From assembly GCA_907163225.1 (NCBI GenBank), contig OU015322.1, forward strand, positions 2,519,001 through 2,583,000: 64,000 nucleotides of DNA. Reading direction: 5' to 3'. Shown here one piece after another: positions 1 to 64,000 of this stretch (its first letter is position 1; every line of letters begins with the position of its first letter). Under the pieces are notes generated by a model. The model had not been told where the DNA came from, searched no databases, and worked only from the letters and a program-made list of their open reading frames with translations. A program made the translations under genes and the position numbers. This DNA comes from an uncultured Rhodocyclaceae bacterium (GTDB taxonomy: Bacteria; Pseudomonadota; Gammaproteobacteria; Burkholderiales; Rhodocyclaceae).

Positions 1-54
1 TTTGGTCGTGCAACACCGGTTGAATTGGAATTTGGCCAGGTCGAAAAAGCCTGA
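1..54 (+). CDS. nusG: NusG C-terminal end (partial)
   Basis: The window opens inside a reading frame that ends at a TGA after 17 residues, FGRATPVELEFGQVEKA. This matches the end of the KOW domain of transcription elongation factor NusG, which links RNA polymerase to Rho or to ribosomal protein S10. Its place directly before rplK is the standard secE-nusG-rplK-rplA order. Only the last codons are visible, so the call rests on this short match plus synteny. Confidence 0.85.
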   Translation, partial: FGRATPVELEFGQVEKA

Positions 55-162
55 CAATTGGTTTTAGGGTAAGTCGAAAGCCCATCGTTTCGGCAAGAGG
101 AGCGTTAGTAGCGAAAGTTGATTTCGTCAAGGCGCGCTATAACTCATCAATTAGGAGCAATT

Positions 163-594
163 ATGGCCAAGAAGATTATTGGTTATATCAAGCTGCAAGT
201 GCCAGCTGGTAAAGCAAATCCGTCGCCCCCTATCGGCCCCGCGTTGGGTCAGCGCGGTCTGAATATTATGGAATTCTGTAAGGCCTTCAATGCCCAGACT
301 CAGGGCGTGGAACCAGGTTTGCCGATTCCTGTTGTCATTACGGCCTTTGCCGACAAGTCTTTCACCTTCGTGATGAAGACGCCGCCGGCCACAATCCTGA
401 TCAAGAAGGCTGCCGGTATCAAGTCCGGTTCCGCCAAGCCGCACACCGACAAAGTTGGCAAGATCACTCGTGCTCAGGCTGAAGAAATTGCCAAGACCAA
501 GATGCCTGACCTTACCGCTGCCGACATGGATGCAGCTGTTCGCACCATCGCTGGTTCCGCCCGTTCCATGGGTATCACGGTAGAGGGTCTCTAA
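163..594 (+). CDS. rplK: 50S ribosomal protein L11
   Basis: This is a 143-residue protein, the usual length for L11, which forms the base of the L7/L12 stalk with 23S rRNA at the GTPase centre. The N-terminal part carries the conserved [16 protein letters not shown] stretch and the C-terminal RNA-binding domain ends in ARSMGI. The frame stays open to a TTG at 118, but the ATG at 163 is preceded by TTAGGAG and gives the family N-terminus [12 protein letters not shown]. It lies 2 nt from rplA in the same transcription unit. Confidence 0.98.
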
Positions 595-596
595 TC

Positions 597-1292
597 ATGG
601 CAAAGCTCACCAAAAAACAAAAAGCTCAAGCTGGCAAGATCGTTGCCATGAAGCTGTATCCGGTTCAGGAGGCGCTTACACTGGCCAAGGAAACCGCTAC
701 GGCCAAGTTCGACGAGTCGATCGACGTTGCCGTTAATCTGGGCGTCGATGCACGCAAATCAGATCAAGTTGTTCGCGGTTCTGTCGTGCTACCGGCTGGT
801 ACCGGCAAGTCTGTTCGAGTTGCTGTTTTCGCCCAGGGCGAAAAAGCTGAAGCAGCCAAGGCTGCCGGCGCTGAAGTTGTCGGTTTCGATGATCTGGCTG
901 CCGAAGTCAAGGCCGGAAATCTGAATTTTGACGTCGTGATCGCAACACCGGATGCAATGAAAATTGTGGGCCAATTGGGTCAGATCCTCGGCCCGCGTGG
1001 TCTGATGCCGAACCCGAAGGTTGGTACGGTAACGATGGATGTCGTTACCGCGGTAAAGAATGCCAAGGCGGGTCAGGTTCAGTACCGTACCGATAAAGCT
1101 GGCATCATTCACGCCACCATTGGTCGTGCATCTTTCTCGATTGAGAGCCTCGAGTCTAATCTGAAGGCGCTGATTGATGCATTGAACAAGGCGAAGCCGG
1201 CTTCTTCCAAGGGTCAGTATCTTCGCAAGGTTGCTGTTGCTGCCACGATGGGCCCTGGCGTTCGCGTCGATCAGGCCACTCTGGTTGGTTAA
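597..1292 (+). CDS. rplA: 50S ribosomal protein L1
   Basis: This 231-residue protein is full length for L1, which binds 23S rRNA at the L1 stalk and takes part in tRNA exit. Conserved signatures are the segment around [15 protein letters not shown] and the ending MGPGVRVD. It starts 2 nt after the rplK stop, so the two are probably translationally coupled. In enterobacteria free L1 represses the rplKA mRNA; an equivalent site was not identified here. Confidence 0.98.
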
Positions 1293-1520
1293 AAGTACTT
1301 TGGGCTGCCGGTGATTGCCTAGGCGATCACCGGCAGATCGTCAAAGACCGCAGGCGCTTCGGCAACGAGGCTTAATCGCGAAAGCACCCTGCGCAGACGG
1401 TGTCCCAGAACAAGATTTTCTGCTGCCTGGCAACAGGGAGCATAGCTTCTGGTTCAGGTCGCCGTAGGTGCGGCGGGAAATTCTTCCCGTCGTGTTATGA
1501 CTTGAAAGGAGGAAAGACCC
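1293..1520 (+). promoter_or_regulatory. rplA-rplJ spacer: L10-type leader with perfect hairpin
   Basis: These 228 nt between rplA and rplJ hold no gene. An 11-bp perfect inverted repeat, CTGCCGGTGAT at 1305-1315 and ATCACCGGCAG at 1326-1336, encloses a further self-complementary GCCTAGGC; no T-run follows. The rest is rich in purine bulges and GCGAAAGC-like tetraloop sequence and ends in a strong AAAGGAGG Shine-Dalgarno. In many bacteria the L10-(L12)n complex binds the rplJ leader to repress translation. That role here is inferred from position and structure. Confidence 0.6.
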
Positions 1521-2018
1521 GTGGGTCTCAATCTGAACGACAAAAAAGCGGTTGTAGCTGAGGTATCGGCACAAGTGGCCAACGCCCAGACTATCGCGAT
1601 TGCCGAATATCGTGGCATTGAGGTCGGTGACCTTACCGTGCTGCGCAAGAAGGCTCGCGAATCTGGCGTCTATCTGCGTGTGTTGAAGAATACCCTGGTG
1701 CGTCGCGCGGTCGCGGACACTTCGTTCGCTGGCCTGGCTGATCACATGGTCGGTCCGCTAATTTATAGCGTTTCTGCTGACCCCGTGGCGGCCGCGAAGG
1801 TGCTGAGTGACTTCGCTAAAACCAACGACAAATTGGTACTCAAGGCCGGTTCCTATGCCGGCGAGGTGCTCGACAAGGCTGGGTTGCAGGCGCTCGCGTC
1901 CGTCCCGAGCCGAGAAGAGTTGCTCTCCAAGTTGCTGTACGTCATGCAAGCACCGGTCGCCGGCTTCGTCCGTGGTCTGGCTGCTCTGGCTACGCAGCGC
2001 GAAGAAGCTTCCGCTTGA
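1521..2018 (+). CDS. rplJ: 50S ribosomal protein L10
   Basis: L10 (165 aa) anchors L7/L12 dimers to the ribosome stalk base. The N-terminal rRNA-binding domain ([15 protein letters not shown]...) and the C-terminal helix that binds L12 (ending in [18 protein letters not shown]) are both present. The start is a GTG at 1521, chosen because AAAGGAGG stands 9-10 nt upstream and it gives the conserved N-terminus. The long leader before it suggests autogenous control, and rplL follows after 38 nt. Confidence 0.97.
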
Positions 2019-2056
2019 TCCTTACCGCATACGAACTGATTTAGGAGTTTATTGAA

Positions 2057-2431
2057 ATGGCAATTAGCAAAGAAGACATCCTGGAAGCCGTTGGCTCCCT
2101 GACCGTTATGGAACTGAATGACCTGGTTAAGGCATTCGAAGAAAAGTTCGGCGTTTCCGCTGCTGCAGTTGCAGTTGCTGGCCCGGCTGGCGGCGGTGCT
2201 GCCGCTGCCGCTGAAGAGCAGACCGAATTCACCGTTATGCTGACTGGCGCCGGTGATAAGAAGGTTGAAGTGATTAAGGTCGTCCGCGCCGTAACTGGTC
2301 TGGGTCTCAAGGAAGCCAAGGACTTGGTTGATGGTGCGCCCAAGGCCGTTAAGGAAGGTGTTTCCAAGGCTGATGCAGAAGCCCTCAAGAAGCAACTGGA
2401 AGACGCAGGCGCTAAGGTCGAAGTTAAGTAA
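2057..2431 (+). CDS. rplL: 50S ribosomal protein L7/L12
   Basis: This is the 124-residue stalk protein that recruits translational GTPases. Residues 1-30 form the dimerisation domain that binds L10, an Ala/Gly/Pro-rich hinge follows at about 38-53, and the C-terminal domain runs from F58 to K124 with the conserved [24 protein letters not shown] lies upstream of the ATG. The C-terminal domain is the reference for the similarity noted in rpoB about 1.5 kb downstream. Confidence 0.98.
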
Positions 2432-2447
2432 TCGACGCTTTGCATGC

Positions 2448-2476
2448 GGGCTGGTGGCTTTGCCGCCAGCCCTTTT
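2448..2476 (+). terminator. Attenuating terminator between rplL and rpoB
   Basis: GGGCTGGTGGC (2448-2458) and GCCGCCAGCCC (2462-2472) form an 11-bp stem with one G-U pair and a TTT loop, followed by TTTTG. A partial terminator is known at this position in the E. coli rplJL-rpoBC operon, where it lowers rpoBC expression relative to the ribosomal genes. The short T-tract is consistent with partial read-through. Confidence 0.75.
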
Positions 2477-2532
2477 GTGCTTTGTATGACAGCTTTGATT
2501 CATCAAAAAAACGAACTTGAATAACGCCAGCT

Positions 2533-2593
2533 GGCAAACGCAAATGACATATTCATCCTCCCTTGGTGGGATGGGCTGTCGTTTGCGTTTGCC
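2533..2593 (+). promoter_or_regulatory. Long hairpin in rplL-rpoB spacer, probable RNase III site
   Basis: GGCAAACGCAAATGACA (2533-2549) pairs with TGTCGTTTGCGTTTGCC (2577-2593): 17 bp with a single wobble, closed by a 27-nt loop that can itself fold (CATCC with GGATG). E. coli has an RNase III processing site in this same spacer, and a long uninterrupted duplex is what RNase III recognises. No T-run follows, so it is more likely a processing site than a terminator. Confidence 0.6.
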
Positions 2594-2638
2594 TGTTTTC
2601 TCAGGTTCAACGCTTGATTCCATCCTCACGGAGTTACC

Positions 2639-5600
2639 ATGACTTACTCCTTCACCGAGAAGAAACGCATCCGCAAGAGCTTCGCCAAGCGCGCTAGTGT
2701 GCTGGATGTCCCGTATTTGTTGGCGACCCAGCTGCAGTCTTTCAAAGATTTTTTGCAAGATGAAGTTGCCCCCGAGCGGCGAAAAAATGAAGGTTTGCAA
2801 GCTGCCTTCACGTCGATTTTTCCGATCGTTTCTCATTCAGGTAACGCTCGCCTGGAGTTTGTAAGCTATATGCTGGGTGAGCCGGCATTCGATGTCACTG
2901 AATGTCAACAGCGTGGTCTTACGTTTGCGTCATCGCTTCGGGCGAGAGTTCGTTTGGTCATCATGGATCGCGAGGCCCCTGATACCGTAAAGGAAGTCAA
3001 AGAGCAGGAAGTCTATATGGGCGAGATGCCTTTGATGACGACCAACGGCTCATTTGTAATAAATGGAACCGAGCGTGTAATCGTTTCCCAGTTGCATCGT
3101 TCTCCAGGCGTGTTCTTCGAGCACGATCGCGGCAAAACCCATAGTTCAGGCAAATTGCTGTTCTCCGCGCGTGTTATTCCTTATCGCGGCTCTTGGCTTG
3201 ATTTTGAATTTGATCCGAAGGACACCTTGTTTTTCCGTGTTGACCGTCGCCGAAAGATGCCGGTTACGACCCTGCTCAAGGCGATCGGAATGTCATCCGA
3301 GGAGATACTGTCGCAGTTCTTCGAGTTCGATACGTTCCTGCTTTCAAAGGACAAAATTGAATTTACGTTGGTTCCCGAGCGTTTGCGCGGTGAAGTGGCT
3401 CGATTTGATTTCGTCGCACCGGATGGCACGGTTATTGTGGCGAAAGACAAGCGGATCACTGCCAGGCACATCCGAGATATTGGATCCGCAGCTATTAAGC
3501 AGATCGCTGTTCCGGAAGAATTTTTGATTGGTCGTGTCATTGCCAAGAACACGATCGACAAGTCGACTGGCGAGGTGATTGCCAATGCCAACGATGAAAT
3601 TACCGAGACCTTGCTCGCTAAATTGCGAGAGTCTGAGATTTTCACGATTGAAACGCTCTACACAAATGAACTGGATCGCGGGTCGTTTATTTCGAATACC
3701 CTGCGTGCAGATGAAACCGCTACCCGCCAAGCTGCACGGGTAGCCATTTATCGCATGATGCGTCCGGGCGAACCGCCGACGGAAGAGGCTGTTGAAATTC
3801 TTTTCAACGGGTTGTTCTATTCGGATGAGCGCTATGATCTGTCCGGCGTAGGACGCATGAAATTCAATCGGCGTCTGACCCGTCCGGATGTCATCGAATA
3901 CAAATTGATGCTAAAAGGCTTGGCTTCCAAGGCTGAAGCTGCCTTGAAAAATCTTGCTGAAGCCTCCGGCTTTGCCTTTTCGGCGATACAGGATCTGGTT
4001 GGGTTGATGCCTTTCGGCGCGCGCGCCATGGTTGAAAACGTGACCTTGGCCGAAGCTGAAACGCTGGCTGCCAAAATCAAGCCACTCGGCGCAAATATAG
4101 AAGTACGCGAGCAATTGACACTGTCGCCGCGCGATATCGTTGAAGTGATCAAGATCCTCGTTGAGTTGCGCAATGGCCGTGGTGAAATTGATGACATCGA
4201 TCACTTGGGAAATCGCCGAGTTCGATCGGTTGGCGAATTGGCCGAAAATCAGTTCCGGGCCGGCCTCGTTCGTGTTGAGCGTGCAGTCAAGGAGCGTTTG
4301 TCGCAAGCTGAGTCTGACAATCTGATGCCGCATGACCTGATCAACGCAAAGCCGATCAGTGCTGCGATCAAAGAGTTTTTTGGCTCGAGTCAGCTGTCGC
4401 AGTTCATGGATCAAACCAACCCGCTTTCCGAGATTACACACAAGCGTCGTGTATCGGCTCTTGGGCCAGGCGGTCTGACCCGGGAGCGCGCCGGATTCGA
4501 AGTCCGAGACGTGCATCCGACCCACTACGGACGTGTTTGTCCAATCGAAACGCCGGAAGGCCCGAATATCGGTCTGATCAACTCTCTGGCTTTGTTCGCT
4601 CGCGTCAATAGCTATGGTTTCATTGAAACCGCTTACCGCAAGGTGGTCGATAGCAAGGTAACTGACCAGATCGAATATCTGTCAGCCATTGAGGAGGGTA
4701 ACTACGTTGTTGCTCAGGCCAACGCCTCGCTGGTTGACGGCCGTCTGTCCGATGACCTTGTTACTTGCCGTGAAAGAGGCGAAACCATTCTGGCCGAGCC
4801 GTCACGCGTTCAGTACATGGACGTGGCCCCGGGTCAGATCGTTTCCGTTGCAGCCTCGCTGATTCCGTTCCTTGAGCACGATGACGCGAACCGCGCCTTG
4901 ATGGGCGCCAACATGCAACGTCAGGCGGTTCCTTGTCTGCGTCCGGAAAAGCCGCTGGTAGGCACCGGCATTGAGCGTACTGTTGCGGTCGACTCCGGTA
5001 CGGCAGTGGTAGCTCTGCGCGGTGGCAAGGTTGACTATGTCGATGCGGGTCGTGTCGTGGTTCGCGTCAATGATGACGAAGCCATCGCTGGCGAAGTTGG
5101 CGTCGATATCTATAATTTGGTCAAGTACACCCGTTCGAACCAGAACACCAATATCAACCAGCGTCCGATGGTTCGAGTTGGTGACCACATCGCCAAGGGT
5201 GACGTGGTGGCCGATGGTGCCTCGACTGACAAGGGCGAACTGGCGCTGGGCCAAAACATGCTGATCGCCTTCATGCCTTGGAACGGCTACAACTTCGAAG
5301 ACTCGATTCTGATCTCCGAACGCGTTGTGGCCGAAGACCGTTACACCTCAATTCACATCGAGGAACTGACGGTTGTCGCTCGCGACACCAAGCTTGGTCC
5401 TGAAGAAATTACGCGTGATATCGCATCGCTGGGTGAGTCCCAACTTTCCAGGTTGGATGATTCCGGTATTGTCTATATTGGTGCTGAGGTTGAAGCCGCT
5501 GACGTCCTGGTTGGTAAGGTCACGCCCAAGGGTGAAACCCAGCTGACGCCGGAAGAAAAGCTTTTGCGTGCCATCTTCGGTGAAAAAGCTTCCGATGTTA

Positions 5601-6919
5601 AGGATACCTCACTGCGCGTACCATCCGGTATCGCCGGCACGGTCATCGACGTTCAAGTGTTTACCCGCGAAGGTATCGAGCGCGACAAGCGCGCCCAATC
5701 GATCATCGACGAGCATCTGCGGCATTACAAACTTGATCTCGCCGACCAGATGCGTATTGTAGAACGCGACGCTTTTGCTCGTGTCGAACGCCTGATCCTT
5801 GGCAAAAAGGCCAATGGCGGTCCGAAGAAGCTAGCCAAGGGTTCAGTGCTCGAGAAGGAGTATCTTGACGGCATGGATCCGCATCATTGGTTCGATATTC
5901 GCCTTGCCGACGATGAGGTCGCCCAGCAACTGGAGCAGGTCAAGGATGGTCTGGAGCAAGCTCGCAAGGACTTCGATATTGCTTTCGAAGGCAAGCGCAA
6001 GAAGCTGACTCAGGGCGACGAACTGCCGCCTGGCGTCCAGAAGATGGTCAAGGTCTACGTTGCTGTGAAGCGTCGTCTGCAGCCGGGTGACAAGATGGCC
6101 GGTCGTCACGGTAACAAGGGTGTTGTATCCCGCATCCTGCCGGTTGAAGACATGCCGCACATGGAAGATGGTAGCCCGGTTGATATCGTGCTGAACCCGC
6201 TGGGTGTGCCATCACGGATGAACGTTGGTCAGATTCTTGAGGTTCACCTCGGTCTTGCCGCCAAGGGTCTTGGTCATAAGATTGGCGCCATGTTGCGCGC
6301 CCAATCCAGCGCCAAGGAAGTCCGTGGTTTCCTCGACCAGATATACAACTCCAGCGGCAAGGCGGAAAATCTCGAAGAGTTGAACGACACTGAAGTCCTC
6401 GAGATGGCCGGCAACCTGACCAATGGCGTGCCGTTCGCAACGCCGGTGTTCGACGGTGCCAAGGAAGAGGAAATCAAGGCCATGCTGGCGATGGCGGGTA
6501 TGCCGTCCTCCGGTCAAATGACTCTGTTCGATGGCCGCACTGGTGAGGCATTTGAGCGTCAGGTGACGGTTGGCTACATGCACTACTTGAAGCTGCATCA
6601 CCTCGTTGACGACAAGATGCACGCCCGTTCGACCGGTCCGTACTCGCTGGTTACCCAGCAGCCGCTGGGTGGCAAGGCGCAGTTCGGTGGTCAGCGTTTC
6701 GGTGAAATGGAAGTGTGGGCGCTCGAAGCCTATGGCGCATCCTATGTGCTGCAGGAAATGCTGACCGTGAAGTCCGACGACGTGAATGGTCGTACCAAGG
6801 TGTACGAAAACATCGTCAAGGGCGAGCACAGGATCGATGCCGGCATGCCGGAGTCCTTCAATGTGCTGGTCAAGGAAATTCGTTCGCTGGCGATCGATAT
6901 CGATCTGGAACGTTACTGA
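2639..6919 (+). CDS. rpoB: DNA-directed RNA polymerase subunit beta
   Basis: At 1426 residues this is longer than E. coli RpoB (1342 aa). The catalytic-core motifs are intact: the rifampicin-pocket segment [12 protein letters not shown] followed by [14 protein letters not shown] with no classical resistance change, the [11 protein letters not shown] region, and the C-terminal [24 protein letters not shown] clamp-binding part. Much of the extra length is an insert between GRMKFNRRL and [19 protein letters not shown], described separately, which resembles the L7/L12 C-terminal domain. The ATG at 2639 has CGGAG upstream. rpoC follows after 21 nt. Confidence 0.98.
3899..4108 (+). other. L7/L12 C-terminal-domain-like insertion inside RpoB
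   Basis: RpoB residues 421-490 begin [11 protein letters not shown] and end PLGANIEVR. They align with L7/L12 residues 58-124 ([11 protein letters not shown] ... DAGAKVEVK) with one 3-residue gap; I count 21 identities in 67 aligned positions, including the shared DLV, the proline after it and the closing G-A-x-[IV]-E-V. The segment lies between the lobe sequence GRMKFNRR and the conserved [21 protein letters not shown], where E. coli has only about 20 residues. The homology is inferred from alignment by eye. Confidence 0.75.
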
Positions 6920-6940
6920 TTTAGGGCTGGGAGATAAACG

Positions 6941-9900
6941 ATGAAAGCATTGCTCGATCTATTCAAGCAGGTAACAGCGGAAGAGGAATTTGACGCGATT
7001 ACCATTGGTCTCGCCTCGCCCGAAAAGATCCGTTCCTGGTCCTACGGTGAAGTCAAGAAGCCTGAGACGATCAACTACCGTACTTTCAAGCCGGAACGTG
7101 ACGGCCTGTTCTGCGCCAAGATTTTTGGCCCGATCAAGGATTACGAGTGCTTGTGCGGGAAATACAAGCGTCTCAAGCATCGTGGTGTGATCTGCGAGAA
7201 GTGCGGCGTTGAAGTGACGCTTGCCAAGGTTCGTCGTGACCGTATGGGTCACATCGAACTGGCCTCGCCGACCGCTCACATCTGGTTCCTGAAGTCCTTG
7301 CCGTCCCGCCTAGGCATGGTGCTCGATATGACGCTGCGCGATATTGAGCGCGTCCTGTACTTCGAGGCCTATGTCGTGACTGATCCAGGCATGGTCAGCA
7401 ACCTTCAGCGCGCCCAGTTGCTCACTGAAGAGCAGTATCTGGAGATGATGGAAGAGCATGGTGACGAGTTCGTTGCCTTCATGGGCGCCGAAGGCATCCG
7501 TGAACTGCTGCGCAATCTTGACCTCAATAGCGAAGTCGAATCGCTGCGCGCTGAGCTCGAAGTCACCGGATCTGAAGCCAAGAACAAGAAGCTCGCCAAG
7601 CGTCTAAAGATCCTCGAAGGTTTCCAGAAATCCGGCATCAAGCCGGATTGGATGATCCTCGAGGTGCTGCCTGTGTTGCCGCCGGATTTGCGTCCGCTGG
7701 TGCCGCTGGATGGCGGTCGCTTTGCGACTTCCGACCTGAACGACCTGTATCGCCGCGTGATCAATCGGAACAACCGTCTGAAGCGTCTGCTTGAGCTGAA
7801 GGCCCCGGAAATTATCGTCCGCAACGAAAAGCGCATGTTGCAGGAGTCCGTTGACTCCCTGCTCGATAACGGTCGTCGCGGCAAGGCCATGACCGGCGCC
7901 AACAAGCGTCCGCTCAAGTCGCTGGCCGACATGATCAAAGGCAAGGGCGGTCGTTTCCGTCAGAACTTGCTCGGTAAGCGCGTCGACTACTCTGGCCGTT
8001 CGGTCATCGTGGTTGGTCCCCAGCTTAAGCTGCATCAGTGCGGCCTGCCCAAGTTGATGGCGCTGGAACTCTTCAAGCCTTTCATCTTCCACAAGCTGGA
8101 AGTGCTCGGCTACGCTACGACCATCAAGCAAGCCAAGAAGATGGTCGAAAGCCAGGAACCGGTGGTCTGGGACATCCTTGAAGATGTCATCCGCGAACAT
8201 CCCGTCATGCTCAACCGCGCCCCGACCCTGCACCGTCTGGGTATCCAGGCGTTTGAACCGACCCTGATCGAAGGCAAGGCCATCCAGCTACACCCGCTTG
8301 TCTGCGCTGCTTTCAACGCTGACTTCGACGGCGACCAGATGGCCGTTCACGTTCCGCTGTCGCTCGAGGCGCAGATGGAAGCCCGCACCCTCATGCTGGC
8401 CTCAAATAACGTTCTATCGCCCGCCAACGGCCAGCCGATCATCGTGCCGTCGCAGGATATCGTGCTTGGTCTGTACTATGCGACCCGGGAGAAAATCAAC
8501 GGTAGGGGCGAGGGGATGTACTTCGCCGATACCAACGAGATTGAGCGCGCGATGGCGGCCGGCCAGCTTGACGTGCACTCGCGTATCTCGGTGCGTCTCA
8601 AGCAGTATGACGCTGCTGCGGTCGACGGGGAATTTGTTGAAAAAATGGTGCGCGTCGAAACGACCGCCGGCCGAGCTCTGCTCTCCAAGATTCTGCCAAA
8701 GGGCCTGCCGTTCAAGGCGATTGACCGCGCCCTAAAGAAGAAGGAAATCTCGAAGCTTATCGACGAGTCCTTCCGTCGTTGTGGCCTGAAGGAAACGGTG
8801 GTCTTTGCCGACAAGCTGATGCAGAACGGCTACGCACTTGCCACTCGCGCCGGTATTTCCTTCTGTTCCGACGACATGCGTGTTCCCGCCAAGAAGTACG
8901 AAATCATTGCCGAAGCCGAAGCTGAGGTTAAGGAAATCGAGACGCAGTACACCAATGGTCTGGTAACCAACGGAGAACGCTACAACAAGGTCGTCGATAT
9001 CTGGGGCCGCACCGGCGACCAGGTTGCCAAAGTTATGATGGACGAGCTCGGGCACGAAGAAACTGTCGACCGCCACGGCAAGAAGGTCAAGCAGGATTCC
9101 TTCAATTCCATCTACATGATGGCTGACTCCGGCGCCCGCGGCTCCGCAGCCCAGATTCGTCAGCTGGCCGGAATGCGCGGCCTGATGGCCAAGCCGGACG
9201 GCTCTATTATTGAAACACCGATTACCACCAACTTCCGCGAAGGCCTGAACGTTCTCCAGTACTTCATCTCGACCCACGGTGCCCGAAAAGGCCTAGCCGA
9301 TACAGCACTAAAGACGGCTAATTCCGGTTACCTGACGCGCCGTCTGGTCGACGTGACGCAGGACTTGGTCATTACCGAAGATGACTGCGGCACTCGCAAT
9401 GGTTTTGTCGTCAAGGCCCTGGTCGAAGGCGGCGAAGTTATCGAAGCGCTGCGTGAGCGAATTCTCGGTCGTGTTGTCGTCGACGATCTGGTCGATCCGG
9501 AAACCCAGGAATCCGTGATCTTCGCTGGCACCATGCTAGACGAAGACTTGGTTGATCTGATTGACAAGCTCGGCATCGACGAAGTCAAAGTTCGCACACC
9601 GCTAACCTGCGACACGCGCTATGGCCTGTGCGCCCAATGTTACGGTCGCGATCTTGGCCGAGGCACGATGGTCAACGCCGGTGAGGCGGTCGGTGTTATC
9701 GCCGCCCAGTCGATCGGAGAGCCAGGTACCCAGTTGACCATGCGTACTTTCCACGTTGGTGGTGCTGCTTCTCGTGCTGCGGTGGCGGATAAGGTTGAGG
9801 GTAAATCAGCGGGTACCGTGCGATATACGGCGAACATGCGCTATGTAACCAGCGCCAAGGGCGAAAAAGTTGTCATTTCCCGCTCCGGAGAAGTGTTGGT

Positions 9901-11152
9901 TACGGACGATCATGGTCGCGAGAGAGAGCGTCACAAGGTTCCCTATGGCGCGACCCTGTCTGTCGACGAGGGCAAAGTTGTCAAGGCCGGCGCCAAGCTG
10001 GCTGTTTGGGATCCCCATACCCGCCCGATTGTTACCGAGTATGCTGGTACCGTCCGCTTCGAAAACGTTGAAGAGGGTGTAACCGTAGCCAAACAGGTGG
10101 ATGATGTGACCGGTCTTTCTACGCTGGTCGTGATCGATCACAAACGCGGGGGCAAAGCGGCCGTCAAAGGCCTTCGTCCGGTCGTCAAACTTCTTGATGA
10201 AGCGGGCCAGGAAGTCCGGGTTGCGGGCAGCGATCACACTGTATCGATCGCCTTCCAGGTTGGATCGATTATTTCCGTGCTGGATGGCCAGCAGGTAGGT
10301 GTCGGCGATGTTTTGGCGCGTATGCCGCAAGAGTCGGCTAAAACCAGGGACATTACGGGTGGTTTGCCCCGAGTCGCCGAGCTTTTCGAGGCGCGTACCC
10401 CAAAAGATGCCTCCGTATTGGCCGAATACACCGGCACGATTGGTTTCGGTAAGGATACAAAGGGTAAGCAGCGCCTGATTATTACTGACCTCGATGGCAC
10501 TACGCATGAGTATCTGATCCCCAAGGACAAGCATGTCCTGGTTCACGACGGTCAAGTGGTCAACAAGGGTGAAAAAATTGTTGAAGGCGCACCTGATCCC
10601 CACGATATTCTGCGCTTAAAGGGTGTCGAAGAGTTGGCTCGCTATATCACTGACGAAGTTCAGGACGTTTATCGTTTGCAAGGCGTAAAAATTAACGACA
10701 AGCACATTGAAGTAATTGTGCGTCAGATGTTGCGCCGTGTAGCGATTACTGACCCGGGTGATACCAAGTTCATTAAATCTGAGCAGGTAGAGCGCGCAGA
10801 ACTATTGGCTGAGAACGATTCCGCTGTTGCTAACGGAAAGCTGCCGGCCAACTTTGACCATATGCTATTGGGTATTACCAAAGCTTCTTTGTCGACAGAT
10901 TCGTTTATTTCCGCGGCATCTTTCCAGGAAACAACGCGCGTGCTGACTGAGGCTGCCATTATGGGTAAGCGCGACGAACTCCGTGGTCTCAAGGAAAACG
11001 TTATCGTTGGTCGACTTATTCCTGCGGGTACCGGCATGGCCTACCACCGTAGCCGGAAGGTGCAGTCGGTTGGTGAAGATGTCGTGGCTACCCATCCAGG
11101 TGACGAGGTTGTTGCTGAAAATGCCACACAGAGGGCTGATCAGGGTCTGTAA
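6941..11152 (+). CDS. rpoC: DNA-directed RNA polymerase subunit beta'
   Basis: At 1403 residues it is close to the E. coli length (1407). Zinc-site cysteines C70, C72, C85 and C88 are in place, and the catalytic NADFDGD covers residues 459-465, with D461, D463 and D465 as the Mg2+ ligands. The second zinc site ([15 protein letters not shown]) and the C-terminal [21 protein letters not shown] segment are present. The start has GGGAG upstream. It is co-transcribed with rpoB. Confidence 0.98.
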
Positions 11153-11162
11153 GTCTGTTAGC

Positions 11163-11206
11163 AACCCTCGTGTCTCGTTGACATGAGGGTTGATCGGCCA
11201 TAGAAT
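11163..11206 (+). promoter_or_regulatory. Promoter of the rpsL (str) operon overlapping a hairpin
   Basis: TTGACA at 11178-11183, a 17-nt spacer and TAGAAT at 11201-11206 form a near-consensus sigma-70 promoter about 105 nt before rpsL. The -35 box overlaps an 11-bp hairpin (AACCCTCGTGT 11163-11173 with ACATGAGGGTT 11181-11191, one G-U pair), which would form at the end of the rpoC transcript but lacks a T-run. The str operon is therefore probably transcribed on its own as well as by read-through from rpoC. Confidence 0.7.
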
Positions 11207-11310
11207 TTATGGTCTTTGTCGGCGGAGGCTAATCATTGTCTCCGCTTTGGATAACAAAATAGCCGTCGTGCATCGGCATGTCGATGCCCGGCCGTTGAAG
11301 GAAGTTTGAT

Positions 11311-11688
11311 ATGCCGACCATTAACCAGCTCGTGCGCAAGCCGCGCGTAGCCGAAAAGGCCAAGAGCAAGGTTCCTGCTCTGGAAAAGTGCCCGCAAAAG
11401 CGTGGCGTCTGCACTCGTGTATATACCACTACGCCGAAAAAGCCGAACTCTGCGCTCCGTAAGGTTTGCAAGGTGCGTCTGACGAATGGCTTTGAAGTTA
11501 TTTCGTACATTGGTGGCGAAGGCCATAACCTGCAGGAGCACTCTGTGGTTCTGATCCGCGGTGGTCGTGTCAAGGACTTGCCGGGTGTGCGCTATCACAC
11601 CGTGCGCGGCTCCCTAGATACGCAGGGTGTCAAGGATCGTAAGCAGTCCCGTTCCAAGTACGGGACGAAGCGTCCGAAGGCTGCTTGA
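11311..11688 (+). CDS. rpsL: 30S ribosomal protein S12
   Basis: The 125-residue S12 acts at the decoding centre. The two loops that carry streptomycin-resistance changes in other bacteria read as wild type: [13 protein letters not shown] and [14 protein letters not shown]. The aspartate in VKDLPG is the residue methylthiolated in E. coli. It opens the str cluster rpsL-rpsG-fusA-tuf behind its own promoter. Confidence 0.98.
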
Positions 11689-11738
11689 TTTTTATAGTGG
11701 CTTAAGTAAGTGGCCGTCCCGATGGGCGGTCGGGAGAG

Positions 11739-11769
11739 GCCGGGAGGGTAAAGCCCTTGCCCGGCTTTT
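11739..11769 (+). terminator. U-tailed hairpin between rpsL and rpsG
   Basis: GCCGGG (11739-11744) pairs with CCCGGC (11760-11765), extended by AGGG/CCCT nearer the loop, and is followed by TTTT. It lies in the 110-nt spacer, which also has an upstream GGCC...GGCC dyad. It could act as a partial attenuator between S12 and S7. rpsG has no obvious promoter of its own here, so full termination is unlikely. Confidence 0.5.
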
Positions 11770-11798
11770 CAACTGAATCGTATTAAATAGAGGTCAAT

Positions 11799-12269
11799 AT
11801 GCCCCGTCGTCGTGAAGTACCCAAGCGTGACATTCTGCCGGATCCGAAGTTTGGCAATGTCGATGTTTCCAAGTTTGTAAATGCCATTATGCAAAGCGGG
11901 AAAAAGTCTGTTGCTGAGCGTATCGTCTATGGCGCTTTCGATATCATCACAACCAAATCTGGCAAAGATCCGCTTGAGGTGTTTGGTTCTGCCATGGCGA
12001 ACGTTCGTCCGATGGTTGAAGTGAAGTCGCGTCGTGTTGGTGGTGCAAACTATCAGGTTCCGGTCGAGGTGCGTCCGGCTCGCCGCGCTGCGCTAGCCAT
12101 GCGTTGGCTGCGTGAGTCTGCTCGTAAGCGTTCGGAGAAATCCATGGGTCAGCGTCTGGCTGCAGAGATGCTGGAAGCCGCCGAAAACCGCGGTGGTGCC
12201 GTCAAGAAGCGTGACGAAGTGCACCGCATGGCTGAGGCAAACAAGGCCTTCGCTCACTTCCGCTTCTAA
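11799..12269 (+). CDS. rpsG: 30S ribosomal protein S7
   Basis: This 156-residue protein nucleates folding of the 3' domain of 16S rRNA and contacts the E-site tRNA. Typical features are the [20 protein letters not shown]-terminus, the [16 protein letters not shown] core and the C-terminal [23 protein letters not shown] precedes the ATG. In E. coli S7 represses its own operon through the rpsL-rpsG spacer; the spacer here is long enough for a similar site, but none was proven. Confidence 0.97.
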
Positions 12270-12287
12270 TTTTCAAAGGGCTTTAAC

Positions 12288-14381
12288 GTGGCACGTAAAA
12301 CTCCCATCGAGCGCTACCGCAATATCGGTATTAGCGCCCATATTGACGCTGGCAAGACGACAACGACCGAGCGTATCCTGTATTACACGGGTGTTAACCA
12401 CAAGATCGGCGAAGTCCATGATGGCGCTGCCACAATGGACTGGATGGAGCAAGAGCAGGAGCGCGGTATCACAATTACCTCAGCGGCTACTACTTGTTTC
12501 TGGAGTGGTATGGATAAGCAGTTCCAGCCCCACCACATCAACATCATTGATACCCCGGGTCACGTCGATTTTACTATCGAAGTCGAGCGCTCGATGCGCG
12601 TCCTTGATGCTGCCTGTATGGTCTATTGTGCGGTGGGCGGGGTTCAGCCGCAGTCGGAAACCGTTTGGCGTCAGGCCAACAAGTACGGTGTGCCGCGTTT
12701 GGCTTTTGTAAACAAGATGGACCGCTCTGGTGCCAACTTCTTTCGTGTGGTTGATCAGCTCAAGCTGCGCTTGAAGGCCAACCCCGTGCCGGTGGTTATT
12801 CCTATCGGCGCTGAAGATGGCTTTGAGGGTGTTGTCGACCTTATTCGGATGAAGGCGATCTATTGGGATGAGGCTTCCCAGGGTATGAAGTACGATGCCC
12901 GTGAGATTCCGGCCAATCTTGCGGACGATGCCGCTGTTTGGCGCGAGCAGATGGTTGAGGCGGCCGCAGAGGCATCCGAAGAGTTAATGAACAAATATCT
13001 CGAAGAGGGCGACCTTTCTGAGGCTGACATCATTTTTGGATTGCGCACACGCACGATTAATTGCGAAATCCAACCGATGCTTTGTGGTACCGCATTCAAA
13101 AACAAAGGCGTCCAGAAGATGCTGGATGCTGTGATTGAGTTGCTGCCGTCGCCAATTGATATTCCGCCGGTCAAAGGTATTCTGGAAAATGAATCCCAGG
13201 GTGAGCGTCGTGCGGCTGACGACGAAGCTTTTTCTGCGCTGGCCTTCAAGATCATGACCGACCCATTTGTGGGTCAGCTCATCTTCTTCCGTGTCTATTC
13301 AGGTGTGATCAATTCCGGCGATACCGTCTATAACCCTGTCAAGGGTCGCAAGGAGCGTCTGGGCCGGATCCTGCAGATGCACGCGAATCAGCGTGAAGAA
13401 ATCAAGGAAGTGCGCGCTGGTGACATCGCTGCTGCCGTAGGTTTGAAGGAAGCCACCACCGGTGATACGCTGTGCGACCCGCAAAAGGTTATTACCCTTG
13501 AGCGCATGGTCTTCCCGGAGCCGGTGATTCACGTTGCCGTCGAGCCGAAAACCAAGGCCGACCAGGAAAAAATGGGTCTGGCCCTTGGGCGTCTGGCGCA
13601 GGAGGATCCGTCCTTCCGTGTTCGTACCGACGAAGAATCCGGCCAGACCATCATTTCCGGTATGGGTGAATTGCACCTGGAAATTCTGGTTGACCGTATG
13701 CGTCGGGAATTCAACGTAGAAGCTACCGTCGGTGCTCCGCAGGTTGCTTACCGCGAGTGCATCAAAAAATCCGTCGAGCAAGAAGGCAAGTTCGTCAAGC
13801 AGTCGGGTGGTCGTGGGCAGTTTGGTCACGTCTGGCTTAAGATCGAGCCAAATGAAGCTGGCAAGGGCTACGAGTTCGTTGATGCGATCAAGGGGGGTGT
13901 TGTCCCCCGCGAATTTATTCCTGCGGTAGACAAAGGGTTGCGCGACGCGGTTACCAGTGGTGTTCTGGCTGGTTTTCCAGTAGTCGACGTCAAGTTTACG
14001 CTGTTCGATGGTTCCTACCACGATGTTGACTCAAACGAAAATGCGTTCCGCATGGCGGCTTCGATGGCCTTCAAAGAGGGTATGAAGAAAGCCGGGCCGA
14101 CGCTGCTTGAGCCAATGATGGCGGTTGAAGTCGAGACGCCGGAAGAGTACATGGGTAACGTTATGGGCGACCTTTCGTCGCGTCGTGGCATCGTTCAGGG
14201 CATGGAGGATCAGATTGGCGGGATTAAGGTCATCAAGGCCGAGGTTCCTCTGTCCGAGATGTTCGGTTATTCGACTTCTGTTCGCTCTCTGTCGCAGGGT
14301 CGTGCTACTTACTCGATGGAATTCAAGCACTACACCGAAGCGCCGAAGAACGTCGCTGAAGCCGTGATTAACAAGAAATAA
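12288..14381 (+). CDS. fusA: Translation elongation factor G
   Basis: EF-G (697 aa) drives ribosomal translocation with GTP. The G1 motif AHIDAGKTT is at residues 18-26, the G2 region carries RGITITSAA, the G3 motif is DTPGHVDF and the G4 motif NKMD; the C-terminal EF-G domains III-V are complete. The start is a GTG at 12288 with AAAGGG upstream, 18 nt after rpsG. Lengths and motifs match canonical EF-G rather than an EF-G2 paralogue. Confidence 0.98.
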
Positions 14382-14397
14382 TTGCAGGAGAACTGGA

Positions 14398-15588
<1,191 letters not shown>

Positions 15589-15608
15589 TTAGTTCTTTAA
15601 AAATCCAA

Positions 15609-15626
15609 GGTGAAGTTTGCTTCACC
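15609..15626 (+). promoter_or_regulatory. Small hairpin between tuf and rpsJ
   Basis: GGTGAAG (15609-15615) and CTTCACC (15620-15626) form a 7-bp stem with a TTTG loop in the 61-nt spacer. No continuous T-run follows. It may stabilise the 3' end of the abundant tuf message or reduce read-through into rpsJ; function is unknown. Confidence 0.35.
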
Positions 15627-15649
15627 CAATCGTTCTTTGAAAGTAAAAA

Positions 15650-15961
15650 ATGCAAAGCCAAAAAATCCGTATCCGTCTCAAGGCCTTCGACTATCGTCTG
15701 ATCGATCAGTCAGCTCAGGAAATCGTCGAAACCGCCAAGCGTACCGGTGCAGTTGTCCGCGGTCCAGTTCCTTTACCCACCCGCAAGCAGCGTTTCGACA
15801 TCCTTCGTTCGCCGCACGTCAACAAGGCTTCGCGTGATCAGCTCGAAATTCGCACCCATCTGCGTCTGATGGATATTGTTGATCCTACTGATAAAACCGT
15901 TGATGCTTTGATGAAGCTGGATCTTCCGGCAGGCGTAGACGTCGAAATCAAGTTGCAGTAA
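15650..15961 (+). CDS. rpsJ: 30S ribosomal protein S10
   Basis: S10 (103 aa) is a 30S head protein and, as NusE, a partner of NusG and NusB in antitermination. The protein starts [19 protein letters not shown] and contains the conserved [22 protein letters not shown] loop. The Shine-Dalgarno is weak (GAAAG). It is separated from rplC by 109 nt with an internal promoter, so it may belong as much to the tuf unit as to the S10 cluster. Confidence 0.98.
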
Positions 15962-15981
15962 TGCAGGGTTGCGGATATAAT
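15953..15981 (+). promoter_or_regulatory. Promoter upstream of rplC with palindromic -10 region
   Basis: TTGCAG at 15953-15958, a 17-nt spacer and a perfect TATAAT at 15976-15981 lie at the very end of rpsJ. The -10 is embedded in the dyad GCGGA-TATAA-TCCGC (15971-15985). Downstream, the 89-nt leader has GGCAAC/GTTGCC and GGCCGG/CCGGCC complementary pairs and ends in GAGGAG before rplC. The -10 is strong and the -35 only half-consensus. Confidence 0.6.
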
Positions 15982-16070
15982 CCGCGCCTTTCGGGGGTGG
16001 CCGGCAACGGTTGCCCATTTGTTGTTATACATCGACCGGCCAATCGCAGCCGGCGATGAGGAGAATAACC

Positions 16071-16709
16071 ATGAGTCTAGGCCTTGTTGGTCGCAAGGTT
16101 GGCATGACTCGCATTTTTGCTGAGGATGGTGCATCCATTCCGGTGACTGTGCTTGACGTGTCTAACAACCGAGTGACCCAAGTAAAAACGCCGGAGATCG
16201 ATGGCTACTCAGCCATTCAGGTCGCATTCGGCAAGCGCCGTGCCTCTCGTGTTTCGAAGCCCCTCGCTGGCCATCTGGCCAAGGCGGGCGTCGAAGCTGG
16301 GCATGTGCTCAAGGAATTCCTGATCGGTGCTGATCAGCTCGCCACTTTTAAGGCGGGCGACCAGGTTGCTGTCACCATATTTGCCGAAGGGCAAAAGGTT
16401 GACGTGACCGGTAGCTCTATCGGTAAGGGTTTTCAGGGTGGTATCAAGCGCCATAATTTCAGTTCAAACCGTGCTACCCATGGTAACTCGCTGTCACATA
16501 ACGCGCCGGGTTCCATTGGTATGGCGCAGGATCCGGGGCGTGTTTTCCCCGGTAAGCGCATGGCAGGGCACATGGGCGATGTTCAATCAACGACGCAGGG
16601 ACTGACGATCGTTCGCGTTGATGTCGAGCGCCAGTTGCTTCTGGTCAAGGGTGCTGTTCCTGGCGCCAAGGGTTCTGACGTCGTTGTGCGTCCGGCGGTC
16701 AAGGCTTAA
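16071..16709 (+). CDS. rplC: 50S ribosomal protein L3
   Basis: L3 (212 aa) starts 23S rRNA assembly and reaches the peptidyl-transferase region. It has the [14 protein letters not shown]-terminus and the conserved loop [18 protein letters not shown]. The frame is open to 16011, but the ATG at 16071 has GAGGAGAATAACC upstream and gives the family start [11 protein letters not shown]. It is the first gene behind the internal promoter. Confidence 0.98.
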
Positions 16710-16718
16710 GGGGGCGGC

Positions 16719-17342
16719 ATGGAACTTAATGTAATTAACGAACATGGTCAGGAATCTGCCAAGTTGCAGGCTTCCGACGTGCTGTTCGGTCGCGATTTCA
16801 ACGAAGCGCTGGTTCACCAGATCGTGGTCGCCTATCAGGCGAATGCACGTTCCGGCGACCGCCAGCAGAAGGATCGCTCCGAGGTTCGTCACACTACGAC
16901 CAAGCCGTGGCGCCAGAAGGGTACGGGCCGTGCCCGTGCCGGTAGTAATGGCAGCCCGCTGTGGCGTGGTGGTGGCCGGATTTTCCCGAACTCTCCTGAA
17001 GAAAATTTCAGCCAGAAGGTCAACAAGAAGATGTTCCGCGCCGGTATGGCTGCGATCCTCTCCGAGTTGGCTCGTCAAGGTCGCATGGTCGTTATCGACG
17101 ATCTGACCATTGAGGCTCCCAAGACCAAGTTGTTCACGCAAAAGCTGAAGAGCTTGGGTCTTGACGGCAATCTTCTGGTTATTACCGATGCGTTGAACGA
17201 GAATCTTTATCTCTCGTCACGTAACCTGCCTAACGTGCTGGTCCTGGAAGCACAGGAGGCTGATCCGGTTTCTCTGGTCCGCTTTGCCAAGGTTCTGGTA
17301 ACCAAGAATGCGGTGGCCAAGTTCGAGGAGATGTGGGGATGA
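16719..17342 (+). CDS. rplD: 50S ribosomal protein L4
   Basis: L4 (207 aa) lines the peptide exit tunnel. The long loop [26 protein letters not shown] that reaches the tunnel constriction, where macrolide-resistance changes occur in other species, is unaltered in outline. In E. coli L4 also represses the S10 operon; whether the leader before rplC serves that purpose here is unknown. Its stop overlaps the rplW start in ATGA. Confidence 0.97.
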
Positions 17343-17641
17343 ATCAACAGCGTCTGATGCAGGTGCTGCTAGCGCCGCAAATCTCCGAGAAGGCAACCTA
17401 TGTTGCTGACAAGCATGATCAGGTTATTTTCCGGGTTGCTTCTGATGCAACCAAACCAGAGATCAAGGCTGCCGTTGAGCTTCTGTTCAAGGTTGAAGTT
17501 GAGGCTGTTCAGGTCGCCAACGTCAAGGGCAAGGTCAAGCGCTTCAAGGGTGCAACCGGTCGTCGTAAGGGTTGGAAGAAAGCCTACGTGAGCCTTAAGG
17601 CCGGTCAAGAGATTAATTTTGTTGAAGGGGGGAATGCCTAA
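17339..17641 (+). CDS. rplW: 50S ribosomal protein L23
   Basis: L23 (100 aa) sits at the tunnel exit and docks trigger factor and SRP. The ATG at 17339 overlaps the rplD stop by 4 nt and has GAGGAG upstream. An in-frame GTG 6 nt earlier is possible but would add only two residues. Conserved parts include [17 protein letters not shown] and the basic loop [20 protein letters not shown]. Confidence 0.96.
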
Positions 17642-18468
17642 TGGCTCTCGTTAAAGTCAAGCCGACTTCCCCTGGTCGTCGTGCCGTCGTGTTGGTGGTT
17701 AACGCCAATCTGCACAAAGGCAAGCCGTTTGCCGCTTTGGTTGAGTCCAAGTCAAGCAATGCTGGCCGCAACAACAATGGTCGCATTACTGTTCGCCATC
17801 AGGGTGGTGGCCATAAGCAGTCTTATCGTGTCATCGATTTTAAGCGCAATAAGGACGGTATCCCGGCCAAGGTTGAGCGTCTGGAATATGACCCGAATCG
17901 CACTGCTAACATCGCCCTGCTTTGTTATGCTGATGGTGAACGTCGTTACATCATCGCCAACAAGGGAATGGTGGTCGGCCAATCTATCATGAGTGGCTCT
18001 GAAGCACCGATTAAGTCAGGTAATGCTCTGCCGATCCGCAATATACCGGTCGGTACGACCATTTGCTGCGTCGAAATGCTGCCTGGCAAGGGTGCGCAAA
18101 TCGCCCGCTCGGCCGGTACTTCCGTCCAGCTCCTGGCTCGCGAAGGTTCTTACGCACAGATCCGTCTCCGCTCTGGCGAAGTGCGTCGAGTGCATGTCGA
18201 GTGCCGCGCAACCATTGGTGAGGTTGGTAACGAAGAGCACAACCTGCGCAAGTTCGGCAAGGCCGGTGCTATGCGGTGGCGTGGTATTCGCCCGACCGTT
18301 CGTGGTACCGCTATGAATCCGGTTGATCATCCGCACGGTGGTGGTGAGGGTCGTACCGGCGAAGGTCGTGTGCCAGTCAATCCGTGGGGTCAGCCCACCA
18401 AGGGTTACCGCACCCGCAGCAACAAGCGCACGAACAGTATGATCGTTCAGCGCCGTCATAAGCGTTAA
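17641..18468 (+). CDS. rplB: 50S ribosomal protein L2
   Basis: L2 (275 aa) is required for subunit association and peptidyl transfer. The C-terminal [15 protein letters not shown] contains the conserved histidine near the catalytic centre. The start overlaps the last base of the rplW stop (TAATG). Length and motifs are canonical. Confidence 0.98.
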
Positions 18469-18478
18469 GGGGTAGGAA

Positions 18479-18754
18479 ATGGGACGTTCTCTAAAAAAGG
18501 GCCCGTTTGTTGATGCGCACTTGATCGACAAAGTCGAAGCGGTCCGTGCTACCAGCGACAAGCGCCCGATCAAGACATGGTCGCGTCGTTCAACGATCCT
18601 CCCCGAGTTTATCGGTCTGACGATTGCGGTCCACAATGGAAAGCAGCATATTCCGGTGTTCGTCACCGAGAATATGGTCGGTCACAAGCTTGGCGAATTT
18701 TCGCTGACCCGGACGTTCAAGGGTCATACCGCTGGCAAGAAGGCCAAGAAGTAA
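18479..18754 (+). CDS. rpsS: 30S ribosomal protein S19
   Basis: S19 (91 aa) lies in the 30S head and contacts S13. The N-terminus [15 protein letters not shown] and the central [23 protein letters not shown] are family hallmarks. It follows rplB by 10 nt with GGGGTAGGA upstream, inside the S10 cluster. Confidence 0.97.
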
Positions 18755-18763
18755 GGAGCTGAC

Positions 18764-19093
18764 ATGGAAACTCGTGCAAGTCTACGGGGCGTACGCCTCT
18801 CCGAGCAGAAGGGTCGCCTTGTGGCGGACCTGGTGCGCGGCAAGCCGGTTGGTCAGGCTTTAAACATCCTGGCTTTCTGCCCGAAAAAGGGCGCTGGTAT
18901 TGTCAAGAAAGTTCTTGAGTCGGCAATTGCTAACGCGGAACACAACGATGGTGCTGATATCGACGAATTGATGGTCAAGACCATCTACGTTGAAAAAGGC
19001 ATGGTGCTGAAGCGCTTTACTGCGCGCGCCAAAGGGCGTGGCAATCGGATCGTCAAGCCGACCTGCCATATCTTTCTGACCGTTGGTAACTAA
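18764..19093 (+). CDS. rplV: 50S ribosomal protein L22
   Basis: L22 (109 aa) forms part of the exit-tunnel wall; its beta-hairpin ([18 protein letters not shown]) reaches the tunnel lumen and shows no deletion of the kind tied to erythromycin resistance. AAGGAGCTGAC precedes the ATG. Spacing to rpsS and rpsC is 9 nt on each side. Confidence 0.97.
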
Positions 19094-19102
19094 GGAAGAG
19101 CC

Positions 19103-19888
19103 ATGGGACAGAAAATTCATCCGACTGGCTTTCGTCTGGCAGTCACCAAAAACTGGAGTTCACGCTGGTACGCTAACAGCAAGGACTTTCCGGGTATGCT
19201 CAACGAAGATATCAAGGTTCGTGAGTATTTGAAGCGCAAACTCGCGCACGCTTCAGTCGGCCGTGTGCTGATCGAGCGTCCCGCGAAGAATGCTCGTGTC
19301 ACGGTTTACTCCGCACGACCCGGTGTCGTTATCGGTAAGAAGGGCGAAGACATCGAGCAGCTTCGCTCGGATCTCCAGCGCATCATGGGCGTTCCGGTTC
19401 ATGTGTCGATCGAAGAGATTCGCAAACCGGAAACTGATGCTCAATTGATCGCCGACTCGATTGCTCAGCAACTCGAAAAACGCATCATGTTCCGTCGTGC
19501 CATGAAGCGTGCAATGCAAAATGCAATGCGTCTTGGTGCTCAGGGTATCAAAGTCATGAGTGCGGGCCGTTTGAACGGCGCTGAAATTGCACGTAGCGAG
19601 TGGTACCGCGAAGGCCGTGTGCCGTTGCACACTTTGCGTGCAGACATCGACTATGCAACCTCTGAAGCGTTGACCACCTACGGCATCATCGGTATCAAGG
19701 TCTGGGTATACAAGGGCGACATGCTTGACCGCAATGAGCAGCCCGAGGTTGTCGAGCCGGTCACTGATGATCGTCGTCCGCGTCGTGCCCCGGGTAAGCC
19801 GGAGGGCGATAGGCCGCGTACGCGTACAGTCAAGAAATTTGATGGCGCTGGCGCTCAGGATGCGCGCCCAAGAAAGGCAGGTGCTTAA
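19103..19888 (+). CDS. rpsC: 30S ribosomal protein S3
   Basis: S3 (261 aa) forms the mRNA entry tunnel. The KH domain with [14 protein letters not shown] is present. The protein is about 28 residues longer than E. coli S3 because of a C-terminal extension rich in Arg, Pro and Lys (from about residue 215), a feature I associate with betaproteobacterial S3. The last codons precede rplP by 1 nt. Confidence 0.97.
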
Positions 19889-19889
19889 C

Positions 19890-20303
19890 ATGCTGCAACC
19901 AAAACGCCGCAAGTTCCGTAAGGAGCACAAGGGGCGCAACGAGGGGCTGGCTACCCGGGGCACAAATGTGTCGTTCGGTGAATGGGGTCTTAAGGCGATT
20001 GCTCGCGGTCGTCTGACAGCCCGTCAGATCGAGGCTGCTCGCCGTGCTATGACTCGCCATATCAAGCGCGGTGGCCGTATCTGGATTCGTATCTTTCCGG
20101 ACAAGCCGATTTCGAAAAAGCCGGCAGAAGTTCGTATGGGCAACGGAAAAGGTAATCCTGAATATTGGGTTGCGGAAATCCAGCCGGGCAAAGTGCTCTA
20201 TGAGATGGATGGTGTCAATGAAGCCTTGGCGCGCGAAGCTTTTGCTCTCGCTGCCGCCAAGCTGCCTATTGCCACCACCTTCGTGACTCGTCATCTGGGG
20301 TAA
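19890..20303 (+). CDS. rplP: 50S ribosomal protein L16
   Basis: L16 (137 aa) binds near the A-site tRNA. The frame is open from 19725, but the ATG at 19890 gives the conserved [17 protein letters not shown] and follows AAAGGCAGG. The basic loop [18 protein letters not shown] and the C-terminus [19 protein letters not shown] are typical. Confidence 0.97.
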
Positions 20304-20305
20304 TC

Positions 20306-20500
20306 ATGAAAGCTAGTGAATTGAGAACCAAGAGCGTGGACGAGCTCAACAAGGAATTGCTGGATCTGTTGAGGGCCCAGTTCGGTATGCGTATGCAGCT
20401 CGCTACTCAGCAGCTGTCCAATACCAGCCAAATGTCCAAGGTGCGTCGCGACATCGCTCGCGTTCGCACGCTTATCCGTGAAAAGGCGGTGCAGCAATGA
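20306..20500 (+). CDS. rpmC: 50S ribosomal protein L29
   Basis: L29 (64 aa) is a two-helix protein next to L23 at the tunnel exit. It begins [19 protein letters not shown] and ends in the conserved [15 protein letters not shown] region. It starts 2 nt after rplP and overlaps rpsQ in ATGA. Confidence 0.96.
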
Positions 20501-20763
20501 GCGAAACCACCAGTATCAAACGTACTCTCGTTGGTCGCGTTGTTAGCGATAAGATGGAAAAGACGGTTACCGTCCTCGTCGAACGCAAGGTCAAGCACCC
20601 CATGTACGGCAAGGTGATGGTTCGTTCGAAGAAGTATCATGCTCATAACGAAGGCAACTCCGCCAAGGCTGGTGATCTCGTTGAGATCGTCGAAACCCGA
20701 CCGGTTTCGCGCACCAAGACCTGGGCAGTGACGAGTGTTCTTGAGAAGGCGATCGTTGTATAA
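20497..20763 (+). CDS. rpsQ: 30S ribosomal protein S17
   Basis: S17 (88 aa) is an early-binding OB-fold protein of the small subunit. The [19 protein letters not shown] strand and the RPVSRTKTW loop are diagnostic. It is the last gene of the S10 cluster, with a terminator 35 nt after its stop. Confidence 0.97.
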
Positions 20764-20782
20764 CGAAAGTTTCTTAAAGTGC

Positions 20783-20826
20783 TTGCGCAGTCTTGAAGGA
20801 AGCCGGTATAATCCGGCTTCTTTTTT
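20783..20826 (+). promoter_or_regulatory. S10 terminator with the spc promoter -10 in its loop
   Basis: GAAGCCGG (20799-20806) and CCGGCTTC (20813-20820) form an 8-bp stem followed by TTTTTT, a good intrinsic terminator for the rpsQ transcript. The 6-nt loop is exactly TATAAT (20807-20812). TTGCGC at 20783-20788, 18 nt upstream, can serve as -35, so the same bases would start transcription of rplN. The leader downstream has CCCTC/GAGGG (20831-20845) and the palindrome AACCCGTACGGGTT (20861-20874). Confidence 0.7.
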
Positions 20827-20917
20827 GCAGCCCTCGTCCTGAGGGTTTGCGAAGTTGTTCAACCCGTACGGGTTCCAAGACTGACCGCGCAAGCGGATTA
20901 AGTTGGAGTTAATTTAA

Positions 20918-21286
20918 ATGATTCAGATGCAGACGACTCTGGATGTCGCCGATAATACCGGCGCACGTTCAGTAATGTGTATCAAGGTGCTCGGTGGATC
21001 CAGGCGCCGCTATGCTGGCATTGGTGACATCATCAAGGTCAGTATCAAGGATGCTGCGCCGCGTGGCCGCGTAAAAAAAGGCGATGTCTACAATGCCGTG
21101 GTGGTTCGCACTGCCAAGGGCGTTCGTCGTCCCGATGGTTCGCTGGTTCGCTTTGATGGCAATGCCGCCGTTCTTCTTAACAACAAGCTCGAGCCGATCG
21201 GCACGCGCATCTTTGGCCCGGTGACCCGCGAATTGCGTACCGAGCGCTTTATGAAGATCGTGTCCCTGGCGCCTGAAGTGCTGTAA
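20918..21286 (+). CDS. rplN: 50S ribosomal protein L14
   Basis: L14 (122 aa) is a beta-barrel protein that forms an intersubunit bridge. It starts [17 protein letters not shown] and contains [21 protein letters not shown], both family signatures. It is the first gene of the spc cluster, about 105 nt downstream of the TATAAT described at 20807. Confidence 0.97.
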
Positions 21287-21295
21287 GGACTGGCC

Positions 21296-21613
21296 ATGGA
21301 AAAGATTCGTAAAGGCGACGAAATCGTCGTAATTTCCGGTAAAGACAAAGGCAAGCGCGGTACCGTGCTGCGTCGTGTCGATGATGAGCGCGTGCTCGTT
21401 GAGGGTGTCAATCGTGCCAAGAAGCACGTCAAGCCGAACCCGGTAAAGGGTGTGGCGGGTGGCATCGTTGATAAGGACATGCCGATTCATATCTCCAATG
21501 TTGCGCTGTTCAATCCGGCGACCAAGAAGGCTGGCCGTGTCGGCATCAAGGCGCTCGAGGATGGCCGCAAGGTTCGCGTGTTCAAGTCGAACGGCGAGCT
21601 GGTCAACGCATAA
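21296..21613 (+). CDS. rplX: 50S ribosomal protein L24
   Basis: L24 (105 aa) is an assembly initiator with a KOW motif near the N-terminus ([20 protein letters not shown]). GGAC precedes the ATG 9 nt after rplN, and rplE follows after 9 nt. Length is standard. Confidence 0.97.
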
Positions 21614-21622
21614 GGAGTGGTC

Positions 21623-22162
21623 ATGGCGCGTTTGCAAGAGTTTTACAAAGAAACCGTTGTTGCTGATCTGAGCAAGCAATTCGGTTACAAGTCCGTGATG
21701 GAAGTTCCGCGTATCACCAAGATCACCCTGAATATGGGTGTCGGTGAAGCTGTGGCTGACAAGAAGGTTCTCGAAAACGCCGTTGGCGACATGCAGAAGA
21801 TTGCAGGTCAGAAGCCGGTGACGACCAAGGCTCGCAAGTCTATTGCTGGCTTCAAGATTCGTGATGGCTACCCGATCGGTTGCATGGTTACGCTGCGTGG
21901 TCCGCGTATGTTCGAATTTCTGGATCGTCTGGTCACTGTTGCGCTGCCGCGAGTTCGCGACTTCCGTGGGGTTTCTGGTAAGGGTTTTGATGGCCAGGGC
22001 AACTACAACATGGGCGTCAAAGAACAGATCATTTTCCCGGAAATCGAGTACGACAAGATCGATGCTCTGCGGGGTATGAATATCAGCATCACCACGACCG
22101 CGAAAACCGACGCAGAAGCCAAGGCTCTGTTGGCGGCGTTCAAGTTCCCGTTCAAGAATTGA
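21623..22162 (+). CDS. rplE: 50S ribosomal protein L5
   Basis: L5 (179 aa) binds 5S rRNA in the central protuberance. A GTG at 21617 would add two residues, but the ATG at 21623 with AAGGAG upstream gives the standard [13 protein letters not shown]. The central [13 protein letters not shown] and the C-terminal [17 protein letters not shown] are conserved. Confidence 0.97.
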
Positions 22163-22169
22163 GGCAATC

Positions 22170-22475
22170 ATGGCAAAACTTGCTCTGATCAACCGTGAAG
22201 AAAAGCGTCGCAGGCTTGTGGCTCGGTACGCCAAGAAGCGTGCTGCCCTTGAGGCAATTTTCAACAACGCGAGCCTGTCTGACGATGAGCGTTACGCTGC
22301 CCGTCTAAAGTTCCAGGCCCTGCCGCGCAACTCGAGCCCGTCTCGTCTGCGCAACCGTTGCCAGCTGACTGGTCGTCCGCGTGGTGTTTTCCGTAAGTTC
22401 GGTCTGTGCCGTCACAAGATCCGCGAACTGGCCTTCAATGGCGAAGTTCCGGGTGTTGTTAAAGCCAGCTGGTAA
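22170..22475 (+). CDS. rpsN: 30S ribosomal protein S14, zinc-free form
   Basis: S14 (101 aa) is of the long type without the four-cysteine zinc ribbon; only two cysteines occur, in [11 protein letters not shown] and GLCRHK. This form needs no zinc and is usual in proteobacteria. It lies between rplE and rpsH at the normal spc position. Confidence 0.97.
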
Positions 22476-22490
22476 AAAGGAGATTCAGAA

Positions 22491-22886
22491 ATGGCTATGA
22501 GCGATCCGATCGCGGACATGCTGACTCGCATCCGCAACGCCCAGCTCGCCGAGAAGGCGTCTGTCTCCATGCCCTCGTCCAAAGTCAAGGTGGCTATCGC
22601 CGCCGTGCTCAAGGATGAAGGTTACGTCGATGATTTCGCAGTTCGTCAGGCTGATGGCAAGCCGACCCTCGATATCGCACTCAAGTATTACGCCGGTCGT
22701 CCGGTCATTGAGCGCATCGAGCGTGTATCCAAGCCTGGCCTGCGTATCTACAAGGGTTGCGAAGACATTCCTCGCGTCATGAACGGTCTGGGCGTCGCCA
22801 TTGTGTCGACCCCCAAGGGCGTCATGACTGATCGCAAGGCTCGCGCCAGCAAGGTCGGCGGCGAAGTTCTTTGCATCGTGGCATAA
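22491..22886 (+). CDS. rpsH: 30S ribosomal protein S8
   Basis: S8 (131 aa) binds the central domain of 16S rRNA and in E. coli represses the spc operon by binding the rplE mRNA. It begins [18 protein letters not shown]; the ATG at 22491 has AAGGAG upstream and is preferred over the internal ATG two codons later. The C-terminal [12 protein letters not shown] is typical. Confidence 0.97.
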
Positions 22887-22896
22887 GGGGATATAG

Positions 22897-23427
22897 ATGT
22901 CTCGTATTGGTAAAAATCCCATCGTTCTGCCGGCCGGCGTTGAAGTTTCGGTTGGTGCGGACATTACCGTCAAAGGCCCGTTGGGTACCTTGAAGGCAAT
23001 TTCGCATCCGTCCGTTTCGATTTCCGTCGATGGCCAGAATGTTCAGGTTTCCAAGGTTGAAGGCGCCGGTAACGCAGCTGCCATGTGGGGCACCATGCGT
23101 GCCAACATCAACAACATGGTCACCGGTGTTTCCAAGGGTTTCGAGCGCAAGCTCCAGTTGGTTGGCGTGGGTTACCGCGCCCAGGCTCAGGGCGATGTCC
23201 TGAATCTGTCGTTGGGCTTTTCCCACCCGGTCGCGCACAAGATGCCCGCTGGCGTAAAGGTAGAATGCCCGACCCAGACCGAAATCCTGATCAAGGGGGC
23301 TGACAAGCAACAGGTTGGCCAGGTCGCTGCTGAAGTTCGTGCCTATCGCAAGCCGGAGCCCTATAAGGGCAAGGGCGTTCGGTACTCGGACGAAGTGGTG
23401 GTTATCAAGGAAACCAAGAAGAAGTAA
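22897..23427 (+). CDS. rplF: 50S ribosomal protein L6
   Basis: L6 (176 aa) consists of two repeated domains and sits near the sarcin-ricin loop. The N-terminus [17 protein letters not shown] and the C-terminal [16 protein letters not shown] are the classic L6 signatures. GGGGATATAG precedes the start. Confidence 0.98.
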
Positions 23428-23436
23428 GGGTGGCAT

Positions 23437-23793
23437 ATGTTTAATAAGAAACAAGCGCGTCTGCGCCGTTCCCGCCAAACCCGGGCCAAAATCGCCGAAC
23501 TCAAGGCTGTGCGTCTGTGTGTCAATCGCACAAACCAGCACATCTATGCCCAGATCATCTCGCCCTGTGGCGGCAAGGTCCTGGCTTCGGCTTCCACGCT
23601 GGACAAGGACGTTCGCAATGACGTCCCGAACGGCGGTAACAAGGCTGCTGCCACTTCGGTGGGCAAGCTGATTGCCGAGCGCGCCAAGGCTGCCGGCATT
23701 GAGCAAGTGGCTTTTGATCGTTCCGGTCTTCAGTACCACGGTCGGGTTCAGGCGTTGGCGGAAGCCGCGCGTGAAGCCGGTCTGAAGTTCTGA
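23437..23793 (+). CDS. rplR: 50S ribosomal protein L18
   Basis: L18 (118 aa) binds 5S rRNA with L5. It shows [15 protein letters not shown] at the basic N-terminus and ends in the conserved [26 protein letters not shown] pattern. It starts 9 nt after rplF within the spc cluster. Confidence 0.97.
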
Positions 23794-23819
23794 TCGCTGC
23801 GAAAGGATAAGGTTAGAAA

Positions 23820-24347
23820 ATGGCTAAACCTGAAAGAAATAAGAAGCCGCAACAGAACGAAGAGCGCGATGATGGCATGCGCGAAAAAATGGTTGCGGTC
23901 AATCGCGTTACCAAAGTGGTTAAGGGCGGCCGCATTCTCGGTTTTGCTGCCCTGACCGTTGTTGGTGATGGTGATGGCAGTATCGGCATGGGCAAGGGCA
24001 AGTCCCGCGAAGTTCCTGTGGCTGCACAAAAGGCAATGGATGAGGCTCGTCGCAAGATGGCCAAGGTCAGCCTGAAGAATGGCACTGTTCATCACACAGT
24101 TATGGGCCGTCACGGCGCAACGACTGTAATGATACAGCCTGCACCGGAAGGCACGGGCATCATCGCTGGCGGCGCCATGCGCGCTGTCTTCGAAGTTGTC
24201 GGTGTGACCAACGTGGTGGCCAAGGCTCATGGCTCGACCAATCCTTACAACATCGTGCGTGCCACCATCGATGGACTGTCGAAGGTTAATACGCCGTCGG
24301 AGATCGCCGCCAAGCGTGGCCTTCCGATTGAACGGGTTCTGGGGTAA
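23820..24347 (+). CDS. rpsE: 30S ribosomal protein S5
   Basis: S5 (175 aa) helps shape the mRNA entry site and translational accuracy. The double-stranded-RNA-binding N-terminal part carries [16 protein letters not shown], where spectinomycin-resistance changes occur in other bacteria; it looks unaltered. Start codon context is AAGGATAAGGTTAGAAA. It is 3 nt from rpmD. Confidence 0.97.
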
Positions 24348-24350
24348 GTC

Positions 24351-24533
24351 ATGGCTGACAAGAAAATCACAGTTAAGCTCGTCAAGAGCATCATCGGCAC
24401 CAAGCAGGACCACCGCGCCACCGTGCGTGGTCTGGGTCTGCGCAAGCTGAATAGCACCTCTGAACTGGTGGATACGCCGTGTGTTCGCGGCATGATCCAA
24501 AAAGTTCAGTATCTCGTCAAGGTTGAGGGTTAA
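24351..24533 (+). CDS. rpmD: 50S ribosomal protein L30
   Basis: L30 (60 aa) is a small protein absent from some lineages but usual in proteobacteria. [20 protein letters not shown] and [16 protein letters not shown] are the family hallmarks. It is tightly packed between rpsE and rplO (3 nt on each side). Confidence 0.96.
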
Positions 24534-24536
24534 GCC

Positions 24537-24977
24537 ATGCGTCTGAATACCATCAAGCCAGGTGAAGGCTCCAAGAAGGCCGCCAAGCGCGTCGGTCGTG
24601 GCATCGGTTCCGGCCTCGGCAAGACCTGCGGCCGTGGTCACAAGGGCCAAAAGTCCCGTTCGGGCGGTTTCCACAAGGTCGGCTTCGAGGGCGGTCAAAT
24701 GCCTTTGCAGCGTCGCCTGCCGAAGCGTGGTTTCAACTCCCTGACGCGCGCCCGTAACTACGAAGTCCGCCTGACCGATCTCGAACGTCTGCCGGTTGAA
24801 GAGATTGATCTCCTTGCCTTGCAGGTCGCCGGTATCGTTCCGGGTGACGCGCTCTCAGCTAAGGTTATCCTTTCCGGTGCTATTGCCCGCAAAGTCGTCC
24901 TCAAGGGTGTGGGCGCTACCAAGGGTGCCAAAGCTGCTATCGAAGCCGCTGGTGGCTCGGTGGTCGTCGCTGAGTAA
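24537..24977 (+). CDS. rplO: 50S ribosomal protein L15
   Basis: L15 (146 aa) is a late assembly protein with a glycine/arginine-rich N-terminal extension ([19 protein letters not shown]) that threads into rRNA. The C-terminal globular part includes [20 protein letters not shown]. Only 3 nt separate it from rpmD. Confidence 0.97.
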
Positions 24978-24997
24978 GATAGGGAAAGGTTAGAACG

Positions 24998-26320
24998 TTG
25001 GCAGCAAATCCCAATACCGTTGGCAAGGGTGGCAAGTTCGGCGATCTCAAGCGCCGGCTTTGGTTCCTGCTTGGTGCGCTGGTCGTGTACCGCATTGGCG
25101 CCCATATTCCGGTTCCTGGGATTGACCCCAACGCGCTGGCCGATCTCTTCAATTCGCAGCAGGGCGGCATCTTGGGCATGTTTAACATGTTCTCGGGTGG
25201 CGCTTTGTCGCGATTCACCATTTTCGCACTGGGGATCATGCCGTACATTTCGGCATCGATCATCATGCAACTGATGAGTGTCGCAAGTCCGCAGCTCGAA
25301 GCCCTGAAAAAAGAGGGTGAAGCCGGACGTCGAAAAATTACTCAATATACCCGCTACGGAACCGTTATTCTTGCCCTGTTTCAAGGGGTGGGTATTGCGG
25401 TTGCGCTCGAGGCTCAGGCCGGGCTGGTAAATGATCCAGGATTCATGTTCCGCCTGACAACGGTATCTACCCTGCTTACCGGCACGATGTTCCTGATGTG
25501 GCTGGGCGAGCAGATTACCGAACGTGGTCTCGGGAATGGCATTTCGATCATCATTTTTGCCGGTATCGCTGCCGGTCTGCCGAATGCAATCGGCGGTCTG
25601 CTTGAACTGGTTCGTACTGGTGCAATGCATCCGCTTACGGCGTTGATTATTTGTGTGCTGGTGGTTCTTGTTACCGGTTTTGTTGTGTTTGTTGAGCGCG
25701 GTCAGCGTAAAATTTTGGTTAATTACGCCAAACGCCAGGTTGGGAATAAGATTTATGGTGGGCAGAGTTCGCATTTGCCCCTCAAGTTAAACATGTCTGG
25801 TGTTATTCCCCCCATATTTGCTTCTTCCATCATTCTGTTCCCCGCGACGGTCGCCAATTGGTTTGGTGCCAGTGAATCAATGCGTTGGTTGAAGGATGTT
25901 GCCGGGACTTTGTCTCCGGGTCAGCCCATTTATGTGATGCTCTATGCATCAGCAATCGTTTTTTTCTGTTTTTTCTATACGGCCCTCGTGTTTAATTCTA
26001 AGGAAACTGCAGACAACCTGAAAAAAAGTGGCGCGTTTGTTCCGGGTATTCGTCCTGGTGAGCAAACTGCACGTTACATAGACAAAATTTTGATGCGTCT
26101 GACGTTGATTGGTGCCGCCTACATTACTATCGTTTGCCTTTTGCCCGAATTCCTGATCTTGAAGTGGAATGTTCCATTTTACTTTGGCGGCACATCTCTG
26201 CTAATTATCGTCGTTGTGACTATGGATTTCATGTCCCAAGTACAGGCATACGTGATGTCGCACCAATATGAGAGTTTGTTGAAAAAGGCAAATTTCAAAG
26301 GCTCGCCAATGATCAAGTAA
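24998..26320 (+). CDS. secY: Protein translocase subunit SecY
   Basis: SecY (440 aa) is the channel subunit of the Sec translocon in the cytoplasmic membrane. About ten transmembrane segments are visible, with the plug and lateral-gate segments around [17 protein letters not shown] and the cytoplasmic loop GERTEGLGNGIS-like stretch ([15 protein letters not shown]). The start is a TTG at 24998 with AAAGG upstream, the only start giving the conserved N-terminus. It ends the spc cluster; codons become more AT-rich towards its 3' end. Confidence 0.97.
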
Positions 26321-26618
26321 TCGCCAGTTAAAAGGTCGATTCAACAAAATTTCAAGGGGAGATTGTTAGCAATCTCAGAGAAGGGGATCCTTCAGGGTTA
26401 AGTTTGAGAATAGTTATATTTTCAACAGGTTATAGCTTGAATTCGCGTTTGCGTCTAAAAAGACTTGTTCTGGTGACAGTCAAATCGTGAAATCGAGGTT
26501 ACATAAATTTATTCAAAGCCTGGATCGTTTTCTGGCCAGGTAAAAAGTTCTCTACGCAATAAACCGCGGGGTAAGGAATCACGGCTGCTTCCAAGCTCTC
26601 GCAGACGAGGAGTTAAAC
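26321..26618 (+). other. AT-rich spacer between secY and rpmJ, no infA
   Basis: No reading frame of note occurs in these 298 nt, which are clearly more AT-rich than the genes around them. Two small hairpins stand in tandem: GAGATTG/CAATCTC (26359-26376, loop TTAG) and GAAGG/CCTTC (26380-26393, loop GGAT), neither with a T-run. Many betaproteobacteria have infA (initiation factor IF-1) at this spot; nothing resembling its 72 codons is present. It probably holds the promoter and leader of the alpha cluster, but no convincing -35/-10 pair was found. Confidence 0.6.
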
Positions 26619-26732
26619 ATGAAAGTGCAACCTTCAGTGAAACGCGTGTGTCGCAATTGCAAAGTTATCCGTCGCAAGGGTGTCGTACGCGTCATTTGCA
26701 AGGACCCGCGTCACAAGCAGCGCCAGGGCTAA
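26619..26732 (+). CDS. rpmJ: 50S ribosomal protein L36
   Basis: This 37-codon gene encodes L36 with the zinc-ribbon residues in place: CRNC (residues 11-14), a later cysteine in VICKDP and the histidine of RHKQRQG. The zinc-binding C+ form starts [19 protein letters not shown] precedes the ATG. It leads the alpha cluster, 48 nt before rpsM. Confidence 0.96.
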
Positions 26733-26780
26733 TGGCTCCGGTGTTGGTATTTGTTAATTTTGAAATAGTGGAGTGATTCG

Positions 26781-27143
26781 ATGGCCCGTATCGCAGGGGT
26801 AAACATTCCGAACCATCAGCATGCAGAGATCGCTTTAACAGCGATTTTTGGCATCGGCCGTACCCGCGCGCAAAAGATTTGTGACGCGGCCGGCATCGTT
26901 CGTTCTACCAAAATGAAAGACCTGTCCGATGCGGACATGGATCGTCTGCGTGACGAAGTCGGCAAGTTCACCGTAGAAGGTGATCTGCGTCGCGAAGTCA
27001 CTATGAACATCAAGCGTCTGATGGATCTCGGTTGCTACCGAGGCCTTCGCCATCGCAAGGGCTTGCCCTGCCGTGGTCAGCGCACCCGGACCAATGCTCG
27101 CACTCGCAAGGGTCCGCGCAAGGCCATTGCTGGCAAGAAGTAA
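26781..27143 (+). CDS. rpsM: 30S ribosomal protein S13
   Basis: S13 (120 aa) sits at the top of the 30S head and bridges to L5. It begins [20 protein letters not shown] and ends in the basic [18 protein letters not shown] tail that contacts the P-site tRNA. It follows rpmJ in the alpha cluster. Confidence 0.97.
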
Positions 27144-27155
27144 TAGGGACAGAAC

Positions 27156-27545
27156 ATGGCAAAGACTGCTACCAAAGTTCGCAAAAAGGTTAAGAAGAAC
27201 GTCGCTGAGGGCATTGCCCACATCCACGCCTCCTTCAATAACACCATCATTACCATTACCGATCGCCAGGGCAATGCATTGTCTTGGGCTACTTCCGGTG
27301 GCGCAGGCTTCCGCGGTTCGCGTAAGTCCACCCCGTTTGCTGCTCAAGTTGCTGCTGAAGCTGCTGGCAAGGCTGCTCAGGAATGTGGCGTCAAAAACCT
27401 GGAAGTTCGAATCAAGGGCCCTGGTCCTGGTCGTGAATCTTCGGTCCGCGCACTGAACGCGCTTGGCATGAAAATCACCGCAATTTCCGACGTGACGCCG
27501 GTGCCGCATAACGGTTGCCGTCCGCCCAAAAAGCGCCGCATCTAA
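27156..27545 (+). CDS. rpsK: 30S ribosomal protein S11
   Basis: S11 (129 aa) lies in the platform near the mRNA exit. [19 protein letters not shown] and the C-terminal [18 protein letters not shown] are strongly conserved family motifs. It is 12 nt from both rpsM and rpsD. Confidence 0.98.
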
Positions 27546-27557
27546 GGAGAAAGACAA

Positions 27558-28187
27558 GTGGCTCGTAATCTCGATCCGAAATGCCGTCAGTGCCGCCGTG
27601 AAGGCGAAAAGTTGTTCCTGAAGGGCGAAAAATGCTTTACTGACAAGTGTGCCATTGAGCGTCGTTCGTATGCTCCTGGTCAACACGGCCAAAAATCAGG
27701 CGCTCGTTTGTCTGACTATGGTGTTCACCTGCGTGCGAAGCAAAAAATTCGTCGTGTTTATGGCGTCCTTGAAGGTCAGTTTCGCAAGACCTTTGCTGAA
27801 GCCGACCGCCGCAAGGGACAGACGGGTGAAAACCTTCTGCAATTGCTTGAAGCACGTCTGGACTCCGTTGCTTACCGTATGGGTTTTGGTGCCTCACGCA
27901 CTGAGTCTCGCCAGATCGTTCGCCACAACGGCGTTCTGGTCAATGGCAAGCGCTGTAATATCCCATCCTTCATCGTCAAGCCGGGTGATGTACTCCAGTT
28001 GACCGATCGTGCTCGCGCTTCACTGCGTTGCAAGGCTGCGCTGGAAGCGGCTGAGTCTCGCGGTTTCCCCGAGTGGATTTCTGTGGATGCGAAAGAAGGC
28101 AAAGGCACATTCAAGGCCATGCCGCAGCGCTCAGAGTTGCCGGCGACCCTGAATGAAGGTCTCGTCATCGAACTTTACTCGAAGTAA
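27558..28187 (+). CDS. rpsD: 30S ribosomal protein S4
   Basis: S4 (209 aa) is a primary 16S rRNA binder and, in E. coli, the repressor of the alpha operon. The N-terminal cysteine cluster (C-R-Q-C-R-R, then GEKCFTDKCAIERR) suggests a bound zinc. The S4 RNA-binding domain with ASRTESRQIVRHNGVLVNGK follows. The start codon is GTG with TAAGGAG upstream. Confidence 0.97.
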   Translation: MARNLDPKCRQCRREGEKLFLKGEKCFTDKCAIERRSYAPGQHGQKSGARLSDYGVHLRAKQKIRRVYGVLEGQFRKTFAEADRRKGQTGENLLQLLEARLDSVAYRMGFGASRTESRQIVRHNGVLVNGKRCNIPSFIVKPGDVLQLTDRARASLRCKAALEAAESRGFPEWISVDAKEGKGTFKAMPQRSELPATLNEGLVIELYSK

Positions 28188-28210
28188 GCACTGAGCAGAG
28201 GATCTAGCCC

Positions 28211-29185
28211 ATGCAAAGCAGTGGACTTCTTAAGCCCCGTATCATAGACGTGCACAGCGTTTCGCCCGTGCAAGCCAAAGTGGTCATGGAGCCGTTCGAG
28301 CGCGGTTATGGCCATACTCTTGGCAACGCGCTGCGTCGTATCCTTCTGTCCTCGATGGTCGGGTACGCTCCGACTGAGGTAGGAATCGATGGCGTTCTTC
28401 ACGAATACTCCACCGTTGACGGTGTTCAGGAAGATGTCGTGGACATCCTGCTGAATCTGAAAGGCGTCGTATTCAAGTTGCACAATCGTGACGTCGTCAA
28501 TTTGAAGTTGGTCAAGGAAGGTGAAGGCGCTGTCCGTGCTGGTGATATTGAATTGCCCCACGACGTCGAAATCATCAATCCTGAACACGTGATTGCGCAC
28601 CTCTCTACCGGCGGCAAGCTGTCGATGGAGATCAAGGTCGAAAAGGGGCGGGGCTATGTGCCCGGCAATATGCGTAATCTGGGTGATTCCAAAACTATCG
28701 GTAAATTGGTGCTGGATGCGTCTTTCAGCCCGATCCGTCGCGTCGCGTACGCAGTTGAGAGCGCTCGTGTCGAACAGCGTACCGATTTGGACAAATTGAT
28801 TGTCGATATCGAAACCAACGGCGTTGTTGAGCCGGAAGAGGCTATCCGTTACGCCGCACGCGTGCTGATGGAGCAGCTTTCGGTGTTTGCCGATTTGGAG
28901 GGTACCGCGCCTGTTGCCGAGGCTTCCAAGCCAGCGCAGGTTGATCCGGTTCTTCTCCGTCCAGTAGATGATCTTGAGCTAACGGTTCGTTCCGCGAACT
29001 GCCTTAAGGCCGAGAACATTTATTACATCGGCGATCTGATTCAGCGCACCGAAAATGAACTTCTCAAGACTCCGAACTTGGGTCGCAAGTCTCTTAACGA
29101 GATCAAGGAAGTTTTGGCCGCTCGTGGTTTGACGCTTGGCATGAAACTGGAGAACTGGCCGCCCGCCGGTCTGGAAAAGGCGTAA
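28211..29185 (+). CDS. rpoA: DNA-directed RNA polymerase subunit alpha
   Basis: This 324-residue subunit scaffolds RNA polymerase assembly. The N-terminal dimerisation domain contains [23 protein letters not shown], and a linker leads to the C-terminal domain (about 245-324) with the UP-element/activator surface around [14 protein letters not shown] and the [14 protein letters not shown] helix. It is between rpsD and rplQ, as in all proteobacteria. Confidence 0.98.
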
Positions 29186-29241
29186 GCCTTTTTCAGCACG
29201 GGTCGTCAAGGGACGCCTGTAGAATATAGAAAGGATTAACC

Positions 29242-29640
29242 ATGCGTCACCGCAATGGACTTCGCAAACTGAACCGTACCAGCAGCCATCGTTTGGCGAT
29301 GCTGCGCAACATGACTGTTTCTCTGCTTAAGCACGAGGCTATCAAGACCACCGTGCCGAAAGCAAAGGAACTTCGTCGTGTTGTAGAGCCAATGATAACT
29401 CTCGGCAAGAACCCGACGCTGGCTAACAAGCGCCTGGCTTTTGACCGTCTGCGCGACCGCGATATCGTGGTCAAGCTGTTCGCAGAAATCGGTCCGCGTT
29501 ACGCGACCCGCCCGGGCGGCTACCTTCGTATTTTGAAGTGTGGCTTCCGTGTTGGCGACAACGCACCGATGGCTTTCGTCGAGTTGGTTGATCGTCCGGA
29601 GCCCACCGAGGCTGTGGAAGTTGAAGAGACTGCTGCGTAA
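29242..29640 (+). CDS. rplQ: 50S ribosomal protein L17
   Basis: L17 (132 aa) starts [20 protein letters not shown] and is conserved through the [22 protein letters not shown] segment, then carries an acidic tail ([14 protein letters not shown]). AAAGGATTAACC precedes the ATG. It is the last gene of the ribosomal block, followed by two hairpins. Confidence 0.97.
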
Positions 29641-29663
29641 TTGATGCGGTAGCTTGAATGCGT

Positions 29664-29743
29664 AAAGGCCGGAGATGCCGGCCTTTAGTAGATGGTACGA
29701 AAGATGATCCCCGCCAGCGACAAGCTGAGCGGGGATTTTTTTT
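29664..29743 (+). terminator. Tandem terminators after rplQ
   Basis: The first hairpin is AAAGGCCGG (29664-29672) with CCGGCCTTT (29678-29686), 9 bp and a 5-nt loop. The second, ATCCCCGC (29707-29714) with GCGGGGAT (29729-29736), has an inner CAGC/GCTG stem and is followed by an unbroken run of eight T (29736-29743). Together they form a strong end to the ribosomal block and separate it from the convergent gene ending at 29763. Confidence 0.9.
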
Positions 29744-29762
29744 CACTCAGTGATTTTTCGAG

Positions 29763-31304
29763 TCAAGGACAATCGATAAGCATCAGCGAAATGTCGTCGC
29801 TGGCAACGCCGCCATTCTGATGACGTACAAGTGCGATCTCGATTTTCTCGAATCGATCTGATGGCGACGTGTTGGCAGCAGCAGCGACTAACCCTGCTAC
29901 GCCGAACTGGTTGTTGTCCGCGTCGCTTGCTTCGAGTAGGCCATCTGAACAAAGGATGAGCTGACTTTCTGCTTCCCAACTGAAGTGTTGAGGATGCCCG
30001 CCCAACTCATCGTTGCTGACGATGCCAAGCGGAAGATTGTCCGAGGGGAAGGTGTGAGAAATACGTCCCCAGCGGTCGAATAGAAACGCTTCTGGGGTTC
30101 CGCCTACCCAGATATCACCTTCGCGACTTGATTCGTTCAGGGAAAGCAAGGTGATGGCTACAAATCGGCCGACCGGCATAGATTCCTTGAGTTGCTGATT
30201 CAGTTCAAGGACGATCTCGCGAAGTGAGTGATTCCGTTTGCTCATTCGATAGAACAGCGCAACGACGGGAAGTACGCTGATTGCCGCGGTCAGTCCATGT
30301 CCCGTAGCGTCGGCCAGTAAGGCGTAAAAATGACCGTTTGGTGATCTGGAGGCGGCTACGATATCGCCGCTGAAATTCTCGGCAGGGATTACTTTGTAGT
30401 GAAGTCGGGGATCCTTCAGTCCTTTGCGGTGTAGCTGATTCTCCATCAGGCGTAACGCAAGCTGTTGTTCTGCTTGCGTCTGGTCGAAGTAGGTCTGTAG
30501 TTGATCGGCATTCTCACGTAGTTTTCGCTCGGTTCTCTTGCGTTCCGAAATGTCTCGAACAACGCCGATGATCATCCGTTTATTGTCCAGAACGACTTGG
30601 GTGATCATCATGGTGGCCGGGAAAAGATGACCATCCTTGTGCTTGGCTTCGACTTCACTTTCCAGCTCAATGTTTTGTAGTGAATTCGCTGCGGATATAT
30701 TTTTTACATGGCTGTAATGCGCCGCAGCATCGATTGCCGGCATCAGCATCGACACGTGTTGTCCTCGCAATTCCGCAGGCATCCAACCAAAAATACGCTC
30801 TGTGGACTGGTTGACCGAAACGATATTGCCGCGTTCGTCGCTGGTGATGATGGCGTCCAGCACGTTGTCGGAAATGGCTTGCACGCGCCGCAGTGAATCT
30901 ATGGAGTCTTGCTGCAAGGAGAGCGAACGTTGCACGGAGCGAAGCTTGGCTTCAAGTACGACGAAATTGATTGGTTTGGTCAGGTAGTCATCGGCACCCG
31001 CATCCAGCCCTTCGACAAGGTTTTCGTCACGATTTAGCGCAGATAGGAATATGACAGGTGTCCATCTGTCTCGTGTCGTTGCCTTGATACGACGGGCGGC
31101 CTCGAAGCCGTCCATGACCGGCATCATGATGTCTAGAAGAACAAGATCGGGCAATTCGGTTTCGAACTTCCGAACCGCCTCTTCGCCATTTTCTGCGAGG
31201 ATCACATCATGGCCGAGCCTTTTCAGGAAAACCTGAAGGATATGCAAGTTGGTGCGGTTGTCATCAACGGCAAGCACCTTGATCTTGTTCATTATCGAAT
31301 TCAT
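29763..31304 (-). CDS. Response regulator with PAS and SpoIIE-type phosphatase domains
   Basis: This cytoplasmic signalling protein has a receiver domain (about 1-125) with phospho-acceptor D58 in LVLLDIMMP and the KPI lysine. A PAS domain (about 135-260) ending in VVRDISERKR follows, then a short coiled coil and a PP2C/SpoIIE-like serine phosphatase (about 290-513) with LLADATGHG, SDGLLEASD and the final SDDISLMLID metal-site motifs. Such RsbU/SpoIIE-type proteins usually dephosphorylate an anti-sigma antagonist; no such partner lies nearby. The ATG at 31304 was chosen; a TTG two codons upstream is an alternative. Confidence 0.88.
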   Translation of the reverse strand: MNSIMNKIKVLAVDDNRTNLHILQVFLKRLGHDVILAENGEEAVRKFETELPDLVLLDIMMPVMDGFEAARRIKATTRDRWTPVIFLSALNRDENLVEGLDAGADDYLTKPINFVVLEAKLRSVQRSLSLQQDSIDSLRRVQAISDNVLDAIITSDERGNIVSVNQSTERIFGWMPAELRGQHVSMLMPAIDAAAHYSHVKNISAANSLQNIELESEVEAKHKDGHLFPATMMITQVVLDNKRMIIGVVRDISERKRTERKLRENADQLQTYFDQTQAEQQLALRLMENQLHRKGLKDPRLHYKVIPAENFSGDIVAASRSPNGHFYALLADATGHGLTAAISVLPVVALFYRMSKRNHSLREIVLELNQQLKESMPVGRFVAITLLSLNESSREGDIWVGGTPEAFLFDRWGRISHTFPSDNLPLGIVSNDELGGHPQHFSWEAESQLILCSDGLLEASDADNNQFGVAGLVAAAANTSPSDRFEKIEIALVRHQNGGVASDDISLMLIDCP

Positions 31305-31413
31305 GTCCAAATTATTCTTGCGATCGCTCGGGATACAGCACCAAGTCTGCTTGTTTTCTGTTGGAGAAACATCGTATCACGGCGCGGGCAACGGGACTTT
31401 GGGCAAATGGATA

Positions 31414-33255
31414 TCAAGCCTCCGCGGCCTTGGGTGTGCTGGTAGCGAGGGTCGAGCTCGCAGCATCCTCCTGTTGTTGCAATGCCCACATTTTGGCGTA
31501 ATTTCCGCCCGCGGACAGCAAGGCGGCGTGTGTCCCCCGCTCGATGATGTGGCCGTCGCTCATCACCAGGATTTCGTCGGAATTCATCACGGTCGATAGG
31601 CGGTGGGCGATGAGCAGCGTCGTGTGTCCTATCGCAACGTGTTCGAGTTGCATCTGGATGGCGCGCTCCGTTGCGGAATCAAGGGCGGAGGTGGCTTCGT
31701 CGAAGATCAGGATGGGCGGGTTTTTAAGCAAGGCGCGAGCAATCGCGACGCGCTGCTTTTCGCCGCCAGATAGCTTCAGTCCGCGCTCACCGACGCGGGT
31801 TTCATATTTAAGGGGCAAGGTCTCGATGAAGTCGTGGAGCTGAGCGGCGCGGGCTGCGGTTAGCACCTCGTCTCGGCTCGCTTCCGGGCGGCCATAATTG
31901 ATGTTGTAAAAAATGGTGTCGTTGAACAATACCGTGTCCTGCGGCACGATGCCGATAGCAGTGCGCAGGCTGCTTTGTTTCAGGCTGCGCAGGTCGATGC
32001 CGTTGATCCGAATGGCGCCGCCGCTGACATCATAGAAACGAAAAAGCAGCCGCGAGAGCGTTGATTTTCCTGCGCCGGAGTGCCCAACAACTGCCACCGT
32101 CTTGCCCGGGGGAATGGCAAAGCTGACGGTTTTCAGAATTTGGCGATTGGCCTCGTAGGCAAAATCGACGGCGTCAAAGTTGACTTGCAGTGGGCCGCTG
32201 GGCAAGTCGCGAGCGTCTGCTGCGTCGGCAATCTCCCTATTTTCATTGAGCAGTTTGAACATGCGTTCGATGTCTGTCAGTGCCTGTCGAATCTCGCGAT
32301 AAACAATGCCGAGGAAGTTGAGCGGTGCGTAAAGCTGGATCAGGAAGGCATTGACCAGAACCAGGTCGCCGATGGTCATTTGTCCATCAACCACGCCGCT
32401 TGCCGCACGCCACATCATGGCGGTGACGCCAAGGGCGATGATTGCTTGCTGGCCGAGGTTCAGAAAGGCCAGGGTGGTCTGGCTGCGGGTGGCCGCATCT
32501 TCCCATTTGATCAGTTGCTCGTCGTAGCGTTTTGCTTCCCAGGCTTCATTGTTGAAGTACTTCACCGTCTCGTAGTTGAGCAGGCTGTCGATAGCTCGGG
32601 TATTGGCAGCCGAGTCGTTTTCATTGACTGCGCGGCGGATGTCGATGCGCCAGTTGCTGACCTTGATGGTGAATACGATGTAGCTGACGAGTGAGATCAG
32701 CGTGATGATTACGTAGCCAATGTCGTATTTGACGAACAGGATGCCCAGCACCAGCCCGATTTCGACCAGCGTTGGCAGGATCGAATACAGCGTGTAGGAA
32801 ATCAGGCTGGAGATTGAGCGGCTGCCGCGCTCGATGTCTCTGGAAACGCCGCCGGTCTGGCGCTCGAGATGAAAGCGCAGCGATAGCGCGTGCAGATGAC
32901 CGAATACCTCCAGCGAGACCTGGCGCACGGCGCGCTGAGTGACCCGGGCGAACAGGATTTCGCGCAATTCGGTGAATAGTGCCGTCGAGAAACGCAGCGT
33001 GCCGTAGAGCACCAGTAGCAGAACCGGCAGGGCAAGCAATTGCTCCTTGCCGGAAAGGCCGTCGATCATGTCCTTGAAAACCAGCGGTACGCTGACATTG
33101 GCGACCTTGGCCCCAATCAGGCAAGCCATCGCGGCAAGGACGCGCAGTCGGTAGCGCCATAGATACGGGAACAGGGTGCGCAGCGTTTGCCAGATGTGTG
33201 ATTCTGGCAGAGGTTGTCCGGCGGGCGGTTTGGGAAGGGCTGTGCTGCGGCGCAT
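31414..33255 (-). CDS. ABC exporter of the Atm1/HMT1 type (fused permease-ATPase)
   Basis: An N-terminal six-helix membrane domain is joined to an ATP-binding domain in the order typical of a half-transporter that dimerises. The ATPase shows Walker A GHSGAGKST, the Q-loop IVPQDTVLF, signature LSGGEKQRVAIARAL and Walker B ILIFDEATSALD. The segment NYETVKYFNNE is characteristic of the Atm1/ABCB7 group, which exports glutathione-linked or iron-sulfur-related compounds; the substrate here is unknown. The frame is open to 33357, but the ATG at 33255 avoids running into the divergent gene's start and gives a normal length of 613 aa. Confidence 0.85.
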   Translation of the reverse strand: MRRSTALPKPPAGQPLPESHIWQTLRTLFPYLWRYRLRVLAAMACLIGAKVANVSVPLVFKDMIDGLSGKEQLLALPVLLLVLYGTLRFSTALFTELREILFARVTQRAVRQVSLEVFGHLHALSLRFHLERQTGGVSRDIERGSRSISSLISYTLYSILPTLVEIGLVLGILFVKYDIGYVIITLISLVSYIVFTIKVSNWRIDIRRAVNENDSAANTRAIDSLLNYETVKYFNNEAWEAKRYDEQLIKWEDAATRSQTTLAFLNLGQQAIIALGVTAMMWRAASGVVDGQMTIGDLVLVNAFLIQLYAPLNFLGIVYREIRQALTDIERMFKLLNENREIADAADARDLPSGPLQVNFDAVDFAYEANRQILKTVSFAIPPGKTVAVVGHSGAGKSTLSRLLFRFYDVSGGAIRINGIDLRSLKQSSLRTAIGIVPQDTVLFNDTIFYNINYGRPEASRDEVLTAARAAQLHDFIETLPLKYETRVGERGLKLSGGEKQRVAIARALLKNPPILIFDEATSALDSATERAIQMQLEHVAIGHTTLLIAHRLSTVMNSDEILVMSDGHIIERGTHAALLSAGGNYAKMWALQQQEDAASSTLATSTPKAAEA

Positions 33256-33359
33256 GATGAATGCCTGACGGAAGATTGTGGGTGAAGTCCTGCCTGCGAG
33301 TATATGAAAGTTGCCCGCTTTCCGGGAAAATCCAGAAATCTTTTGGATTTTGGACAAAT

Positions 33360-33776
33360 ATGCCAGTTGACCGTAGCACCACCCTTCCCAACAAGCACAG
33401 CACCCTGCGCGTCGTGCCCATGCCGGCCGATCTCAACCAGAACGGCGATGTATTTGGCGGCTGGGTCATGGCTCAGGTAGACGTGGCTGGTGCAATTCCC
33501 GCCATGCGCCGCGCGCGTGGCCGTGTCGCCACGGTCTCCGTCAATTCCTTCCTCTTCAAGCAGCCGGTGTCAGTCGGCGATATCGTCAGTCTTTACGCCG
33601 ATATCGTGCGGGTCGGCAGCACCTCGATCACGGTCAAAGTCGAGGTCTATGCCGAGCGCAATTATGCGGCGCCGATCATCGTCAAGGTTACCGAGGCTGA
33701 GCTGACATACGTGGCCATAGATGGCCACGGAATGAAGCGTGAGCTTCCGGCCGAAAACATGGTGAAAATGGATTAA
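33360..33776 (+). CDS. Acyl-CoA thioesterase, YciA-like hotdog protein
   Basis: The 138-residue protein has the hotdog motif NQNGDVFGGWVMAQVDVAGAI, with the catalytic aspartate in the DVAG helix, as in YciA/BFIT-type acyl-CoA hydrolases acting in the cytoplasm. The C-terminal half carries TITVKVEVYAER-like strands that bind CoA. The frame is open further upstream, but the ATG at 33360 matches family length. The start region MPVDRST is encoded within a copy of the GTTGACCG repeat core noted elsewhere in the window. Substrate is unknown. Confidence 0.85.
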   Translation: MPVDRSTTLPNKHSTLRVVPMPADLNQNGDVFGGWVMAQVDVAGAIPAMRRARGRVATVSVNSFLFKQPVSVGDIVSLYADIVRVGSTSITVKVEVYAERNYAAPIIVKVTEAELTYVAIDGHGMKRELPAENMVKMD

Positions 33777-33821
33777 AATCCGGCAGTTATCCAATTACCC
33801 TGCCATTTTGGGAGCAATCCA

Positions 33822-34991
33822 ATGAATAAAATGATCCTGCGTACCCTACCGGCCCTGTTGCTCGCCGCTTTTTCAGGTGCTGCCTCTGCTGCTGCTTTTC
33901 AGCTCATGGAGCAAAATGCCAGCGGTCTTGGTACCGCTTATGCCGGCTCCGCAGCGGTGGCCGACAACGCCAGCACGATCTTCTTCAATCCGGCGGGCAT
34001 GACCCAACTCGGCAGCGGCATCCAGCTTTCTGCCGGCGTGACGGGCGTCGGCCCCAGCTACGAATACCGCAACCAGGCCGGCGTCAAGTCGGGTGGCGAC
34101 GCGGGTGGCTGGGCAGCAGTGCCCAATGCCTACCTGTCTGGGCAACTGACGAAAGACCTGTTCCTCGGCCTGGGCATCTCGGCGCCGTTTGGCCTGGCAA
34201 CGGAATACGATCCGAATTGGGCGGGACGGGCCTATGCCATCAAGTCAGACATCAAGACGGTCAACATCAATCCTTCCGTCGCCTATCGCGTCAGCGACAA
34301 GGTGTCGCTGGGCTTCGGCCTGAACTACCAGTCCATCGAAGGCGAACTGACGCGAAATCCCGTCGGAACGCTGGTCACCCTCAAGGCTGACGATAACTCC
34401 TGGGGCTGGAATGCCGGGGCGCTGTTCACCTTGTCGCCGGCCATGCGGGTCGGTCTCTCCTATCGCTCTGCCATCAAGCACAAGCTGGAAGGAACGATCA
34501 ACGGAGCCTCTCCGGTCAACGCCGATATCAAGCTGCCGGATACCTTCATCCTCTCGGTTTGGCAGCAGGTCTCCGATCGCTGGGAGGCCATGGGCGATCT
34601 CTCCTACACCCGCTGGAACTCGTTGAAGGCGCTGAATGTCCGGAGCAGTGTCAGCGGCGGCCTGGTCACCAGCGAAACCTTCAACTACGAAAACTCCTGG
34701 CGATTCGCCTGGGGCGCCGGCTACAAGGCCACCGACAAGGCCAAGCTGAAGTTCGGCATCGCCTTCGACCGCACCCCGGTTCGTGACGAATACCGTTCTG
34801 CCCGCGTGCCGGACAACAACCGTCTGTGGCTGTCGCTCGGCGGCCAGTGGAATGCCGGTTCCGTCGGCAAATTCGATCTCGGTTACTCCTATCTTTACGT
34901 CATTGATCCGACCATTTCCCAGGGCACCTTGCAGGGCAAGTACGACGCTAGCGCCCATATCGTCGGCATGCAGTACTCGGTTGGCTTTTAA
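33822..34991 (+). CDS. Outer-membrane FadL/OmpP1/TodX-family transporter
   Basis: The 389-residue protein begins with a clear signal peptide (about residues 1-24, cut after SAASA/A). The mature N-terminus AFQLMEQNASGLGTAYAG is the FadL-family signature, and the NPAGMTQL segment belongs to the hatch. The rest has alternating beta-barrel strands and ends in aromatic GMQYSVGF, as expected for BAM-dependent insertion. The family takes up fatty acids or aromatic hydrocarbons across the outer membrane. It could serve the aromatic pathway further along, but it is not in that operon. Confidence 0.9.
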   Translation: MNKMILRTLPALLLAAFSGAASAAAFQLMEQNASGLGTAYAGSAAVADNASTIFFNPAGMTQLGSGIQLSAGVTGVGPSYEYRNQAGVKSGGDAGGWAAVPNAYLSGQLTKDLFLGLGISAPFGLATEYDPNWAGRAYAIKSDIKTVNINPSVAYRVSDKVSLGFGLNYQSIEGELTRNPVGTLVTLKADDNSWGWNAGALFTLSPAMRVGLSYRSAIKHKLEGTINGASPVNADIKLPDTFILSVWQQVSDRWEAMGDLSYTRWNSLKALNVRSSVSGGLVTSETFNYENSWRFAWGAGYKATDKAKLKFGIAFDRTPVRDEYRSARVPDNNRLWLSLGGQWNAGSVGKFDLGYSYLYVIDPTISQGTLQGKYDASAHIVGMQYSVGF

Positions 34992-35012
34992 GCGGTCACC
35001 GCTGAGGTCGGA

Positions 35013-35513
35013 ATGCCGGTGCTCGAACTGGGCGGCATGACACTGGGGCTGCGCGAAGGCGTCATCGCCATGATTGTGCTGGTCGCGGCTTACATGGTCT
35101 TTGTGGTGCTGCGCATGCGCCGTTTGCGCAAAGCGACAGTGGCCTCGCCTGAAACGTCTGCGGCGGTGGCGCTTCCTGCCGAGTCGCCTCCGCCGGCCGC
35201 CGAAATTGATGAGCAGTGGGCGCAAGCCTCCGCCGGAATCGCCGGCAACGCCTTGCGTAGCGGCCTTGAGCAGGAGTTCGACCAGCTGCGCGACGAGGTC
35301 GATGCCATGCGCGGCGAACTTGCTGCCTTGCGCAACGACATGTTGCAGGAGCTGGCGCATCTGCGCGCTAGCCAGACGGTATCCCCCATTTATGGTGACG
35401 CCATGCAGATGGCCGCCTCGGGTTACGATCCGGTGGCGATTGCCGAGCGTTGCGGCATAGCGCGCGCCGAGGCCGAGCTGGTTGTCGCCTTGGCCAAAAG
35501 TCAGGAACGTTGA
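35013..35513 (+). CDS. Membrane-anchored DUF2802 protein
   Basis: This 166-residue protein has one N-terminal transmembrane segment (about residues 16-33, VIAMIVLVAAYMVFVVL), a charged Pro/Ala-rich stretch, a coiled coil (about 85-118, FDQLRDEVDAMRGELAALRND) and a C-terminal helix-turn-helix-like end, AASGYDPVAIAERCGIARAEAELV, typical of the DUF2802 family. Function is unknown. It is 8 nt from the following SPOR gene, suggesting an envelope-related operon with it and possibly with the FadL gene upstream. Confidence 0.75.
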   Translation: MPVLELGGMTLGLREGVIAMIVLVAAYMVFVVLRMRRLRKATVASPETSAAVALPAESPPPAAEIDEQWAQASAGIAGNALRSGLEQEFDQLRDEVDAMRGELAALRNDMLQELAHLRASQTVSPIYGDAMQMAASGYDPVAIAERCGIARAEAELVVALAKSQER

Positions 35514-35521
35514 GGGTGGCG

Positions 35522-36331
35522 ATGGTGGAACAGCACGAAGTAGCGGAAAACGAAGCAGGTTCAGGCGAAATTCGCAGCAAGCTGATTAAGCGTCTGGCCG
35601 TCGCTGGCGTTCTGGTTGCCCTGCTGCTGGGGGTGCTGGCTTTCTTTGACTACCTATCAACTGCGCCTGACGATTCTGATGAGCAGGTGTTTACCAAGCC
35701 CGTTCCGGTAGCCCCGAAGAAGGAAGTGACCCAGCCCGTTACGCCGGCCGAAAACCTGCCTGAGCCGCCGTTGCCATCGTCTCCCGAGAAGACCGCCGCG
35801 CCGGTTGAACCGCCGCCGGCGCCGAGGATCGAGGTGAGCGTGCCAGCCGTCGTAGAAGCCAAGCCGGAAGCGGTGTTGGAAAATCGGCCAAAATTCCCGT
35901 CGACCGCAGCAAACCAAAAGCATCCAGTAGCGCGTCCGCCGGCGGCGCTTGTCCCGCCATCCCAACCGGAAGCCGAAGCGCTGGCCGTTCCATTCCGCAC
36001 TTTACCGGCGGCGCGCGAGCCTGTTCCGGCCGAGTCGCTCGGTGCTAAGCCGTCGGCTCGCGTCCTGGAAGCCAAGCCGGCCGCTGCCGTCACTGCACCC
36101 GCTGCTTCTCGCCTTTTCTCCGGATTTTTGCTGCAGGCCGGGGTTTTTTCCAGCGTTCAGCGGGCTGAGGAATTGCACGCTCGCCTGACGCTGAGCGGTG
36201 TTCCATCGTCTTTGGAAACGCGCGTCCAGGTCGGCCCGTTCAAGAGCAAACTCGAGGCCGAGGCAGCGCAGGCAAAACTCAGGGAACTGGGCGTCGAGAC
36301 TATTCTCGTTCCGCCCAAGGGTAAAAACTAG
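35522..36331 (+). CDS. SPOR-domain cell-envelope protein
   Basis: The 269-residue protein has a cytoplasmic N-terminus, a transmembrane helix at about residues 27-45 (LAVAGVLVALLLGVLAFF), a long periplasmic linker rich in Pro, Ala and Glu, and a C-terminal SPOR domain (about 195-265, beginning FSGFLLQAGVFSS) that binds denuded septal peptidoglycan. The ATG at 35522 is preferred over an earlier in-frame start because GAGGG precedes it. Part of the linker (around 35878-35910) is encoded by DNA resembling the window's dispersed repeat. Confidence 0.85.
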   Translation: MVEQHEVAENEAGSGEIRSKLIKRLAVAGVLVALLLGVLAFFDYLSTAPDDSDEQVFTKPVPVAPKKEVTQPVTPAENLPEPPLPSSPEKTAAPVEPPPAPRIEVSVPAVVEAKPEAVLENRPKFPSTAANQKHPVARPPAALVPPSQPEAEALAVPFRTLPAAREPVPAESLGAKPSARVLEAKPAAAVTAPAASRLFSGFLLQAGVFSSVQRAEELHARLTLSGVPSSLETRVQVGPFKSKLEAEAAQAKLRELGVETILVPPKGKN

Positions 36332-36336
36332 CCCGT

Positions 36337-36666
36337 TCAGGGCATGCCCGGCAGTCGCGGCAGGCCGAGACTGCGCCGGATATCGCGATGCAGCTGCAGA
36401 GGTGGCGGCAGCGGCGCAGCGTGCCGACGCGGTTCCTCATAGCGGCGATCATCGTAGTATCGTCCGCCGCGGTGATCATCGTATTGCCGATAGCCCGAGT
36501 TGTAATAGATCGTCCCGCTCGGCTGCCCGTAGCTGGGATAGGTTTCCACGTAGGCCGGTGGCGGCCGGTGATAGCCCGCCGGATAGGGTGCAATCGCGCA
36601 GGCACCAAGACTGCCGATCAGTACGGTAGCGAGGCCAAGGCGGGTGAGCGTTTGCTTGAGGTTCAT
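36337..36666 (-). CDS. Small Tyr/Arg/Pro-rich lipoprotein, function unknown
   Basis: The 109-residue product has a lipoprotein signal peptide with lipobox LGAC (the cysteine near residue 23) and then a low-complexity mature part rich in Tyr, Pro, Arg and Asp (for example YPSYGQPSGTIYYNSGYRQY). No conserved domain was recognised. It probably sits in the outer membrane on its periplasmic face. The gene stops 5 nt from the convergent SPOR gene, and no terminator is visible between them. Confidence 0.6.
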   Translation of the reverse strand: MNLKQTLTRLGLATVLIGSLGACAIAPYPAGYHRPPPAYVETYPSYGQPSGTIYYNSGYRQYDDHRGGRYYDDRRYEEPRRHAAPLPPPLQLHRDIRRSLGLPRLPGMP

Positions 36667-36765
36667 TGTGGAAAGTGTCCGGTAGTTACGTAAGCAAATA
36701 ACGCGGCCGCGTCCCGTTCGATATACGTGGGTGTGTGGTGGGTTTGTAACAAATCGTGAGATGGC

Positions 36766-37092
36766 TCACTCGGCCAATGCCTTACGAATCCGCTTGGCAA
36801 AAACGGTCATTTCCTTGGCGGCCTGAATGTCACCCTTGGTTTGCGCGACCAAAATGCCTTGCTCGTAGGCAGCCAGTGCCCCGGCGTGGTCGTCGGCATC
36901 GGCCAACGCCTTGCCGAGCGCCTTCCAGGCGGCCGAATAGCCTTTGTCGCGGTCAACCGCATTTTTGAAGCAATTTGCGGCTTTTGCCGGTTCGCCGGCT
37001 TTGAGGTATTCGTTGCCAAGCGAGAAGCGGAGCAGGGCACCATCGCGCGGGCCGTCGAGCATTTTTTCCAGAGATTCGATACGTGGGTTCAT
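36766..37092 (-). CDS. Small tetratricopeptide-repeat protein
   Basis: This 108-residue protein contains TPR helices: [27 protein letters not shown] and the next unit [28 protein letters not shown]. No signal peptide is present, so it is cytoplasmic and likely mediates protein-protein contact. It is divergent from ridA with a 53-nt shared upstream region. The partner is unknown. Confidence 0.8.
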
Positions 37093-37145
37093 GGGCTACC
37101 AAGGCTAAAATAAGGTTTTGCAATTCAGAGACAGGAAAGCATTTC

Positions 37146-37529
37146 ATGGCCAAGACCATCATCGCCACCCCGAACGCCCCGGCTGCCATCGGCACCTATT
37201 CGCAAGCCGTGCGCGTCGGCGACACCGTTTACATGTCCGGGCAGATCGGCCTCGATCCGGCCACCATGCAGATGGTAGACGGGATCGATGCGCAAATCGT
37301 TCGCGTTTTCGACAATCTGAAGGCGGTTGCCGAAGCCGCTGGCGGTTCGCTGGCCGATGTGGTCAAGCTCAACGTTTTCCTGACCGATCTGGCCAATTTC
37401 GCCAAGGTCAATGAAACGATGGCCAAGTACTTCAGCGAGCCGTTCCCGGCCCGTGCCGCCGTCGGCGTCAAGGAACTGCCGCGCGGCGCGCTGGTTGAGG
37501 CCGATGCCGTCATGTGCCTCGGCAACTAA
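37146..37529 (+). CDS. ridA: RidA family reactive enamine/imine deaminase
   Basis: RidA (127 aa) hydrolyses reactive enamines such as 2-aminoacrylate released by PLP enzymes. The family signature near the C-terminus, [23 protein letters not shown], contains the substrate-binding arginine, and [20 protein letters not shown] is the conserved N-terminal part. The ATG at 37146 has ACAGGAAAG upstream; the longer frame is not needed. recG follows after 18 nt, so they are probably co-transcribed. Confidence 0.93.
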
Positions 37530-37547
37530 GCGGCTGAATAGCACCCA

Positions 37548-39599
37548 ATGACGACGAGCGGGGCGCCCGCCCCGGCTTCTCCGCCCATTCGTGCCTCCGA
37601 GGCGCTGCAGAAGAAGCTTGCCAAGATCGGCCTCCATAGCGAGGCCGATTTGCTGGTGCATCTGCCGCTGCGCTACGAGGACGAAACGCGAATCACGCCA
37701 ATCAATCGGAGCTTCGGCAACGAGCCGGTTCAGGTTGAGGTCGTCGTTCAAAGCAATGAAATCCAGTTCCGGCCGCGCCGGCAGATGATCGTCCGGGCGG
37801 CTGACGACAGCGGCGAGATTACGCTGCGGTTTTTCAGCTTTTATCCGAGTCAGCAGGCGGCGCTAAGTGAAGGTTCGCGCATCCGTGCGTTTGGCGAAGT
37901 GCGCGGTGGCTTCTTTGGCGCCGAGATGGTGCACCCGCGTTTCCGCAAGGTTGGCGACGACGAGCCGCTGCCTTCGGAATTGACGCCGATTTACCCGACG
38001 ACCGCCGGCCTGGCCAATTCCGCCCTGCAAAAGCTGATCGGCAAGGCACTGGCGGTTGGCGATCTGTCTGAAACGCTACCCGAGGAACTGCGCCAGCGCC
38101 TGAAACTGCCCGGGCTGGCGCGCAGCCTGCGGTTTTTGCACACGCCGCCACCCGGCACCGATCTCGACACACTGCACGCGCGCAATCACCCGGCCTGGCG
38201 GCGCGTCAAATTTGACGAGGTGCTGGCTCAGCAACTGTCGCTGCGCCGTGCCTATCTGGCCCGTCGCGAGCAGGGGGCGCCGGTCCTGGTGGCGCGTGAC
38301 GATCTCGGCGCGCGGCTGCTTGATCAGCTGCCGTTCGGTCTGACCGGCGCGCAATTGCGGGCCATGGCTGAAATCGCCGATGACCTGGCCCAGCCTTATC
38401 CGATGCAGCGTCTGCTGCAGGGCGACGTCGGTGCCGGCAAGACCATCGTTGCCGCGCTGGCCGCATGTCAGGCCATTTCGGCTGGCTGGCAGGCGGCGTT
38501 CATGGCGCCGACGGAAATCCTCGCCGAGCAGCATTATCTGAAACTCAAGGACTGGCTTGAACCCCTCGGCGTGCGCGTCGCCTGGCTGTCAGGTAGCCTG
38601 AAAACAAAAGCCAAGCGTGAGCAACTGGCGGCGACGGCAGCCGAAGCCCAACTGGTCGTCGGCACGCATGCGCTGATTCAGGACGGCGTCGATTTCGCCA
38701 AACTCGGGCTGGCGATTGTCGACGAGCAGCACCGTTTTGGCGTCGCCCAACGGCTGGCGCTCCGCAAGAAGGGCGACAACCCGCATCAGCTGATGATGTC
38801 GGCGACGCCGATTCCGCGCACGTTGGCCATGAGTTATTTCGCTGACCTCGACGTTACCGTGCTCGACGAACTGCCGCCCGGGCGCACGCCGATCAAGACG
38901 CGACTGATCGCCGACAACCGGCGCGATGATGTGGTTGGTTTCGTCAGGAAGCACGTCGAGGAGGGGCGGCAGGTTTACTGGGTTTGCCCTCTGATCGAGG
39001 AGTCGGAAGCGCTGCAGTTGCAGACGGCGCAGGAAACCTACGATTTCCTTTTTGGCCAATTTTCCAGGTTGACCGTGGGATTGGTGCACGGCCGCCTGAA
39101 AGCCGATGAAAAGCAGGCCGTGATGGCCGCCTTCGCGGCTGGCGAGATCGATGTGCTGGTGGCGACGACGGTCATTGAAGTTGGCGTCGATGTGCCCAAT
39201 GCCAGCCTGATGGTCATCGAGCACGCCGAGCGTTTCGGACTGTCGCAGCTGCACCAGCTGCGCGGGCGGGTTGGGCGCGGGAAATACGAATCGAGTTGCA
39301 TCCTGATCTACGCCGGGCCGCTGGGTGAAATCGCCCGGCAGCGCCTGAAGATCATTTTCGAGAACACCGACGGCTTCGAGATTGCTCGCCAGGACTTGCA
39401 AATTCGTGGCCCCGGCGAGTTCGTCGGCGCCCGCCAGAGCGGCGTGCCGCTCCTGCGCTACGCCGATCTGGAAATGGACGCCGATCTGGTCGAGATGGCG
39501 CGTGAGGTGGCCGAGGAGATGTTGACCGAGCATCTCGATCTGTCCGAACAACACCTCAAGCGCTGGCTAGGCTCCAGAGAAGAGCTGCTCAAATCCTGA
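37548..39599 (+). CDS. recG: ATP-dependent DNA helicase RecG
   Basis: RecG (683 aa) remodels stalled replication forks and Holliday junctions. The N-terminal wedge (OB) domain is followed by helicase motifs: Walker A GDVGAGKT, motif II DEQHRFG, motif III MSATPIPRTLAM, and the TRG region with QLRGRVGRG and GPGEFVGARQSG. The length is standard. The segment 39049-39080 (LFGQFSRLTVG) is encoded by DNA very close to the dispersed repeat core. The 3' end overlaps the convergent LysR gene by 11 nt. Confidence 0.97.
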   Translation: MTTSGAPAPASPPIRASEALQKKLAKIGLHSEADLLVHLPLRYEDETRITPINRSFGNEPVQVEVVVQSNEIQFRPRRQMIVRAADDSGEITLRFFSFYPSQQAALSEGSRIRAFGEVRGGFFGAEMVHPRFRKVGDDEPLPSELTPIYPTTAGLANSALQKLIGKALAVGDLSETLPEELRQRLKLPGLARSLRFLHTPPPGTDLDTLHARNHPAWRRVKFDEVLAQQLSLRRAYLARREQGAPVLVARDDLGARLLDQLPFGLTGAQLRAMAEIADDLAQPYPMQRLLQGDVGAGKTIVAALAACQAISAGWQAAFMAPTEILAEQHYLKLKDWLEPLGVRVAWLSGSLKTKAKREQLAATAAEAQLVVGTHALIQDGVDFAKLGLAIVDEQHRFGVAQRLALRKKGDNPHQLMMSATPIPRTLAMSYFADLDVTVLDELPPGRTPIKTRLIADNRRDDVVGFVRKHVEEGRQVYWVCPLIEESEALQLQTAQETYDFLFGQFSRLTVGLVHGRLKADEKQAVMAAFAAGEIDVLVATTVIEVGVDVPNASLMVIEHAERFGLSQLHQLRGRVGRGKYESSCILIYAGPLGEIARQRLKIIFENTDGFEIARQDLQIRGPGEFVGARQSGVPLLRYADLEMDADLVEMAREVAEEMLTEHLDLSEQHLKRWLGSREELLKS

Positions 39600-40449
39600 C
39601 CCGGTTGGCCGAGGCCGTTATCCCGTCGCACAGCGTTTGCAGGGCCGGCAGGCTGGGGCCTTCGCGCAGGTGGATCATGCCGGTCGGCACCAGACTGAAT
39701 TCCTCCGGCACCGTTTCGATGACCAGGTCGGCGGCATGGCTGGACTGCTCGACGACGCGGCGTGGCATCAGCGTCCAGCCGAGGCCGACGGCGATGCAGC
39801 CGAGGATGCCTTCGAGCGTGCCGAATTCCATGGCGTCGGCCACGGCATGGCCCTGCTTGCGCTGCCAGGCGACGGCGCGCGTGCGGTAGGCGCAGCCTTC
39901 GCGGAAGAGGATGAGCGGCAGCATGACCGGGTCGGTGCCGGCGGCGTGCACCTGCACCAGTTCCTCGATGACCAGTTCGTCGAAGCGCAGGTCAGGGTGA
40001 ATCACCGGGCCGGCAACGAAGGCGCAGTCCAGCTTGTGATCGAGCACCTTGCCGGTCAGCGTGCTGGTGGTGTCGGTGAAGACGCGCAGTTCCAAGCCCG
40101 GGTGTCCGGCCCGCACGGCTTTCAGGGCGCTGGGCAGGTGCAGGGCGGCGAAGGTTTCCATGGTGCCGATGCGCAATTCGCCGGCGTTTTCGCCGACCTG
40201 GCGGACGGCGGTGGCCGTCTGGCGTTCGAGCGTCAGCATGCGGCGGGCGTAGTCGAGCAGGACACGGCCGGATGGGGCGAGTTCGAGGCCTCGCCCCTTG
40301 CGGATGAACAGTTCCGCGCCGAGTTCTTCCTCCAGCCGGCGAATGCGGCCGGTGACGTTGGACTGGACAGTGTTGAGCTTGCGCGAAGCGGCGAGAATCC
40401 CGCCTTCTTCGACGACGGCCTGAAAGGTGCGGAGGGCGACGAGTTCCAT
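39589..40449 (-). CDS. LysR-type transcriptional regulator
   Basis: The 286-residue protein has the N-terminal winged helix-turn-helix (ALRTFQAVVEEGGILAASRKLNTVQSNVTGRIRRLEE) and a C-terminal periplasmic-binding-like effector domain. The ATG at 40449 is preferred to one 12 codons upstream because it gives the usual MELVALRTF start. It is divergent from the MFS-acuI-tautomerase operon, and a perfect T-N11-A LysR box lies between them, so it probably controls that operon and itself. Confidence 0.92.
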   Translation of the reverse strand: MELVALRTFQAVVEEGGILAASRKLNTVQSNVTGRIRRLEEELGAELFIRKGRGLELAPSGRVLLDYARRMLTLERQTATAVRQVGENAGELRIGTMETFAALHLPSALKAVRAGHPGLELRVFTDTTSTLTGKVLDHKLDCAFVAGPVIHPDLRFDELVIEELVQVHAAGTDPVMLPLILFREGCAYRTRAVAWQRKQGHAVADAMEFGTLEGILGCIAVGLGWTLMPRRVVEQSSHAADLVIETVPEEFSLVPTGMIHLREGPSLPALQTLCDGITASANRVRI

Positions 40450-40468
40450 TTGTATCTCTAAAAACGAA

Positions 40469-40489
40469 TGATTGATTCTGAACAAATCA
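40469..40489 (+). promoter_or_regulatory. LysR box (T-N11-A dyad)
   Basis: TGATT-N11-AATCA is a perfect 5-bp dyad at 40469-40489, with the T and A of the LysR consensus exactly 11 nt apart. It lies 20 nt before the LysR gene's start and 2 nt before the -35 hexamer of the divergent MFS promoter, the usual position of a LysR activator's recognition site. Confidence 0.75.
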
Positions 40490-40490
40490 C

Positions 40491-40519
40491 TTGTACGGAT
40501 ACTTTACGCTGTTTATTGT
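40491..40519 (+). promoter_or_regulatory. Probable promoter of the MFS-acuI operon
   Basis: TTGTAC (40491-40496), a 17-nt spacer and TATTGT (40514-40519) lie directly beside the LysR box and 31 nt before the MFS start codon. Both hexamers are imperfect (three and four matches to consensus), as expected for an activator-dependent promoter. Confidence 0.55.
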
Positions 40520-40550
40520 TCGGCTATCAAGCACAAAAAAGGAATAGACC

Positions 40551-41747
40551 ATGAACCCCCAGAGAGAACGCCTGAAGGTGCTGAGTGCCGGAATTTTCAG
40601 CCTGCTGCTGACTTTCGGCGTCGCCCGTTTTGCCTACACGCCGCTGTTGCCCATCATGCAGCAGCAGGCCAGGCTGGGACTGGCTGAAGCCGGCTGGGTG
40701 GCAGCACTCAATTACGCGGGCTACCTGTGTGGCGCGCTGGTCGCCTCGCTGATCAGCGATCTGGTGCTCAAGGACAAGCTGTACCGGATCGGGCTGGTCG
40801 TCGCCATCCTGAGCACGGTGATGATGGGCCTGACGGCCGATCCGCTGGTCTGGATGGCCTCGCGTTTCATCGCCGGGCTGTCCAGCGCGGCCGGCATGTT
40901 GCTCGGCACCGGGCTGATCCTGAACTGGCTGATTCGCCACAATCATCGGCCGGAACTGGGCATCCATTTCGGCGGTATCGGGCTGGGCATCGCCGGCTGT
41001 TCGATTGCCGTGTGGCTGACCAACGGCTGGCTGGACTGGCGTGAACAGTGGTTCGCATTTTCGGCCATCGCCTGCGTGCTCATCGTGCCGGCCCTGGCCT
41101 GGCTACCGGCGCCCGACACCAGCGGGGTGACGAAGACTGGCGCGACCATGCACGACAACCCGCCCAGCCCGCTGTTCCTGCGTATCTTCATGGCGGCGTA
41201 TTTCTGCGCCGGCTTCGGCTACGTCATCAGCGCCACCTTCATCGTCGCCATCGTCGATGGCTTGCCCGGGCTGGCCGGGCAGGGCGCGCTCGCCTTTCTG
41301 GCCATGGGTCTGGCCGCGACGCCGGCTGCCTTCAACTGGGATCTGATCGCGCGCTACACGGGCGACATCAACGCCCTGATCCTCGCCGCCGTGCTGCAGA
41401 TCGTCGGCATCGCCCTGCCGGTGGCGGTGGGTGGGCTGTTCGCCACGATGTTCGGGGCGCTGCTCTTTGGCGGAACCTTCATCGGCATGGTCAGTCTGGT
41501 ATTGACCATGGCCGGGCGTTACTACCCGACGCGGCCAGCCAAGATGATGGGCAAGATGACGCTTTCCTACGGCGTCGCGCAGATCATCGGGCCGGCCATC
41601 GTCGGCTGGTTGGCGACGCGGCTCGGCAACTATTCGATTGGCCTGAGCATCGCGGCCGGGGTCATGGTCGTTGGCGTGGTGCTCTTGGTTATACTGAAAA
41701 TTGTCGAAAAACGGGACGTCGCGCTGGTGCCCTGCGTCCAGAACTAA
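40551..41747 (+). CDS. MFS transporter of the YbfB/YjiJ family
   Basis: This 398-residue inner-membrane protein has about 12 transmembrane segments. The first, [20 protein letters not shown], is characteristic of the YbfB/YjiJ subgroup of the major facilitator superfamily. It is the first gene of an operon with acuI and a tautomerase (13 nt and a 1-nt overlap). The substrate is unknown; the CoA-linked acuI neighbour suggests an organic acid. Confidence 0.88.
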
Positions 41748-41760
41748 ACGGAGAGAAGCG

Positions 41761-42744
41761 ATGTTCAAGGGAATTCTGATCGAGAAGGACGACGCCGGTT
41801 ACCGGGCGTCGGTGCAGGACATCGATGAAAGCCAGTTGCCGGAAGGCGAAGTCACGGTGCGCGTCGATTACTCGTCGCTCAATTACAAGGACGGCCTGGC
41901 GATTACCGGCAAGGGCCCGGTGGTGCGCAAGTTTCCGATGGTGCCGGGCATCGACATCGCCGGTACGGTCGAAAGCAGCAGCCACGCCGACGTCAAGGCC
42001 GGCGACCGCGTCGTGCTCAACGGCTGGGGTGTCGGCGAAACGCATTGGGGCGGGCTGGCGCAGAAGGCGAGGCTCAAGGGCGACTGGCTGGTGCCGCTGC
42101 CGGCGGCGTTTTCCGAGAAGCAGGCCGTTGCCATTGGCACGGCGGGCTACACCGCCATGCTCTGCGTGCTGGCGCTGGAAAAGCAGGGCGTCAAGCCGAC
42201 GGATGGCGAAATCGTCGTCACCGGCGCGGCGGGCGGTGTTGGCAGCGTGGCGATCGCCGTGCTGGGCAAGCTCGGCTACACGGTCGTGGCGGTCAGCGGT
42301 CGACCGGAAGAAACCGACTATTTGAAGCAACTTGGCGCGGCCGAGGTGCTCGATCGGGCGGCCTTCTCCAGCCCCGGCAAGCCGCTCGGCAAGGAACGCT
42401 GGGCGGGGGCGGTCGATGTCGTCGGCTCGCACACGCTGGCCAACATCTGCGCGACGACGAAATATCGCGGCGTCGTGACCGCCTGCGGTCTGGCCGGCGG
42501 CATGGATTTTCCGTCGTCAGTGGCGCCCTTCATCCTGCGCGGCGTGACGCTGGTCGGCATCGACAGCGTGATGTGCCCGCGGCCGGATCGGCTGGTGGCC
42601 TGGGAGCGCCTTGGACGTGACCTCGACGTTGCCAAGCTCGGCCTGATTACCCATGAAGTCTCGCTGGCCGAAGCCATCCCGACGGCGGCACAGCTCATGG
42701 ACGGCAAGGTGCGCGGCCGCGTTGTCGTGGATGTGAATCGCTGA
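41761..42744 (+). CDS. acuI: Acrylyl-CoA reductase (NADPH), AcuI/YhdH family
   Basis: The 327-residue zinc-free MDR-family oxidoreductase reduces acrylyl-CoA to propionyl-CoA with NADPH. The family signatures are [20 protein letters not shown] at the N-terminus, the nucleotide-binding [10 protein letters not shown] and the closing [13 protein letters not shown]. The ATG at 41761 with GGAGAGAAG upstream was chosen over a frame opening inside the MFS gene. In other bacteria it detoxifies acrylate-type intermediates. Which compound is handled here is not known. Confidence 0.92.
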
Positions 42745-42947
42745 TGCCCTACGTCAATATCAAGATCACCCGCGAAGGGGCGACGCCGGAACAAAAGGCG
42801 CGCCTGATCGCCGGGGCAACCCAGTTGCTCGTCGACGTGCTCGGCAAGAACCCGAAAACCACTGTCGTCGTCATCGATGAAGTTGATACCGACAACTGGG
42901 GCGTGGCGGGCGAGTCGATCACCGTTCGGCGGGCGCGCGGCGAGTGA
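42744..42947 (+). CDS. 4-oxalocrotonate tautomerase-family protein
   Basis: This 67-residue protein starts [18 protein letters not shown]; removal of Met exposes the catalytic N-terminal proline of the tautomerase superfamily. The start codon overlaps the acuI stop (TGATG). Members act as small oligomers, in 2-hydroxymuconate isomerisation or in dehalogenation. The substrate here is open, but the operon suggests a short unsaturated acid. Confidence 0.88.
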   Translation: MPYVNIKITREGATPEQKARLIAGATQLLVDVLGKNPKTTVVVIDEVDTDNWGVAGESITVRRARGE

Positions 42948-43066
42948 TCGGCAACAGGCCCTGAGCGCATCGCGCACGGAAAATCGGTTTGCGCAGCGGG
43001 AACTTTTATCGGCGGCGCTGTCTATGCTTCCTCAACAATTTTCACTTAACTTTGAAGAGGACATTC

Positions 43067-43168
43067 ATGGACGAGCTTTCTTTCGTTGGTATTGGCATTC
43101 CTGTCGCCATTCTGTGCCTGGCGCTGTTGATGGCCTTTAAGCTGTCGTCCAAGACGGCCTACCACTAA
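43067..43168 (+). CDS. 33-residue single-pass membrane microprotein
   Basis: An open frame of 33 codons begins MDELSFVGIG and ends LSSKTAYH. It has one hydrophobic helix (about residues 6-25, VGIGIPVAILCLALLMAF), an acidic N-terminus and a basic C-terminus, so it would span the cytoplasmic membrane once. GAAGAGG stands 6-7 nt before the ATG, and a strong terminator begins 6 nt after the stop. I do not recognise the family. It resembles in size the small subunits of respiratory or transport complexes, but no such complex lies nearby. Confidence 0.7.
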   Translation: MDELSFVGIGIPVAILCLALLMAFKLSSKTAYH

Positions 43169-43173
43169 GAAAG

Positions 43174-43197
43174 AAGCCGGGGATTCCCGGCTTTTTT
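43174..43197 (+). terminator. Intrinsic terminator after the microprotein gene
   Basis: AAGCCGGG (43174-43181) and CCCGGCTT (43186-43193) form an 8-bp stem with a GATT loop, and a run of six T covers 43192-43197. In the other direction the stem is followed by a T-rich stretch, so it may also stop transcription of the hydrolase gene from the - strand. Confidence 0.88.
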
Positions 43198-43206
43198 CAT
43201 GGTGCG

Positions 43207-43273
43207 CGAATTTCAGTTTTGGCTGATTTTTCCGGTTGACCCTAGGGCCAGCCGTTGTTTTTATGGTCGCAGC
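43207..43273 (+). repeat. Dispersed 67-bp element, copy 1
   Basis: This intergenic segment aligns without gaps to 49474-49540 over 67 positions; I count 52 matches. Both contain CGAATTTCA, TTTTTCCGGTTGACC, CCGTTGT and CGCAG in the same order. GGCTG...CAGCC within it can pair. It lies between the microprotein terminator and the 3' end of the hydrolase gene. No transposase-like feature is present. Confidence 0.7.
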
Positions 43274-43285
43274 ACTCCGCCAAGC

Positions 43286-44173
43286 TCATTCAAGAAATGC
43301 CTCAATGATGCGCGCCACGTCGGCTGGCTGGTCGTGATGCAGCATGTGGTCGGCCTGATCGACCCATTCTTCCCTGACGTTGGCAAAGCAGGCCTGGCGT
43401 GCTGCCCAGTCGCCCGGCCGGGTGTCGAATTCGCGAATGACCCAGGATTGCCGCCCGGCTACCCAGAGCACCGGGCAGGTGATCTGCTTCCAGATTGCCA
43501 TCGATTCTTCCAGGCGGAAAAGGTAGGGGGCGGGTGCCTTGTGCCATGGGTCGCCGTTCCAGATGATGCCGTGGCGCCGGTCGCCACCCTTGGTTTCGCC
43601 GTCGCCGATGCGGGCCAGGTGGCGAGACAGGAAGTCGGCCCGCTCCGGCGTCAGGAAGCGGTCGGTGTGCAGCAGCCGCCGGGCGAATCCGGCCCGGTCG
43701 GTGTAGGCGTGCATGCGTGGCGGCGCTTTCAGCACGCCGAGCCATTTCTGATAGCGTTCCTGGGCCATATCCGGCGTCGTCGGGGCAATGCCAAATCCTT
43801 CGAGCGAAATTACGCTTTCGACGCGTTCAGGGCGAATGCCGGCGTAAAGGCAGGAGAGTATGCCGCCCATGCTGTGGCCGACCAGTTTGACCTGGCCGTC
43901 CGGCGCGTAGCGGTCAAGGATGGCCTCCAGGTCGCCGAGATGTTCGGCAAAGAAATAGGGGCGGTTCAGCCATTCCGAACTGCCAAAGCCCCGCCAGTCC
44001 GGCGCAATGATGTTCCAGTCCTTTTGCAGTTCATCGACGACGAACTGGAAGGAGGCGGAAACGTCCATCCAGCCGTGCAGCAGGAACAGGGTTGGCGCCT
44101 GCGGATTGCCCCAGCGACGGATGTGCAGGCGGATGTCGGGGAGGTCGAGAAATTCGGAGCGGGAAGGGCGCAT
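43286..44173 (-). CDS. Alpha/beta-fold hydrolase
   Basis: The 295-residue protein is an alpha/beta hydrolase with the oxyanion segment LFLLHGWMD, nucleophile elbow VGHSMGG, an acid residue candidate in the WVAGRQS region and the late histidine in DQADHMLHHDQ. It is cytoplasmic with no signal peptide. The ATG at 44173 was chosen as giving a typical length; the frame is open further upstream with no ribosome site. It lies downstream of livF. The substrate is unknown, though esters or thioesters linked to the aromatic pathway are conceivable. Confidence 0.8.
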   Translation of the reverse strand: MRPSRSEFLDLPDIRLHIRRWGNPQAPTLFLLHGWMDVSASFQFVVDELQKDWNIIAPDWRGFGSSEWLNRPYFFAEHLGDLEAILDRYAPDGQVKLVGHSMGGILSCLYAGIRPERVESVISLEGFGIAPTTPDMAQERYQKWLGVLKAPPRMHAYTDRAGFARRLLHTDRFLTPERADFLSRHLARIGDGETKGGDRRHGIIWNGDPWHKAPAPYLFRLEESMAIWKQITCPVLWVAGRQSWVIREFDTRPGDWAARQACFANVREEWVDQADHMLHHDQPADVARIIEAFLE

Positions 44174-44333
44174 GGCGGCGTTCTGTTCGTGGGCAAAGGG
44201 GCTGCGCTGGATTCTAGCCTGCGGCACGCTCCAGCGCTCAAGCCCGGTGATTGGGCCGGGCCGCCGTAGTCGTTGCCAAGCCACCCGGCAGTCCCATTGC
44301 AGACGGCCGGGTGATCTGGATGTGAGCGATTAC

Positions 44334-45650
44334 TTACATGCCAAGATAGGCGGCGCGGACTTGCTCGTTGCTGATCAACTCCTGGCCGGTGCCGGTCAGC
44401 GTGATGTTGCCGGTTTCCAGCACATAGCCGCGGTCGGCGATGGCCAGTGCGGCAAACGCATTTTGCTCGACCAGGAAGATGGTCATGCCCTGACTCTTCA
44501 GCGTCTTGACGACGTTGAATACCTCTTCAACCAGCAGCGGGGCGAGGCCCATGGACGGCTCGTCGAGCAGCAGCATTTTCGGTCGGCCCATCAGCGCCCG
44601 GCCGATGGCCAGCATTTGTTGCTGACCGCCGGACAAGGTGCCAGCCGGCAGCGCCCGTTTTTCCTTGAGAATCGGGAACATCGAGTAGATTTTTTCGAGA
44701 TCGCCTTCAACCTGGGTTTTCGGCTGGGTGTAGGCCCCGAGGCGGAGATTGTCCTCAATCGACAGCGGCCCGAAGACCTGCCGACCTTCCGGGCTTTGGC
44801 AAATGCCCCGACGCATGCGCAGGTCGGAACGCAGGGATGAAATATCCTCGCCATCAAAAGTGATCTTGCCGGCGCTCATCGGCTGGACGCCGGACAAGGT
44901 GCGCAGAAAGGTGGTTTTGCCAGCGCCGTTGGCGCCAACCAGCGCGACCAGTTCGCCTTTGCGCACGACGAGATCGATGCCCTTGAGCGCCTTGATTCGG
45001 CCGTAACAGCTTTCCATGCCAGATACTGTCAGCAGCACATCGCTGCTCCCGGTTTTTACGCCGGCTTGCAGCACGCCGGCACTTTGCGCGCCGAGGCCGA
45101 CCGATTCAGGCGCCAGGCTGGCGATGCGGTGGAACAGCTCGCGGAACTCGGCCTTGGCTTTGCCGCCGAACAAAGGGTCTTCGTTGTCGAGGAAGGCGCG
45201 GTCGATCCCGGCCCAGTCGGTCGCCGTCAGCACCTCGCGGGCGAGCGGCATTGCGTCTTTTTCTTCAGTCCGAATGTGGTTCTTGAGGCTCTGGGTGTAG
45301 GTGCGCAGGGCCGAAGTGAAGGCGGCATTGTTGTCGCCACCTGCTGCGGTCAACGCCAATTTTGCCCTTAATTCCTTGAGCACTTCCGGGCCATTGCGAT
45401 GCTCGGCCTGCAAGCGGTCGAGAATGGCGTCGGCCTCCGACGAACGCGCCCGCAATGCGGGGAAAAAATACTCGTCCTCCTTGGCATGGTGAGCGAGATC
45501 CATGAACTGCTCGATATAGTCGAAGACCGAACTGAAGAACGGCGCTTCAAGCTTGCCGCCGGCGTCGATTTCGTCGGCAACCATGTCCAGCGTGGTGGCA
45601 ATGCGCCAGAGATTCTGGTGTTCTTCGGTGATGATGCGTAGTGCTTCCAT
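44334..45650 (-). CDS. livF: Hemerythrin domain fused to branched-chain-type ABC ATPase (LivF)
   Basis: Residues 1-180 form a hemerythrin (HHE) domain with candidate diiron ligands H11, H54, E58, H84, H125 and E129. A linker (about 181-203) leads to a complete LivF ATPase (about 205-438) with Walker A GANGAGKTT (239-247), signature LSGGQQQMLAIGRAL and Walker B MLLLDEPSMGLAP. Ordinary LivF is about 235 aa. The ATPase powers uptake with LivG, LivH and LivM. Hemerythrin domains bind O2, NO or iron, so this subunit may sense or buffer one of them. CACCCGGC/GCCGGGTG at 44282-44313 could form a 3' hairpin. Confidence 0.93.
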   Translation of the reverse strand: MEALRIITEEHQNLWRIATTLDMVADEIDAGGKLEAPFFSSVFDYIEQFMDLAHHAKEDEYFFPALRARSSEADAILDRLQAEHRNGPEVLKELRAKLALTAAGGDNNAAFTSALRTYTQSLKNHIRTEEKDAMPLAREVLTATDWAGIDRAFLDNEDPLFGGKAKAEFRELFHRIASLAPESVGLGAQSAGVLQAGVKTGSSDVLLTVSGMESCYGRIKALKGIDLVVRKGELVALVGANGAGKTTFLRTLSGVQPMSAGKITFDGEDISSLRSDLRMRRGICQSPEGRQVFGPLSIEDNLRLGAYTQPKTQVEGDLEKIYSMFPILKEKRALPAGTLSGGQQQMLAIGRALMGRPKMLLLDEPSMGLAPLLVEEVFNVVKTLKSQGMTIFLVEQNAFAALAIADRGYVLETGNITLTGTGQELISNEQVRAAYLGM

Positions 45651-45659
45651 AATCCCTCC

Positions 45660-46421
45660 TTATGCGTGAGCGCCCAGATAAGCCGCAATCACATCGGGGT
45701 TATTGCGAATTTCCTCGCCCGTTCCTTCGGCCAGCTTCTTGCCGTAATTGAGCACCAGAATGCGGTCGGACAGGTTCATGACCATTTTCATGTCGTGCTC
45801 GACCAGCACCACCGTCACCCCGGATTCCGCGATCTTGCGGACCAGATGATCGACCTCGATGGTTTCTTTGGGATTGAGGCCGGCCGCCGGTTCGTCGAGG
45901 AAAATCAGGCGTGGCTTCATGGCCAGGGCGCGGGCAATTTCCAGACGCTTCAGGGCGCCGTAGGACATAGCATCGGCCCGGGTTTCGACATATTTGTCGA
46001 GCCCGACGAAACGCATCAGCTCGGCAGCCTCTTCGCGCAATTCAGCATCGCGTCGCTTCAGCGCGGGGAAGCGCATGGCAGCCTTGATCAGATTGCGATC
46101 CAGCCGAAGGTGAGCGCCGACCATGACGTTCTCGACGGCGCTCATGTTCATGCAGATCTGCAGATTCTGGAAAGTGCGCGCCACGCCGCGTGTGGCCAGT
46201 TCATTCGGCGACTTGCCGCCGATGGACTCGCCATCGAGCTTGATTTCGCCCGTGGTCGGCTTGTACACCCCGGTAATCAGGTTGAACAAGGTCGTCTTCC
46301 CGGCGCCGTTGGGGCCGATGACCGAATAGACGATGCCGGAATCGATGCTGAAGGTGACGTTCTGAACCGCTTTGACGCCGCCGAAATGAATGGAGAGGTC
46401 TTTGACTTCGAGCATGCTCAT
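45660..46421 (-). CDS. livG: Branched-chain-type ABC transporter ATPase LivG
   Basis: The 253-residue ATPase has Walker A GPNGAGKTT, the Q-loop ARTFQNLQ, Walker B LIFLDEPAAGLNP and the LivG-type C-terminal NPDVIAAYLGAHA. The signature region (SYGALKRLEIARAL) departs from LSGGQ, as usual in LivG. The ATG at 46421 has GGGAG upstream and lies 2 nt from the livM stop. It works at the inner membrane as partner of LivF. Confidence 0.94.
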   Translation of the reverse strand: MSMLEVKDLSIHFGGVKAVQNVTFSIDSGIVYSVIGPNGAGKTTLFNLITGVYKPTTGEIKLDGESIGGKSPNELATRGVARTFQNLQICMNMSAVENVMVGAHLRLDRNLIKAAMRFPALKRRDAELREEAAELMRFVGLDKYVETRADAMSYGALKRLEIARALAMKPRLIFLDEPAAGLNPKETIEVDHLVRKIAESGVTVVLVEHDMKMVMNLSDRILVLNYGKKLAEGTGEEIRNNPDVIAAYLGAHA

Positions 46422-46423
46422 GA

Positions 46424-47356
46424 TCAGTCTCCCTTGCCGAATTTGGCGGCCAGCGTCGGCACCAGGCCTTTGGGCATAAAGATCATCGAGAGCATCAAAA
46501 TGGCACCGAAGACTACCGTTTCCCAACCTTCAAATGTGGCGAGCGCCTGCGGTAGCGCGGTCAGCAAGACGGCACCGACCAGCGAGCCATAGACCGAAGC
46601 CATGCCGCCGATGACGACCATGGTCACCAACTCAATCGAGTGGAAGAAGTCGGCAAAATTGGGGCTGACGAAGCCGACGTAATGCGCGGTCACGCTGCCC
46701 ATCAGGCTGGCGAAAACGGCCGACATGACGAAGATGGCTACCTTGTAACGCACAACATCGACGCCGACGACCTGCGAGGCGACTTCCGAACCGTGCAAGG
46801 CGCGCAAGGCACGGCCAAAAGGCGAGTCGATCAGGTTAAGCGAGGCCCAGACCGACACCGAGAGCAGCAGGGCGACGACCCAGTACCACTGCTTGTCGTT
46901 CGTCAGCTCGAAGCCGAAGAGCCCCATCGCCGGCACCGGCATGCCGTCCGGCCCGCCCGTCCATTGCGCTTCGTTGCGCAGCGCAATGTTGATGATGATG
47001 CCGAGGCCGAGCGTTGCCATGGCCAGATAGTGACCTTTCAGCTTGAAAATCGGCCGGGCAACCAGTGCGGCCAGGGCGCCGGTGATGACGGCGCCGGCCC
47101 CCATGGCGAGCAGCGGATGCCAGCCGAAATGGGTCGGCAACACGGCCGAAGCGTAGGCGCCTATGCCGAGAAAGCCGGCGTGACCGAGACTGATCTGGCC
47201 GGCGAAGCCGATCAGCAGGTTCAGGCCAAGGACGATGACGGCGTTGATCGCCATGCGCACGGCGAGGTCGAGGTAGAAACTGTTGGGCACGACAAAGGGC
47301 AGCACCAGCAAGATGGCGATGACGATGGTGAGACCAAAATAGGCGTTCTTTTTCAT
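46424..47356 (-). CDS. livM: Branched-chain-type ABC transporter permease LivM
   Basis: This 310-residue membrane permease has around eight to ten hydrophobic segments. The central loop NLIDSPFGRALRALHGSEVASQVVGVDVVRYKV is the coupling-helix region typical of LivM. It sits between livH and livG with 2-nt spacers on both sides, so translation is probably coupled. The family imports amino acids, but in aromatic-degradation loci such systems often carry aromatic acids. Confidence 0.93.
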   Translation of the reverse strand: MKKNAYFGLTIVIAILLVLPFVVPNSFYLDLAVRMAINAVIVLGLNLLIGFAGQISLGHAGFLGIGAYASAVLPTHFGWHPLLAMGAGAVITGALAALVARPIFKLKGHYLAMATLGLGIIINIALRNEAQWTGGPDGMPVPAMGLFGFELTNDKQWYWVVALLLSVSVWASLNLIDSPFGRALRALHGSEVASQVVGVDVVRYKVAIFVMSAVFASLMGSVTAHYVGFVSPNFADFFHSIELVTMVVIGGMASVYGSLVGAVLLTALPQALATFEGWETVVFGAILMLSMIFMPKGLVPTLAAKFGKGD

Positions 47357-47358
47357 GC

Positions 47359-48237
47359 TTACACCCGATCCGTCGATTTGCCGCCAAACAGGCCGCGCGG
47401 CATGAAGAAGAGAATGAGCAGGATCAGCACGAAGGGAATCGCGTCCTTGTAGGCCGACGAAATGTAGCCGGCGCCCATGGCCTCCAGAATGCCGACCAGC
47501 AGGCCGCCGACCACGGCGCCGAGGCCGTTGCCCAGGCCGCCGACGACGGCTGCGACGAAGCCCTTGAGGCCGAGCATGATGCCGACATCGTAGGAGGTCA
47601 GGGTGATCGGCGTGATCAGGATGCCGCCCAGCGCACCGAGTGCCGCCGACATGGCGAAGCTCATGAACAGTACCCAGCCGGTGTTGATGCCGACCAGTTC
47701 AGCCGCCAGCCGGTTGACCGAAGTCGCCAGCATGGCCTTGCCCTGCAAGGTGCGGTTGAAGAAATACCAGAGGGCGATGACGACCAGCGCGGTGACGCCC
47801 AGCACCCAGAGACTTTGCGGCATCAGCGTGGCGCCGAGTATTTCGATCGGCGTTTCACCGGAAAACGCTGGCAGGCTGTGCGTGCCCTTGCCGAAAATCA
47901 CCGTCGTCAAACCGCGAATGACCAGCGAGGCGCCGATGGTGATGATGATTAGCGTCACCGTTTCGGCACCCTTGACCGGCTCGATGGCCAGTTTCTCAAC
48001 GACGACGCCGACGATGGCGGGGATCAGGATGGCCAGCAATAAAGCCATCGGCAGCGGCAAGCCGGCCTGAGTGAAGAACACCGCCAGCATGCCGCCGAGC
48101 ATGATGAACTCGCCCTGGGCGAAATTGATCACATTGCTGGCGTTGTAGATCAGCGTGAAACCGAGGGCGGCCAGCGCGTAGGTGGCGCCGACCGTGATCC
48201 CGGAAAAGAGGAATTGCAGGAACTGGGCCAGCATCAT
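47359..48237 (-). CDS. livH: Branched-chain-type ABC transporter permease LivH
   Basis: The 292-residue permease starts MMLAQFLQFLFSGITVGATYALAALGF and has the LivH hallmark NASNVINFAQGEFIMLGGM. AGAAGGAGGGC precedes the ATG. A tiny frame of 11 codons with its own ribosome site ends across this start codon. The matching solute-binding protein is not in this operon but in the divergent paa operon at 58189. Confidence 0.94.
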   Translation of the reverse strand: MMLAQFLQFLFSGITVGATYALAALGFTLIYNASNVINFAQGEFIMLGGMLAVFFTQAGLPLPMALLLAILIPAIVGVVVEKLAIEPVKGAETVTLIIITIGASLVIRGLTTVIFGKGTHSLPAFSGETPIEILGATLMPQSLWVLGVTALVVIALWYFFNRTLQGKAMLATSVNRLAAELVGINTGWVLFMSFAMSAALGALGGILITPITLTSYDVGIMLGLKGFVAAVVGGLGNGLGAVVGGLLVGILEAMGAGYISSAYKDAIPFVLILLILFFMPRGLFGGKSTDRV

Positions 48238-48269
48238 GCCCTCCTTCTCTGTTGGTATAAGGGGTTCAT
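48234..48269 (-). CDS. Possible 11-codon leader peptide overlapping livH start
   Basis: AAAGGAGACGTG precedes an ATG at 48269 that opens an 11-codon frame (MNPLYQQRRRA). Its TGA at 48236-48234 overlaps the livH start codon (ATGATG). Four of the last codons are Arg/Arg/Arg/Ala, and the livH ribosome site lies inside this frame, so its translation could open or block livH initiation. There is no direct evidence that it is translated. Confidence 0.35.
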   Translation of the reverse strand: MNPLYQQRRRA

Positions 48270-48296
48270 CACGTCTCCTTTATCGTTATGGGGTAC

Positions 48297-48363
48297 GGCT
48301 GTAAGCACGGAAGCCAGTGCTGCTTCCACGGTCAACGGGAAAAATCGGCCAAAAATCAAATCG
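48297..48363 (-). repeat. Dispersed 67-bp element, copy 3 (inverted)
   Basis: Read on the - strand, this begins CGATTTGATTTTTGGCC and continues to the core CCCGTTGACCGTGG. It matches copy 1 in about 31 of the first 36 positions with one gap; the 3' half is weaker. It overlaps the last codons and stop of the reductase gene, lies just downstream of it, and is inverted relative to copies 1 and 2. Confidence 0.6.
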
Positions 48364-49405
48364 CCAGCAGATGATCGGCATCGGCCGTCACCGGCTGCTG
48401 CTGGGCGAAGAAACCTTCGGTGTGGATCAACTCATCCAGCGCGCCCTGCGCCTTGGCGGCGGCGACGCCGGCGTCGACAAATTCCGGGCTGCCAGCGATG
48501 AAAATGGTGTGCCTGGACAGATCCTTGAACAGTTGCGGCAGCACGACGTCGATGCGGCCGGACAAATAGCCCTCGGCCTGCTCGCGGGTCAGTGTCACCT
48601 TGTAGTCGAAGTTGCGATGCTTGGTACGCCACCAGGCCATCATGCCCTGGCTGTAAACGTCGTCCCGGGTGCGGGCCGAGAAGAGCATCGTCACCGGCTT
48701 TTTGAAACCGCGGCGCAAGGCGGCTTCGGCCAGTGCCAGCAAGGGGGCGAGGCCGGTGCCGGCGGCGATGCAGAGCACGGGCGTATCGACCGAAGGATCG
48801 CCGATGAAGGTGCCGTAGGCGCCGGAAATCTTGACGCTTTCACCGAGCGCCAGCTGGTCGTGAACCCAGTTGCTGGTCACTCCATTGTCGGCGCGGGCGA
48901 CCTGCAGCACCAGTTCGCCATCCGGGCGCGGCGCGTTGGAAATTGAATAGGCGCGGGCCGGAATGTCGGCGCGCGGGTTGCCGAGCGTCACGTACTGGCC
49001 GGGCCAGTAGCGGATCGGCTGGCCGACCGGGCGCAGGCGCAGCTCGACGACGCGGGCGGCAACGGCCTTCTTGTCGGTGACGACAAACAGCGCATTTTCG
49101 CGCGGCGGGAAGAGCTTGGGTTTCGCATCGAGCGTGCCCCATTCAATGGTCAGCTCTTCGGAAATCGGCTTGGCCATGCACATCAGGCCAAAGCCCTGCT
49201 TGCGCTCGTCCTGTGACAGCGCCATGTCGAGCACCATGCCCTGGTCGAACTGGCCGGTCGTGACCTTGACCTTGCATTCGCCGCAAGCGCCGGCACGGCA
49301 GTTGTTGGGCAGCGCATAGCCGGCTTTTTCCAGCGCCATCAGAACGGTGTCGCCGTAGGCACAATCGACTGACTTGCCGGACGGCTGCATGATGATACGA
49401 GCCAT
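48356..49405 (-). CDS. Ferredoxin-NAD(P)H oxidoreductase, oxygenase-reductase type
   Basis: The 349-residue protein has an N-terminal plant-type [2Fe-2S] ferredoxin domain with C36, C41, C44 and C76 (CX4CX2CX31C). An FAD domain with RAYSISNAP follows, then an NAD(P)-binding domain starting CIAAGTGLAPLLALAE. This order is typical of reductases that feed electrons to diiron or Rieske oxygenases. It is the second gene of a - strand pair with the diiron protein 136 nt upstream, and PaaE, the phenylacetyl-CoA reductase, has the opposite domain order. It is therefore probably dedicated to the diiron partner. Confidence 0.88.
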   Translation of the reverse strand: MARIIMQPSGKSVDCAYGDTVLMALEKAGYALPNNCRAGACGECKVKVTTGQFDQGMVLDMALSQDERKQGFGLMCMAKPISEELTIEWGTLDAKPKLFPPRENALFVVTDKKAVAARVVELRLRPVGQPIRYWPGQYVTLGNPRADIPARAYSISNAPRPDGELVLQVARADNGVTSNWVHDQLALGESVKISGAYGTFIGDPSVDTPVLCIAAGTGLAPLLALAEAALRRGFKKPVTMLFSARTRDDVYSQGMMAWWRTKHRNFDYKVTLTREQAEGYLSGRIDVVLPQLFKDLSRHTIFIAGSPEFVDAGVAAAKAQGALDELIHTEGFFAQQQPVTADADHLLAI

Positions 49406-49473
49406 ATGTCTTCCCCTCTTTGGTCTTGCTCACTCTGTTGCGGCAAGGCCGGCACCCCTTGCGAGGCACCGGC

Positions 49474-49540
49474 CGAATTTCATTTTTGCGGCTTTTTTCC
49501 GGTTGACCGCAGGGGCAACCGTTGTCTCTGTGGCCGCAGG
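49474..49540 (+). repeat. Dispersed 67-bp element, copy 2
   Basis: This is the counterpart of 43207-43273, with 52 of 67 positions identical by my count. TGCGGC and GCCGCA near the ends, and GGTTG/CAACC inside, could form a cruciform-like fold. It ends 1 nt from the stop codon of the diiron gene (- strand), in the spacer to the reductase. Beside it, GGCCGG (49447-49452) and CCGGCC (49469-49474) make a separate hairpin. Confidence 0.7.
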
Positions 49541-49541
49541 A

Positions 49542-50570
49542 TCAGAAGACCGGAATGATGTCGTCGAGATCCACGTCGCTGACTTCCTGGCCGGTGATGC
49601 CGACTTCAGGAATGGCCGGGAACGGAATGTTGTAGCGGTCGAGCACGCCCTTCAGGTTGATCATCGCGTTCTTCCAGTTCTCCAGCTTGGCTTCGTAGCT
49701 GGGGATGCCGAAACCGGCGCCGCGAGCGACTTCTTCGCCTTCGCGCTGATTGGCGATGAAGTCGGCCGGCAGATCCCAGAATTCCATCGGCGGCTCGAAA
49801 AGCACGGCCGACAGGAACAGGTAACCGGCCCGAATCTGCTTGGTGACGATGCCTTTGGTGGCGTCGTCCAGGCCCGGATAGTCACGCTCCATCACCGCCA
49901 TGCAGATCGCCATGTGACGGCCTTCGTCGCGGCCGATGTTCTTGAAACCTTCCTTGAAGACGGCTTCGCGGGAGTTGTCGAACATCTGCTTGAAGATGGT
50001 GGCGGCAGCGATTTCGCCCATCAGGAAGGAGCTGAAAAGAACAGCCAGGTCGTACTTCGGCACCGCCTGCTTGTAGCCCGTCCAGTAGCGTGAGCCGTTG
50101 AAGTACAGCCACTTCACATTCTTCTGCAGGCGACGGCCGAGATCGGTCTTCGGTTCGTAGGTGATCGGATCGGGATGTCCGAGCATCTTGGTGATGGCCA
50201 GGCCGCACATGATTTCGTGGTTCTGCTCGTCGCGGGTCACCGAGAAAAAGCACTTGCGAACCGGATCTTCCTCATGCACTTCATAGGTTTTGATCAGCGC
50301 TTCGGCAAAAACCGGCGGTGCGGAAGCATCGAATACCGAGAGCAAGCTCCACCAGTAGGCGATCGACTCGCGCTCTTCCCACGTGTAGCTGTCCACATCC
50401 AGCGTATCCCAGGGCAGCTTTTCCGGATCCCAGTTTTCACGCAGGGAGGCTTCCCAGACTTCCTGCAACTTCTTGGTCTTCACGTTCCATGAAAGCGGAT
50501 AGATGTTCGGCTGCTGGATTTCCGGCGGGAACTCCATCTTGTCGGCAAATTTTTCCTTGTGGCTGGCCAT
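49542..50570 (-). CDS. Ferritin-like diiron protein, AurF/CmlI-type oxygenase candidate
   Basis: The 342-residue soluble protein has two iron-ligand sets: E90 with DE115QNH118, and E186 with DE216GRH219. This is the duplicated E-X(24-29)-DEXXH pattern of the ribonucleotide-reductase/AurF/CmlI diiron group. It is too short and different in sequence to be BoxB, and it is not PaaA, which is present separately. The adjacent reductase could supply electrons. Its position, divergent from paaN and upstream of the importer, suggests a role with an aromatic or aryl-CoA substrate. The reaction is unknown. Confidence 0.75.
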   Translation of the reverse strand: MASHKEKFADKMEFPPEIQQPNIYPLSWNVKTKKLQEVWEASLRENWDPEKLPWDTLDVDSYTWEERESIAYWWSLLSVFDASAPPVFAEALIKTYEVHEEDPVRKCFFSVTRDEQNHEIMCGLAITKMLGHPDPITYEPKTDLGRRLQKNVKWLYFNGSRYWTGYKQAVPKYDLAVLFSSFLMGEIAAATIFKQMFDNSREAVFKEGFKNIGRDEGRHMAICMAVMERDYPGLDDATKGIVTKQIRAGYLFLSAVLFEPPMEFWDLPADFIANQREGEEVARGAGFGIPSYEAKLENWKNAMINLKGVLDRYNIPFPAIPEVGITGQEVSDVDLDDIIPVF

Positions 50571-50949
50571 CTCTTTGTCTCCTTGTCGTTGCGAATCACT
50601 TCATTGGTGTGTGATCCAGTCGGGCGTCCGGCTGGCGTGGAATGAATAATGATACGCAACAATGTGGAATGTCAACAAAATCTGTATCAGATTAATTGTG
50701 TTTTAACTCGGAACAAATTCCGTGATTCAGAATCATAGTCTTGGTCCGGTTGTTTGCAAAATATAAATAACGGTTTTTAATGAAAAATTAAATATTCTCG
50801 GAATGCCTTTCGCTAAACAGAATTGTTGGTTTCGTGTATTTTGACGATACTTTTGTTTGACTTTCGTTATCATAGTTCGTATCGTGTATCCAGATCGGAG
50901 CCGCCAAGTGCGCCTCTGCCCAAGAAAAGACGTCTTCAAGGAGATTCCG
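50571..50949 (+). promoter_or_regulatory. Divergent control region of the diiron and paaN operons
   Basis: These 379 gene-free, AT-rich nt separate the two divergent transcription units. Three palindromes stand in a row: AATCTG-TAT-CAGATT (50679-50693), CGGAA-CAAA-TTCCG (50709-50722) and TGATTC-A-GAATCA (50723-50735). Towards the diiron gene a perfect TTGACA is read on the - strand at 50675-50670, with TATCAT 15 nt further. Towards paaN, TTGACT (50857-50862), 17 nt and TATCGT (50880-50885) form a likely promoter. No regulator gene for phenylacetate (paaX or paaR type) is in the window. Confidence 0.65.
50679..50735. promoter_or_regulatory. Three consecutive operator-like palindromes
   Basis: Perfect arms of 6, 5 and 6 bp with spacers of 3, 4 and 1 nt follow one another within 57 nt, immediately upstream of the - strand TTGACA. 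Symmetric half-sites of this size suit TetR- or MarR-type dimers. The shared half-site letters ATTC/GAAT in the second and third suggest that one protein may bind both. The binding factor is unknown. Confidence 0.55.
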
Positions 50950-52617
50950 ATGTCCCATCCCCTGCTCGAAAAGCACCGTGCCACGCTTGATGGCGCCCTC
51001 AATGCCATTCAGACCCGTGCTTACTGGTCGGCCTTTAACGAGATGCCGAGTCCCAAGACGTACGGCGAGACGGCGGCCGATGATGGCAAGAAGGCATTCG
51101 ACGCTCATCTTGGTCAGCAATTTGTACTGAACCAGCCCGGGCAGACTGGCTGGACAGGTGGCGAGCAGTCGCCCTACGGCATTGATCTGAATGTGCAATA
51201 CCCCGTCTGCGACCACGAGGCGCTGATCGCTGCCGGCCAGCAGGCGATGACCGCCTGGCAGAAAGTTGGCGCCGACGGCCGTACCGGCATCTGTCTTGAA
51301 ATCCTCGATCGCCTGAACAAGCAAAGCTTCGAGCTAGCCCATGCCGTCATGATGACCACCGGCCAGGGCTGGATGATGGCCTTCCAGGCCGGCTCGCCGC
51401 ACGCCCAGGACCGCGGCCTCGAAGCCGTCGCCTACGCTTATCGTGAAATGAGCTTCGTGCCGGCAGAAACGACCTGGGAAAAGCCGCAGGGGAAGAACCC
51501 GCCGCTGGTCATGAAGAAGCACTTTGAACTGGTCGGGCATGGCGTCGGCGTTGTCGTCGGTTGCGGCACCTTCCCGACCTGGAACACCTACCCCGGCTTG
51601 TTCGCCGCGCTGGCCACCGGCAATGCCGTGATCGTCAAGCCGCACGGCAACGCCATCCTGCCGGCTGCCATCACCGTGCGGACTGTTCGTGCCGTGCTCG
51701 CCGAAAACGGCATCGACCCCAATCTGGTCACACTGTGTGTTGTCGACAAGCGCGAAACGACCCAGGCGTTGGTCACCCACACGGCCGTCAAGTCCATCGA
51801 CTTCACTGGCGGCAACGTTTTCGGCCAGTGGCTCATCGACAACTGCCGCCAGGCCCGCGTTTACGCGGAACTGGCTGGCGTCAACAACATCGTCATCGAC
51901 TCGACCGATGCCTACAAGCCGATGCTGCGCAACCTGGCCTTCACGCTGGCGCTCTACTCTGGCCAGATGTGCACCACCTCGCAGGCCATTTTTGTCCCGG
52001 CCAGCGGCATCGACACGGAAGACGGCCACAAGTCCTACGACGACGTCTGTGCCGACCTCGCCCGCGCTGTCTCCGGCTTTCTCGCCAAGCCGGAAGTTGC
52101 GCTGGCAGTGCTTGGCGCAGTGCAATCGGCCGATACGCTGAAGCGTATCAATGAAGCTGACAGCGGGGCGCTGGGCAAGGTTATCCTCGCCTCGACCAAG
52201 CTCGATAACCCGGAATTCCCGAAATCCGAAGTCCGTACCCCCGTGCTGCTCGCCTGCGACGTCGCCGACGAAAAGGCCTACATGGAAGAGCGTTTCGGCC
52301 CGATCAGCTTCATCGTTAAGGTCGCCGACACCGCCGCCGCCATTGCACTGTCCGAGCGCATTATTGCCACCCACGGCGCGTTGACCGCAGGCATCTACTC
52401 GACCAGGGCCGAGGTGATCGACGCGATGACTGCCGCCACCATGCGTTCCAAGGTCGCCCTGTCGATCAATCTGACCGGTGGCGTCTTCGTCAATCAATCG
52501 GCGGCCTACTCCGACTACCACGGCACCGGCGGCAACCCGGCGGCCAACGCTTCCTACGCCGATGCCGCTTTCGTCGCCAATCGGTTTGTCGTCGTGCAGC
52601 GTCGCTATCACGTTTAA
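50950..52617 (+). CDS. paaN: Phenylacetate-pathway aldehyde dehydrogenase PaaN (no hydratase domain)
   Basis: The 555-residue enzyme is an aldehyde dehydrogenase with the nucleophile in SGQMCTTSQ, the ELAGVNN glutamate region and THGALTAGIYS near the end. It corresponds to the PaaN type that oxidises 3-oxo-5,6-dehydrosuberyl-CoA semialdehyde. Unlike E. coli PaaZ (about 680 aa) it has no C-terminal MaoC-like oxepin-CoA hydrolase domain. The ATG at 50950 has CAAGGAG upstream. It is the first gene of the paa operon behind the divergent control region. Confidence 0.9.
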   Translation: MSHPLLEKHRATLDGALNAIQTRAYWSAFNEMPSPKTYGETAADDGKKAFDAHLGQQFVLNQPGQTGWTGGEQSPYGIDLNVQYPVCDHEALIAAGQQAMTAWQKVGADGRTGICLEILDRLNKQSFELAHAVMMTTGQGWMMAFQAGSPHAQDRGLEAVAYAYREMSFVPAETTWEKPQGKNPPLVMKKHFELVGHGVGVVVGCGTFPTWNTYPGLFAALATGNAVIVKPHGNAILPAAITVRTVRAVLAENGIDPNLVTLCVVDKRETTQALVTHTAVKSIDFTGGNVFGQWLIDNCRQARVYAELAGVNNIVIDSTDAYKPMLRNLAFTLALYSGQMCTTSQAIFVPASGIDTEDGHKSYDDVCADLARAVSGFLAKPEVALAVLGAVQSADTLKRINEADSGALGKVILASTKLDNPEFPKSEVRTPVLLACDVADEKAYMEERFGPISFIVKVADTAAAIALSERIIATHGALTAGIYSTRAEVIDAMTAATMRSKVALSINLTGGVFVNQSAAYSDYHGTGGNPAANASYADAAFVANRFVVVQRRYHV

Positions 52618-52638
52618 CCGTTATTGAAACGCAGAGGC

Positions 52639-52701
52639 GCAGAGACGCTGAGGAAAGCAAAACCATTTCCTTCGATTTTCTCCGCGTCTCAGCGTCTCTG
52701 C
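52639..52701. repeat. Intergenic inverted repeat between paaN and paaG
   Basis: GCAGAGACGCTGAG (52639-52652) is perfectly complementary to CTCAGCGTCTCTGC (52688-52701), with a 35-nt loop. The arms themselves are built from CGCAGAG/GCAGAGACGC units. Such sequences are common extragenic repeats in proteobacteria. As RNA it would be a strong hairpin that could separate or protect the paaN and paaGHI messages; there is no T-run. Confidence 0.65.
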
Positions 52702-52717
52702 GTCAAAAGGACTTGCC

Positions 52718-53512
52718 ATGAGTTTTGCCAACATCCAGTTTGAAGTCACCGCCGGCATTGCCCGCCTGACCCTGAACCGCCCCGACAAGCTCAATAGCTT
52801 CACCGGCGACATGCACGCCGAATTGCGCACCGTGCTCGACAGCATTCAGAACGACCATTCCATCCGCGTCCTGGTACTGACGGGCGCCGGCCGCGCCTTT
52901 TGTGCCGGGCAGGATCTGGCCGACCCGGACATGCAGATGATCAACGGCAAGATGCCGGACATCGGCAATGTCGTCGAAAAGAACTACAAGCAACTGGTGC
53001 TGCGCCTGCAGAACCTGCGCGTGCCGACCATTGCCGCAGTCAATGGCATCGCAGCGGGGGCGGGTGCTTCCGTTGCGCTGGCCTGCGATCTGGTCATTGC
53101 CACCAAATCGGCTTCGTTTCTCCAGGCCTTCTCCAAGATCGGCCTGATTCCCGACACTGGCGGTACCTGGTTCCTGCCGCAACGCGTCGGCATGGCCCGC
53201 GCCATGGGCCTCGCCTTGCTCGCTGACAAGCTGCCGGCCGAGAAAGCCGCCGAATGGGGCCTGATCTGGGAATGCACGGAAGACGCTGACTTCGCCGTCC
53301 GCATTGACGTCCTGGCCAAGCAGCTGTCCACCGCGCCGACCAAGGCCCTGGTTCGCACCCGTCAGGCCATGCACGCCGCGCCCGGGCACACGCTGGAACA
53401 ACAGCTTTCCTTCGAAGGCGGCTTCATGCGCGAACTGGGCTGGAGCCCGGACTACGCCGAGGGCGTCGCTGCCTTTATGGAAAAACGTGCACCGAAGTTC
53501 ACCGGAGAGTGA
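52718..53512 (+). CDS. paaG: Ring-1,2-epoxyphenylacetyl-CoA isomerase PaaG
   Basis: PaaG (264 aa, crotonase fold) isomerises the ring-epoxide of phenylacetyl-CoA to oxepin-CoA and later shifts a double bond. The oxyanion-hole segments are GRAFCAGQDLAD and NGIAAGAGASVALACD; the aspartate in GLIPDTGGTW serves the acid/base role in PaaG proteins. AAAAGGAC precedes the ATG. paaH follows within 5 nt. Confidence 0.93.
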   Translation: MSFANIQFEVTAGIARLTLNRPDKLNSFTGDMHAELRTVLDSIQNDHSIRVLVLTGAGRAFCAGQDLADPDMQMINGKMPDIGNVVEKNYKQLVLRLQNLRVPTIAAVNGIAAGAGASVALACDLVIATKSASFLQAFSKIGLIPDTGGTWFLPQRVGMARAMGLALLADKLPAEKAAEWGLIWECTEDADFAVRIDVLAKQLSTAPTKALVRTRQAMHAAPGHTLEQQLSFEGGFMRELGWSPDYAEGVAAFMEKRAPKFTGE

Positions 53513-53516
53513 GAGC

Positions 53517-55046
53517 GTGAGCCATCCACCCCTATCCCAACAGTCCATCATCGCCGTCGTCGGCACCGGCGCCATGGGTGCCGGCATTGCCCAGATCGCT
53601 GCGGCAGCCGGTCACCCGGTCAAGCTGCTCGACAATCGTCCGGGTGCGGCTGAAAAGGCCGTCGCCGGCATTCGCGCCCAGTTTTCAAAATTAGTCGAAA
53701 AAAGCCGGTTGACCGCAGAAGCAGCCAAGGCCGCTGGTGATCGCCTGCAAGCGGTGAGCGAACTGGGCGATCTGGCCGATTGTTCGCTGGTTGTCGAAGC
53801 CATTGTCGAAAACCTTGAGGCCAAGCAGAAGCTGTACGCTGATCTCGAAGCCATCGTCGGTCAGGCCTGCATTTTCGGCACCAACACCTCGTCGATTTCT
53901 GTGACCGCCATCGGTGCCGTGCTCAAACATCCGGAACGGCTGGCTGGCCTGCATTTCTTCAACCCGGCACCGCTCATGGCGCTGGTCGAAATTGTCTCCG
54001 GCCTGGCTACCGACCCCGCCGTCGCCGACACCCTGTTCGCCACGGCCGCGGCCTGGGGCAAGACACCGGTGCATGCCAAATCGACGCCCGGCTTCATCGT
54101 CAATCGCGTCGCCCGCCCCTATTACGCCGAGGCCCTGCGCCTGGCCCAGGAGGGTGCCGCCGACTACGCCACCATCGACGCCGTCATGCGCGAAGCCGGC
54201 GGTTTCCGCATGGGGCCGTTCGAGCTGATGGACATGATCGGCCACGACGTTAATTTCGCCGTGACCAATTCCGTCTGGCGCGCCTTCTTCAACGATCAGC
54301 GCTTTCTGCCTTCGCTGATCCAGCAGGAACTGGTCGATGCCGGTTTCTACGGCAAGAAGACCGGGCGTGGTTTCTACGACTACCGGGAAGTGGCCGTGAA
54401 GCCCGAGCCGCAGACCGAAGCAGCGCAAACGCCGGCCGGAAAAATAACCGTTTTTGGCGAGTCGATCGCCGCCGAAGCTCTGGTCGAACGCCTCCATTAC
54501 AGCGGCCTGTCCTTCAGCCGTGCGCCGGAAACTGACGGCCGTGTTGCCGAGATCGGCCGGGCGGCGCTTTACGTCACCGACGGCCGCAGCGCCACACAAC
54601 GCGCCAGCGAATCCGGCGTTGCCAACACCGTGCTGATTGATCTGGCGCTGGATTACAGCAAGGCCACCCGCCTCGCCATCGCCGCCGCCGAACAGTGCGA
54701 TCCGGCGGCCATTGTCTCGGCCATCGGCCTGCTGCAGGCGGCAGGCTTTGCCGTCTCGCGCTTCCTCGATATTCCTGGCCTCGCCGTCATGCGCACCGTC
54801 GCCATGCTCGCCAACGAAGCGGCCGACGCCGTCAATCAGGGCGTCTGTTCGGAGGCTGCTGCCGACGCGGCCATGCGTCTCGGCGTCAATTACCCGCAAG
54901 GCCCGCTGGCCTGGGCCGATCAGGTCGGCGTCGCCAGTATCCGCGACGTACTGGCCAACCTTTGCACCAGCTACGGTGAGGACCGTTACCGAATTTCACC
55001 GCTAATCCAGCGTGCCGTTTTTGCCGGAAGGAAGATTCATGACTGA
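53517..55046 (+). CDS. paaH: 3-hydroxyadipyl-CoA dehydrogenase PaaH
   Basis: The 509-residue enzyme oxidises 3-hydroxyadipyl-CoA with NAD+. The Rossmann motif VVGTGAMGAGIAQIAAAAG is at about residues 14-32, followed by the HAD C-terminal domain (NRVARPYYAEALRL) and a second shorter C-terminal copy typical of PaaH. The GTG at 53517, 4 nt after the paaG stop with GAGAG upstream, gives the family start. DNA at 53683-53727 is AT-rich with a rare TTA codon and contains GGTTGACCGCAG, like the dispersed element. Confidence 0.92.
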   Translation: MSHPPLSQQSIIAVVGTGAMGAGIAQIAAAAGHPVKLLDNRPGAAEKAVAGIRAQFSKLVEKSRLTAEAAKAAGDRLQAVSELGDLADCSLVVEAIVENLEAKQKLYADLEAIVGQACIFGTNTSSISVTAIGAVLKHPERLAGLHFFNPAPLMALVEIVSGLATDPAVADTLFATAAAWGKTPVHAKSTPGFIVNRVARPYYAEALRLAQEGAADYATIDAVMREAGGFRMGPFELMDMIGHDVNFAVTNSVWRAFFNDQRFLPSLIQQELVDAGFYGKKTGRGFYDYREVAVKPEPQTEAAQTPAGKITVFGESIAAEALVERLHYSGLSFSRAPETDGRVAEIGRAALYVTDGRSATQRASESGVANTVLIDLALDYSKATRLAIAAAEQCDPAAIVSAIGLLQAAGFAVSRFLDIPGLAVMRTVAMLANEAADAVNQGVCSEAAADAAMRLGVNYPQGPLAWADQVGVASIRDVLANLCTSYGEDRYRISPLIQRAVFAGRKIHD

Positions 55047-55515
55047 ACCCAAACTGAGTGCTGCAGAGGCACAAACCCTGGCTGAAGCGACGGCTGAAGC
55101 GATGTGGTCACGCGACCGTGCCGCCCAGGCGCTGGGGATGAAAATCGTCCGCGTCCAGCCCGGCGCTTCGCTGCTCTCCATGACCGTGCGCGGCGATATG
55201 GTCAATGGCCACCACATCTGCCACGGCGGCATGATTTTCAGTCTCGCCGACACCGCCTTCGCCTACGCCTGCAACAGCTACAACAAGAACACGGTCGCCT
55301 CGGCCTGTCACATCGATTTCCTCGCCCCGGCCAAGGAAGGCGAGACGCTGGAAGCCGAAGCCGTCGAGCGATCCGCTTCCGGCCGCACGGGCGTCTACGA
55401 CATCACCGTGCGGACGACCGGTGGCAAAAGCAGCGGCAAGACCGTCGCCCTTTTTCGGGGCAAGAGCTATCGCATCAACGGCGAAGTCATCGCCGGACTG
55501 CAACAGGCTGACTAA
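55039..55515 (+). CDS. paaI: Hydroxyphenylacetyl-CoA-type thioesterase PaaI
   Basis: PaaI (158 aa) is a hotdog thioesterase thought to rescue CoA from dead-end intermediates of the phenylacetate pathway. The motif CHGGMIFSLADTAFAYACNSY carries the catalytic aspartate. The ATG at 55039 overlaps the paaH stop by 8 nt and has GGAAGGAAG upstream; an earlier in-frame ATG lies inside paaH. Confidence 0.93.
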   Translation: MTEPKLSAAEAQTLAEATAEAMWSRDRAAQALGMKIVRVQPGASLLSMTVRGDMVNGHHICHGGMIFSLADTAFAYACNSYNKNTVASACHIDFLAPAKEGETLEAEAVERSASGRTGVYDITVRTTGGKSSGKTVALFRGKSYRINGEVIAGLQQAD

Positions 55516-55544
55516 GCCTGTCTAACCCAAAAGAGGAGACACTC

Positions 55545-56870
55545 ATGACTTCAAAAATGCCAATGCCCGGCGAACTTGATCCCATAGAAACCGCCAGCCG
55601 GGACGAGATTTCCGCCCTGCAGATCGAGCGCCTGAAATGGTCGCTGCGCCACACCTACGACAACGTCGAACCGTACCGCAAGAAATGCCTGGAAAAAGGC
55701 GTGCACCCGGACGACCTGACCTGTCTGGCCGATCTCGCCAAGTTTCCCTTCATGACCAAGATGGACTTGCGCGACAACTATCCGTTCGGCCTCTTCGCCG
55801 TGCCGCGCACCAAGCTCGCCCGCCTGCACGCGTCGAGCGGCACCACCGGCAAATCGGTCGTTGTCGGCTACACCAAGAACGACATCGACAACTGGGCCAA
55901 TGTTGTTGCCCGTTCGATCCGTGCTGCCGGCGGGCGGGCGGGTGACATGGTGCATGTCGCCTACGGCTACGGCATGTTCACCGGCGGTCTCGGCGCCCAT
56001 TACGGCGTTGAACGTCTGGGCTGTACTGCCGTGCCGATGTCCGGCGGGCAAACCGAAAAGCAGGTGCAGCAGATCATGGATTTCAAGCCGGAAATCATCA
56101 TGGTCACCCCCTCTTACTCGCTGGTCATTGCCGAGGAGTTCGAGCGTCTGGGCATCAAGCCGGAAGAGATTTCACTCAAGGTCGGTATCTTCGGTGCCGA
56201 GCCCTGGGGCGAAGGCATGCGCGGCGAGATCGAGCGCAAGCTGGGCATCGACGCCATCGACATCTACGGTCTGACCGAAGTCATGGGCCCCGGCGTCGCC
56301 TGCGAATGCATCGAAACCAAGGATGGCCCGGTGATCTGGGAAGACCATTTCTACCCCGAGATCATCAACCCGGAAACTGGCGAAGTGGTTGCCGATGGCG
56401 AAGAGGGCGAACTGGTATTCACCTCGCTGACCAAGGAAGCCTTCCCGGTCATCCGTTACCGCACCCGCGACCTGACCCGCCTGTTGCCGCCAACATCGCG
56501 CTCCTTCCGCCGCATCGGCAAGATTACCGGTCGTTCCGACGACATGCTGATTGTGCGTGGCGTCAATGTCTTCCCGACCCAGATCGAAGAGCAAATCCTG
56601 CGCGATCAACGTCTGGCCGGCACTTACCAGATTCTGCTGACTCGCGATGGTCACCTCGACAACGTCGAAATCCGCTGCGAACTGCAACACGCGCTGAGCG
56701 GCAAATTGCCAGCCTCGGATATCCAGGCGATCAGCAAGGAACTGCAGCACCGGATCAAGACCATCGTCGGTATTTCAACGCGGATCACCGTCATGGAACA
56801 CGACTCGATTCCCCGCACGCTGACCGGCAAGGCCAAACGCGTACTCGACGAACGTCCGAAACAGAACTAA
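55545..56870 (+). CDS. paaK: Phenylacetate-CoA ligase PaaK
   Basis: PaaK (441 aa) activates phenylacetate to phenylacetyl-CoA with ATP, the entry step. The P-loop SSGTTGKS is at residues 97-104; adenylation-domain motifs YGLTEVMGPG and YRTRDLTR and the mobile C-terminal domain starting GRSDDMLIVRGVNVFP are complete. AAGAGGAG precedes the ATG. Length is standard for the single-domain AMP-binding ligase group. Confidence 0.95.
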   Translation: MTSKMPMPGELDPIETASRDEISALQIERLKWSLRHTYDNVEPYRKKCLEKGVHPDDLTCLADLAKFPFMTKMDLRDNYPFGLFAVPRTKLARLHASSGTTGKSVVVGYTKNDIDNWANVVARSIRAAGGRAGDMVHVAYGYGMFTGGLGAHYGVERLGCTAVPMSGGQTEKQVQQIMDFKPEIIMVTPSYSLVIAEEFERLGIKPEEISLKVGIFGAEPWGEGMRGEIERKLGIDAIDIYGLTEVMGPGVACECIETKDGPVIWEDHFYPEIINPETGEVVADGEEGELVFTSLTKEAFPVIRYRTRDLTRLLPPTSRSFRRIGKITGRSDDMLIVRGVNVFPTQIEEQILRDQRLAGTYQILLTRDGHLDNVEIRCELQHALSGKLPASDIQAISKELQHRIKTIVGISTRITVMEHDSIPRTLTGKAKRVLDERPKQN

Positions 56871-56898
56871 TTAACACTCTCTCCCGCGCTGACGCGCC

Positions 56899-56924
56899 CC
56901 CCTCTCCCGCCTGCGGGAGAGGGG
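56899..56924. repeat. Compact inverted repeat between paaK and paaJ
   Basis: CCCCTCTCCCGC (56899-56910) and GCGGGAGAGGGG (56913-56924) are perfectly complementary with only CT between them, flanked by more CTCTCCC and GGGAGAGGG repeats. This matches the widespread extragenic palindrome type seen in many proteobacteria. It sits in the 85-nt paaK-paaJ spacer, with no T-run. Confidence 0.7.
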
Positions 56925-56955
56925 CTGGGGGAGAGGGAAGTTGCAAGGAGAAATA

Positions 56956-58161
56956 ATGAACGAAGCCTTTATCTGCGACGCTATCCGCACCCCAATCGGC
57001 CGCTACGGGGGTGCGCTGGCCGGTGTTCGCCCGGACGACCTCGGCGCCATTCCGCTCAAGGCGCTGATGGAACGCAACCCGCAAGTCGACTGGGCGGCCG
57101 TCGAAGACATCATCTACGGCTGCGCCAACCAGGCCGGCGAAGACAACCGCAACGTCGCCCGCATGTCAGGCCTGCTTGCCGGCCTGCCGGTCGAGGTGCC
57201 GGGCACCACGGTCAACCGCCTGTGCGGTTCGGGCATGGATGCTGTCGGCCTGGCGGCGCGCTCGATCAAGTCTGGCGAAACCGAATTGATGATCGCCGGC
57301 GGCGTCGAAAGCATGTCGCGTGCGCCGTTTGTGATGAGCAAGGCCGAATCAGCCTTCTCGCGCAATGCCGCCATTTTCGACACCACCATCGGCTGGCGCT
57401 TCGTCAATCCGGCCATGAAGAAACTCTACGAAACGCATTCGATGCCGCAGACGGCTGACAACGTCGCCGCCGATTTCGCCATCAATCGCGCCGATCAGGA
57501 TGCCTTCGCTGTGCGTTCGCAACAGCGCTGGGCCGCCGCGCAGGCGGCCGGACGCTTTGCCGACGAGATCGTGCCGGTGGTCATCCCCAAAAAAAAGGGT
57601 GATCCGCTCATTGTTACGGTCGACGAGCATCCACGCCCGGAAACCACGCTGGAAATGCTGGCCAAACTGAAGGGCGTCAACGGCCCGGAACTCAGCGTCA
57701 CGGCGGGCAATGCTTCTGGTGTCAATGACGGCGCCTGCGCCCTGTTGTTGGCTTCTGAAAGCGCTGCCGCCCGGAACGGCCTGACGCCGCTGGTGCGCGT
57801 TGTCGGCATGGCGACCGCCGGCCTGCTGCCGCGCATCATGGGTTTCGGCCCGGCCCCTGCCGTGCGCAAGGTGCTGGCCAAAACCGGCCTGACTCTGGCG
57901 CAAATGGACGTTATCGAATTGAACGAAGCCTTTGCTGCCCAAGGTTTGGCGGTGCTGCGTGACCTCGGCCTGGCCGACGATGCAGCGCATGTGAATCCCA
58001 ACGGCGGGGCGATTGCCCTCGGCCACCCGCTAGGCATGAGCGGTGCCCGACTGGTGACCACCGCTGCTTATGAACTCAAACGCCGTGGCGGCCGCTACGC
58101 CCTGTGCACCATGTGTATTGGTGTCGGGCAAGGCATCGCCATGGTTATCGAGCGTGTTTGA
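56956..58161 (+). CDS. paaJ: Beta-ketoadipyl-CoA / 3-oxo-5,6-didehydrosuberyl-CoA thiolase PaaJ
   Basis: The 401-residue thiolase cleaves both C8 and C6 beta-ketoacyl-CoA intermediates of the pathway. The acylated cysteine is in [11 protein letters not shown], the histidine in [16 protein letters not shown] and the second cysteine in [11 protein letters not shown]. The ATG at 56956 with CAAGGAG upstream was chosen. The PcaF-type protein is nearly identical in family, but the paa context favours PaaJ. Confidence 0.92.
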
Positions 58162-58188
58162 CCTTATTACAACAGAGGAGACAAATCC

Positions 58189-59334
58189 ATGAATCACTCA
58201 GTCAAGAAACTCGTCACCGGTGCCGCACTGGTCTTTGCTGCCTTTGGCGCCATCGCCGCTGATCCGATCAAGATCGGCTCTGTCCTCTCGGTCACCGGTC
58301 CCGCCGCCTTCCTTGGCGATCCGGAGCTGAAGACCCTGCAACTGTACGTTGCCGACATCAACAAGAAGGGTGGCGTCCTTGGTCGCCAGCTTGAACTCGT
58401 GCATTACGACGACGGCAGCGATGCCAACAAGGCCAACGGCTTTGCCAAGCGCCTGCTGGATGACGACAAGGTCGACATTCTGGTTGGCGGTACGACGACC
58501 GGTTCAACCATGTCGATGGTGCCGCTGGCCGAAAAATCCGCCACGCCGTTCATCTCGCTGGCCGGTGCCGTGGTCATCATCGAGCCGGTCAAGAAGTTCG
58601 TTTTCAAGACCCCGCACACTGACCGCATGGCGGCCGAAAAGGTCTTCGAGGACATGAAGAAGCGCGGCTTGACCCAGGTTGCCCTGCTTTCCGAGACATC
58701 CGGCTTTGGTGCGTCGGGCAAGAAGGAAACCGAAGCGGTCGCCGGCAAGTACGGCATCACTCTGGTTGCCAACGAAACCTACGGCCCGAAGGACACCGAC
58801 ATCAGCCCGCAGCTGACCAAGATCAAGAACACGGCGGGCGTTCAGGCCGTCTTTGTCTTCGGTCTCGGCCAGGGGCCGGCTATCGTCACCAAAAACTACA
58901 AGCAACTTGGCATCACCTTGCCGCTCTATCAATCGCATGGCGTTGCTTCGGATGACTTCCTGAAACTGGCGGGCCCGGCCGCTGAAGGTGTTCGCCTGCC
59001 TTCGCCGGCTCAGTTGATTCCGGAAAAACTGGCCGCCAAGGATCCACAGAAGCCGGTTGTTACCGCCTATGAGCAGGCCTACAAGGCGGCTTACAAGACC
59101 GATGTGTCGACCTTTGGCGGCTATGCCTACGACGGCCTGATGCTTGCGGTTGACGCGATTAAACGGGCAAATTCCACCGATAAGGCCAAGGTGCGCGACG
59201 CCCTCGAAGCAACCAAGGGCTTCGTCGCCACCAGCGGCACTTTCAACATGTCGGCCACCGACCACATGGGCCTCGACCTCTCGTCTTTCCGCATGCTGGA
59301 AGTCAAGGGCGGCGCCTGGTCCATCGTTCAGTAA
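58189..59334 (+). CDS. Branched-chain-type ABC transporter solute-binding protein (LivK-like)
   Basis: The 381-residue periplasmic protein has a signal peptide (about 1-24, ending GAIAA) and the type I periplasmic-binding fold: [20 protein letters not shown], then [18 protein letters not shown] around the ligand pocket. It probably delivers an aromatic acid such as phenylacetate to LivHMGF encoded on the opposite strand about 10 kb away. It is embedded between paaJ and paaA, which ties the importer to this pathway. AGAGGAG precedes the start. Confidence 0.9.
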
Positions 59335-59347
59335 TCAAGTTGCAGCG

Positions 59348-59374
59348 GGGAAGTCGTCTGACGGCGACTTTCCC
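59348..59374 (+). promoter_or_regulatory. mRNA hairpin between the binding-protein gene and paaA
   Basis: GGGAAGTCG (59348-59356) pairs with CGACTTTCCC (59365-59374) with one bulged T and an 8-nt loop; no T-run follows. Hairpins after binding-protein genes often shield the 3' end of the message and so raise its level above that of downstream genes. That role is inferred. Confidence 0.5.
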
Positions 59375-59389
59375 AATCAGGAGAACACC

Positions 59390-60403
59390 ATGTACACCCA
59401 GTCGTTCAATGTGCAGGACACGCCCGGTGCCAAAGCCGTTGCGTCAGTTCAATCAAAAGAAGACCCGGCGCTGCAGGCAGCCTTTGATGCCCGCATCGAT
59501 GCCGATGGCCGCATCGAGCCGCAGGACTGGATGCCGGAAGCCTATCGCAAGACTCTGGTGCGCCAGATCAGCCAGCACGCGCACAGCGAAATCGTCGGCA
59601 TGCTGCCCGAGGGCAACTGGATTTCGCGCGCCCCCAGCCTCAAGCGCAAGGCGATCCTGATCGCCAAGGTGCAGGACGAAGGCGGCCACGGCCTCTACCT
59701 TTATTCCGCCGCCGAAACCCTCGGAACCAGCCGCGACCAGATGCTTGAAGGCCTGCACAGCGGGCGCGCCAAATACAGCTCGATCTTCAATTACCCGACC
59801 CTGACCTGGGCCGACGTCGGCGTCGTCGGCTGGCTGGTGGATGGCGCTGCGATCATGAATCAGGTGCCGCTCTGTCGCTGCTCCTACGGCCCTTACGCCC
59901 GTGCCATGGTCCGTGTCTGCAAGGAAGAATCCTTCCATCAGCGCCAGGGTTACGAAGCACTGCTGGTGATGATGACCGGCACCGCCGAACAGAAAGCGAT
60001 GGTTCAGGATGCAGTCAACCGCTTCTGGTGGAAGTGCCTGGCGATGTTCGGGCCACCTGATGCCGACAGCCCGAACAGTTTGCAAGGCATGCGTTGGGGC
60101 ATCAAACGCATATCCAACGACGACCTGCGCCAGAAATTCATCGACGCTACCGTGCCGCAAGCCAAGGTGCTCGGCGTGACGCTGCCCGACCCCGATCTGA
60201 AATGGAACGAGGAACGCCAGCATTTCGACTACGGCCAGATTGACTGGGACGAATTCTGGGCGACGGTGAACGGCAACGGCCCGTGCAACAAGGAACGCCT
60301 GGCAACCCGCGTCAAGGCTTACAGCGAAGGCGCCTGGGTGCGCGATGCCGCGATGGCACACGCCCGCAAGCAACAAGAACGCAGCATGAAGGAGGCAGCA
60401 TGA
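59390..60403 (+). CDS. paaA: Phenylacetyl-CoA epoxidase catalytic subunit PaaA
   Basis: PaaA (337 aa) is the diiron subunit of the multicomponent monooxygenase that forms the 1,2-epoxide of phenylacetyl-CoA. Ligand motifs are E67 in SEIVG, E97-x-x-H100 in QDEGGH and E180-x-x-H183 in KEESFH. The ATG at 59390, with CAGGAG upstream, is used rather than the long frame opening in the preceding gene. It overlaps paaB by ATGA. Confidence 0.95.
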
Positions 60404-60693
60404 CTAACGAATTGAAAGAATGGCCGCTCTGGGAAATTTTCATCCGCAGCAAACAAGGTCTTGAGCACAAGCACTGCGGCAGCCTGCACGCCGCCGATGC
60501 CCGTCAGGCACTGGAAATGGCGCGCGACGTTTATACCCGTCGCCAAGAAGGCGTCAGCATCTGGGTGCTCCCTTCGAGCGCGATTACCGCCAGCAACCCG
60601 GATGAAAAGGGCGAGCTGTTCGACCCGGCGGCCGACAAGATCTATCGCCACCCGACCTTTTACGACATCCCGGACGCCGTGGGGCACATGTAA
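60400..60693 (+). CDS. paaB: Phenylacetyl-CoA epoxidase subunit PaaB
   Basis: PaaB (97 aa) is the small structural subunit that bridges PaaA-PaaC heterodimers. [21 protein letters not shown] is the family signature. Start and stop overlap paaA (ATGA) and paaC (TAATG), so the ratio of subunits is probably set by translational coupling. Confidence 0.95.
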
Positions 60694-61475
60694 TGAGCGC
60701 CGCCGTTGATTACCTCCTGCACCTTGCCGACAACGCGCTGGTGCTCGGTCAGCGCAATGCCGAATGGTGCGGCCACGGGCCGATTCTTGAAGAAGACATC
60801 GCCCAGTCGAACGTCAGCCTCGACTTGATCGGCCAGGCCCGCCTGCTTTATCAGCTTGCCGCCACGCTCAAGGGCGGCGCGGTGACCGAGGACCAGCTGG
60901 CCTACTTCCGCGACACGCACGAGTTCCGCAACTACACGCTGCTCGAACTGCCGCACCACGGCCCGCTCTCCGGCTACGCCAGCAGCAGCCTCGACTACGG
61001 CACGACCATCGTCCGCAACTTCCTCTACAGCGCCTTGATGGCCCTGCTCTGGGAAGCTCTGGAAAAGTCGGCCAATGCCGATCTGGCAGCGATTGCCGCC
61101 AAGTCGCTCAAGGAAGTGCGCTACCACCTGCGCCACTCCCGCGACTGGCTGGTTAGGCTTGGCGATGGCACCGACGAGTCGCATGCCCGCAGCCAGGCAT
61201 CGCTCGATCACCTCTTCCCCTACACCCAGGAATTCTGGGCGCACAGCCCGGCGGAAGCGGCGGCCGTTGAAGCCGGTATTGGCGTCGATCTCAATACACT
61301 GAAAGCCGACTGGGATGCCATCGTCGACGCCGCACTGGCTGAAGCCACCCTGCAGCGTCCGACTGCTGGCGGCTACGTGTCGGAAGGCAAGAAGGGCATC
61401 CATTCAGAGCATCTCGGCTTTTTGCTGGCTGAAATGCAGAGCCTCGCCCGCGCCCATCCGAACGGCGTCTGGTAA
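60693..61475 (+). CDS. paaC: Phenylacetyl-CoA epoxidase structural subunit PaaC
   Basis: PaaC (260 aa) has the same ferritin-like fold as PaaA but is structural, supporting the catalytic subunit. NAEWCGHGPILEEDIAQSNVSLDLIGQARLLY is its conserved N-terminal part, and VRYHLRHSRDWLVRLGDGTDESH follows. It overlaps the last base of the paaB stop. Confidence 0.95.
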   Translation: MSAAVDYLLHLADNALVLGQRNAEWCGHGPILEEDIAQSNVSLDLIGQARLLYQLAATLKGGAVTEDQLAYFRDTHEFRNYTLLELPHHGPLSGYASSSLDYGTTIVRNFLYSALMALLWEALEKSANADLAAIAAKSLKEVRYHLRHSRDWLVRLGDGTDESHARSQASLDHLFPYTQEFWAHSPAEAAAVEAGIGVDLNTLKADWDAIVDAALAEATLQRPTAGGYVSEGKKGIHSEHLGFLLAEMQSLARAHPNGVW

Positions 61476-61479
61476 GACC

Positions 61480-61980
61480 ATGACCGTCACCGTCGAGGAA
61501 GTTTGGGCTGCGCTGGAAGATCTGGCCGACCCGGAAATTCCAGTCATTTCGCTGCGCGAACTCGGCATCCTTCGCGAAGTCCGCTCCGGTGCCGATGGGC
61601 TGGAGGTGGTCATTACCCCGACCTACAGCGGCTGCCCGGCGATGGGCCAGATTGAGGATGATGTACGGTCAACCCTGAAAAACCGCGGAATTTCTGCTCG
61701 TGTCGTGACACAACTGGCCCCGGCCTGGACGACCGACTGGATGAGCGAAACCGGCAAGGAAAAGCTGCGCGCCTACGGCATCGCCCCGCCGCACCAGACC
61801 CCCGCTGGCAGCAGCGTCATGCGCTTCATCAGCAAGCCGGCCAAGGTCGAAGCTGTGCCTTGCCCGCATTGCGGCTCAAGCAACACGCTGGTTTCCTCGC
61901 ATTTTGGATCAACGGCCTGCAAGGCACTCTACAAGTGCCAGGATTGTCAGGAACCGTTCGATTATTTCAAGCCGTACTAG
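61480..61980 (+). CDS. paaD: Iron-sulfur/diiron maturation protein PaaD
   Basis: PaaD (166 aa) has an MIP18/DUF59 domain at the N-terminus (LADPEIPVISLRELGILREV, with the conserved cysteine in YSGCPAM) and a C-terminal zinc ribbon, CPHC...CQDC. It is needed for assembling the epoxidase or its reductase, probably on the iron-sulfur side. It lies 4 nt after paaC. Confidence 0.93.
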   Translation: MTVTVEEVWAALEDLADPEIPVISLRELGILREVRSGADGLEVVITPTYSGCPAMGQIEDDVRSTLKNRGISARVVTQLAPAWTTDWMSETGKEKLRAYGIAPPHQTPAGSSVMRFISKPAKVEAVPCPHCGSSNTLVSSHFGSTACKALYKCQDCQEPFDYFKPY

Positions 61981-62033
61981 TGCCAGCCTTTGTGGCTATG
62001 GCATTAAGTAAACCTTTAACGGAGCATCACACC

Positions 62034-63131
62034 ATGTCTGCCCTGCGCTTTCATGAACTTACCGTCAAGCGTGTCAGCCCGGAAGCGGCTGGTTCGGTGG
62101 CGATTACCTTTGCCATCCCGGCCGATGCCCGCGAAGCCTTCAGCTTCCAGCCCGGCCAGTTCCTCACCCTGCGCGCCAAGGTCAATGGCGAAGACGTCCG
62201 GCGCAATTACTCGATCAGCAGCCCGCGCAGCCGGCTGGCCAAGGCCGGCGAAATGGAAATCGGCATCCGCCCGGTCGAAGGCGGGGTCTTTTCCAACTGG
62301 GCGGCGCAATCGCTCAAGGCTGGCGACACGCTGAGCGTCATGCCGCCGGATGGCCGTTTCGTCGTCAAGAAGCAGCGCGCCATCCACCGTGTCGGCTTTG
62401 CTGCCGGTTCGGGCATCACGCCGATTCTGTCGATTGCCGCCAGCACGCTGGAAGAGCAGCCGGAATCGAAATTCACGCTGGTCTATGGCAACCGCCGGAT
62501 GTCCAGCGTGATGTTCAACGAAGCACTGCAGGATCTCAAGGATCGCTACCCGAACCGCCTGACGCTGATCCACATCCTCTCCCGTCAGGCGCAGGAAGTC
62601 GATCTGCTGCAAGGCCGCATCGATGGCGACAGGGTCCGTGCCGTGATCAAGGCGCTGCTGCCGGTGGCGAGCATGGACGAGGTTTTCATCTGCGGCCCGG
62701 AAGCGATGATCGAAGCCACCGAAAAGGCCTTGATCGACGCTGGCGTGCCGGACAGCCGTGTTTATTCTGAGCGCTTCACCAGCGGCCCGGCACAGGCGGC
62801 CAAGATCCAGGCTGATACCGATGCCGCGCCGACGAAAGCAGCCACCGCCAAGGACATTGCCTTGACCATCGTCCTCGACGGCAAGGAACACGAGCTGCAG
62901 ATCGGTGCCGATGAGCACGTGCTCGATGCGGCGCTCAACGCCGGCCTCGATCTGCCTTTCTCGTGCAAGGCTGGCGTCTGCTGCACTTGCCGCGCCAAGG
63001 TGCTCTGTGGCGAAGTGGTCATGGACAAGAACTTCACGCTGGAAGGCGACGAGATGGCGCAAGGCTTCGTGCTGAGTTGTCAGGCCCGCGCCACGACCAA
63101 GCAGCTGACTGTCAGTTTCGACGATCGCTAA
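62034..63131 (+). CDS. paaE: Phenylacetyl-CoA epoxidase reductase PaaE
   Basis: PaaE (365 aa) passes electrons from NADPH to PaaA. The FAD domain has RRNYSISSP and the NADP domain AAGSGITPILSIAASTL; the C-terminal [2Fe-2S] ferredoxin has C311, C316, C319 and a later cysteine in FVLSCQA. This flavin-then-ferredoxin order is the reverse of the reductase at 48356. The ATG at 62034 has GGAG upstream. Confidence 0.95.
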   Translation: MSALRFHELTVKRVSPEAAGSVAITFAIPADAREAFSFQPGQFLTLRAKVNGEDVRRNYSISSPRSRLAKAGEMEIGIRPVEGGVFSNWAAQSLKAGDTLSVMPPDGRFVVKKQRAIHRVGFAAGSGITPILSIAASTLEEQPESKFTLVYGNRRMSSVMFNEALQDLKDRYPNRLTLIHILSRQAQEVDLLQGRIDGDRVRAVIKALLPVASMDEVFICGPEAMIEATEKALIDAGVPDSRVYSERFTSGPAQAAKIQADTDAAPTKAATAKDIALTIVLDGKEHELQIGADEHVLDAALNAGLDLPFSCKAGVCCTCRAKVLCGEVVMDKNFTLEGDEMAQGFVLSCQARATTKQLTVSFDDR

Positions 63132-63154
63132 TAACAAAATTCAGGAGAACCCGA

Positions 63155-63928
63155 ATGACCCAAGTAGTCCTCACCGAAATCATCGGCAAAGTCGGCCTGA
63201 TCCGCATCAACCGCCCGGAAGCGATGAACGCCCTGAACAACGACGTCGTCGACGGCATCGGCGCTGCCATTGACGCCTACGAAGCCGACGAAAACATTGG
63301 CTGCATCGTCATCACCGGCAATGAAAAAGCCTTCGCCGCCGGAGCCGACATCGGCTTCATGAAGGATTTCGACTACATGCACGCCTACAAGACGGACTTC
63401 ATCACCCGCAACTGGGAGCGCATCAAGACGACGCGCAAGCCGGTGATTGCTGCGGTAGCGGGTTTTGCCTTGGGCGGCGGCTGCGAAATGGCGATGATGT
63501 GCGACATGATCTACGCTGCCGACACCGCCAAATTCGGCCAGCCGGAAATCAAGCTCGGCACCCTGCCCGGGGCCGGTGGCACGCAAAGACTGCCGCGCGC
63601 CGTCGGCAAGGCCAAGGCCATGGACCTGTGCCTGACCGGACGGATGATGGACGCCAGCGAAGCCGAAAAAGCCGGCCTCGTCGCCCGCATCATCCCGGCC
63701 GATCAGCTGCTTGAAGAAACCCTGAAAGCGGCGCAGATCATTGCCGGCTTCTCGCTGCCCGTGGTCATGATGATCAAGGAATCGGTCAATCGCGCCTTCG
63801 AATCCTCGCTCAACGAAGGCCTGCTCTTCGAGCGCCGCGTCTTCCACGCCAGTTTCGCACTGGAAGACCAGAAGGAAGGCATGACTGCCTTCGCCGAAAA
63901 GCGCAAGCCGACGTTCAAGAACCGCTGA
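63155..63928 (+). CDS. paaF: 2,3-dehydroadipyl-CoA hydratase PaaF
   Basis: The 257-residue crotonase-family hydratase has the oxyanion segments EKAFAAGADIGFM and AGFALGGGCEMAMMCD. The two catalytic glutamates are in GGGCEMAMM and in QPEIKLGTLPGAGGTQRLP, the classic enoyl-CoA hydratase pair, unlike PaaG. In the pathway it hydrates 2,3-dehydroadipyl-CoA. TCAGGAG precedes the ATG. Confidence 0.92.
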   Translation: MTQVVLTEIIGKVGLIRINRPEAMNALNNDVVDGIGAAIDAYEADENIGCIVITGNEKAFAAGADIGFMKDFDYMHAYKTDFITRNWERIKTTRKPVIAAVAGFALGGGCEMAMMCDMIYAADTAKFGQPEIKLGTLPGAGGTQRLPRAVGKAKAMDLCLTGRMMDASEAEKAGLVARIIPADQLLEETLKAAQIIAGFSLPVVMMIKESVNRAFESSLNEGLLFERRVFHASFALEDQKEGMTAFAEKRKPTFKNR

Positions 63929-63936
63929 GACCTGCC

Positions 63937-64000
63937 ATGTACGAAACCCTGGAAATCGAACGGGCTGGCAAGGTCGCCACCATCTGGATGAACCGCCCGG
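63937..64000 (+). CDS. Enoyl-CoA hydratase/isomerase family protein (5' end only)
   Basis: The frame starts 8 nt after the paaF stop with MYETLEIERAGKVATIWMNRP and runs off the window. The N-terminus with WMNRP is typical of the crotonase superfamily. It could be a third hydratase/isomerase of the paa operon or a LiuC-like enzyme; the visible part does not decide. Confidence 0.7.
   Translation, partial: MYETLEIERAGKVATIWMNRP

Follow-up and report, generated by a model that had tools for sequence, protein, structure and literature searches.

A domain resembling the C-terminal domain of ribosomal protein L7/L12 inserted in the RNA polymerase beta subunit of one bacterial family

The stretch of DNA analysed here (the window, 64,000 nucleotides) opens on a cluster of ribosomal protein and RNA polymerase genes in the usual bacterial order, namely rplK, rplA, rplJ, rplL, rpoB, rpoC, rpsL and rpsG. 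The names of rplL and rpoB are confirmed by Pfam, and rplK, rplA, rplJ, rpoC, rpsL and rpsG are named from the look of their sequences. The first 53 bases of the window resemble the end of nusG. The rpoB gene gives a single match in its own genome and encodes a beta subunit with about 71 residues that are absent from ordinary relatives; rplL lies directly upstream of it, as an earlier note on this DNA had stated. The features concerned are as follows, all on the + strand.

2057..2431, + strand: rplL, encoding ribosomal protein L7/L12; the gene upstream of rpoB, from which the domain likely came (Pfam; profile searches of the own genome and of the window).
2228..2428, + strand: L7/L12 residues 58-124, the C-terminal domain to which the insert is homologous (Pfam).
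2639..6919, + strand: rpoB, encoding the RNA polymerase beta subunit of 1426 amino acids, host of the insert (one open frame; Pfam Rpb2 domains).
3881..4126, + strand: region between the conserved block MKFNRR and a second conserved block of 17 residues, including the linkers that flank the domain (compared with uninterrupted relatives).
3896..4108, + strand: insert domain resembling the L7/L12 C-terminal domain; residues 420-490 of RpoB align to E53-K120 of L12 and have a predicted order of beta-alpha-alpha-beta-alpha-beta.
4085..4225, + strand: end of Rpb2 domain 2 at the insert end (PF04561, profile positions 145-190 of 190; Pfam).

The additional residues stand between MKFNRR (residues 407-412) and a conserved stretch of 14 residues that starts at residue 494. 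From MKFN to DHLG, the segment counts 118 amino acids in the window's RpoB vs. 47 in the uninterrupted form, and the aligned blocks on the two sides of the site lie 75 residues apart, against 4 in 7xya, the best solved relative. The second aligned block begins at residue 419 of E. coli beta. These figures correct the earlier note, which had allowed E. coli some 20 residues at this place. Its placement of the domain at RpoB residues 421-490 (window 3899-4108) is confirmed, except that the alignment starts the domain one residue earlier, at E420. The insert falls inside Pfam Rpb2 domain 2, which we take to be the lobe of the beta subunit, and the last part of that domain resumes at residue 483. 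Being in frame, bordered by conserved blocks on both sides and missing from sister lineages, it has the characters of a lineage-specific insertion.

Regarding sequence relationship, the window's insert on its own matches the Pfam family of the L7/L12 C-terminal domain (PF00542) weakly, over profile positions 3-66 of 67 with an E-value of 0.0018 and 19.0 bits, i.e. under the Pfam cut-off of 25.9 for this family, and it was the pooling of relatives that made the case for homology. Used as a query against its whole own genome, where the three candidates of a loose first pass were scored, the insert returned two matches at E <= 10, namely itself and rplL, the latter at 4.4e-4 with 31% identity over positions 3-75 of 80. 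Two pooled sets were built, one of 37 inserts (the window's included, below 88% identity, with two further rows from Azospira, one a duplicate of a row already included) and a more diverse one of 68 of the 88 distinct inserts (below 90% identity); the 88 omit two nested forms (L165 and L166) and a locus in which no whole segment was found (L132). PF00542 matched 31/37 and 48/68 of these inserts at E <= 0.01, the best at 6e-7, and missed 20/68 in the second set. Among the 24,736 rival Pfam families, matches at the same threshold were restricted to MTH865 (two members), RasGAP (one) and Phage_TAC_11 (one), with a best value of 0.0062. At the looser E <= 10, PF00542 reached 36 of the 37 inserts, SPOR 16 and S11 15, the best values of the latter two being 0.013 and 0.029, respectively.

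Searches with hmmsearch against 177,635 PDB sequences led to the same protein. With the 37-insert profile, places 1-9 were all L7/L12 (3j9y at 7.5e-6, 1ctf at 8.5e-6) and the tenth was a designed repeat protein at 0.0021; with the 68-insert profile, places 1-7 were L7/L12 (best 2.9e-5), followed by the designed protein at 0.0035 and then by further L12, so that the designed repeat protein, at 0.002-0.004 with the insert profiles, outranks some L12. In the window, a profile of the 88 inserts run against the 496 open frames of at least 60 residues found RpoB itself and rplL (7.1e-9), the next best frame having an E-value of 2.5. Comparison of profiles by hhalign gave 95.1% probability for the insert against the L12 C-terminal domain over 70-71 columns, with 31% identity over 71 columns and one 3-residue gap, in line with the 21 identities in 67 and one 3-residue gap counted in the earlier note. 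The profile-profile score was 43.5, against a mean of 10.4 (sd 2.2, maximum 19.5) for shuffled columns, and none of 200 shuffles scored as high; for both hhalign and the shuffles, the L12 profile was drawn from rplL sequences picked by patterns that demand K70 and R73. A chance likeness of helices rich in A, E and L is rejected on the shuffles, on Pfam with its 24,736 rivals and on the PDB searches. The N-terminal part of L7/L12 (PF16320) is found in rplL and is not found in RpoB, the insert thus corresponding to the C-terminal domain alone. In a six-frame search of the 297 genomes of the family, the matches listed outside rpoB are rplL-like frames of 89-194 amino acids covering profile positions 4-80; among the matches listed, they occur also in genomes that have no insert, the rplL identity having been checked individually for part of them.

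AlphaFold2, supplied with the 37 inserts and with neither an L12 sequence nor a template, returned a model of mean pLDDT 95.8 in which strands and helices (E5-14, H19-29, H33-41, E48-54, H56-69, E71-79) are predicted to follow the L12 topology. In a Foldseek search of the PDB, L12 occupies ranks 1-6 (1ctf at 6.7e-4, TM 0.67/0.77, 28% identity). After L12 comes the adaptor ClpS (PF02617), with TM 0.77/0.79 at 8% identity; among the 50 Foldseek matches listed, the best ClpS have TM-scores of 0.73-0.77, other ClpS 0.58-0.76 and L12 0.60-0.69, and part of the Pseudomonas PBP3 is often matched (TM of about 0.62-0.71). The predicted fold is thus held in common with ClpS (TM up to 0.77), whereas no sequence relation to it was found: hhalign with the same insert query gave 1.3% for ClpS vs. 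95.1% for L12, which indicates that the sequence relation is to L12, and hmmsearch of the insert profile against ClpS proteins (24, identical ones counted once) gave no match. An origin from ClpS is rejected on these two results. That the insert would be no relative of L12 at all, only an unrelated or ClpS-like alpha/beta look-alike, finds some encouragement in the TM-scores, the best of which go to ClpS, and in a composition rich in A, E and L that favours chance helix matches (SPOR, S11, the designed protein), but is extremely unlikely given the hhalign values, the absence of any ClpS match to the insert profile, the identity in structural alignments (24-28% to L12 at ranks 1-4 vs. 8-14% to ClpS at ranks 7, 9, 10 and 12) and the 200 shuffles, none of which reaches the real L12 score. 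The model can be taken as support rather than proof, since L12 may have been among the solved proteins from which the predictor learned. Altogether, profile searches and the predicted fold support the homology of the insert to the L7/L12 C-terminal domain (PF00542; 1ctf), which it resembles over the full length and in the order of strands and helices. The earlier note had proposed this homology and had named as checks a profile search with PF00542, a structure prediction and a mapping of the insert across relatives; the first yields significant matches, the second a predicted L12 topology, and the third, given below, a single clade of the RpoB tree.

In the window's genus, an rpoB match was obtained in 30 of 35 genomes, and the insert is present in 27 of the 28 genus loci compared. 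The exception, genome G011 (locus L032), does not group with the genus on the RpoB tree, which makes a foreign contig a likelier explanation than loss of the insert. In the window's family, inferred from its named relatives to be the Rhodocyclaceae in the wide sense, the insert or a piece of it lies in the rpoB of 62 of the 297 genomes and in 16 of 68 genera, two nested cases included. Among 399 genomes sampled across the order, at least 8 carry it, all of them in the same family; among 398 sampled across the phylum, there was no match at E <= 1e-8 besides the window's own, although a strongly diverged form would escape this threshold. Azospira oryzae, Azonexus hydrophilus, Azonexus fungiphilus, Dechloromonas denitrificans, D. 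agitata and D. hortensis are among the named carriers; the insert occurs both in metagenome bins and in named isolates (D. denitrificans, D. agitata, Azonexus hydrophilus, Azospira oryzae). An assembly artefact is rejected, since the insert keeps the frame and recurs across many independent genomes, named isolates among them.

A tree was computed from the flanks of RpoB, with the insert excluded, for 75 of 203 rows (with a ceiling, for each genus and state, of two rows where the insert is of a long type and of three otherwise; rows with fewer than 300 residues after the insert, identical rows and insert rows of named records without a genus were omitted). It is of the 'quick' type, with SH-aLRT support only. 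A single branch (SH-aLRT 100) separates all 30 rows with the L12-like insert from the others, a single change is enough to account for it and, within the clade, these 75 rows contain no loss. The L12-like insert has one origin. As to its maintenance, the window was paired with ten members of its genus (ten of the 27 pairs that the genus loci allow): dN/dS in the insert was 0.01-0.11 in the seven pairs with a value, dS being saturated in the other three, and 0.01-0.04 in the flanks (328 codons), these ratios being rough because dS is near saturation. In nine of the ten pairs, dN is higher in the insert than in the flanks. Protein changes in the insert are clearly held down, and it is kept by selection.

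Duplication of the 3' end of rplL into rpoB had been put forward in the earlier note as the origin of the domain. The proposal is plausible, E. coli L12 scoring above those of Thermotoga, M. tuberculosis and Deinococcus in the PDB search with the 37-insert profile, and the adjacent rplL is most likely the source; at an identity of only about 30%, the donor cannot be fixed.

Comparison of individual residues with L12 (E. coli numbering) separates what was kept from what was changed. The translation-factor site of the L12 C-terminal domain comprises K65, V66, I69, K70, R73, K81, E82 and K84, and these residues are reported by Helgstrand et al. 2007 to bind translation factors. To obtain a reference blind to the C-terminal domain, rplL sequences were picked anew by their N-terminal 50 residues only, giving 105 hits, 76 of them distinct, and in all 76 the residues K65, V66, R73, K81, E82 and K84 are identical. 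Each of these six is replaced in at least 77 of the 88 inserts. At position 65, 62 inserts have A and 15 have R, and position 66 is E or D in 88/88; position 73 is A in 56 (R73 replaced in at least 78), position 81 is A, S or P in 71 (K81 replaced in at least 77) and position 82 is A in 53 (E82 replaced in at least 79), while at position 84, 80 inserts have Q or E and two retain K (K84 replaced in 86). As for the remainder, K70 is kept as K in 65/88, I69 has mostly become L or V, and D85 is kept as D in 58/88. The core positions 56, 58, 69, 72, 77, 86, 87, 103, 106 and 114 keep their character. The residue pattern thus shows that the surface on the first two helices, which serves L12 as its translation-factor site, was rebuilt in the insert. 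Helices 4 and 5 of the L12 C-terminal domain meet RF3, according to PMC3677378.

Other positions have become fixed. E53, K55, G90, E96, N97 and a Q at 122 are found in 88/88 inserts, R92 in 87, and E118 and R120 in 82 each. Of these, E53, E96 and E118 are usual in rplL as well; positions 92 and 120 are K there, and K55, G90, N97 and Q122 are new in the inserts relative to rplL. By strand alternation, positions 53, 55, 118 and 120 would face the open side of the sheet. The insert therefore differs from L7/L12 in sitting inside RpoB, without N-terminal dimerisation domain and hinge, in the replacement of the factor-site residues and in some newly fixed ones.

The reading that we favour, with a probability of roughly 0.6, is that a copy of the L12 C-terminal domain was gained once in domain 2 (lobe) of the beta subunit, in the ancestor of the Azonexus/Dechloromonas/Azospira branch, was kept by selection and has been remade into a lineage-specific docking or bracing module with a putative partner. 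Sequence, predicted fold, tree and substitution pattern support the capture, the single gain and the retention by selection. In this scheme, the domain would have been copied, likely from the adjacent rplL, into the beta lobe of the branch ancestor; with the surface of its first two helices rebuilt, it would no longer work as L12 does on the ribosome. It would stand on the lobe and, as both of its ends are predicted strands running into the lobe, it is probably held rather firmly. A conserved surface made of inherited residues (E53, E96, E118) and of changed or new ones (K55, G90, R92, N97, R120, Q122) would be displayed, of which the open sheet face and the G-x-R-A-x-x-E-N stretch would touch the lobe or a partner. 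The module may thereby brace the lobe or bind a putative, lineage-specific transcription partner. A docking or bracing module is in our ranking the likeliest role, a tolerated decoration comes next and recruitment of translation factors is unlikely.

What the insertion site accommodates in other lineages bears on the second of these. Besides the empty form (47 amino acids), there is one of 67 amino acids (20 more) and a second form of 118 amino acids, named here the SWQ type, in families f2, f11 (30 of 98 genomes) and f43 and in one genus of the window's family (f1). Its insert of 71 residues occupies the same site and makes a segment of exactly the length found with the L12-like form. In two genomes of genus g219 (L165 and L166), a further 74 residues are nested inside the L12-like insert and match residues 1040-1107 of the window's RpoB (37-38% identity, E-values of 2e-12 and 1e-11) and the RpoB of the same genome (34-40% identity). 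In these two genomes, part of the polymerase thus seems to have been duplicated into a different insertion. Residues 1040-1107 should, by E. coli numbering, belong to beta-i9. The insertion site is a hot spot. Since it tolerates additions, including an insert of the same length in other families, the case for a specific function of the L12-like insert is weakened. As an alternative, the domain may fold, leave the enzyme undisturbed and have no partner, selection keeping only the fold; this is consistent with the variety of additions at the site, with the faster change of the insert than of its flanks and with E. coli, in which deletion of beta-i4 or beta-i9 leads to minor growth defects, as stated in PMC2939025. 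We consider it possible, if on the unlikely side, as exposed-looking positions are fixed (K55, N97 and Q122 in all inserts, R92 in all but one), which would go beyond the need of a bare core, and no loss has occurred within the clade on the tree of 75 rows.

The SWQ type raises another alternative, in which both inserts would be one older, diverged insert, the L12 likeness being its better preserved end. The exactly equal segment length speaks in its favour, as do a profile score of 17.6 between the two types (shuffled mean 10.3, maximum 17.3, 0/200 as high) in an alignment of matching register over 32 columns, and a predicted beta-alpha-beta-alpha-beta order (E-H-E-H-E) in the SWQ model (pLDDT 77). 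On the other side, the SWQ type has no L12 match in Pfam, PDB or hhalign and no consistent family match, its profile against L12 itself is not above chance (44/200 shuffles as high), its model found no Foldseek match at E <= 0.001, the 50 matches listed containing no L12, and the two types occupy separate parts of the RpoB tree; a common insert is thus doubtful and, in our judgement, clearly unlikely. A source of the SWQ insert was looked for among the frames of the window and in eight genomes and was not found. A likeness to the archaeal TATA-binding protein (32 residues, whole-sequence E-value of 9.6e-5, best stretch 0.01) is taken for chance.

On the ribosome, L12 is present in several copies borne on a flexible hinge. 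An L12-like task for the insert, i.e. the recruitment of EF-Tu, EF-G, IF2 or RF3 or a contact with the ribosome that couples transcription to translation, would be in keeping with the homology and with the retention of K70 and D85 in many inserts, but it is very unlikely, with six site residues invariant in rplL and replaced in most inserts, and with one domain per beta subunit instead of the several hinge-borne copies of L12. The suggestion of the earlier note that an L12 surface for factor recruitment is displayed on the polymerase is not supported, the residues of that surface being invariant in rplL and replaced in the inserts.

Coming back to the docking or bracing module, the insert would be, to our knowledge, the first case of a ribosomal protein domain inside a subunit of a bacterial polymerase. 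The catalogue of Lane and Darst 2010, reportedly the main one for RNA polymerase insertions, lies outside the literature searched and may list the insertion without naming its fold; among the papers listed in the literature searches aimed at it, no description of an L12-like RpoB insert was found, and the insert is new as far as could be checked. Beta-i4 should lie within the first 417 residues of RpoB, and uL10 is a protein of the ribosomal stalk. The beta-i4 and BEAN insertions differ from the present one in where they come from: with this N-terminal stretch of 417 residues standing in for a BEAN profile, hhalign gave the insert 0.5%. The beta subunit of E. coli carries the insertion domains i4, i9 and i11, as set out in PMC2939025, and these, like BEAN and like the L12-like insert, are in-frame domains between conserved blocks that occur in one lineage only, the sisters being without them. 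In a 2024 survey (PMC11515920), most beta insertions are assigned to the one domain BEAN, insertion is inferred to have peaked in an early episode and to have dropped off steeply afterwards, the mechanism of insertion is found unclear and the gene neighbourhood is suggested as a possible contributor. The same survey places BEAN in bacterial RNA polymerase and in archaeal uL10 (PMC11515920), a precedent for one domain shared by the polymerase and a ribosomal stalk protein; the difference is that BEAN is another domain and lies deep in time, whereas the insert is the domain of a ribosomal protein encoded next door. The terms L12, betaproteobacter, Rhodocycl, ClpS, lobe and stalk are absent from the main text of this survey (PMC11515920), and the statement in the earlier note that it knew of no described polymerase with such a domain fits with this and with the papers listed in the searches.

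Most RNA polymerase insertion domains date far back and their origin is unclear; the L12-like insert has a recognisable likely donor in the next gene. It is confined to one family in the samples, the sisters have an empty site and a later duplication is nested in it, so that it would be younger than the insertions dated in PMC11515920 and bears on the claim, as published in that survey, that polymerase insertions tapered off after early evolution. We tentatively suggest, at somewhat less than even odds, that a domain of the ribosomal stalk was captured late by the RNA polymerase encoded beside it and was refitted to form a site on the beta lobe where a transcription partner peculiar to this branch would dock. 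The insert opens the origin and use of polymerase insertions to experiment in cultivable bacteria and, if this reading holds true, these bacteria would provide a directly testable case of insertions arising from neighbouring genes.

Besides the L12-like insert, the rpoB insertion site carries two further forms:

rpoB site of the L12-like insert: second insert type; loci L031, L041-L053, L055, L168-L187, L200
rpoB insert site: third form; loci L054, L056, L057, L059, L061, L062, L190, L192, L194-L196, L198, L199, L203, L205

The second type, in most cases with an S-W-Q motif, gives a segment (MKFN to DHLG) of 118 aa, exactly equal in length to the L12-like form, and no match to L12 was obtained in Pfam and PDB profile searches or among the 50 Foldseek hits listed for the predicted fold. 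It occurs in families f2, f11 and f43 and in one genus of f1, the family of the window, and its rows are scattered over the RpoB tree (flanks only, 75 rows), with 4 changes. As for the third form, encompassing six families of the order, the window's own among them, the 67-aa segment has 20 extra residues, which start with AYPE in most loci.

The Azonexus-type rpoB insert was found in bins named Desulfobulbus sp. (L081) and Comamonadaceae bacterium (L114), which look mislabelled since L081, the one of the two placed on the tree, adjoins an Azonexus there. Although genome G011 is assigned to the window's genus, the RpoB of its contig 31 (L032) lacks the insert and is placed elsewhere within the family, away from that genus; this is probably a foreign contig or, failing that, the result of a transfer.

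In genus g219, the L12-like insert itself (L165 in G620, L166 in G640) contains a nested 74-residue piece, matching in sequence another RpoB region, namely window residues 1040-1107. Judging from this match, one part of the polymerase appears to have been copied into a different insertion domain.
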